Shown: positions 1 to 35,924 of the stretch, one piece after another
How positions within the stretch are numbered: position 1 is the stretch's first letter
Layout of the letters: the number at the start of each line of letters is the position of its first letter
Assembly: GCF_003665155.1 (NCBI RefSeq)
Contig: NZ_RCFQ01000030.1
Location: 1 to 35,924, forward strand
Length of the DNA stretch: 35,924 nucleotides
Direction: 5' to 3'
Source of the DNA: Mariprofundus sp. EBB-1
GTDB lineage: Bacteria > Pseudomonadota > Zetaproteobacteria > Mariprofundales > Mariprofundaceae
Program-made: the position numbers and the translations under genes
Notes under the pieces: model-generated
Database searches by the model: none
The model's input: only the letters and a program-made list of their open reading frames with translations
Told to the model about the DNA's origin: nothing

Positions 1-2826
1 AATCGCCGCAGTTGCCAGTGACGTCGTTGCAGTCATTGATGCACTATCGTTTGCTGATACCGTGAGACCAGCACCAGCACTAATGGCTCTAACTCCGAGA
101 TACCCTGCCCTGAAACCAATATACGCATCGGTCTGGCTACTCACCTTGTTCAGACTAACAATACCGCCTGAAGCAGAACCACTGGCTCCAAACAATTTAC
201 CGCGAGCTGACGAAACAATCGCATTACCTACCGCAGTATTGAGCTTTGCACTCGTACTTGCCAGGACAGATAGCGCGCCAGTGGTCAAAATTTCTGAATC
301 CATGATATAAGCACGAATATCAGCGCCACTATTCAGACCAAACGCGGCATCGCCACCAATCAGTGCATCGACATTATCCAATGCCGTAGGACTCCAGCCA
401 AGTGAATTCACTCCGATGACAACACCTGATGATGTCACTGCACCACTCGCAAGCCCACTTCCAGCACCCGCCTTTGCGCTACTCTCTGCAATAGCCTCCA
501 CCACGGAGGTATCATCTGCGAGAATCTGAAGCGTGCCTACCCCGGTCACAGATACAGAGCTACCATCAATATAAGCATTCACATCACCGCGAATGTCATT
601 CGATGAGTATGAACCGGAAAAACTAAGTGCTGATGTTGATAATACACTGGAGCTGAATGTAGATGCTCTGACAACTGAATTGACCGAAATTCTTTTCAAT
701 GCATCCAACGAGATTGCTCCACTTGCAGCTACCACGGAACTGAAAACATAAACTTCAGTATTTTTATCCAGTAGGTTTTTCGCTACAGCAGCTGAAAAAC
801 TATACGGTAGCGTCATGCCACCGATATCCGTGATTTTCAGCGGGGACTCGGCAAACAGTAACGAAGCATCACTAGCCATAATCGCGATACCACCGGCACC
901 CGCAGTTATCGTACTACCTGCAATATAAGCACTGGTAAGTCCCGAAATATTGTTGGAGGCAAATACTGACGTGGCAGTGTAATGTGTAGCGCTCAGAGCG
1001 CTCAATTGAAGCGTTCCTACATTGACATTACCACTATTCAAGATATGTGCCGACGCATCTTCACTAAACTGATTCGTCGCAGACACCCCCAGCAGGCCAG
1101 CCGCTGTAGCCGTCACATTACCCTGAGTTATAGCCGAAACAGATAAAATTCCGCTAGTCACCACATTGCCACTGATAGTGGCATTAGCGCTTGATGAAGA
1201 GACCAGTGATACAGGATTCACATCACTTATCGACACATTACGTAATACAGTCGATGTCAGGGTGACATTAGCGGTCGATGCCATGATATCGCCAAGCACC
1301 TGTATAGATGCATTTTTTGCGGTAAGCTGAGCGGCGGCAGTGACCTGTATTTCATCCTGAGCAAGCGCAGTCAGCGCCACATTTCCAGCTGTATTAATGA
1401 CAAAACCAGCGTTCAGAATAATTGATTCTGCATCAACACTGAAAGCACCAATCAGATTCAAGTTTTCACTGATGCTCACTGCATCAGTGCCAGAGCCACC
1501 TGAAACCACCATGGAAAAAGCATTAATATCCACCCCAGCGATGGCGGTATCCACAAAGGATAGTGAATCGTTCCCGCCCATCAGGTTAACATTGATATTA
1601 GCCGTAGTATCCAGTACAAATCCGGCCAACGCAGTAAATGTGGCTGCGCCATCCCATTTGTATTCAAGCACCCCCGGGGTGGTTACCTGCAGTTGCAACA
1701 CATCGGCAACAGCTGAACCGGTAAACGTTAAAGTTGTTCCGGCTATCACGGGAGTCGCCCCTGCAAGCACCCCCCGATATCCGGCGGAACCGGCAGCATT
1801 GAACATCTGCGCACTTTCAATCTGGCCGGTGTTGAATTCCAGGTTCCAGTCGCCACCAAGGGCGGCGGCACCGGTCAAATCGGTGGAGGCGGCCACATCG
1901 GCGCCGGTCAGCTGCGCCAGTGAATTAACAAACTGCATGCCGGTAGTGCCGGCTGCCACTTCGCAGCCGTAGAGCAGAATATCGCCATCGGATTTGAGCG
2001 ACTGCCCCCAGCCTTTGATCTGGGCGGCAAATTTCTCAAGTTTCTTGCTATCGAGCTGGCTGTTGCCAAGTCTTAACTGACCGCTGCTACCGTGTGAAAG
2101 AATATGCACGGCAGCCACGCCCTGATGCATGGCCAATATTTCAGTAATCTGGTCAATGCCGCTACGCGTGGAATCAAGAATAAACACTTCAACATCACGC
2201 GATGGCGCTGCATTTTTTATCGCTTCAAAAGCTGGCTGTTCAACCGTGGCGGCAGCCTGTGCTGTATCTGCTGTGGCAGATGTTGCAAATGCTGGTGTTG
2301 CCTGCTTATGCGCGGCACTGGCCGCATCGGTGCTAACGGCAGTATTGGCAGCACTGTGCTGCACTGCCTTGGGTAGATTCAACTGATCGAGCAGCGTCTG
2401 GTAATCGGTGACCTGCGCATCCACAAAAACAATTTCATGTGCCGTAGCAATCTGTGGTGGTGCAACCGATGCCATTAACAGTGCCGCATCGGCACCGGCA
2501 AAGAGGTAAGGATCTACTGCTGGTGTAGCGTCCGCTGTGGAAGCCGGCGCAGGATCAGCCGGCACCTGTTGCTGTGCTGCTCCGGTCAGTTGTTCAATCG
2601 TGGCCTGATCAAGCAGCAACTGCTCTGGCATCTGTAACAAAGCCGGATCAATCGTGCTCTGGCTTATCCCCGTTAAAGCAGGATCTGCCGCAAACAACAT
2701 GCGCGGTTCAAGTGCTTCGAAATCCAGTCGGGCATGGCGTTGTTTGAGCTTACCTTTGCGTGCAGGCGGTCTGGCATGATACACAATGGACTTGGCCATA
2801 CGGCTGAATACGGAAGCGTTAAACAT
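1..2826 (-). CDS. Giant LEPR-XLL/DUF4347 surface protein, N-terminal 942 residues (runs off window)
   Basis: I read an open minus-strand frame from ATG at 2826 to base 1 with no stop seen, so the gene continues beyond the left edge. Residues 1-38 are basic. An LEPR-XLL motif follows (LEPRMLFAADP, residues 39-49); this is a family marker at the N-terminus of very large exported proteins. After an Ala/Pro/Thr-rich linker, a DUF4347 domain spans about residues 195-310, with LSHGSSGQLRLG from residue 243 and GDILLYGCEVAAG near 280. The rest is long, Ala/Ser/Val/Thr/Asn-rich, glycine-punctuated sequence, probably beta-solenoid repeats. There is no classical signal peptide, as expected for type I secretion cargo. 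The start overlaps the stop of the upstream TolC-like gene (TGATG), implying coupled translation and joint export. The repeated composition makes exact function unknowable here; adhesion or biofilm is an inference. Confidence 0.85.
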   Translation of the reverse strand, partial: MFNASVFSRMAKSIVYHARPPARKGKLKQRHARLDFEALEPRMLFAADPALTGISQSTIDPALLQMPEQLLLDQATIEQLTGAAQQQVPADPAPASTADATPAVDPYLFAGADAALLMASVAPPQIATAHEIVFVDAQVTDYQTLLDQLNLPKAVQHSAANTAVSTDAASAAHKQATPAFATSATADTAQAAATVEQPAFEAIKNAAPSRDVEVFILDSTRSGIDQITEILAMHQGVAAVHILSHGSSGQLRLGNSQLDSKKLEKFAAQIKGWGQSLKSDGDILLYGCEVAAGTTGMQFVNSLAQLTGADVAASTDLTGAAALGGDWNLEFNTGQIESAQMFNAAGSAGYRGVLAGATPVIAGTTLTFTGSAVADVLQLQVTTPGVLEYKWDGAATFTALAGFVLDTTANINVNLMGGNDSLSFVDTAIAGVDINAFSMVVSGGSGTDAVSISENLNLIGAFSVDAESIILNAGFVINTAGNVALTALAQDEIQVTAAAQLTAKNASIQVLGDIMASTANVTLTSTVLRNVSISDVNPVSLVSSSSANATISGNVVTSGILSVSAITQGNVTATAAGLLGVSATNQFSEDASAHILNSGNVNVGTLQLSALSATHYTATSVFASNNISGLTSAYIAGSTITAGAGGIAIMASDASLLFAESPLKITDIGGMTLPYSFSAAVAKNLLDKNTEVYVFSSVVAASGAISLDALKRISVNSVVRASTFSSSVLSTSALSFSGSYSSNDIRGDVNAYIDGSSVSVTGVGTLQILADDTSVVEAIAESSAKAGAGSGLASGAVTSSGVVIGVNSLGWSPTALDNVDALIGGDAAFGLNSGADIRAYIMDSEILTTGALSVLASTSAKLNTAVGNAIVSSARGKLFGASGSASGGIVSLNKVSSQTDAYIGFRAGYLGVRAISAGAGLTVSANDSASMTATTSLATAAI

Positions 2827-4697
2827 CAGATATTAATCTCACGAACAATTAACCAGCGATTACCATGCAACTCAAAGGTAACCTGCTTCATGCTCTCGTC
2901 GGTATAGGTATCGGACAGATAATATTGACGAAAGATCACCTTGGCGGTTTTACCGGCCTCGATCGTTTCAAGCTTAACATCACCCAGATTCACCCTGATC
3001 ATATTTTTACCATCAATCTTGCGGCGTCTATCTGCTTTCCAGTCGGCAAGCGAACCGGCGTTCGGTTTGAAGTTCGGGGCATAACTATCAAAATAGTGCT
3101 GCAAATCCTGCTTGGACCACGCCTGACGCCATTGCTCAAGTGCTGCCAAAGCATCCTCACCGGTCAATGCTGGTTTATCGGCTGACGCAGGGGTTTCAAC
3201 GGCTACACCCTTTTCGTCCATCACTACAGGAGCGCTCGGCACTGTCGCAGTTGACGGAGTCTGAACTACCACCAGTTCGGCTGGTGCTTCTGCCGATGTA
3301 TTATTGGCCGCAACACGCAAGGGAGAAACAATAACAGCATCAGGCTTCTCATAGGTGCTCGCCGCCATGCTTTCTCCGGCAAGTAAGCTATTGATCTGTT
3401 TCAGATCTTGACCGTCAAGACTACCAGCAGCCTGACGGATCTTGACGTAATTCAGCAGGTGATCATAACGCGAGGCCACTAAATCTCGCTCGGCAATATA
3501 AAAGTCACGCTGCGCTTCCAGTTTCTCCAGCATCGAACTAACACCGGCGCGATGCCCTTCCCGCTTGAGTTCATACAGGCTGCGCTTGGCTTCCAGTGAT
3601 TTCCTCAACGCATCAATTTTCTCTGAGCTGCTTAGCAGTTGGATATAACCGGCACGAATATCCCGTTCCACGGAACGATGTGCCGCTTCAAGTTCTTGTC
3701 TGGCTTGTTCAACTCTGTACAGCGATTCTCGCGTCAAAGATGCGGTGCGACCGCCCTCATAAAGCGGCAGATCCACCTGCAACAACACTTCCGACGTATC
3801 CACCTTGCTACCGCCGCCAAACAGCGAGCCTTTGGTATCTTGGCGATTGTAGCGGGCAATCAGGTCTACGGTCGGATAGTGCTGCGCAAACTGCTTGTCC
3901 GATTCTTTCTCGGCAATCGTAACCGCCACCGCTTTGGACTGGACCGTATAGTTATTCTCAACAGCACTGCTCACCCGTTCATCCACTGACATCGGGGTAA
4001 GTGCCGGTAGCACTGCATCCTTACTCAATGGGTGCATCGACTTGATCGATATACCGACCATGCCCCTGAGCACTTCCAGTGCATCCTGCACTGCTGCCTG
4101 CGATGAAATCACCTGCGCGGTGACTTCTGCTGACCTGGCCTCCACATCGCGCAGATCCGATACCGATAACAGGCCACTGGCATATTTCACCGTGGCTATA
4201 TTCAGCTCCGATGCAAGCGTCGTGCGCTCGGCAACGGCAAGCGTATAATTCTCTTCCGATTCAAGTGCTACCAGATAGGCCTCAACCAGACGCACCATCA
4301 GATCCTGACGCGCAGCCGAGAGTTCAAGGCTTGAGCGTATCTCACCCAGTTCAGTTTTGCTGTAGGCATACCATGCATCCAGATGAAAAAGAGGCTGCGT
4401 CAACGAGGCTGTCCAGTTGGTGGTTGGGTATCGGGTCGAGCCCTGACCGAACACGGCATTATCTGAACGCAATATTTTCTGTTTGGTGGTCTGGGTCTGG
4501 AATTGAGCGGAAGCATTGGGAAGAAAGTTAGCCAGCGATTGCCTGTGCAGTTCCTCGCTTACCTTGCCTTCATACTCGGCAGAGCGCAGTGCAGGATCAG
4601 CATCCAGCGCTGCCTTGTAGAGCCCCATCAGATCCTCAGCATGCGCACTCAAGGGAAGCACCATAAAACAGCATAAACCAACAATGTACTTCAGCAT
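2826..4697 (-). CDS. TolC-family outer-membrane efflux/secretion channel with C-terminal NTF2-like domain
   Basis: The product is 623 aa. I chose ATG 4697 over the upstream ATG at 4733 because GGGAG lies just upstream and a clean signal peptide follows (MLKYIVGLCCFMVLPLSAHA, then EDLM). Residues about 21-440 are a TolC/OEP fold: two repeats of long helices and beta segments, with the typical opening 'DLMGLYKAALDADPALRSA' and 'PLYEGGR' in the second half. A Pro/Ala/Val-rich linker (about 441-512) leads to a C-terminal domain (about 515-623; starts ALEQWRQAWSKQDLQHYFDSY, ends NRWLIVREINI) that resembles the NTF2-like domain found at the end of Cds6-type L,D-transpeptidase proteins. Ordinary TolC proteins are about 420-500 aa and lack it. 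The stop overlaps the start of the giant LEPR protein, so this is likely the outer-membrane part of its type I exporter. The inner-membrane ABC and adaptor genes are not in the window. Confidence 0.9.
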   Translation of the reverse strand: MLKYIVGLCCFMVLPLSAHAEDLMGLYKAALDADPALRSAEYEGKVSEELHRQSLANFLPNASAQFQTQTTKQKILRSDNAVFGQGSTRYPTTNWTASLTQPLFHLDAWYAYSKTELGEIRSSLELSAARQDLMVRLVEAYLVALESEENYTLAVAERTTLASELNIATVKYASGLLSVSDLRDVEARSAEVTAQVISSQAAVQDALEVLRGMVGISIKSMHPLSKDAVLPALTPMSVDERVSSAVENNYTVQSKAVAVTIAEKESDKQFAQHYPTVDLIARYNRQDTKGSLFGGGSKVDTSEVLLQVDLPLYEGGRTASLTRESLYRVEQARQELEAAHRSVERDIRAGYIQLLSSSEKIDALRKSLEAKRSLYELKREGHRAGVSSMLEKLEAQRDFYIAERDLVASRYDHLLNYVKIRQAAGSLDGQDLKQINSLLAGESMAASTYEKPDAVIVSPLRVAANNTSAEAPAELVVVQTPSTATVPSAPVVMDEKGVAVETPASADKPALTGEDALAALEQWRQAWSKQDLQHYFDSYAPNFKPNAGSLADWKADRRRKIDGKNMIRVNLGDVKLETIEAGKTAKVIFRQYYLSDTYTDESMKQVTFELHGNRWLIVREINI

Positions 4698-4733
4698 CAA
4701 ATCTCCCGTCTTTCTAGCGTGGATAAAAGTCAT

Positions 4734-5127
4734 ATCGCTATACTTCTTTAACTACGCAAAAACATTCTTTCGCATATCAAACTGGTCAATTCATTGTCTA
4801 AAAGTCATTGTTATCAATCTTTGAAAAAAACACTCGAACGCGGCGCACCCAAAGACTTTATTGTTTTCTAGATTCACGACTATTGGAACCATTGTCAATG
4901 AGTGCTATTACTATATGGAAACGATTATACAAACAATCAAATGCCTGTACTGTATTCACCACCTGGGACTACAGAATGTTTATGCTGAAAATGTTCAAGT
5001 TCACTGAGATGCTCGCCGCAGTTCGCAGCGATGTCGGGTGATTGGATTATAAACAGTAGTTCTTTTGGAAGATGTTGAGAAAAGAAAGATATGTTGCGCA
5101 CACGGATCGATTCTTCAAGGTGATACT
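4734..5127. other. Intergenic region upstream of the TolC-like gene, no gene recognised
   Basis: About 390 bases of AT-rich sequence separate the TolC-like start from the tRNA-Glu terminator. It must contain the minus-strand promoter of the secretion operon. A minus-strand TTGACC near 4790 is a possible -35 element, but no convincing -10 follows at the right distance. The small plus-strand reading frame here has no ribosome site or recognisable protein. Confidence 0.4.
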
Positions 5128-5166
5128 TTAAAAAAATAAACCCCAGTTATGCATGCATAACTGGGG
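5128..5166 (-). terminator. Rho-independent terminator of tRNA-Glu
   Basis: A perfect 26-bp palindrome (5141-5166; arms CCCCAGTTATGCA) lies 5 bases after the tRNA 3' end. On the minus strand it is followed by a T-rich tract (5128-5140). Confidence 0.85.
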
Positions 5167-5171
5167 TCAAA

Positions 5172-5246
5172 TGGTACTCCCAAGGGGAATCGAACCCCTG
5201 TTTCCGCCGTGAGAGGGCAGCGTCCTAACCGCTAGACGATGGGAGC
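5172..5246 (-). tRNA. tRNA-Glu (anticodon CUC)
   Basis: The 75-nt minus-strand sequence folds into a full cloverleaf: acceptor GCTCCCA/TGGGAGT, D-arm CGTCTAGCGGTTAGGAC, anticodon loop CTCTCAC giving CUC, and T-arm AGGGGTTCGAATCCCCT. CCA is encoded. Overall it closely resembles bacterial tRNA-Glu. The 1:72 pair is G-U rather than G-C and the discriminator base is A. It lies between dapB and its own terminator. Confidence 0.95.
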
Positions 5247-5258
5247 GTAATTGCGACC

Positions 5259-5285
5259 GGCATAGTAATCTCCGGATCGTATCAA
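5259..5285 (-). promoter_or_regulatory. Possible sigma-70 promoter for tRNA-Glu
   Basis: On the minus strand TTGATA (5285-5280) is followed after 15 bases by TATGCC (5264-5259) and then a GC-rich discriminator (GGTCGC), as often seen at stable-RNA promoters. The spacer is short, so this is tentative; the tRNA could also be read through from dapB. Confidence 0.35.
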
Positions 5286-5300
5286 TGCTACTAATTCAAA

Positions 5301-6119
5301 TTAATTCAGACCGAGCACATCCTGCATATCGAACCAGCCGTTGGATTGATCTGAAAGCCAGCCCGCTGCACGCACGGCACCGCGCGCAAAAACCATACGA
5401 TCAGAGGCATTGTGGTTGATCTCAATGCGTTCTTCATCAGCAATAAACATGGCTTGATGTTCACCAACAATATTACCACCGCGCACCACTGAAAAACCTA
5501 TCGTGCCGGGTTTACGCGCACCGGTGATACCTTCACGTGATAATACGGCCACATCATCGAGATTCACACCACGGCCAGCGGCCAGCGATTTACCCATCGC
5601 CAAAGCTGTGCCACTCGGCGCATCCACTTTGTGTTTATGATGCGCTTCATAAATTTCGGCATCATAATCGTTGCCCAATACCTGGGCTGCTTTCTCAATC
5701 AGATTCAGGGCCAAGTTCACACCAACGGAATAGTTAGCTGCCATCACAACCGATGAATTTGATAACGTATCCTGTAACTGCTGCATCTGCTCTGGAGTGA
5801 AACCTGTAGTACCAATCACCATAGCAACATCATGATTGGCGGCATAACGGGCGTGAGTCAATGTGGCTGCAGGGGCCGTGAAATCGATAATAACATCGGC
5901 CTCAGCACAGCTTTCGATATTATCAACCAATCTAACACCAAGTGTCTCCACCCCTGCAAGTTCACCAGCATCTCGCGCCATGAATTCAGATCCGGTACGC
6001 TCGGTGGCAGCAACCAGCACAGTGGATGGGCTTTCTGTAACGGCACGCACCAACATTCGGCCCATGCGGCCTGATGCTCCTACGATAATAACCCGTACTT
6101 TGTCGCCCGTATTGCTCAT
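5301..6119 (-). CDS. dapB: 4-hydroxy-tetrahydrodipicolinate reductase
   Basis: DapB makes tetrahydrodipicolinate with NAD(P)H in the diaminopimelate/lysine pathway, supplying lysine and peptidoglycan cross-links in the cytoplasm. The 272-aa product has the Rossmann motif GASGRMGRM (14-22), the IGTTGFT segment near 102-108, and the family signature EAHHKHKVDAPSGTAL (158-173), containing the catalytic His pair and Lys. I chose ATG 6119, which overlaps the dnaJ stop (TGATG) behind an AGGTG ribosome site, over an upstream in-frame ATG at 6149 inside dnaJ. Length is normal for the family. It is translationally coupled to dnaJ, an unusual partner for a biosynthetic gene, and probably co-transcribed with it. 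Confidence 0.97.
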   Translation of the reverse strand: MSNTGDKVRVIIVGASGRMGRMLVRAVTESPSTVLVAATERTGSEFMARDAGELAGVETLGVRLVDNIESCAEADVIIDFTAPAATLTHARYAANHDVAMVIGTTGFTPEQMQQLQDTLSNSSVVMAANYSVGVNLALNLIEKAAQVLGNDYDAEIYEAHHKHKVDAPSGTALAMGKSLAAGRGVNLDDVAVLSREGITGARKPGTIGFSVVRGGNIVGEHQAMFIADEERIEINHNASDRMVFARGAVRAAGWLSDQSNGWFDMQDVLGLN

Positions 6120-7261
6120 CACTTCACCTCTTTGGAGAGATCTTCCCATACATCTTTCACTTTGCCCAGAAACGAGGAACGTTCAGGATAGACATCATCA
6201 CCGGTTTCGTTGGCAAATTCACGCAATAGATCTTTCTGACGCGCACTCATTTTCTTCGGTACGGCAATTTGGATACGCACATACAGATCACCCTTTTGAC
6301 TGCCTGCGCGTACATCCAGCACACCATGACCACGCAAACGGAACACGCGTCCGCCTTCTGTACCGGCCGGAATCTTGATCTTCACTTTCCCATCCAGTGT
6401 AGGCGCATCGACTTCTGCACCAAGCGTAGCCTGAGGGAATGTTACTGGCATGGTACAGTGCAAATCAGCACCTTCACGTTCAAAGATCTTATGCTCTTTT
6501 AAGTTAATCACGACATACAGATCGCCAGTTTGACTGCCATGCGGGCCCGCTTCACCTTCACCTGTTACGCGCACCTGCGCACCCTCATAGACACCTGCTG
6601 GTACTTTAATCTTAAGGTTTTTCGTTACTTTCTTACGCCCTGCTCCACTACAATCTGTGCATGGAGAATCAATGCGTGTACCTGCACCCTGACAGGTTGG
6701 ACAAGGACGACGCACAGCAAAGAAACCCTGCTGCATCTGTACCTGACCATGGCCACCACAAGTACTACATGGCACTGGATTTGTACCGGGTTTTGCACCG
6801 GAGCCGCGACATGTACCACATGACTCATGCCTTGGGATCTTTAATTCGACTTCACGCCCACTGGCCGCTTCTTCCAGCGTCATCGACAAGTTATAACGCA
6901 AATCGGCACCACGTGCGGCACGGCGGCCACCGCCACCGAACATATCACCAAACACATCACCGAACATGTCACCAAAATCACGGAACGCATGTGAATCCTG
7001 TGCACCACCACGGCCCCAGAAATCCTGCATCTGATCATCTACACCTGCATGGCCATACTGATCATAACGCGCACGTTTAGTGTCATCAGTCAGCACTTCA
7101 TACGCTTCGGTTACTTCACGAAAATTATCCGCAGCCGCAGTATCATCCGGGTTCCGATCCGGGTGATACTTCATCGCCAACTTACGGTAAGCCCGCTTGA
7201 TATCATTGGCATCAGCATCTTTGCCTACACCTAGTACTTCATAATAATCGCGTTTGGACAC
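6119..7261 (-). CDS. dnaJ: Chaperone DnaJ (Hsp40)
   Basis: DnaJ is the co-chaperone that delivers unfolded clients to DnaK and stimulates its ATPase. From the GTG at 7261 the protein begins [12 protein letters not shown], the usual DnaJ N-terminus, and is about 380 aa. The J domain has HPD at residues 33-35. A Gly/Phe-rich stretch ([15 protein letters not shown]) follows, then four CxxCxGxG zinc repeats ([32 protein letters not shown]) and the substrate-binding C-terminal domains. I prefer GTG 7261 because GGGAG lies 5 bases upstream; ATG at 7291 or 7300 would add an unusual 10-13 residue tail and sits against an inverted repeat. dnaK lies upstream behind a terminator; dapB overlaps downstream. 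Confidence 0.95.
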
Positions 7262-7295
7262 TGTCACTCCCTGCTTGTTCTGTTTAGCCATTTTT

Positions 7296-7367
7296 ACCAC
7301 AAAGACACGAAGACACTAAGGAAACCCAATGATTCGTTTCAACTTTGTGTCTTTGTGCCTTCGCGGT
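7296..7367. repeat. Imperfect inverted repeat between dnaK and dnaJ
   Basis: Arms 7296-7320 (ACCACAAAGACACGAAGACA...) and 7343-7367 are inverted and match at about 20 of 25 positions around a 22-base loop. The arms resemble the dispersed 'CTTTGTGTCTTTGTG' type repeat that I recall from intergenic regions of many bacteria; that recollection is not checked here. Confidence 0.65.
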
Positions 7368-7384
7368 TCAGAGCTTCTATCTTT

Positions 7385-7426
7385 TAAAACGTGAAAAGGA
7401 GCGGTGAGCCTAAGCCCCCCGCTCCT
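7385..7426 (-). terminator. Terminator after dnaK
   Basis: Inverted arms AGGAGCGG (7397-7404) and CCGCTCCT (7419-7426) lie 23 bases after the dnaK stop and are followed on the minus strand by TTTTC and a further T-rich run. It should reduce read-through from dnaK into dnaJ. Confidence 0.75.
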
Positions 7427-7448
7427 CTCACACCTTTACTTGTAGCAT

Positions 7449-9386
7449 TTACTTCTTGTTGCTGTCATCCACAACTTCAGCATCAACGATTTCTGCATCC
7501 TGGGCTGCGTTGTTCGCATTTGCTGAATCATCAGCCGCGCCACCCATATCAGCAGCGCCTTCAGCACCAGCCTGTTCCTTCTGCATATCCTGATAGATCA
7601 CTTCGCCAAGCTTCTGTGATTTTTCAGCCAACTTGGTTTCAGCTGCCGCGATTGCCTCAGCATCACCACCTTCAATAGCTGTCTTGAGTTCAGCAAGTGC
7701 ATCTTCGATGCCTTTGCGTGTCTCTTCGTCAACCTTATCACCATGTTCTTTCAATGATTTTTCAGTGGAATATACCAATGCATCAGCGCGATTCTTCGCT
7801 TCAATCTGCTCTTTCAGCTGCTTATCAGAATCCGCATTGGCTTCTGCATCTTTCTTCATGCGTTCAATCTCATCTTCAGACAGACCGGAACCGGACTCGA
7901 TGCGGATTGATGTCTCTTTACCCGTACCTTTATCTTTGGCATGTACATGGATAATACCGTTGGCATCGATATCAAAGGTCACTTCAATCTGTGGCATGCC
8001 GCGCGCTGCAGGTGCAATACCTTCGAGGTTAAACAGTCCCATCTCTTTATTGGCTGAGAACAGATCACGTTCACCCTGTGCAACCTTAATCGTTACAGCA
8101 GTCTGGTTGTCAGCAGCAGTGGTGTAAGTCTGGCTCTTCTTGGTTGGGATGGTGGTGTTCTTTTCGATGATCTTATTAAACAGACCACCTTCCACTTCAA
8201 TACCAAGCGAGAGTGGGGTTACATCAAGTAGCAATACGTCAGTCACATCACCAGTCAATACTGCGCCCTGAATGGCTGCACCAATCGCAACAACTTCATC
8301 AGGATTCACACCTTTATGTGGTTCAGAACCAAAGAAACCCTGCACTTTTTCCTGTACCAACGGCATACGTGTCTGACCACCAACCAATACCACCTCATGA
8401 ATATCAGAGGCTTTCACACCCGCATCTTTCAATGCCTGTGCACAAGGTTTCAAAGAAGCTTCTACCAGATCACCAACCAGGCTTTCGAATTTAGCGCGGG
8501 TAAGCTTGATCAACAGATGTTTAGGACCTGAGGCATCGGCTGTGATGAATGGCAGGTTTACTTCAGTCTGCTGCGATGAAGACAATTCAATTTTGGCTTT
8601 TTCAGCAGCTTCTTTCAAACGCTGCAGAGCAAGTTTGTCTGCCATCAGATCAACACCGTGCTCTTTCTTGAACTCTTCAGCCAGATATTTAATCAGCACC
8701 TGATCGAAATCTTCACCACCAAGGAAGGTATCACCATTGGTCGCTTTTACTTCAAATACGCCATCACCGATTTCCAGGATAGAGATATCAAATGTACCGC
8801 CACCCAGATCATATACTGCGATCAGGTGATTCTCTTCAGTCTTATCCAAACCATACGCAAGTGCCGCAGCAGTCGGCTCGTTGACAATACGCAGTACATT
8901 CAGGCCAGCAATGGCACCGGCATCTTTGGTTGCCTGACGCTGTGAGTCATTAAAATATGCAGGTACAGTAATCACCGCATCTTTAACTTCTTCACCAAGA
9001 TAATCTTCAGCGGTCTTCTTCATTTTCTGCAAGGTAATAGCAGAAACTTCCTGCGGGCTCATTTTTTTGCCATCAACTTCGATCCATGCATCACCGTTAT
9101 CGGCTGCAACGATTGGATATGAAACCAATTCATGATGGTGTTTGGTTTCAGGCGAATCAAACTTACGGCCGATCAGTCGTTTTACTGCATAAAATGTGCT
9201 GTCTGGATTGGTAACCATCTGACGCTTGGCAGATGCTCCAACCAGACGTTCATCCCCAGTAAATGCCACGATTGAAGGTGTGGTATTATCGCCTTCAGAG
9301 TTGGGAATCACTTTTGCTTTGTCGCCTTCCATCACCGCTACACACGAGTTCGTGGTTCCGAGATCAATTCCTATTACTTTAGCCAT
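7449..9386 (-). CDS. dnaK: Chaperone protein DnaK (Hsp70)
   Basis: DnaK is the ATP-dependent Hsp70 chaperone that works with DnaJ and GrpE. The 645-aa product starts [21 protein letters not shown] (phosphate-1 motif) and contains [19 protein letters not shown], the phosphate-2 motif [15 protein letters not shown], and [10 protein letters not shown]. The substrate-binding domain follows, then a helical lid and an Ala/Gly/Asp-rich tail ending EVVDDSNKK. Length is close to E. coli DnaK. The start is ATG with AGGAG just upstream. An RpoH-like promoter (9447-9475) precedes it and a terminator follows. Confidence 0.98.
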
Positions 9387-9446
9387 GTTTCTTTTCTCCT
9401 GATTTCACGTTAAACAATTTTTTATTCAAATATCTTATGTATCACT

Positions 9447-9475
9447 TTATGGGGAGGCATGATATTGAATTCAAC
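9447..9475 (-). promoter_or_regulatory. RpoH (sigma-32) type promoter of dnaK
   Basis: Minus strand: GTTGAAT (9475-9469), 14-base spacer, CCCCATAA (9454-9447). This matches the heat-shock consensus CTTGAAA/CCCCATNT well and lies about 60 bases upstream of the dnaK start. The grpE promoter has the same spacer length. Confidence 0.8.
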
Positions 9476-9497
9476 CCCTATCCCACCATTGATATGA

Positions 9498-10079
9498 TTA
9501 TGCTGGACCGCTGGAGACCAGTACCTTGGCAGGACGAATCAAACGACCATGCAGCGTATAGCCGGCAACATGTTGTGCGATCACTGTGCCATCCGCTTCT
9601 TCGCTAGGCATCTTGGTTAACGCCTCATGGAAATGCGGGTCAAAAGTCTTTCCTACCGCATCAATACGAACCACTTCAAAACGTTTCATCATGTCGTGCC
9701 AGCTATTGAGTGTGAGTTGCACGCCTTCACGAACAGCTTCTTCATTGCCACTTTCTGCTTCCAGAGCGCGCTCAAGGTTGTCAACAACATCCAATAATGA
9801 TGTAGCAAACTTTTCAACACCAAACTTGTGCGCATCTGCCACTTCCCGTTGTGTACGCTTACGTAAATTATCCATCTCAGCCTGCATGCGCAGCAATTTA
9901 TCATTTAAACCAGCTACTTCAGCCTGAGCCTCCTGCAAAGGGTCTACTTCAGGGGCTGCGGTGACCTCATCACCATTTTCATCCAATTCTAGGGCCTCAT
10001 CTAAGTTGATCGGCTCATCCACTACGCCGTCTTCCACTTCGGTTTTAACTTCAGCCTCTTTCTTCTTTCTGCCTATCAC
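9498..10079 (-). CDS. grpE: Nucleotide exchange factor GrpE
   Basis: GrpE releases ADP from DnaK. The 193-aa product has an acidic, low-complexity N-terminus, a long helical region (EAQAEVAGLNDKLLRMQAEM, then DNLRKRTQRE) and the C-terminal beta-domain signature FDPHFHEALTKMPSEE with GYTLHGRLIRPAKVLVS. I chose GTG 10079 because GGAGGA sits 7 bases upstream; the ATG at 10097 would start before that ribosome site and add MLGGIR. Gene order grpE-dnaK-dnaJ is classical, but no hrcA or CIRCE element is visible, consistent with RpoH control. Confidence 0.95.
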   Translation of the reverse strand: MIGRKKKEAEVKTEVEDGVVDEPINLDEALELDENGDEVTAAPEVDPLQEAQAEVAGLNDKLLRMQAEMDNLRKRTQREVADAHKFGVEKFATSLLDVVDNLERALEAESGNEEAVREGVQLTLNSWHDMMKRFEVVRIDAVGKTFDPHFHEALTKMPSEEADGTVIAQHVAGYTLHGRLIRPAKVLVSSGPA

Positions 10080-10124
10080 TCTGATTCCTCCAAGCATTCA
10101 TCTGTATGGTATCCGACTGCCCTT

Positions 10125-10153
10125 TTATAGGGCCACCAAAACACGGTTTCAAG
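10125..10153 (-). promoter_or_regulatory. RpoH (sigma-32) type promoter of grpE
   Basis: Minus strand: CTTGAAA (10153-10147), 14-base spacer, CCCTATAA (10132-10125). The -35 is a perfect match to the heat-shock consensus and the -10 nearly so. It lies about 45 bases upstream of the GTG start. Confidence 0.85.
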
Positions 10154-10400
10154 ACCCCTCGCTTGAATCAGAACAACCGCAATAAAATATTCTCTGCGTC
10201 ATTATGATGATCCAACATTTTTCTGTTGCACAAGCCTTGTCACCTTGTCGCAAGTAAGGATATGCAGATGGCAACAATTCTTGCCTTTTCTTTGCCTGAC
10301 TCCGCCCCTGCGTGGATCAAAATGCGAGTGACCAGATCGCTCTGGGCGCAACTATGCAGTAAATATTTTTCATACATTTGAGAAACAATGGATCCATCAC
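10154..10400. other. Divergent intergenic region between grpE and the L,D-transpeptidase gene
   Basis: About 250 bases beyond the grpE promoter with no recognisable gene or RNA. It should contain the plus-strand promoter for the transpeptidase gene, but I see no strong -35/-10 pair. Confidence 0.4.
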
Positions 10401-10910
10401 GTGAGTGAATGTTGTTGTTCAGGCTCAATTGTTTATAGTCAGGCCGTGATTATTATCTCCATCAACAAGCAGATGCTCTACCACCATCGAAAAACAGGCG
10501 TGTGCTATGCATATCCCATTTCGACTGCCAGTCGCGGTGCAGGAAATTGCGATGGCAGCTTGCAAACACCCTTGGGAAAACATCGTATTGTTGAAATGAT
10601 AGGTGCTAACATGCCGATCTTTACCGCCTTTAAAGGCCGCCAGCCATATTGCATCTATGACCCCATCACAGACAAGCCCGATCACGACTGGATACTCACC
10701 CGTATCATCTGGCTTTCAGGTTGCGAAACTGGAAAAAACCGCCGTGGTAAAGTTGATACACAGTCACGTCTTATCTATATCCACGGCACCCATGAAGAGG
10801 AAAAGATCGGCAGCCCCGCCTCGCATGGTTGCATCCGTATGAAAAACAACGATATCACAGCACTCTTTGAGCATGTTACAGTTGGCGAACGTGTTCGCAT
10901 ATGCGAATAA
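10401..10910 (+). CDS. L,D-transpeptidase (YkuD domain) family protein
   Basis: YkuD-domain enzymes form 3-3 cross-links in peptidoglycan or attach proteins to it through a catalytic cysteine. Of 169 aa, residues about 15-168 form the domain: VIIISINKQMLYHH, then TPLGKHRI, and the active site H128-G-T followed by SHGC (141-144) with Cys144 as nucleophile. No signal peptide is visible, which is odd for an envelope enzyme. The start is uncertain: ATG 10401 gives a Cys-rich prefix (MSECCCSG), and a GTG at about 10446 would begin directly at the domain, but neither has a good ribosome site. Confidence 0.85.
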   Translation: MSECCCSGSIVYSQAVIIISINKQMLYHHRKTGVCYAYPISTASRGAGNCDGSLQTPLGKHRIVEMIGANMPIFTAFKGRQPYCIYDPITDKPDHDWILTRIIWLSGCETGKNRRGKVDTQSRLIYIHGTHEEEKIGSPASHGCIRMKNNDITALFEHVTVGERVRICE

Positions 10911-11008
10911 TTTACAGGCTGTTTCTGCGGATAAACTTGCGCTGATGGAATGGCAACGTAATATGCCCGCAACAAATTATCAGGAAAAACAATGCAGGTG
11001 AACAACAT

Positions 11009-11449
11009 ATGAGCAACGTACAGGCGCTACCGGGTGTTTTCCCACTACATGAAGATCGTAATTTCATATCTGAAAGCGAATGGGTTATTTTTAAATTGCT
11101 TTGCAAACCTGTAGATACTTTCTCAGAAGAGAATGCTGAAGCGCTATCCAAGGCCACGGGTAACCAGGTCTCTGTAGCACGCTGTGATGAGCTAATACGC
11201 ATCGTTCGCATTTCCAAGCTGAACGGACTGGGAAGCTGGATTTCACGCCTGTTTGCAGAAGCAGGATTTAACGACAGTGATGTACGAAATCAGGATGCTG
11301 ATACAATCATTGAAGGGGTAAATGCAAAAGTCAGATACCCCATCTGCAACAAAGCCACTGCCCGTGCTTTGCATACATTACAACTTCAGTGGAAAGGCAC
11401 ATCTGCACCATCCACCGAAAACGCCAACGCAAAGGATGACCTATCATGA
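11009..11449 (+). CDS. Unknown protein, possible helix-hairpin-helix (DUF4332-like) C-terminus
   Basis: A 146-aa soluble protein with AGGTG about 8 bases before the ATG. No family is securely recognised. The second half (ISKLNGLGSWISRLFAEAGF, then DADTIIEGVNAKV) has the spacing of helix-hairpin-helix units as in DUF4332, a weak resemblance only. It overlaps the hldD start by four bases (ATGA), so it is almost certainly co-translated with hldD. Confidence 0.75.
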   Translation: MSNVQALPGVFPLHEDRNFISESEWVIFKLLCKPVDTFSEENAEALSKATGNQVSVARCDELIRIVRISKLNGLGSWISRLFAEAGFNDSDVRNQDADTIIEGVNAKVRYPICNKATARALHTLQLQWKGTSAPSTENANAKDDLS

Positions 11450-12405
11450 GTGAACGCATATTGGTAACAGGTGGCGCAGGCTATATTGGATCAAACATAG
11501 CCGCAGCACTAAGTAAACGCCCGGGTACAGACGTACTCGTTGTGGATGATTTTTCTTCTGGTGATTGGCGAAACCTGATTCATGTCGATTGCCAGGTACG
11601 AGCTACCGACTGTGATGACCCTGCCCTGCTTGATGAGATTGCCAACGGTGATTTTTCAGCTATTTTTCATGAAGCAGCCATCACAGATACAACCATCATG
11701 GATCAGCGCTTGATGATGGAATTCAACACCAATGCTTTTGCCGACATTCTTGAAGCCAGCCATGCATCGGCAACACGTGTTATCTACGCCTCTTCGGCAG
11801 GCACATATGGTAATTCACCAGCCCCCAACAAGGTCGGTAGTGGTGAAGAGCCAGAAAACATTTACGGCTTCTCCAAGCTGGCCATGGATCGCATAGCCTA
11901 CCGCTGGCATGATCGTCACGCTTCCAACATCATCGGTTTACGTTACTTTAATGTGTACGGGCCCGGTGAAACCCATAAAAATGAAAAAAGCGGCAATAAA
12001 ACCGCATCGATGATGCTGCAATTATATGAACAGGTGAAAGCAGGAAAACAACCACGTCTATTCAAATACGGCGAACAGAAACGTGATTTTGTCTATATTC
12101 GTGATGTAGTTGACGCCAACCTTGCTGCCCTTGATGCCCCCCGTTCCGGTGTATGCAATGTCGGATCAGGACAAGCGCGTTCTTACAATGACATCGTGAA
12201 TACCCTCTCTGATGCACTTAACATGAAACTGGACATTGAATATTTCGACAATCCATTTACTTTTTTTCAGAACCACACCGAAGCTGACCTTTCAAACACG
12301 GAATCACTACTGCAATGGAAACCTGCATGGACTCTGGAGAAAGGTATGCATGATTACATCAGCTTATTGGAAAAGGGACATAGAGGCCCTGCGGAGACCG
12401 CATGA
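11446..12405 (+). CDS. hldD: ADP-L-glycero-D-manno-heptose 6-epimerase
   Basis: This SDR-family epimerase completes ADP-heptose synthesis for the LPS inner core. The 319-aa product has the NAD motif GGAGYIGS (9-16), the FHEAA segment (74-78), catalytic YGFSK (Tyr140, Lys144) and the second catalytic lysine in ETHK (Lys178); these numbers coincide with E. coli HldD. GLRYFNVYGPGE and NPFTFFQNHTEADL near the C-terminus are typical of HldD rather than generic UDP-glucose epimerases. It overlaps its neighbours on both sides by four bases, placing it in a tight three-gene operon with the unknown upstream gene and the BamE-like lipoprotein. Confidence 0.93.
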   Translation: MSERILVTGGAGYIGSNIAAALSKRPGTDVLVVDDFSSGDWRNLIHVDCQVRATDCDDPALLDEIANGDFSAIFHEAAITDTTIMDQRLMMEFNTNAFADILEASHASATRVIYASSAGTYGNSPAPNKVGSGEEPENIYGFSKLAMDRIAYRWHDRHASNIIGLRYFNVYGPGETHKNEKSGNKTASMMLQLYEQVKAGKQPRLFKYGEQKRDFVYIRDVVDANLAALDAPRSGVCNVGSGQARSYNDIVNTLSDALNMKLDIEYFDNPFTFFQNHTEADLSNTESLLQWKPAWTLEKGMHDYISLLEKGHRGPAETA

Positions 12406-12722
12406 TACGTACATTCATTACAGCCACTGCAATATCGGCATGCCTATTACTCTCAGCATGTCTCCATGAGCCTATCCATCAAGGCAATAGGCTCGATGGC
12501 GACAAAATCCACCAGATCACTGAAGGTAACACCAAATTTGCCATTGAGCAGATACTTGGTTCCCCCATACTGAATAGCACACTGCACCCAAACCGTGTAA
12601 CCTATTATGAAGAGTTCGATGATGAAGAGAGTGGAAAACTACTCTGGCGCAGTATAGAAATTGAATACGATGATGCCTTACGTGCTAAAAAAATCACCCG
12701 AACAGGCTTTGAAGAAAAATAA
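12402..12722 (+). CDS. BamE (SmpA/OmlA)-like outer-membrane lipoprotein
   Basis: BamE is a small lipoprotein of the beta-barrel assembly machine. The 106-aa product has a lipoprotein signal ending LSAC (Cys20), then the family pattern of 'IHQGNRLDGDKIHQITEG' and 'AIEQILGSP', followed by a beta segment RVTYYEEF. The start overlaps hldD (ATGA). The fit to the SmpA/OmlA domain is good, but other small lipoproteins carry this domain, so the true Bam role is inferred. Confidence 0.8.
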   Translation: MIRTFITATAISACLLLSACLHEPIHQGNRLDGDKIHQITEGNTKFAIEQILGSPILNSTLHPNRVTYYEEFDDEESGKLLWRSIEIEYDDALRAKKITRTGFEEK

Positions 12723-12798
12723 GAACAGATCGATTTGCTATCGGTATAAGGCATCACAATATAAAGCCTGATAAGGCATGACACCCATAGGCATGCTG

Positions 12799-12827
12799 TT
12801 GACAAGAAAACGACAACACCATAAAAT
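12799..12827 (+). promoter_or_regulatory. Strong sigma-70 promoter of the Roadblock/GTPase locus
   Basis: TTGACA (12799-12804), a 17-base spacer, then TAAAAT (12822-12827). This is a near-perfect housekeeping promoter and would give a leader of about 30 bases before the ATT start at 12863. Confidence 0.75.
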
Positions 12828-12862
12828 TCTTACTTTTCACATTATTTACAGGAGGATAGGCC

Positions 12863-13225
12863 ATTTCACTTCAACATAAACTTGAACAACTGCAAGCAGA
12901 AATGGATCTTATTTTCATTGTCATTGCCAATGATGAGGGCTTGATTATGGCCGATGTTGGAGAAGCCCCGGGAGAAGATTTTGCTCCTTTTTCTTCAACC
13001 CTTATCGAAACAGCACGGCAAATGTCTCAGGCAGGCGAGCTGGGAGACCCTGTCTGCAACGCGATTGTGTTAAAAAAAGGACGCATGCTCATTATGGCCG
13101 AAGCCAGTATTGGCGGTGAGTCTATTTACATATCGATATTATGCCGCAAAATACCCAGCGGAGTACAAAATTTAATCAAACGTATTGTCGACTTTATGTC
13201 TGAAACATTACTAGGGAACCACTAA
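12863..13225 (+). CDS. Roadblock/LC7-domain protein with probable ATT start
   Basis: A 120-aa Roadblock/LC7 protein; such proteins dimerise and regulate small GTPases (as MglB does MglA). The only ATG in frame (12902) lies after the predicted first helix and has no ribosome site. Upstream the frame is open only to a TAG at 12857 and contains no ATG, GTG or TTG. An ATT at 12863 sits 7 bases after GGAGG (12851-12855), giving the N-terminus (M)SLQHKLEQLQAEMD, which restores helix 1 before the strand LIFIVIANDEGLI. A paralogue at 18103 has the same layout with ATC. Core: VGEAPG, GDPVCNAIVLKKG, and YISILCRKIPSG. It abuts the next gene with no gap. Confidence 0.85.
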   Translation: MSLQHKLEQLQAEMDLIFIVIANDEGLIMADVGEAPGEDFAPFSSTLIETARQMSQAGELGDPVCNAIVLKKGRMLIMAEASIGGESIYISILCRKIPSGVQNLIKRIVDFMSETLLGNH

Positions 13226-13714
13226 ATGGCTGACCAATACATAGATGCCTGTCGTCAGGAACTTGAAAAGCTCGTTTCAAGAGAGCCTGATCTTGATGCT
13301 GCACTATTATGCAGCGTAGATGGGCTACCTGTTGCATTTGCATGTGAAAATGAACTGGAAACAGATTCAATGTCTGCCATGTGTTCATCCATGTTATCGC
13401 TTGGTGATGCCCTCTCCATTCAAGGTGGGGATGAAAGCTGTATTCAGGTTGTTACACAATCGAGAGGCTGCACCTTCGCTCTAATTCACGCTGGAGATGA
13501 TATGCTGCTTGCTCTGATGGGTAACCGCTCACTTAAGCTTGGCATGTTACTGGGTCACGCACGTAAAGAAGTTGAAATTATTGTTGAACTCATGAGTAAA
13601 TCCAATGCGCATGATAAAAAGGGAAAAGCGGCTAGCCTCTTTAAAAACAAAGAGCCCGCTTTATTAGAAGAATTGGTAAATCGCGTAGTACGTGAAGCGC
13701 AAGACAAACAGTAA
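13226..13714 (+). CDS. Roadblock/LC7-domain protein with C-terminal extension
   Basis: A 162-aa protein starting at the base after the previous stop (TAAATG). Residues about 5-120 form a Roadblock domain: helix IDACRQELEKLV, strand LDAALLCSVDGLPVAFA, a central helix with MSAMCSSMLSLGDAL, strands CIQVVTQSRGCTFALIHAG and MLLALMGNRSLKLG, and a long final helix. The C-terminal about 40 residues are basic then helical (ALLEELVNRVVREAQDKQ). It resembles single-domain MglB-like regulators and has a normal ATG, unlike its neighbour. Likely partner: the GTPase at 14424. Confidence 0.85.
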   Translation: MADQYIDACRQELEKLVSREPDLDAALLCSVDGLPVAFACENELETDSMSAMCSSMLSLGDALSIQGGDESCIQVVTQSRGCTFALIHAGDDMLLALMGNRSLKLGMLLGHARKEVEIIVELMSKSNAHDKKGKAASLFKNKEPALLEELVNRVVREAQDKQ

Positions 13715-13779
13715 TTGGTAGAGATGATGCAGCGTATCGATACAGTGCACAGCTCCCGAAAAAAGAAAGGGGAAAGAAC

Positions 13780-14424
13780 ATGAATACACTTGTTTTCCTT
13801 CGCCGCATGATCATTAGCCAGCAACCTGCTCGTGTTGATTATACCGTGAGCAATCAAACAAAGAGTATATATTATGATAGATCCGGATTCGTGGGCACGC
13901 CTATCGAAGTAGCTCAGGCATTAAGGGATATTTTCAAATCCCGAGCTGTCTCTGTCATCAACGATGTCGATCTCAGTTCTGCCGGCACATTGCGTATTTT
14001 TGCTCCACAAGCGATTTCATCCGCGCTGGCCGGTTATAAATTTGATGCTGAAACACGCGCTGTTCTGCTCAGTTTCACTATGCGATTACCTCCACTGATG
14101 GTTCGTCTTTTCCCCATGAACCGTTACGCTTTTCAGGACAATGCATCATATATGAAAATGCATATGCAATTTCAACACAATGGTGTTTTCCGCATGCAGC
14201 ATTATATTTCTCAGGCTGATAATTCACTCGATGAAATCGTACGATTAAGGGTCATGATGGCAACATACATATTGGGTCTTATTGCCCCACTCTCCAAACA
14301 GAGCGAGAAGAGCCATAACGCCACGCAGAGAGTTTATGGCAACAGAACACAGAAGACACCAACGACAAGAGGCAAAAAAGTCGGTCTCCTTAGCAAAATC
14401 ATCATGCGCATCAGAGGGCTATAA
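13780..14424 (+). CDS. Unknown 214-aa protein in the Roadblock/GTPase locus
   Basis: I do not recognise a family. An AGGGGAAAG ribosome site precedes the ATG. The protein is mostly mixed alpha/beta and soluble. Residues 1-100 carry a possible alpha/beta unit (VDYTVSNQTKSIYYDRSGFV, then a helix IEVAQALRDIF); the middle is Met/Phe-rich (LMVRLFPMNRYAF; YMKMHMQF). The last 40 residues are strongly basic (QRVYGNRTQKTPTTRGKK, then IIMRIRGL), suggesting contact with a membrane or nucleic acid. It overlaps the GTPase start by one base (TAATG), so it is probably an effector or adaptor of that GTPase; that is inference from position only. Confidence 0.8.
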   Translation: MNTLVFLRRMIISQQPARVDYTVSNQTKSIYYDRSGFVGTPIEVAQALRDIFKSRAVSVINDVDLSSAGTLRIFAPQAISSALAGYKFDAETRAVLLSFTMRLPPLMVRLFPMNRYAFQDNASYMKMHMQFQHNGVFRMQHYISQADNSLDEIVRLRVMMATYILGLIAPLSKQSEKSHNATQRVYGNRTQKTPTTRGKKVGLLSKIIMRIRGL

Positions 14425-15005
14425 TGGAAGACGCTAAACAGATCGTTAAACTCGTCATCACTGGCCCGGTAAATGCCGGTAAAACTACCATGGTTCAAAA
14501 CCTCAGTGACTCACAAGTAACCGCAACTGACGTGTCCGCAACCGACCATGTTTCTCAGCTCAAAAGCATGACTACTGTTGGACTTGACTTTGGCATACTT
14601 AAAATTGATGAAACGCTGGAATTGCACTTATTTGGCACTCCCGGTCAGTCGCGTTTTAACTTCATGTGGAACATCTTGTCCAAAGGCGCTATTGGAGCCA
14701 TATTTCTAGTCGATAGCACATCTGATGATTCACTTGTTGAAATGACCAAAATGTTTGAATATTTCCAAAAACATGTTGATTTACCGGTTGTCGTTGGCGC
14801 CACCAAACAAGATTTGCCGGGTGCTAAAAGCATCGAAGAGCTTAAGTCTCTGCTGAATCTTGGTGATACCATGATTATCCCTGTCGATGCACGTAAAAAA
14901 GAAGAAAGTAAAATACTGGCGCTAACCCTGCTGGGTAATGCCCTGGTTGATGCACAAGAGGAAGATGAAGAATACGAAGATGAGGACTACGAAGATCTCT
15001 TTTAA
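14424..15005 (+). CDS. Small GTPase of the conservon (CvnD-like)/MglA-related group
   Basis: A 193-aa Ras-like GTPase. G1 is GPVNAGKT (14-21), switch I has TTVGLDFG (50-57), the G3 region is FGTPGQSRF (70-78) with Thr where Ras has Asp, and G4 is TKQD (127-130). 'FGTPGQxRF' is typical of bacterial GTP-binding proteins that are encoded next to Roadblock proteins, such as Streptomyces conservon CvnD. The C-terminal tail (179-193) is almost all Asp, Glu and Tyr. It starts in the previous stop (TAATG) and its stop directly abuts the lytic transglycosylase ATG. Roadblock neighbours probably control its nucleotide cycle. Confidence 0.92.
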   Translation: MEDAKQIVKLVITGPVNAGKTTMVQNLSDSQVTATDVSATDHVSQLKSMTTVGLDFGILKIDETLELHLFGTPGQSRFNFMWNILSKGAIGAIFLVDSTSDDSLVEMTKMFEYFQKHVDLPVVVGATKQDLPGAKSIEELKSLLNLGDTMIIPVDARKKEESKILALTLLGNALVDAQEEDEEYEDEDYEDLF

Positions 15006-16358
15006 ATGTTCACTAATCTTCGCTGCATACACATGAGATCCTATCATCGCAATCCTGCCATCAATGTTGGTTTTGGCTTGGCACACCTTTTATGTTTGCT
15101 TGGCGTAGCTCTGTTCGTCTCAAACTGTGCCGTCCAGAAAAAGAAGCCTGTGACCGCACAAGCCGAACAAAATAATCCTGCATTGACGTTAACGACCAGT
15201 ATTAAATCCACCGAGAATGTAAAGCTTACAAAACCCATCGCCTCCAACCCTTTACTCGTTGGCATTAGCCCTGAAGACCTTGAAATGTCAAAAGCACAGG
15301 CTAAACGCATCTACCATCGTAGCTGGAAAACCATTGGGATACGCTCTCGTTATGTTCGAAAAAGACTCTTAACAACATTGGAATCACTACATGCCCCAAC
15401 CTCCCTGCAAGTGCTTCCAGCCGTAGAATCCACCTATGACCCTTATGCATTGTCACCAGCAGGAGCCCTCGGTTTATGGCAGATCATGCCTCGCACAGCA
15501 CAAATCCTTGGCATACGCTCTGAAAAAGAAAAAAATGGCCGTCGAAATATTAATGATTCCACCTCCGCAGCCATTCGTTATTTGCAAGAAATGCATGAAC
15601 GGTTTAATAGCTGGCCACTTGCCATTGCAGCCTACAATTTGGGTCCTTATGCAGTAGAGAAACGCCTTAAGAAATCTCCATGGGAAACTGCTGATGGTCT
15701 TGAAAACATGCCCATTCCAAGCAGTACAAGAGCATATGTTCAACATGTTATCGGTTTAGCCGCCTTACTACAGGATGAAACTTTTGATTTCCCAGAACCT
15801 GTAGAAACACGCCCTATCACAATACAAAGCCCTGTGGATATTCAACGCCTGGCAGAAATAAGCGGCATGGCAAAAGATGAAATATTTCGTTTTAATCCGA
15901 GTCTGAATCAGGCCCAGTATCTGCATAACACCATTGATATTCATGTACCTGTATCCATATTTAAAACCATGCAAGAAAAAATTGCTCTCTCTGGTCCAGT
16001 ATATGTCAATCATACCATTAAAACTGGTGACAACCTGTGGGATATTGCCCGTAGCTACAATACTTCGGTGAGCAGACTGAAAAGCCTCAATAAAAACATG
16101 GGGAAATATTTGCGTATTGGTCAACGGTTAAGGGTGCCAGCCAACAGATTAGCCCAAGCCGTTGCCGATCATAACCCTCTCCTATCTGGTGGCCATCGCA
16201 TCCGCTACAAAGTGCGCAACGGTGATTCGCTCTGGCTCATCGCCAATCAATTTGGCACCAGCCCTAAAGCGATTGCCCGTTCCAACCAAATTTCATTAAA
16301 CCATGTCATTCGCGCCGGAGATATTTTATGGGTTTTCGCCAAGGTTCGACCAAGCTGA
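15006..16358 (+). CDS. MltD-type lytic transglycosylase with two LysM domains
   Basis: Membrane-bound lytic transglycosylases cleave peptidoglycan glycan strands. The 450-aa product has a membrane-anchoring N-terminus (hydrophobic 22-39, then SNC41, an imperfect lipobox). The SLT domain spans about 115-235, with catalytic Glu141 in LPAVESTYDPYALS, GALGLWQIMP (153-162) and AAYNLGP (208-214). Two LysM peptidoglycan-binding domains follow at about 334-378 (TIKTGDNLWDIARSYNTS) and 401-447 (KVRNGDSLWLIANQFGTS). The order SLT-LysM-LysM is that of MltD. Its ATG directly follows the GTPase stop, and its 3' end overlaps the next gene by 31 bases, tying a wall-cutting enzyme to the GTPase module. The ATG has no obvious ribosome site. 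Confidence 0.92.
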   Translation: MFTNLRCIHMRSYHRNPAINVGFGLAHLLCLLGVALFVSNCAVQKKKPVTAQAEQNNPALTLTTSIKSTENVKLTKPIASNPLLVGISPEDLEMSKAQAKRIYHRSWKTIGIRSRYVRKRLLTTLESLHAPTSLQVLPAVESTYDPYALSPAGALGLWQIMPRTAQILGIRSEKEKNGRRNINDSTSAAIRYLQEMHERFNSWPLAIAAYNLGPYAVEKRLKKSPWETADGLENMPIPSSTRAYVQHVIGLAALLQDETFDFPEPVETRPITIQSPVDIQRLAEISGMAKDEIFRFNPSLNQAQYLHNTIDIHVPVSIFKTMQEKIALSGPVYVNHTIKTGDNLWDIARSYNTSVSRLKSLNKNMGKYLRIGQRLRVPANRLAQAVADHNPLLSGGHRIRYKVRNGDSLWLIANQFGTSPKAIARSNQISLNHVIRAGDILWVFAKVRPS

Positions 16359-18004
16359 ATTTTCTTCACTGCTTCATTGTCATCGTTGCTTTTTTAATTA
16401 CCAGCTGCTCAGAACCTTCGCAGAGCTCTACTCCTGATTACGAGCATGCTTCAAACACACCGGCTACAGGAGACAGATTAATCGATGCCAGCATTGGTGA
16501 TGCCAGCAACCTTATCCCCATGATTGCAGGTGATGCATCCAGCCATGCCATTGCCGGCCAACTCTATTTATCGCTACTTAAATATGACAAAGAACTGAAC
16601 CTGACCGGTCAATTGGCCAAATCATGGAATATCGCAGCAGACAACAGAACAATCACCTTTCATCTGCGTTCGGGTTTAAGGTGGAGCGATGGCAAGGCAT
16701 TCACATCAGCAGACTGCGCCTTCACCCTTGGCTTAATACAAGATGAGCATACGCAAAGTGCATATAAATCAGATTATGCACTGGTCAGTAGCTTTGAAGC
16801 ACCCGACCCACTTACCTTTATTGTGCGATATAGTGAGCCATTTTCTCCTGCACTATCTTCATGGTCATCACTTGCCATATTACCAAAACATATCTTTGAC
16901 GGCGTCGATATTATGAAAACGGAACTATCACGTACGCCAAAAGCCACCATTGGCCCCTATCAGCTAGCATCATGGCAATCGCAACAGTCTATTCTGATGC
17001 GTGCTAACCCTGATTATTTCGATGGGCCAGTTTGGATTTCCGAGCGACTTACCCGCATTATCCCTGATAGAGCTACCCAGTTCCTTGAACTTACGGCAGA
17101 AAAACTGGACTCCGTCAGTTTAAGCCCCATTCAATACTCACGCCTATTTGATACCAAAGAGGTACTAAAAAACAATTATAACCGTTATAAATATCTTGAT
17201 TTCGTCTATACCTATCTAGGCTTTAATCTCAAAAGAGAACCATTCAACAATATCCACGTGCGTGAAGCTATCGCCTATGCCATCGACAGGCAGGAAATTC
17301 TTGATGGTGTCCAGTTAGGACTGGGAGAAACCATTGCCAGCCCTTACAAACCCGGCACATTCTGGGTAAACAAACACCTGAAACCCAGAGTTTATGATCC
17401 TGATAAAGCAAAAAAAATATTAATCAAAGCTGGTTGGAAAGATTCAGATAATGATGGCATTCTGGATAAAAATGGCAGACCACTCTCCTTCACTATTTTA
17501 ACGAATAACGGTAATAAGCAGCGCGCAGACGCCGCCACCATCATGCAACATCGTCTTAAGAAAATAGGCATTGACGTGCATATCAGGCTGGTAGAATGGT
17601 CTGCATTTATCGAAAACTTCATTAACAACCGTAATTTTGATGCTGTTATCCTTGGTTGGTCACTTTCACCCGATCCTGATCAATATACGATCTGGCACTC
17701 ATCTCAAACAGGTCCGCGCCAATTTAATTTTCTCTCATATAACAATGCCAGGGTGGATAAGGCGCTGGACAGTGCGCGCCGCACCTTTGACCGTCAGGAA
17801 CGCAAACGACAATACGATATTATGCAACAGGAAATTTATAATGATCTACCAATGGTCTTCCTGTTTGCCCCCTACTCCCTACCTGTCATGCACAAACGCT
17901 TTCATGGTATCAAACCAGCCCCAGCCGGCATTGGTTACAATAGCGAGCACTGGTATGCGCCGGCGGATTTACAAAAATATAAAACGACTTCAATCGCACC
18001 ATAA
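16328..18004 (+). CDS. Peptide/nickel-type ABC substrate-binding lipoprotein (SBP family 5)
   Basis: A 558-aa DppA/OppA-like periplasmic binding lipoprotein. The signal peptide ends LITSC (Cys27). The family 5 fold is seen in LAKSWNIAADNRTITFHLRS and GLRWSDGKAFTSADCAF, with NIHVREAIAYAIDR in the centre and the late segment AVILGWSLSPDPDQY. It starts inside mltD, 7 bases after GGAG. No permease or ATPase genes are nearby, so it may act alone, for example sensing or binding wall peptides released by the neighbouring transglycosylase; that is inference. An MppA-like or DppA-like role is equally possible. Confidence 0.9.
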   Translation: MGFRQGSTKLNFLHCFIVIVAFLITSCSEPSQSSTPDYEHASNTPATGDRLIDASIGDASNLIPMIAGDASSHAIAGQLYLSLLKYDKELNLTGQLAKSWNIAADNRTITFHLRSGLRWSDGKAFTSADCAFTLGLIQDEHTQSAYKSDYALVSSFEAPDPLTFIVRYSEPFSPALSSWSSLAILPKHIFDGVDIMKTELSRTPKATIGPYQLASWQSQQSILMRANPDYFDGPVWISERLTRIIPDRATQFLELTAEKLDSVSLSPIQYSRLFDTKEVLKNNYNRYKYLDFVYTYLGFNLKREPFNNIHVREAIAYAIDRQEILDGVQLGLGETIASPYKPGTFWVNKHLKPRVYDPDKAKKILIKAGWKDSDNDGILDKNGRPLSFTILTNNGNKQRADAATIMQHRLKKIGIDVHIRLVEWSAFIENFINNRNFDAVILGWSLSPDPDQYTIWHSSQTGPRQFNFLSYNNARVDKALDSARRTFDRQERKRQYDIMQQEIYNDLPMVFLFAPYSLPVMHKRFHGIKPAPAGIGYNSEHWYAPADLQKYKTTSIAP

Positions 18005-18038
18005 TTTGAATTCATTCAGCGCCAGAATCCAATATGGC

Positions 18039-18066
18039 TTGAATTTCCTGCCTGAAAAATTATGCT
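18039..18066 (+). promoter_or_regulatory. Possible sigma-70 promoter before the second ATC/ATT-start Roadblock gene
   Basis: TTGAAT (18039-18044), 16-base spacer, TATGCT (18061-18066), about 37 bases upstream of the proposed ATC start. Confidence 0.35.
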
Positions 18067-18102
18067 TAAGCCATTACAAGGGCTCAGCCTTGGGAGGCCA
18101 CC

Positions 18103-18462
18103 ATCTCTTCTTTAAGCAATCAACTTGAAAACATCCGACTGCAACATAATATGGCATGCATCATCATCATTGATGGTGAAGGGCGATTAATCACTCAGGT
18201 TGGTGAAGCACCCGAAGGCGAAGAGTTTGCGCTGTATTCTCCAATGGTCATGGAAACAACCCGACGTATGGCGATCTGTGGTGGCTTTGGTGACCCCATC
18301 TGTAATGGTGTCATTCTCAAACAGGGTCGCATCCTGATCACACACGAAACCACCATCGGTGATCTTGTCATATACACCTCACTATTGTGCCGTGGAAAAG
18401 TACCTCCAGGATTATTGGGGATCCTGAATAATATTTCTGAACTGGTTAAAAAATCGTTCTGA
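18103..18462 (+). CDS. Roadblock/LC7-domain protein with probable ATC start
   Basis: A 119-aa paralogue of the 12863 gene: it shares VGEAP, GDP(V/I)CN, the LK(K/Q)GR(M/I)LI segment and LLCRG/ILCRK in the same order. The in-frame ATG at 18151 lies inside the domain and has no ribosome site. From the upstream TAA at 18067 to 18151 the frame holds no ATG, GTG or TTG. An ATC at 18103 lies 5 bases after GGGAGG (18092-18097) and gives (M)SSLSNQLENIRLQHNMAC, restoring the first helix and matching the paralogue in length (119 versus 120 aa). It follows the binding-protein gene by about 100 bases and closes the locus. Confidence 0.85.
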   Translation: MSSLSNQLENIRLQHNMACIIIIDGEGRLITQVGEAPEGEEFALYSPMVMETTRRMAICGGFGDPICNGVILKQGRILITHETTIGDLVIYTSLLCRGKVPPGLLGILNNISELVKKSF

Positions 18463-18589
18463 ATTTCAACGTTTGAGTCCCCTTACATCAGCTCTACTAA
18501 GCCGAATATCAAATCTATAGTAGAATCTATATAGCACTCATCCCAATTGATGCGTGAAGGCTTATCATAGACACGCTAGCTTAAGCCGC

Positions 18590-19519
18590 ATGCAAATCAT
18601 TCATACATGGCAAGAAGCCAAAGAGATCATCGAACTCAAAGGCGGCGCAATCACGGTCGGTAACTTTGACGGCGTCCACATGGGCCACGAACAGGTACTG
18701 GCTGAAACAAATGGCCATGCACAAGCCGTTGGAGGCCCCACCATCGTGGTCACTTTTGAACCACACCCACGCGCCGTCCTGTTTCCTGAAGAGGCTCCTC
18801 GTCGCCTCTGTCATGTACAGGAACGCATGCAACACTTGCAAAAAGCAGGTGTTGATGCCGTGCTGCTACTTGAGTTTACGCATGAACTGGCTGGCTGGTC
18901 AGCTGACAAATTTTCACGAAAATTACATGATACATTCACTTTTAAACATATGCATGTTGGTTACGATTTTGCATTCGGTCATGACAGACAAGGTCATATT
19001 GATGATCTTCGGTTGCTTGGTGACGCAACGAATTTCACAGTTACCGAAGCATCTGCTTTTGAAATGCTGGGAGCGGTTGTGTCTTCATCCCGTATCCGAT
19101 CCGCTGTAGAAGCCGCCGATTTTGATATGGCAGCCAAACTATTGGGACGCGACTACGCCATTGCAGGCACCGTACTGCATGGCGATAAACGCGGCCGACA
19201 AATGAACTTTCCCACAGCCAATATCGATGTCGCCGATCTGGCCCACCCTCCGGTTGGTATCTACGCGGTACACGCCAATATTGATGATCAACATTGGCAC
19301 GGTGCGGCTTATCTGGGCTATAGACCTACATTCAATGGCCGCACCTTACTACTGGAAACGCATCTGTTAGATGTTAACCCGGATATTTACGATCAATGTC
19401 TGAATGTCAGTTTTGTCGAACGCATTCGTGAAGATCGCACCTACGCCGGCCATGCTGATCTGGCCACACAAATTGCCAAAGACTGCCAGGCCGCACGGAC
19501 TATTTTGGACGCAGATTGA
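18590..19519 (+). CDS. ribF: Bifunctional riboflavin kinase/FAD synthetase
   Basis: RibF phosphorylates riboflavin to FMN and adenylates it to FAD. The 309-aa product starts MQIIHTWQEAKEIIE, in register with the family. The FAD synthetase nucleotidyltransferase domain has GNFDGVHMGHEQVL and FEPHPRAVLFPEE, with SSSRIRSAVEA following. The riboflavin kinase domain has GTVLHGDKRGRQMNFPTANI and GYRPTFNGRTLLLETHLLD. A GTG at 18554 would add 12 residues; neither start has a clear ribosome site. The last codons (LDAD-stop) lie inside an ACGCAGAT repeat, so the C-terminus may have been reshaped by the adjacent element. Confidence 0.96.
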   Translation: MQIIHTWQEAKEIIELKGGAITVGNFDGVHMGHEQVLAETNGHAQAVGGPTIVVTFEPHPRAVLFPEEAPRRLCHVQERMQHLQKAGVDAVLLLEFTHELAGWSADKFSRKLHDTFTFKHMHVGYDFAFGHDRQGHIDDLRLLGDATNFTVTEASAFEMLGAVVSSSRIRSAVEAADFDMAAKLLGRDYAIAGTVLHGDKRGRQMNFPTANIDVADLAHPPVGIYAVHANIDDQHWHGAAYLGYRPTFNGRTLLLETHLLDVNPDIYDQCLNVSFVERIREDRTYAGHADLATQIAKDCQAARTILDAD

Positions 19520-19838
19520 TACTGATGAACGCAGATCAATTCAAATTCAAAGCATTAACAGAATTAATTATTAAGGCTGCAATCACCAATGCAAGTGAAG
19601 TATGATGGGCTGGTAGTAGGTGAATATTTTGCCGATCTTATTGTAGAAGATAAAGTGATACTGGAATTGAAAGCAATATCGCATATCCTGCCGGCTCATG
19701 AAGTTCAATTGGTCAACTATCTTAAAGCCACGGGGCTGGAAGTTGGTCTATTAATAAACTTTGCAGGCGAACGGGTTGAAGTCCGGCGCAAGGTGTTGAG
19801 CAGATCTTAATTCTGCGCTCATCTGCGTCCATCTGCGT
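19509..19838. repeat. Inverted ACGCAGAT repeats flanking the GxxExxY remnant
   Basis: ACGCAGAT occurs at 19509-19516 and 19529-19536, and its complement ATCTGCGT at 19821-19828 and 19831-19838. The remnant gene lies between the inverted pairs. I recall this motif flanking GxxExxY genes in other genomes but have not verified that here. Confidence 0.7.
19525..19810 (+). pseudogene. Decayed GxxExxY-family gene with an internal deletion
   Basis: The first 27 codons from ATG 19525 read MNADQFKFKALTELIIKAAI and then run into TGA; the family N-terminus is recognisable (ELTEKIIGAAIEVH type). In another frame from 19589, the C-terminal two thirds continue: MQVKYDGLVVGEYFADLIVE, then DKVILELKAI, HEVQLVNYLKATGLEVGLLI and NF. 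The segment that should lie between, including the GxxExxY motif itself, is missing, so the gene is broken by an internal deletion of roughly 35 codons that also shifts the frame. Flanking inverted ACGCAGAT repeats suggest it arrived as a mobile cassette. The 73-aa downstream frame alone is unlikely to be functional. Confidence 0.8.
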
Positions 19839-19855
19839 CTAAATGGGGATTAATT

Positions 19856-22624
19856 TTGACTGATACATTTGATTATAAAAACACTGTTTTCCTGCCGAAA
19901 ACCGATTTCCCGATGCGCGGCAATCTACCCACCAATGAGCCTAAACGACTGGCGCAGTGGGAAGCAGCTGATCTTTACGGCCAAATTCGTGAAGCACGTA
20001 AAGATGCACCGAACTTCATCCTGCATGATGGCCCTCCATATGCGAATGGCAGCATCCATATCGGCCATGCCGTCAATAAGGTACTCAAAGATATCGTTGT
20101 ACGCTCTCGCTCCATGCTCGGTTTTAACGCACCATATGTACCGGGTTGGGATTGCCACGGTCTGCCAATCGAACTGAAAGTTGAAGAAAAATTCAAAAAG
20201 AAAAAGATCAAAAAAGAGAATATTACAGACTCAGAGTTCCGCACTGCCTGTCGTGAATATGCCAAAGGGCAGATTGATATTCAGCGCGAAGAGTTCAAAC
20301 GCCTTGGTGTGATTGGTGATTGGGACAACCCTTATGTCACCATGGACTACAATTTTGAGGCCAACACAGTACGTGAAATTGGTAAATTCCTTGGTAATGG
20401 TGGCCTCTATAAGGGAGCTAAACCCGTACACTGGTGTGTATCATGTGCCACCGCTCTCGCTGAAGCTGAAGTGGAATATGAAGATCATACCTCTCACTCC
20501 ATCTATGTGAAATTTGCTGCCGGTGAAGACCTGACAGATATTGACCCGGCTTTAGCTGGCGACATCTCTATCGTAATCTGGACCACTACACCATGGACTA
20601 TTCCTGCCAATATGGCTGTTTCCGTTGGTCCAAATATTGAATATGCAGCAGTTAGAATCACCAATGCCGGTGAAAACAGCAACCTGAAGGTCGGAGAGAT
20701 TCTGATTCTGGCTGAAGATCTGCGCGCTGGCGTGATGGAAGCGATCGGTGCTGAAGGTGACGTGCTGAGCACGATCAATGGATCTGCTTTTGACAATCGT
20801 CGTTTCCGTCATCCTTATCTGGATCAGGATGCACCGATTCTGGTTGGTGATCATGTAACACTGGAGGCCGGTACAGGTTCTGTTCATACCGCTCCCGGCC
20901 ATGGTCAGGAAGATTACGAAATCGGCATGCGTTACGGGCTAAAACCATTTAATCCAGTCAGTGATACCGGCGTATTCTATGAAGGCACGCCTGTAGTTGA
21001 AGGCCGCCATGTCTATCAGGCCAATGCCATCATGGTAGAACATCTACAGAGCTGCGGCGCTCTGCTCGAAACAAGTCAGATCAAACACTCTTACCCGCAC
21101 TGCTGGCGCTGCCACAAACCGCTTATTTTCCGTGCAACACCACAGTGGTTTATCTCCATGGATAAAAATGATCTGCGCCAAAAAGCTCTCGAAGAGATCA
21201 AGAAAACTGAATGGACACCGGATTGGGGTGAGAACCGTATCCGTGCCATGGTAGAGCAGCGCCCTGACTGGTGTGTATCGCGTCAGCGTAACTGGGGTGT
21301 TCCCATCACAGCCATCCGTTGTGCCTGTGGATCGCACAAAGTGACCACACCTGAGGTTGTTGAGGGCATTGCCAAGCAAGTTGAGCTGGGTGGCGCTGAT
21401 GTCTGGTTTGCCAAAGATGTGAGTGCATTCCTACCTGAGGGTGCCAAGTGTCCGGATTGTGGTAGCACTGAATTTGAAAAAGAGACCGATATTCTCGATG
21501 TCTGGTTTGATTCAGGCTCCACCCATGCCTGTGTTGTTGAGCAGCGCGATGAATTGAGTAGCCCTGCCGATCTTTACCTTGAAGGCTCTGATCAGCATCG
21601 TGGTTGGTTCCAGTCATCACTGTTGGAAAGTGTGGGTACACGCGGTGTTGCACCATTTAAAGGCGTACTGACCCACGGTTTTGTAGTGGATAAAAACGGC
21701 AATAAAATGTCCAAATCCAAGGGTAATGTGATTGCACCACAAAAGATCATTCAGCAGATGGGCTCTGATATTCTACGTCTGTGGATTGCATCGTCGGATT
21801 ATTCCGCTGATATTCGCATCTCGGATGAGATCCTCAAACAGCTGGCTGAAGCATATCGTCGTATCCGTAACACCATCCGCTTCCTGCTTAGTAATCTGCA
21901 AGGTTTCGATCCAGCCACCGATAGCGTGGCCATCGAAGATCGTCAGCCACTGGATCAGTGGGCATCACATCGTCTGGCTCAACTGGAACGCTATGTGCAT
22001 GACTGCAATGAACACTATCAGTTCCACCGCATCCATCAGGAAATTCATAATTTCTGTTCGGTTGATCTGGGTGGTTTCTATCTCGATATCATCAAAGACC
22101 GCCTCTACTGTGATGCAGTAAATTCAACCCGTCGCGCTTCTGCCCGTGCCACGATTTATGATCTGGCCGATACGCTGATCCGTCTGATTGCACCTGTGCT
22201 GCCATTCACTGCAGAAGAAGCATGGGAGCATCTACCCGGCTCTGATGAGAAGAGTATTCACCTGCAGACCTTCCACCCAGTAAATGACATCAGCATTGAT
22301 GAAAAGGCATGGGAATCATTCTTTGCTATTCGCGAGCAGATCAACACTGCTTTCGATGAAGCTAAAAAAGATAAAGTGGTCGGTTCATCTATTGCAGCCA
22401 GCATCACGGTACCGGGACTTGATCAATCATTTAGCGATAGTGTTGGAGAAAGCTGGGAACAGCTATTCATTGTCGCCAAGGTTGAATCAGGAGATGCCAT
22501 CTCCATCAAACCTGCAGATGGCACCAAATGCCCACGCTGCTGGAATGTTGCGGCACCCGCCCAGCCTGAACACGATATACACAACGAACTATGCCCACGC
22601 TGTTTTGAGGTAGTTGCCGACTAA
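19856..22624 (+). CDS. ileS: Isoleucyl-tRNA synthetase
   Basis: IleS charges tRNA-Ile and edits valine. The 922-aa product starts with TTG 19856 behind GGGGA and reads [20 protein letters not shown], matching the bacterial N-terminus. HIGH is at 68-71 ([12 protein letters not shown]), then [11 protein letters not shown], the editing-domain segment [11 protein letters not shown], and the KMSKS loop at 617-621. A C-terminal zinc finger has Cys892, Cys895, Cys913 and Cys916 (CPRCW ... CPRCF). Length is typical. The upstream GxxExxY remnant and repeats separate it from ribF; lspA, which often follows ileS, is absent here. Confidence 0.98.
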
Positions 22625-22648
22625 TGACGTTTGGCTTGTTTTCCATGT

Positions 22649-22836
22649 CAGGAAAAGCAGTGGTTCTCATGACTGATGACTTCGTAGGAGTCACCATCGC
22701 ACCCATGGACGGGCGCGCAAATCAAGCAATTGATTTGTAAGGAAAATGAAAATCGCACTTTTCGATTTCCGAAGATTAAAAAGGCCATGAATGGACTTTT
22801 TACGACTTCACCATGAATAAGCACCTGCTTTTCCTG
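22649..22836. repeat. Hairpin-rich intergenic element bounded by a 12-bp inverted repeat
   Basis: Outer arms CAGGAAAAGCAG (22649-22660) and its exact complement (22825-22836) enclose about 164 bases. Inside are CAAATCAA-GCAA-TTGATTTG (22718-22737, 8-bp stem with a GNRA-type tetraloop), a near-palindrome GGAAAATGAAAA/TTTTCGATTTCC (22741-22770) and a final hairpin (22778-22801). The nested arrangement suggests a structured RNA or a MITE-like repeat. Confidence 0.6.
22778..22801. terminator. Probable bidirectional terminator-like hairpin after ileS
   Basis: AAAAAGGCCAT-GA-ATGGACTTTTT: an 11-bp stem with one mismatch, A-run on one side and T-run on the other. It lies inside the hairpin-rich element about 155 bases after ileS. 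Confidence 0.5.
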
Positions 22837-22865
22837 CCTGCAAGCCTCCACTGCACAGACCACAG

Positions 22866-24272
22866 ATGAATAAAACACTACATAAGCAGTATGCAGCTGA
22901 CCCTTGTGCGATCGAAATCCCTTCTCCGTGGTCAATGGACCACTATATCTGGCGAGTCTGGACAACACTGCACTTTCTACCCTTAAGTCTGATGCAATCG
23001 GGTAAACCACGTAAAAAAGAGCTGAACAGAATCGCAACACTGCTGCATGAGAATAATCCCGATCATCTTGAGTCATGCATATCGCTGATGTTAAAAACCG
23101 ATCTTCTGAAGCAACGATCCGGCTCTATCGTACCGCAACATATCCATTGGCCGAACTGGCAGAAACTGGTACGTACCGGGCTATTCAAAATAATCCGTGG
23201 CTGGAATCGTTGGTCTGAAGCTGATGAAATACAAGCCCTGCAGCTGCTCAATGCATTACCGATCAATACATGGTTGAAACTGGATGAGCTTATCGAATCT
23301 CTTCAGGAGCAAGCCAGCGGAGCCGTCATTGCGGCTGACTGGCTGGCACTGTTCACCCAGCAACATGGTCTAGCCCTACATCATCTAAATTTGAGCCGCC
23401 GTAGCATCTTTTTTCTACCTGAATTTCAAGCCGTGTTAAATGAAAAAACCATCTCTTTTCCTGCCCCCGGTTGGCATGGAGCCGATGAAAATGCACGAAT
23501 AAGCGGTTTTATTTCAAATGCCGGTGAAATTCAACTCACTCCAGATTGTGCGCATCACCTGTTACCAGAACTGAGTTCTTTTTGTAACATCACCCACATT
23601 GAGCAGATGATTACCCTGCAACTGGATAAGCTTGCCATAGAGCGCATGGCTACCGACAAAAAAGCTCTTCTTGATGCCCGTACCACTCTGGAATCCATCC
23701 AATCGCCCCTTCCCCAATCTATCATCTATATTTTTGATAAAACAAACCAACAGCAAGCGATCGCATCGGCTGCATCCACATCCATGGTGATGATCTTAAA
23801 AGATGTCGCTGCCATTCACAGGCTACAGACACTGGATTTTGAATACTTCCAACCGTTTGATGATAAGCCCGAAATTGTACTGCTTAATGCATCGGCTGAT
23901 GCACATGCTTTTGTCAGAGCATGTCATCTGGCAGGTATTCAGCTGGATACGTTGATTCCCCCACTGCAGTGGACCATAGGCACCCCATCACTGAACGCCT
24001 GGATGCAGGTGAATGTAGATCGGGAAGGTCAATGGCTGGAGATCGTCTATCAAAAAACATTGGGCAGTGCTCCCAAGCAGGTTTTTGCTCGCATTGATGC
24101 CGATTTTTATGGTGCAGTGCGTATTCAACCGACACGAAAAACTAAACAGCGATATCAACTCCAGAAAACGACAGTCGAACTACAACCCAAACATATCTTG
24201 CGCCTACGCGAACTTGAAGATGATGAGATCAGTCAGCTAAGGCTGGATAGGTTAGGATCAATTCAAGCATGA
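22866..24272 (+). CDS. Helicase-associated protein of unknown function, partner of the XPB helicase
   Basis: A 468-aa protein whose end overlaps the XPB gene by four bases (ATGA). It has no ATPase motifs. The N-terminal half is helical (WSMDHYIWRVWTTLHFLPLS; repeats of Trp and Leu), and residues about 280-340 contain IIYIFDKTNQQQAI and MVMILKDVAAIHRLQTL, followed by HAFVRACHLAGIQLDTL. From memory, actinobacterial XPB genes also sit beside a helicase-associated gene (Rv0862c next to Rv0861c); similarity of this protein to that family is plausible but not provable here. A role in loading or regulating the helicase is inference. Confidence 0.8.
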   Translation: MNKTLHKQYAADPCAIEIPSPWSMDHYIWRVWTTLHFLPLSLMQSGKPRKKELNRIATLLHENNPDHLESCISLMLKTDLLKQRSGSIVPQHIHWPNWQKLVRTGLFKIIRGWNRWSEADEIQALQLLNALPINTWLKLDELIESLQEQASGAVIAADWLALFTQQHGLALHHLNLSRRSIFFLPEFQAVLNEKTISFPAPGWHGADENARISGFISNAGEIQLTPDCAHHLLPELSSFCNITHIEQMITLQLDKLAIERMATDKKALLDARTTLESIQSPLPQSIIYIFDKTNQQQAIASAASTSMVMILKDVAAIHRLQTLDFEYFQPFDDKPEIVLLNASADAHAFVRACHLAGIQLDTLIPPLQWTIGTPSLNAWMQVNVDREGQWLEIVYQKTLGSAPKQVFARIDADFYGAVRIQPTRKTKQRYQLQKTTVELQPKHILRLRELEDDEISQLRLDRLGSIQA

Positions 24273-25933
24273 GCTATAACCCCGAACGCCCCATGATTGT
24301 GCAGGGTGATCACTCGCTGCTATTGGAAACCCATAACACCCGTTTTCATGCGGCACGTGATGCCATCTCCCCCTTTGCTGAATTGGAAAAATCTCAGGAA
24401 CATATTCATAGCTATCGCCTGAACCCCTTAAGCCTGTGGAATGCAGCTGCTGCCGGCCATACGTTAGAAGAAGCGGAAGCAGCCCTGCTTCATTATAGTA
24501 AATACACCGTCCCCCCCAATGTACTCGAAGAGATGCGCCACACTTTTAACCGATATGGTCAGCTCATACTCACCAAAGACGATGAAGCCACGTTGCGTTT
24601 GAGCATCGTAGATCCCTTCATTGCGGCACAGGTAAGCCGGGATGAAAAACTGGCGGTTATGATACGAGAACAGATTGATGAAGACCTGTTTCTCATCGAC
24701 ACAGCGCAACGAGGCCCACTCAAACACGCACTGATCAAACTGGGTTTTCCGGTTGATGATCAGGCAGGCTTTAATGATGGAGCCCAGTTCAATTTTAATC
24801 TGCGCAGCCATACCCTCTCCGAAGATCACGCTTTTGAACTGCGTAGCTATCAGCAGGAGGCCGTGGATTCCTTTGTAGCCTCCGGCAGCCATGGAGTGAT
24901 CGTACTGGCTTGCGGAGCAGGTAAAACGCTCGTAGGCATGGCTGCCATGGCGCGCATAGGCATGAACACGCTGATCATCACGCCCAATACCGCCGCAGCC
25001 CATCAATGGCATGCAGAACTGTGCGACAAAACCGATATGGATGCGACACAGATTGGCGAATACACCGGCGCGCGAAAAGATATTCAACCGATCACCATCG
25101 CCACCTATCAAATGCTCACCTACCGCGACCAACAGAATGATGAGATGCCGCATATGGCACTGATCACCAAACACGAATGGGGACTGATTATTTTTGATGA
25201 GGTGCATGTCCTACCTGCTCCGGTGTTCAGGGCGGTATCTGAGATTCAAGCCCGGCGCAGACTGGGGTTAACGGCCACCCTGATTCGTGAAGATGGCCTA
25301 GAGCGAGATGTGTTTTCACTCATCGGCCCCAAACGCTACGATCTACCCTGGCGTGAACTGGAACAATCAGGACACATTGCCAAAGCCCATTGCATAGAGA
25401 TTCGTGTGCCGATGGCCAAAGATGATCATTTTGCCCATGCCACGGCTGAAGACAGGCATAAAGCCTATCGCATTGCAGCTGAGAACAGGGTCAAAGATCA
25501 CGTCGCCGAGGCACTCATCGAAAAGCATAATGGTGAAGGTATTCTGGTGATCGGCCAGTATATCAAACAGCTCACCCGTATCGCCGAGCATCTCGGTGCG
25601 CCGGTCATTACCGGCCGCATGAGCAGTAAAGAGCGTGAACGCCTGTACGCCGCCTTCAGAGCGGGAGATTTAAGACTACTGGTGGTCTCCAAAGTAGCCA
25701 ATTACGCCATTGATCTACCCGATGCCTCCGTTGCCATCCAAATCTCAGGTGCCTTCGGTTCCAGACAGGAAGAGGCGCAACGACTCGGTCGCATCCTTCG
25801 TCCAAAAGGAGGGCCAGCTTATTTTTACACGCTGGTTTCCGATCACAGCGACGAACTAAAATTCGCCAGTAACCGCCAGCGCTTTCTGGCCGAACAGGGT
25901 TATGACTACATGATTGAAGATTGGGGTGATTAA
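24269..25933 (+). CDS. XPB (ERCC3/Ssl2)-type DNA repair helicase
   Basis: A 554-aa SF2 helicase. N-terminal damage-recognition-like region (PMIVQGDHSLLLE ... PLSLWNAAAAGH, up to about 100). Core motifs: ACGAGKT (214-220, Walker A), DEVH (310-313), GLTATLIREDG with the XPB RED motif (340-342), and a C-terminal RecA domain with GSRQEEAQRLGRILRP (497-512). It resembles the mycobacterial XPB over its full length, including LPAPVFR and RFLAEQGY near the end. Such helicases unwind 3'-5' and are linked to excision repair; they are common in Actinobacteria and archaea but scarce in proteobacteria. Start codon overlaps the upstream partner. Confidence 0.95.
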   Translation: MSYNPERPMIVQGDHSLLLETHNTRFHAARDAISPFAELEKSQEHIHSYRLNPLSLWNAAAAGHTLEEAEAALLHYSKYTVPPNVLEEMRHTFNRYGQLILTKDDEATLRLSIVDPFIAAQVSRDEKLAVMIREQIDEDLFLIDTAQRGPLKHALIKLGFPVDDQAGFNDGAQFNFNLRSHTLSEDHAFELRSYQQEAVDSFVASGSHGVIVLACGAGKTLVGMAAMARIGMNTLIITPNTAAAHQWHAELCDKTDMDATQIGEYTGARKDIQPITIATYQMLTYRDQQNDEMPHMALITKHEWGLIIFDEVHVLPAPVFRAVSEIQARRRLGLTATLIREDGLERDVFSLIGPKRYDLPWRELEQSGHIAKAHCIEIRVPMAKDDHFAHATAEDRHKAYRIAAENRVKDHVAEALIEKHNGEGILVIGQYIKQLTRIAEHLGAPVITGRMSSKERERLYAAFRAGDLRLLVVSKVANYAIDLPDASVAIQISGAFGSRQEEAQRLGRILRPKGGPAYFYTLVSDHSDELKFASNRQRFLAEQGYDYMIEDWGD

Positions 25934-26059
25934 TCTGCCCGGCATAGATGAATCACCTACTATTCATCTCCCCATTGATAAAAAAAACTGCTATATTCTC
26001 TTACATAAGCGAGTAGTCTGAACTCTTAGTGAGACATGCCATGGATCTACAGGCCCAAC

Positions 26060-26284
26060 ATGAGTGAAAAAATCACACGTGAACTTAATGTACGTGCCAT
26101 CAAAAATGGCATACTTATCACAACGCTTACAACAAAAACCTCTCTAGTCCGAAAGATTCAGCTTCTGGAAGGAGAGACTCCCTGTTTCCGAACAAATGTA
26201 CGCGATAGTTGTAAAGAAACTTGCAACACCTGTGAATGGGCAAACGACTGTAAAAACTACCTTATAGCGGCATGGAAGCGTTAA
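26060..26284 (+). CDS. Small cysteine-rich protein of unknown function
   Basis: A 74-aa protein from ATG 26060 (CAGG upstream); an ATG at 26036 would add MPWIYRPN. Five cysteines sit in the second half: one in TPCFRT and four in SCKETCNTCEWANDCKNY, a CX3CX2CX6C cluster that could bind zinc or iron-sulfur. The N-terminal half is beta-like with basic residues. No family is recognised. Confidence 0.6.
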   Translation: MSEKITRELNVRAIKNGILITTLTTKTSLVRKIQLLEGETPCFRTNVRDSCKETCNTCEWANDCKNYLIAAWKR

Positions 26285-26553
26285 AACCACACAATAAAGA
26301 AAATATTAGCCGCTGTTTCACGACAAACACGACAATAATCTTTGGTTATTGCCTTATTCGTTTCCATGCGTGGAATTCGTCCCCAAGGGAACTTCTCTGG
26401 CTTCGCCATTCACCTTCTGGCTCGCTTGTGGTTCTGTCTTTAGTTATAGCGGCGTACAAAACTCAGTTATATGACGAGCTCAAAATGTTAGAGAACCCAA
26501 TACACTTGAAGGTTACCATTGCATGTCTGTGATTGGTTATCGGTCAAATACTT

Positions 26554-27225
26554 TTAAGAACTAATCGAATAGGCAGCGATTTTACTGATATGGGTATAGG
26601 AGAGCTTGGATTCATCATGCCACGCATTAAATGTCTCCTGAATCGCCTGTAAATCGCGTTTAGAGGTGGGATTATCTTTGATGTTTAGGCCACTATTCTG
26701 CAAACAACGGATCACATCTTTACTCAGATAGAAACAATCTTTCCCAACATTACGCAAAAAACGCTGGCCGGAGTTACCCCCTAACCTCGAACCCCGTTTT
26801 TTTAACAGTCCCAACAAACCGATCAGATCCGATTCAGGCCAGTCGGCAATGAATTGAGAAAAACTACCGGTCTCCAGAGCGATATCCTCAATAAACTGGG
26901 CATTGGCGCGTACCGCGTTAATTTTCTGACCATTACGAACAATGCGCACATCCTGTCTGATCTCATCCCACTCCTCAGGCATCAGTGCCAGAATGGCATT
27001 CACATCGAAGCCGTGAAACACCGCTTCAAATCCAGGCCACTTCTGATTGATCACCCGCCAGACAAATCCGGCCTGAAACACGCAGCGCGTCATTTCAGCC
27101 AGGAAACGATCTTCACTCAGCGTCGCAATAGATTCTGGTTCGGGAAAACCTGCCAGCAGCAGACTGAGTTCATTCACCCCACCCTTATGCTCAACAGCGC
27201 GATAATAAACCTCTTCAAATTTCAC
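26554..27225 (-). CDS. Divergent DNA-3-methyladenine glycosylase I (Tag-like)
   Basis: Tag removes 3-methyladenine from alkylated DNA. The 223-aa product starts at GTG 27225, 8 bases after GGGAG. The Tag-like part is AEMTRCVFQAGFVWRVINQK followed by WPGFEAVFHGFDV, a segment matching the family's 'GLSW..VL.KR..FR.AF..FD', then IRNGQKINAVRANAQFI. The N-terminal 'MxRCxW' cysteine and the C-terminal His/Cys residues that hold structural zinc in E. coli Tag are absent. It overlaps the upstream gene by 11 bases. Substrate is inferred from family. Confidence 0.8.
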   Translation of the reverse strand: MKFEEVYYRAVEHKGGVNELSLLLAGFPEPESIATLSEDRFLAEMTRCVFQAGFVWRVINQKWPGFEAVFHGFDVNAILALMPEEWDEIRQDVRIVRNGQKINAVRANAQFIEDIALETGSFSQFIADWPESDLIGLLGLLKKRGSRLGGNSGQRFLRNVGKDCFYLSKDVIRCLQNSGLNIKDNPTSKRDLQAIQETFNAWHDESKLSYTHISKIAAYSISS

Positions 27226-27679
27226 TGTTCGTATCTCCCGCAGAAGCGTAATCGGGAAGATGTACGGGATCATTCAATATATCCAGACTATCTCCCACCT
27301 GATCAAGCATCATCGATTCATAGAGGTATAAGGGACGACCTGACGACTTCACTGTCTTAATATATTTTTTAACTTCTGGATAATCAGGGGCCAGCCATTC
27401 GCAGCCTGTTTTCTTCGCGTAAATATCCACAGGAGTATATTGAGCAAAAACATCCTTATATTTCATGGTTTTAATAACATAAACCACAATACCGATCGCA
27501 ATAACTAGAGAAACCCAAGCCGGAGATCTATCCCATGATAACAAAAGGTATGTTGTTGGAAACACAAACCCTATTGAAACATTAACCATCATGAATTTCA
27601 CAAAGGCTTGGGAACTTTCCCGAACTTCATCCTCATGATATGGCTCGTTAATGCTAAATGCTCTGATTTTAAACATCAT
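27215..27679 (-). CDS. Unknown membrane protein with two transmembrane segments
   Basis: A 154-aa protein with two hydrophobic segments at about 29-47 (MMVNVSIGFVFPTTYLLLSW) and 54-70 (AWVSLVIAIGIVVYVIK), and a soluble tail of about 80 residues. The tail includes EWLAPDYPEVKKYIKTVKSS. No family recognised. Its 3' end overlaps the Tag-like start, so they are co-transcribed. Confidence 0.7.
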   Translation of the reverse strand: MMFKIRAFSINEPYHEDEVRESSQAFVKFMMVNVSIGFVFPTTYLLLSWDRSPAWVSLVIAIGIVVYVIKTMKYKDVFAQYTPVDIYAKKTGCEWLAPDYPEVKKYIKTVKSSGRPLYLYESMMLDQVGDSLDILNDPVHLPDYASAGDTNSEI

Positions 27680-27982
27680 GCATAGTCGCTTATTATAAAG
27701 TGTACGTAAATATCCAGCCTGATGAAATCCGCAGTGAGCGACGATTATTCGCTCGCCATAACAGAGGTTGTATTCAGTCCCGGAGTTTCCGTTCGAAATA
27801 ACACCGAAAAAGCTTATAACTCATAAATCAACTGATTATGAGTTATAAAACAGAATTTTATAGCTCACTATCGCGAAAGACATAATCAGGTTAATACAAA
27901 TCAATCCTCTTAGAAGCCCCTTTTCACCCTTAATACAGGCCTTTTAAGAAGGAACATTAAGTTGATTCAAAACCTTTAAAGC
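27680..27982. other. Intergenic region with a strong AT-rich inverted repeat
   Basis: No gene recognised. A perfect 13-bp inverted repeat (TTATAACTCATAA, 27814-27826; complement at 27836-27848) with a 9-base loop lies in the middle, with no T-run directly after it. It could be an operator or a weak terminator between the two minus-strand genes. Confidence 0.5.
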
Positions 27983-28237
27983 TTACTCCGCTATTATGAT
28001 AGCCAGTGTAATAATGATCGCCAGAGCAGCAATTACCCCACCAATGATATTGCCTTTTCGTTTTTTGACTGCGCGCTCATCTTCATTCAACGCACTCTTT
28101 TCATTCACAAAGGGCAGAAAAGCCAGAATTATCAAACCGATCACTCCACTGGCAAAAAACCAGATAAACGGATTATACCCTTTGCGCGCAGCCAGTATGG
28201 CTGTGATAATACAAAGCACTACTTGAATGATTACCAT
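27983..28237 (-). CDS. Small inner-membrane protein
   Basis: An 84-aa protein with AGGAG just before the ATG. Hydrophobic segments lie at about 2-17, 25-43 and 64-82 (IIGGVIAALAIIITLAII), separated by a charged loop (NEKSALNEDERAVKKRK). Function unknown; layout resembles small multi-pass proteins with a cytoplasmic loop. Confidence 0.7.
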   Translation of the reverse strand: MVIIQVVLCIITAILAARKGYNPFIWFFASGVIGLIILAFLPFVNEKSALNEDERAVKKRKGNIIGGVIAALAIIITLAIIIAE

Positions 28238-28720
28238 ATCAACTCCTTTTGTTTTGGATCAGAATAATCTTTGCAAGCCATTCCACTGCATCATCAATAT
28301 TGATGAAAAATGCACCTTAATGAATTTAGTATAGTTCATTTTGCCAGTTAGTGACGATTATGCACCCTGCTATCGAAACTTCATCAATGAGCTGGTCTGG
28401 ATAGAACGATTAAGTACGAGGATAAAAATCAGAGACAATCTGCCCCAACAATAAGAAGTGAGCCTGTTACTCAATTGAAACCGGATCCGCATAGAAGCCA
28501 AGTCACTTTGAGTTGTGGCTGCCGGAGTTTTCTTGCAGGTTGATAGAGTGCCATTGATTGCAAACTCTGACCCACCATTTAATGATAGCCAAGCGTGCCT
28601 AGCACTATCATTTATTTTCATTTCTTTAATATTTATGACCGTGAACCTGATTTGTGTTGCTGCAAGGGTGTTGATAGCAGAGAGTCCAAACGTCCATCCA
28701 GTCAGATCCCAGGTGATGCA
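28238..28720. other. Intergenic region, no supported gene
   Basis: About 480 bases. The frames present here on either strand have no ribosome site or recognisable protein and may be remnants. It must contain the promoter of the oxygenase gene downstream. Confidence 0.4.
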
Positions 28721-29365
28721 ATGATCCAACCGCTTTACGCCGATAAAGGCTCAACCGATAAGTTTGATCACATCGTGGCCGACCTGTGCGAAACAGGATT
28801 ATCTGTCTATGATGATTTTATTCCACCCCTGCTGGTTAACAACATGGCTTTAGAAGCTCGGGAATTATTTCAGGAGGGGGAGTTCCGCCCTGCCCGCGTT
28901 GGACGCGGTACATCCCTGCAACTACGGCCGGAGATACGCAATGATCACATCCACTGGTTGGATACTGAGAATCCAAGCGCCACCCAACGCCCCTACTTTC
29001 TTGACCTGGAAACCTTACGCCAGCATATCAACCGCAGTCTTTTTCTGGGGTTATTCGAATATGAAGGCCATTTTGCGCTCTATCCGCCCGGCGCATTCTA
29101 TAACATCCACTATGATCGATTCATCGGTGCGCTTGAGCGCGTAGTCACCTGCATTCTCTATCTCAACGATGACTGGCAAACTGAAAACGGTGGCGCACTG
29201 AACATTCATCAGGGTGTTGAAGCATCCAGCCTGTCACTACCGATGCAGGTCATGCCGCAAGCCGGGCGACTGGTCACCTTTATCAGTGAGCAATTCCCAC
29301 ATGAAGTGCTGCCTGCCAGCCGTGATCGACTAAGTCTGACCGGTTGGTTTCGCATCCGCACTTAA
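28721..29365 (+). CDS. 2OG-Fe(II) oxygenase (prolyl-hydroxylase-like)
   Basis: A 214-aa jelly-roll dioxygenase. I chose ATG 28721 behind AGGTG over upstream starts that would add 42 poor-quality residues. The iron-binding triad is His130, Asp132 (NIHYDRF) and His194 (FPHEVLP), with Arg203 (DRLSLTGWF) to bind 2-oxoglutarate. The N-terminal half is helical and the GGALNIHQG loop precedes the last strands. The family hydroxylates prolines or other small targets; the substrate cannot be told from sequence. Confidence 0.9.
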   Translation: MIQPLYADKGSTDKFDHIVADLCETGLSVYDDFIPPLLVNNMALEARELFQEGEFRPARVGRGTSLQLRPEIRNDHIHWLDTENPSATQRPYFLDLETLRQHINRSLFLGLFEYEGHFALYPPGAFYNIHYDRFIGALERVVTCILYLNDDWQTENGGALNIHQGVEASSLSLPMQVMPQAGRLVTFISEQFPHEVLPASRDRLSLTGWFRIRT

Positions 29366-29515
29366 GCTTGCACACAAAACATTCATGATTATGCTGTGTA
29401 GAAGAGAATCATATATCCGTCTTTTTTTGATGAGTCGACTAAGAAAGCACTGATTTATTCAGTGCTTCAGTGCAAGCCAAGCAGATAACAAACTTCAAAC
29501 ACAAGGGAATTAAAA
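29366..29515. other. Intergenic stretch with a stem-loop after the oxygenase gene
   Basis: AAGCACTGA (29445-29453) and TCAGTGCTT (29459-29467) form a 9-bp stem with a 5-base loop about 80 bases after the oxygenase stop; no T-run follows, so terminator function is uncertain. The sequence 29439-29456 recurs in inverted orientation at 33051-33068. Confidence 0.5.
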
Positions 29516-29587
29516 TTAGCGACTGAGTAATTCGATCGTCTCGATCAAAGTATCGCGGCGATAGGGTTTCTGCAAAAAACGGTGGGG
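29516..29587 (-). pseudogene. 3' remnant of a response-regulator receiver domain
   Basis: Read on the minus strand, about 23 codons end HRFLQKPYRRDTLIETIELL followed by two residues and TAA. 'FLxKPY' with the conserved Lys-Pro, then a helix, is the end of a CheY-like receiver domain. A TGA lies just upstream in the same frame, so nothing of the rest of the domain is present. An 8-bp inverted repeat (29594-29601/29615-29622) lies beside the truncation. Confidence 0.65.
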
Positions 29588-29692
29588 TCATTGGTATCGA
29601 AATAATTTCAATCATTCGATACTTTATATCTTATACATGGACAGAGAAAGACATCCAATCTGATGGACGCCTAGCTTATATCAATTTCGTAT

Positions 29693-30220
29693 TTATTTAG
29701 TTTTTTTTGCGTCCAGCCACGCACTCTTTGCGCCCGCAATGGATTTAATTGCTTTCAAACGAGCAAGTGCTTCTGTTTTGTTGTGATGCTCGCTGACAAG
29801 TAAGCGATACCACATATGATGTTTAACGGTCACCGGCACGATAGTCGTTTGAATATCCCGTTTTGCAAGACGCCCCTGTTCGGAGACAGCTTCTGCCTCT
29901 GAATAGTGAGAAGTGAGATAGATAGAGTACGTTACTAGCCCCGGGGATGCACTGTCACTGCTAGGTACAATTTTATTGCTACTCGCTTTAGTAGCGTTGC
30001 CACCTTTATCTGCAGCAGTATTGACAGCTTTAGTGGCAGCGGCGGCTTCTGCTGCTGTAAGCTTCGCTTTTTCTTCAGCTTTTGCAGCCTCAGCTTCTGC
30101 TTGTTCATATGCCTTTCTTGCGGCCGCAACCTCATCGTCAATGGCGCTAGCTGATGCCTCACCCTGAATGGCGCCTAGTAATATCAGCATCAGAAATGGT
30201 AAGTATGATTTTATTTTCAT
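29693..30220 (-). CDS. Secreted Ala/Lys-rich protein with C-terminal SPOR domain
   Basis: A 175-aa protein with signal peptide (MKIKSYLPFLMLILLGAIQ), an Ala/Glu/Lys helical stretch (about 25-70) and a C-terminal SPOR domain (about 95-170: YSIYLTSHYSEAEAVSEQG, then WYRLLVSEHHNKTEALARL). SPOR domains bind denuded septal peptidoglycan. The N-terminus is nearly identical to that of its downstream-coordinate paralogue, but Ile replaces the lipobox Cys, so this copy should be released rather than lipid-anchored. Confidence 0.85.
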   Translation of the reverse strand: MKIKSYLPFLMLILLGAIQGEASASAIDDEVAAARKAYEQAEAEAAKAEEKAKLTAAEAAAATKAVNTAADKGGNATKASSNKIVPSSDSASPGLVTYSIYLTSHYSEAEAVSEQGRLAKRDIQTTIVPVTVKHHMWYRLLVSEHHNKTEALARLKAIKSIAGAKSAWLDAKKTK

Positions 30221-30393
30221 GTCATATCCTCTAATGATCGGTAATAAGCTTACAGTGAACCTAGATACAATGTAAAGAGTCTAGCAGAAAGGCCGTTCAA
30301 ATCCTAAATGAATTACTGATCTGTTCAGATCTTGCAGTAAAGACAATGCAATCACATCGTTATTTTCGGAAAACCTTATGAAAGCCGTCGCGC

Positions 30394-30930
30394 TTATTCG
30401 CCATCGAGTTTCCATTCAACGGATACTTCTTGGGTTTTACGAGCAACTGCATCTGCAGCGCTCTTAGCGTGAGTATTCGTAGTCGCCTTTTTAGCAGCCT
30501 TCATGGCGGCAGCTTCTTTAGCAGCCTTCATGGCAGCGGCTTCTTTAGCAGCCTTCATGGCAGCAGCTTCTTTGGTGGCCTTAATGGCGGCGGCAGCTTC
30601 TGCTGCTGCAACCTTCGCTTTTTCTTCAGCTTTTGCTGCCTCTGCTTCTGCTGCTTCATATGCCTTTCTTGCGGCCGCGATCTCATCGTCAATGGCAATC
30701 GCTGGTGTTGATGACGTTAATTGTTCAGCAATTTTTTCTGCCTCTTTGTTCTGAGCAAAGCTTTTTTGTAATGCTTTCCCATGATTTTCTTCCACTGCTT
30801 TTGTGACAGCAACAGTGCTTGCAGTGGCAGAATGAGTTACTGATTTTGGTGCTGATGTTACTGGTTCCTCACTTTGACAAGCCCCTAATAATATCAGCAG
30901 GAGAAATGGTAAGTATGATTTTATTTTCAT
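30394..30930 (-). CDS. Ala/Lys-rich repeat lipoprotein, paralogue of the SPOR protein
   Basis: A 178-aa lipoprotein: MKIKSYLPFLLLILLGAC with lipobox Cys18, then a Ser/Thr-rich linker. A long charged helix (AARKAYEAAEAEAAKAEEKA and on) shares many residues with the 29693 protein, and a tandem 9-residue repeat KEAAAMKAA (three copies and a degenerate fourth) follows. The C-terminus is short and lacks the SPOR domain. TolA-like in composition. The two genes arose by duplication and have exchanged or lost C-termini. Confidence 0.85.
   Translation of the reverse strand: MKIKSYLPFLLLILLGACQSEEPVTSAPKSVTHSATASTVAVTKAVEENHGKALQKSFAQNKEAEKIAEQLTSSTPAIAIDDEIAAARKAYEAAEAEAAKAEEKAKVAAAEAAAAIKATKEAAAMKAAKEAAAMKAAKEAAAMKAAKKATTNTHAKSAADAVARKTQEVSVEWKLDGE
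30491..30571 (+). repeat. Three 27-bp tandem repeats inside the lipoprotein gene
   Basis: Units at 30491-30517, 30518-30544 and 30545-30571 differ by one or two bases and encode the nine-residue repeat (KEAAAMKAA) on the minus strand. A degenerate fourth unit follows. Confidence 0.85.
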
Positions 30931-31569
30931 ATCGTATCCTTATAATCGGTAATGAACTGACATTGAAGTTTAAGAAAGTTTGAAGATCCTATCATAAAAT
31001 AATTCATCTTCTAAGATAAATTGCCTACCTCTTTTTTCTCTTCAATTTCATACCGGAGGATGACGATGCGGCACCATGGCCCTGCCACGTCCGCATGAAG
31101 CTGCTGCAATTCATCGTATCAGGTCTTTCAACCATTTAGGCCTATCAACAGATAAAACATCACGGGCATAGCGTGACATTCACCGATCACAAATGATAAC
31201 GACCTCTTTTAGCCTACGCATCAGCACCCTAAGTCAATAATATGCCACTGGTGCCGCTGATTATCGCTTACCAACAGCAATATAGATTCTCAGGGCAATC
31301 CTATTAAAATACTTACTAATATAACCCCAACGCCCAGGAGAGTCTCTCTGGTGTAAACATCGTCACCTTCAGAACACAGCGTTCGCCCTAAGGTAAGGTG
31401 GCGCAGAGATATGCGAATAATGATGGCAAATAGAGAGTGCTATCATACGATTGCCCTATATAGACTCTTGCCATTTATGACACACTTCTGCATATTGCAC
31501 TGCCATAAAACCAGCATTATTATTCACTATGATTTCATCGCACAATAATGCCAAACCGGGGACCTAAAG
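30931..31569. other. 640-base region without a supported gene
   Basis: No ORF with a ribosome site, no tRNA and no convincing riboswitch. An imperfect stem (CCAGGAGAG/CTCTCTGG) sits near 31335-31352. The region contains the diverging promoters of the lipoprotein and Pcm genes. Confidence 0.4.
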
Positions 31570-32247
31570 ATGAGCACTACAGACTTTCAAGTAGCACGCA
31601 AAAACATGGTTGAATATCAGATCCGTTGTTGCAAAGTTTTGGATACTGACGTGTTAGATCTCATTGAATCAATGCCCCGTGAAAATTTCGTACCTGAACA
31701 TGTAAAAAGCGTTGCGTATATGGAAGGACATGTACCGTTGCCTTGCAACCAGGAAATGTTATCCCCTTTGCAGGAAGCCACTATTCTCCAAACGCTGAAT
31801 CTTCAGGGCCATGAACGTGTACTCGAAATTGGTACCGGCACTGGTTTTTTAACCACGATGCTTGCAATGCAGGCTGGTGAAGTAGTTAGCTGTGAGATCC
31901 ACTCCGTATTAGCGCAACAGGGCAAAGAAAACATCGATAACCATGGTGCTAATAATGCTAAAGTCATTGAGATTAATGCCATGGATGCTGATGCGGTTGC
32001 AGCACATACTGATCTACAAACCCCGTTTGATGTTATTGTACTCACTGCCGCTATTCCAAAAATACCTGCACACATTGAAGCGCTATTAAAAGATCGTGGC
32101 CAGATCATGGCTTTTCTTGGTAGCAACCCTGTGCTTTCACTCATTCACCGCCGTAAAGTCGGCAGCGCGTGGCAACAGACAGGTCTGTTTGAAACACTAT
32201 TGCAAGATATGGAAGGGACGGCTCAGGTGCGCGAATTTCTCTTCTGA
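31570..32247 (+). CDS. Protein-L-isoaspartate O-methyltransferase family protein
   Basis: A 225-aa SAM-dependent methyltransferase of the Pcm family that repairs isoaspartyl residues. N-terminal helices (FQVARKNMVEYQIRCCKVLD; MPRENFVP) are as in Pcm. The SAM motif LEIGTGTGFLT lies at 85-95, with the acidic motif II SCEIH after it and FDVIVLTAAIPKIPAHIEALLKD downstream. The Thr-Ile-Ser-Gln-Pro motif near residue 60 of canonical Pcm is replaced by EMLSPLQEA, as in the alphaproteobacterial variant that often sits before tolC; here no tolC follows. Confidence 0.9.
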   Translation: MSTTDFQVARKNMVEYQIRCCKVLDTDVLDLIESMPRENFVPEHVKSVAYMEGHVPLPCNQEMLSPLQEATILQTLNLQGHERVLEIGTGTGFLTTMLAMQAGEVVSCEIHSVLAQQGKENIDNHGANNAKVIEINAMDADAVAAHTDLQTPFDVIVLTAAIPKIPAHIEALLKDRGQIMAFLGSNPVLSLIHRRKVGSAWQQTGLFETLLQDMEGTAQVREFLF

Positions 32248-32329
32248 TTCAGCACTGCGCTTCATTCACCATCTGCCTCAGTCGATAACATCCACTCTCT
32301 TCATGCGTGCTGAGCAGCAACAAAGTGTT

Positions 32330-32890
32330 ATGACATCGCACAGCATGACCTTTCTATTCATACTACTACTGATTGCCCCTTCCGCTGCATCAGCTGAGGA
32401 AAATACCAACGCTAAGAAAAACAGCATCCATTTTATTTCATTGCCATATCTTCATGGCTTTTATTATGATCAGAACAAACAAGCCAGCATCGTACACAAT
32501 GGCATTTCCAGACAGGATCTGTCAGATCACAACTGGATCATCTCCGTCACAACTATCCCTGATTTAGTTTCTACACGCGGAAACCTTGAGACCATGGATA
32601 GTGATCAGAACACAGGCTTCAGACTCGCTAGAAACCTTAAAAACATCATCATCAAAATCCCCGCACAAGCTTCGATCCCTCTTCCTTTACATCGTTTAAA
32701 TAGCGCCACGTCACCACTCTGGTTGCAATACACAACATCAAACAGAACTGTCTGGCACAGCCCCAACCTTACACCCAAAGCAATGACACAGCGGATTACC
32801 GCAACAAAAGAGGCCGAACGTCTGTCCAAACGCATGGCTGATCGCGCCTTCTATTTTGGTTATGACACCAATGAGGATGCTCTAAAATAA
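32330..32890 (+). CDS. Exported protein of unknown function
   Basis: A 186-aa protein with signal peptide MTSHSMTFLFILLLIAPSAA (cleavage after SAA-SA, before EENTN). The mature part is mixed beta with polar, mostly neutral residues (NSIHFISLPYLHGFYYDQNK) and a helical C-terminus (AERLSKRMADRAFYFGY). ATG 32330 or 32345 is the likely start; neither has a clear ribosome site. It lies about 80 bases after the Pcm gene, on the same strand. Confidence 0.65.
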   Translation: MTSHSMTFLFILLLIAPSAASAEENTNAKKNSIHFISLPYLHGFYYDQNKQASIVHNGISRQDLSDHNWIISVTTIPDLVSTRGNLETMDSDQNTGFRLARNLKNIIIKIPAQASIPLPLHRLNSATSPLWLQYTTSNRTVWHSPNLTPKAMTQRITATKEAERLSKRMADRAFYFGYDTNEDALK

Positions 32891-33126
32891 TCCAAGAAAG
32901 TGATATATGCCTGCATTAAAACAGCAGTATAGGTCATCACAGTTATACTTCGCATCTATGTTTTACTTATACTGATACTCACGCATGCTCATGCAGTGAG
33001 GAACGAACATGGCTTATTCAGGGAGAAGTTGATTTATTGCATCCGGCAAGAAATCAGTGCTTCCTTAGCAAACCCATCAATTTTATAGGGTGGTAGAAAA
33101 GCACAATATCCATCACGCTTAGCTGC

Positions 33127-34743
33127 ATGGATGATAACGACGAACAACAAGAGCTGGCTGGTTTACACTTTGACAACCGTTTCACCCGGTCGCTTCCCGC
33201 TGACTCAGAATCTATCAAACACCCGCGCCAGGTGTATGAGGCATGTTACTCCAGAGTGCACCCTACCATTGTTTCTCAACCGTCACTCATCATCCACAGC
33301 TCTGAAGTAGCCAACACATTGGGGCTCTCAGACAGATTGTGCAAATCAGACGCATTCAGTGAGATTTTTTCAGGTAATCGTCTGTTGCCGGGTATGGATC
33401 CGCATGCCACCTGTTATGGCGGTCATCAGTTCGGAAACTGGGCTGGCCAGCTCGGTGACGGGCGTGCCATTAACCTAGGTGAATTAATGAATCACGATAA
33501 CGAGCATTGGATGCTGCAACTCAAAGGGTCGGGGCCTACTCCCTACTCCCGCACTGCAGACGGACTGGCTGTCTTGCGCTCCTCTGTACGTGAATTCTTA
33601 TGCTCGGAAGCAATGTATCATCTCGGTGTGCCGACCACCCGCGCTTTAAGTCTTGTTTTAACCGGTGAGATGGTGATGCGTGATATGTTTTATGATGGCC
33701 GTGCCGCATTAGAACCCGGTGCCATTGTTTGCCGTACTGCACCCTCTTTTACCCGTTTTGGCAGTTTCCAAATATTTGCCTCTCGCGATGATCCAACCAC
33801 ACTAAAAAAACTACTTGATCACACCATCATCAATGATTTTCCGCACCTCGGCAAACCGGACAAACAGGTCTATCTACAATGGTTCAGAGAAGTATGCCAA
33901 AGCACAGCTGAACTTATGGTGCACTGGATGCGCGTTGGTTTCGTGCATGGTGTGATGAATACCGACAATATGTCGGTGCTCGGCCTAACCATTGATTATG
34001 GACCATACGGCTGGTTGGAGGGTTATGATCCGGACTGGACACCCAATACCACCGACCGCGAAATGCACCGTTACGCATACGGCCAACAGCCCAATATTGC
34101 AGGCTGGAATCTGGCCCGATTAGGGGAAGCGATACTGCCATTGATTGATAATATCAGTGCATTGCAGGAGGCCCTGAACAGCTATCCACAAAGTTACAAA
34201 CAGATGTCGCAACAGATGATGGCAGACAAGCTTGGCTTGCTATCCTTTAATCCGGAAACGGACAAAACCCTTTTCGACGAACTAGAAAATATGCTTACAA
34301 TAAGTGAAACAGACATGACCATATTCTATCGCAAGCTTGCCAACATCGACATCAACATAGATATTAAAAAGAGCAATATAAACAATCTAATAGAACCATT
34401 ACTTGATGCATATTATCAACCGAGTACGTTAACAGAAAACACCCGACAACAGATTTCTAACTGGTTACGCTCTTACATTCTGCGCCTACAAAATGATGGC
34501 CTGAGCAATAGTGAGCGCCGTAAAAAAATGAACCGCATCAATCCCAAATATGTGCTGAGAAACTATCTCTCACAAGTCGCCATTGATAAAGCTGAGGAAG
34601 GTGATTACAGCGAAATTCATCGCCTGCATGCACTGCTCAAACAACCCTATGATGAACAGCCAGAGTTCGATGCATATGCAGCCAAACGGCCAGACTGGGC
34701 CAGAGACAGAGCTGGTTGTTCTATGCTCTCCTGTAGTTCATAA
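33127..34743 (+). CDS. selO: SelO (YdiU) protein AMPylase
   Basis: SelO is a pseudokinase that transfers AMP from ATP to Ser, Thr or Tyr of proteins, linked to redox stress. The 538-aa product has the N-terminal YGGHQFGNWAGQLGDGRAIN (97-116) and LQLKGSGPTPYSRTADGLAV (130-149), SSVREFLCSEAM, and GVMNTDNMSVLGLTIDYGPYG with catalytic-loop Asp/Asn residues. It ends GCSMLSCSS: the Cys at the third-last position replaces the selenocysteine of animal SELO, with a second Cys five residues upstream that could form a redox disulphide. The ribosome site is weak. Confidence 0.95.
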   Translation: MDDNDEQQELAGLHFDNRFTRSLPADSESIKHPRQVYEACYSRVHPTIVSQPSLIIHSSEVANTLGLSDRLCKSDAFSEIFSGNRLLPGMDPHATCYGGHQFGNWAGQLGDGRAINLGELMNHDNEHWMLQLKGSGPTPYSRTADGLAVLRSSVREFLCSEAMYHLGVPTTRALSLVLTGEMVMRDMFYDGRAALEPGAIVCRTAPSFTRFGSFQIFASRDDPTTLKKLLDHTIINDFPHLGKPDKQVYLQWFREVCQSTAELMVHWMRVGFVHGVMNTDNMSVLGLTIDYGPYGWLEGYDPDWTPNTTDREMHRYAYGQQPNIAGWNLARLGEAILPLIDNISALQEALNSYPQSYKQMSQQMMADKLGLLSFNPETDKTLFDELENMLTISETDMTIFYRKLANIDINIDIKKSNINNLIEPLLDAYYQPSTLTENTRQQISNWLRSYILRLQNDGLSNSERRKKMNRINPKYVLRNYLSQVAIDKAEEGDYSEIHRLHALLKQPYDEQPEFDAYAAKRPDWARDRAGCSMLSCSS

Positions 34744-34774
34744 AAGACTGCTAGTACCCTTTACAACCCTTTGA

Positions 34775-35545
34775 TCACAATGCGGCATACTTGATGAGAT
34801 AGTCAGGTATTTGATCTTTAATTTCATCATGCAGATCTGGCAAGCGTGACCAGTGTACACCCTGCTTGTGATGATGAGCAGTGTGGTAACCCAGATTGCC
34901 TGTAGTGATATTGTAAAAGCGATTAAGGTTATTCCTCGATGCTTCAAATTCGTTTTCGGTGCTCAAATCGGAATGATGTTCATAGGTTGCCCAAGACGTC
35001 AATAGAATACCGCAAAGCATCGGCAAGACGAACAGAAACAACCCCTGCATCGGTTTGTACCATGTCAGCAGAGCAACAATCAAAATGGTTATAGCTGTAT
35101 AGATTATGAATTTACTCTGATGCTTCGGAAAGCGTTTCCCTACATTATATCCACGCAGATGCGCTGTGCTCGCAACATTAAGGGTGTATTCAATCTCACC
35201 CATGGTTTCACCAGACTTCCGCTGCCAGCGACTTTCATCCTTATCCTGATCAAGAAAGTTTAAGTGATGGCCAAGCACATGATGCAGCAACCATAAGTTT
35301 GTGGTCACGCCGGTATGCAAAGCATAAAAAATCTCCAGCAGACGGTTCAACGGTTTCTTCTTAAATGTAGGTGTGTGTTGATGATGGTGGTTCCAGGCTC
35401 CGATTTTACCTTTTGGAATAATCATCAACACCCAGAACGCGGCCAATAGCCAGATCTGTTCAACATAAAAGTACAAACAGAAATCTAGAGATGTAATAGC
35501 CAGAATAATGGTAACGGGAATACGGTCAGCGGAGTACCTAAACAC
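34775..35545 (-). CDS. Membrane fatty acid desaturase family protein
   Basis: A 256-aa integral-membrane di-iron desaturase. Histidine boxes: HHHQH (53-57), HHVLGHH (88-94), EHH (189-191) and HTAHHHKQGVHW (221-232). Hydrophobic segments lie at about 10-30, 31-46, 145-162 and 166-185. GTG at 35545 is the likely start, with AAGGA about 9 bases upstream. The family introduces double bonds in acyl lipids; substrate unknown. It converges tail-to-tail with selO, leaving only about 30 bases between. Confidence 0.9.
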   Translation of the reverse strand: MFRYSADRIPVTIILAITSLDFCLYFYVEQIWLLAAFWVLMIIPKGKIGAWNHHHQHTPTFKKKPLNRLLEIFYALHTGVTTNLWLLHHVLGHHLNFLDQDKDESRWQRKSGETMGEIEYTLNVASTAHLRGYNVGKRFPKHQSKFIIYTAITILIVALLTWYKPMQGLFLFVLPMLCGILLTSWATYEHHSDLSTENEFEASRNNLNRFYNITTGNLGYHTAHHHKQGVHWSRLPDLHDEIKDQIPDYLIKYAAL

Positions 35546-35622
35546 AGAGAAAAGTCCTTATGAGTAAAATAATTCGGGCACAGTAACCCTATTCAATAGG
35601 AAAGATACAAGCTGCAGCAGTT

Positions 35623-35790
35623 CTAGGAGGCTGTCCGAGAATAGGAATCGTAGCGAGGGAATGCGGGATTGAGTCAGTTTTCCCGTTCATTTGGGGCGAA
35701 TACTGGTTGTATTTAACGAGAATGAACGGGGAAAGAGGCCAATAACCGCTTTTTCGCAGTAGGTTCTTCTATTCTCGGACAGCCTCCTAG
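35623..35790. mobile_element. MITE-like element with perfect 22-bp inverted ends
   Basis: The ends (35623-35644, starting CTAGGAGGCTGTCCGAGAAT, and its exact complement 35769-35790) enclose about 124 bases with no ORF. The outer 4 bases CTAG on both sides may be a target-site duplication. Inside, TTTCCCGTTCATT and AATGAACGGGGAAA form a second inverted pair. This is the layout of a non-autonomous MITE. Confidence 0.85.
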
Positions 35791-35924
35791 TGATACACCG
35801 AAATAAAATGCAGAATCAGACACCGCTACCGCATTTATATTTACCTTAAATTATTTAGTCATACCCAACTTCAACTACATGGATGCAGGAGGCAGAGCAA
35901 CGCATGGAGCAGTTGCCGAGATCG
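35791..35924. other. Window edge, no supported gene
   Basis: AT-rich sequence then AGGAGG near 35887 and ATG at about 35903; the spacing (11 bases) is too long and too few codons remain to call a gene. Confidence 0.4.

Follow-up and report, generated by a model that had tools for sequence, protein, structure and literature searches.

The window analysed here, a stretch of 35,924 nucleotides that makes up the entire contig C24 of the Mariprofundus sp. EBB-1 assembly (63 contigs, 2.88 Mb, 99.5% complete), encodes a TolC-family outer-membrane channel and the beginning of a giant LEPR-XLL/DUF4347 protein. We propose with reasonable confidence that this channel is the dedicated exit duct of a type-I-like secretion system that works without an ABC exporter and serves the RTX-containing giant, and that the channel is docked in the cell wall by an NTF2-like domain. 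At the level of sequence, the proposal draws on gene identities, gene order and conservation, on the predicted fold and the pocket residues, and on the finding that no ABC exporter of a type I secretion system (T1SS) scores above cut-off.

A TolC-family channel with a C-terminal NTF2-like domain

The open reading frame of the channel spans 2826-4733 on the minus strand. Because the signal peptide begins at Met13 (base 4697), this codon is the likelier start, and the gene for a TolC-family channel with a C-terminal NTF2-like domain is placed at 2826-4697 (-) from profiles, AlphaFold2 (AF2) models and the signal peptide. The TolC core (residues 31-450; 3384-4643 (-)) contains two OEP repeats (PF02321, 138.5 bits), and with 240.2 bits against TIGR01844, whose cut-off is 225.15, the protein belongs to the TolC family. 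For the core, AF2 predicts the layout of TolC, with two times two strands and four long helices. These strands and helices are also present in the full-length model (mean pLDDT 73.7), in which disorder begins at about residue 457 and is followed by a separate C-terminal domain, modelled at low confidence. An Ala/Pro/Val-rich linker, recognised by composition and predicted to be disordered by AF2, occupies residues 456-528 (3150-3368 (-); Ala 21%, Pro 11%) and leads to the extra domain at residues 529-632. TolC topology places the C-terminus in the periplasm. Downstream, the stop codon of tolC and the start codon of the giant gene overlap by one base in the sequence TGATG (2824-2828 (-)). The first-pass annotation had described a TolC channel fused to an NTF2-like domain behind a Pro/Ala linker, with a one-base overlap between channel and cargo genes, and all of these points held.

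The first-pass annotation had staked its reading on the extension matching an NTF2-like profile. Indeed, Pfam Cds6_C (PF24125) matches the domain (2838-3149 (-)) with 60.8 bits over a cut-off of 27, and AF2, Foldseek and the pocket residues likewise place it in the Csd6/Pgp2/Bd1075 type. From the window domain, four further Cds6_C domains of EBB-1 and five borne by channels, we built a profile and searched the PDB with it. Only structures of Bd1075 (7o21, 1.4e-16), Csd6 (4xzz, 4.5e-11) and Pgp2 (6xj6, 1.2e-10; 6xj7, 2.1e-9) were matched at E up to 0.001. The AF2 model of the isolated domain reached a pLDDT of 89.5, and Foldseek returned Bd1075 and Csd6 on top, with Pgp2 among the next matches. 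When the pocket of Pgp2 (Y233/F242/K257/K307/E324) was aligned with the window domain (Y547/F555/R569/K616/E632), four of the five tested residues were identical, the exception being K257, which is replaced by R.

For Pgp2, NMR shows peptidoglycan fragments bound in the NTF2 pocket; the protein is pulled down by sacculi, with which a K307A variant associates only weakly (PMC8038945). In Bd1075, the NTF2-like domain positions the enzyme on one cell face (PMC8938487). The window channel thus has the NTF2-like domain and its peptidoglycan pocket in common with the LD-carboxypeptidases Csd6, Pgp2 and Bd1075; however, in these proteins the domain guides a wall-trimming enzyme, whereas here the same domain type is carried by an export channel. 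By analogy, the window domain is predicted from its sequence to bind peptidoglycan, which would dock the channel in the wall.

A search for the TolC-NTF2 architecture, which had been suggested, was answered in part. No TolC match in the genus, family, order, class, phylum sample or 44 named genomes covers the NTF2 part, a plasmid collection yielded just generic TolCs, and the exact fusion is known from one of the genomes searched. Looking next to DUF4347 genes, however, revealed similar channel-NTF2 fusions beside LEPR/DUF4347 giants in five other genomes. The genome of EBB-1 itself encodes four further Cds6_C proteins (C2:58226, C23:133270, C23:149961 and C23:151210; L001, L005, L003 and L002, respectively). 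Judged by eye, one of these further proteins appears to join a SurA/parvulin-like PPIase to the domain, and others look like a TPR protein and an LD-transpeptidase. Elsewhere in the window, an XPB/ERCC3-type helicase gene (24269-25933 (+)) lies immediately 3' of a 468-aa open reading frame (span of both 22866-25933 (+)) for which a Pfam scan gave zero matches.

The giant protein probably continues on a second contig

The neighbour of the channel had been called a giant LEPR-XLL/DUF4347 protein. Both features were found by profile, but only the first 942 residues of the open frame (1-2826 (-)) lie in the window, because the gene runs off the end of contig C24. The LEPR-XLL motif (FEALEPRMLFAADP; 2674-2721 (-)) stands behind a basic N-terminus and scores 20.5 bits against NF012209 (cut-off 17). 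The DUF4347 domain (PF14252; 1765-2202 (-)) scores 189.8 bits over a cut-off of 24.6 and is the only one found in the genome. A repeat of the NF012206 (LktA_tand_53) type at 487-630 (-) remains, with 42.7 bits, below the cut-off of 50.

At the end of contig C16, an open frame of at least 4,345 aa (C16:34730-47764 (-)) carries RTX repeats (79.8 bits) and 15 stretches of the LktA_tand_53 type, of which the window part has one weaker example. This frame is probably the rest of the window giant, to which it would add at least 4,345 residues, and C24 would accordingly join C16, although no shared sequence of 10-399 bases was found between the two contig ends. In this arrangement, tolC and the giant gene probably once stood in one operon with genes for GAF-HlyD, M50-HlyD, a SecA-like ATPase and HlyD, an operon now split between the two contigs.

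Among DUF4347 giants in general, two styles of leader are apparent: giants next to lipoprotein-type channels have (L)ALEPRxLFDGA, and those next to TolC/SecA-type channels have basic stretches that contain LExRxLLSAD or a similar sequence. One contig (G067:C10, L056-L058) encodes two DUF4347 giants about 20 kb apart; the second has an OEP-OmpA channel close by, and M50-HlyD is encoded at 96.8 kb of this contig. Literature searches by the names DUF4347, LEPR-XLL and combinations of HlyD, M50 and GAF yielded no function.

A SecA/M50/HlyD module follows the probable continuation of the giant

Adjacent genes behind the giant on C16 encode GAF-HlyD, M50-HlyD, a SecA-like ATPase and HlyD. Three of these proteins have HlyD domains, which identifies them as HlyD-type adaptors. 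The SecA-like ATPase matches PF07517 with 335 bits and has P-loop and preprotein-binding domains with the Walker A sequence TGEGKT; the domain scan gave no wing-scaffold match. In an alignment of the M50 proteins of such modules, HExxH is invariant. A PqqD-like match was obtained at the N-terminus of M50-HlyD in 10/14 proteins at a permissive E of up to 0.1, the protein of EBB-1 falling just below the cut-off. Against the model of a daptide leader metalloprotease, the M50 part of the EBB-1 protein scored 159.8 bits and is thus below the cut-off of 300.

Adaptor and ABC genes had been expected beyond the window; the adaptors are on C16, and a T1SS-type ABC exporter was not found in the genome. 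In a genome-wide search with TIGR03375 (LssB), the best match reached 285 of 693 bits. This protein is an MsbA equivalog (614 bits over 602), and the next matches listed are ATPase-only. Since no T1SS ABC exporter was found and the partners are GAF-HlyD, M50-HlyD, SecA-like ATPase and HlyD genes, the locus is probably not one of classic type I secretion, and the wording of the first-pass annotation is not supported in this respect.

A locus of short SecA_DEAD, HlyD, Peptidase_M50 and GAF genes was described by Kamneva, Poudel and Ward in 2015. These authors proposed that SecA is the ATPase and that the M50 proteins may form the pore, saw OEP proteins in some loci and called the biological role completely unknown (PMC4452313). 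A term search of that text for cargo, adhesin, calcium-binding or DUF4347 gave no match. C16 has the same set of four machine genes (M50-HlyD, GAF-HlyD, HlyD and a short SecA that lacks the wing-scaffold domain), in both cases without an ABC transporter. The locus of EBB-1 is therefore probably of this ABC-less SecA/M50/HlyD type, with the giant as its likely cargo. What goes beyond the 2015 description is the LEPR/DUF4347 giant as candidate cargo and a dedicated TolC clade as channel, some members of which carry peptidoglycan-associated domains.

In EBB-1 the module and the tolC/giant pair are on different contigs, but they share one contig in relatives. In G040, a genome of the same family, a single contig holds, in order, TolC, a 4,161-aa DUF4347 giant, GAF-HlyD, M50-HlyD, SecA and HlyD; there, too, tolC overlaps the giant gene, the TolC being without an extra domain. 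In G082, G088, G123, G126, G156 and G285, an AMIN-TolC and the N-terminus of a giant, and likewise the C-terminus of a giant and the module, share a contig and keep this order. A tolC gene that immediately precedes the gene of a DUF4347 giant also occurs in the named genomes of Sulfuritalea, a Burkholderiales MAG, Zoogloea ramigera, a Deltaproteobacteria MAG, Pseudomaricurvus and Achromobacter piechaudii.

An M50-HlyD profile led us to 80 named loci, of which 78 contain GAF-HlyD, 72 SecA and 63 HlyD. A giant low-complexity open reading frame stands beside the module in 52 of them, 7 are cut off and 21 have none by the criteria used. A motif search for an ABC exporter gave 0 in the 80. At one locus (L182:15478-17556), a ShlB/POTRA_2 two-partner secretion gene lies right behind the HlyD gene of the SecA module, and similar-looking open reading frames follow the module in L179, L181, L183, L193 and L194. 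At L189:13856-15848, the SecA-like gene appears in two frames flanking a masked (N) stretch.

Channels beside DUF4347 giants have repeatedly gained peptidoglycan-associated domains

In a tree of OEP domains, 14 giant-linked TolCs and one module-linked TolC form a single clade (SH-aLRT 99). The 18 unlinked TolCs, which include others from the same named genomes, stand outside it, and none of 500 shuffles was as clustered. The pairing of cargo and channel is well supported. The earlier suggestion of a channel that is specific to its cargo and has an accessory domain built in finds support both in this clade and in the channel-NTF2 fusions beside giants in five other genomes.

Seven of the 14 giant-linked TolCs bear an extra domain (six AMIN, one Cds6_C), and the other seven have no recognised one. 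A second, lipoprotein-type family of channels adjoins other DUF4347 giants. Most of these loci also have HlyD, GAF-HlyD and M50-HlyD genes, and no SecA was seen there. Extra domains are present in 8/30 of the lipoprotein-type channels: Cds6_C in five (two of them also with SPOR), SPOR alone in one, OmpA in one and AMIN in one. A common property of AMIN, SPOR and OmpA domains is their association with peptidoglycan. Channels beside LEPR/DUF4347 giants have repeatedly gained peptidoglycan-associated domains (AMIN, Cds6_C, SPOR, OmpA). The AMIN-TolCs form one clade and the tree of the lipoprotein-type channels needs four label changes, which puts the number of separate domain gains at several, roughly six.

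None of 20 TolCs that are not directly beside a DUF4347 giant has an AMIN, Cds6_C, SPOR or OmpA domain. The corresponding Fisher p of 6e-4 (7/14 versus 0/20) is not proof, as the channels were chosen by cargo linkage and the samples are not independent. We do not lean on this value, because the AMIN-TolCs are one clade and the controls include two TolCs (L276 and L289) that adjoin the module itself. Wall docking is not required by the system, since the TolC of G040 and half of the linked TolCs lack an extra domain.

Alternative explanations

A giant with RTX repeats in its C-terminal part, a TolC and HlyD-type proteins are also what a classic T1SS would consist of, with an ABC exporter and HlyD encoded elsewhere in a genome of 63 contigs and with the SecA/M50/HlyD cluster unrelated. 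We rejected this as the leading reading and judge it improbable, as neither the genome nor the 80 module loci yielded a T1SS ABC exporter, every ABC protein of a genome that is 99.5% complete stays below the LssB cut-off, and relatives have the module behind the giant on one contig. The fragmented assembly and the contig ends without sequence overlap could equally mean that C16 and C24 are not adjacent, C16 encoding a second giant and the window giant ending elsewhere. This is very improbable in our view: just one DUF4347 occurs in the genome, the C16 giant is without an N-terminus and the C24 giant without a C-terminus, both parts have LktA_tand_53-type repeats, and the complete locus of G040 shows the gene order expected from the join. 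Finally, searches of other genomes of the genus or family did not turn up this TolC again, which would suit a housekeeping TolC that stands by chance beside a functionally unrelated giant gene. Such an accident is hardly credible given the one-base overlap in the window, the TolC that abuts the giant in G040 as well, and the single clade that linked TolCs form across several families.

A different question is what the NTF2-like domain does on this channel. In E. coli, the lipoprotein YbjP binds the equatorial domain of TolC and there links the protomers to one another (PMC13082787, PMC13095208), a small extra domain acting on the periplasmic side of TolC as we propose for the window channel. 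By analogy, the NTF2-like domain could be a clamp or oligomerisation unit of TolC instead of a wall anchor: the C-terminus of the channel exits TolC close to the equatorial region in the AF2 model, and the structural matches listed by Foldseek include NTF2 folds of CaMKII hubs. Nevertheless, we consider this unlikely, since the sequence matches and the best structural matches are to NTF2 domains of peptidoglycan enzymes with a conserved binding pocket, other linked channels bear AMIN, SPOR or OmpA domains instead, and a linker with some 70 disordered residues hardly points to a rigid clamp. YbjP itself is a stand-alone lipoprotein of the DUF3828 type, whose binding to peptidoglycan may not be avid, whereas the window domain is fused to its channel, and YbjP is absent from the 50 structural matches listed for the domain.

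Discussion

In the mechanism that we favour, the short SecA-like ATPase would drive the giant across the inner membrane. Such an ATPase does not form a pore of its own; the route may lead via SecYEG or through the polytopic M50-HlyD protein. PqqD-like domains bind peptide leaders, and we therefore take the basic LEPR-XLL N-terminus as a putative leader, which the PqqD-like N-terminus of M50-HlyD would recognise and its HExxH site would trim. The three HlyD-type adaptors would then bridge to TolC. Hanging on its flexible linker from the equatorial region of TolC, the NTF2-like domain would bind peptidoglycan and dock the channel, and the wall-docked TolC would release, perhaps retain, the giant. 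The energy source, the cleavage of the leader, the binding of peptidoglycan by the window protein and the fate of the giant at the surface are what we infer from the genes and domains described above.

Such a system would resemble a T1SS in its TolC channel, its HlyD-type adaptors and its giant RTX cargo, but differ from it by the SecA-like ATPase and M50-HlyD, by an ABC exporter that was not found, and by an N-terminal LEPR-XLL leader. In a more general form, whose chances we see as evenly balanced, this would be a SecA-powered, ABC-independent tripartite system in which a PqqD-like/M50 intramembrane protease-HlyD fusion both recognises and trims the LEPR-XLL leaders of giant surface proteins, and the dedicated channels are repeatedly tied to the wall by fusion to a peptidoglycan-binding domain.

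The SecA_DEAD/HlyD/M50 locus, whose role was unknown when described in 2015, now has a candidate cargo, the LEPR-XLL/DUF4347 giants, and a dedicated TolC clade, and the hypothesis of a LEPR-XLL leader can be tested. The gain of AMIN, SPOR, OmpA or Csd6-type NTF2 domains by two types of channel suggests that channels for giant proteins are docked in the wall, and opens the Csd6-type NTF2 domain to tests as an anchor to peptidoglycan in general, beyond the enzymes of the wall.
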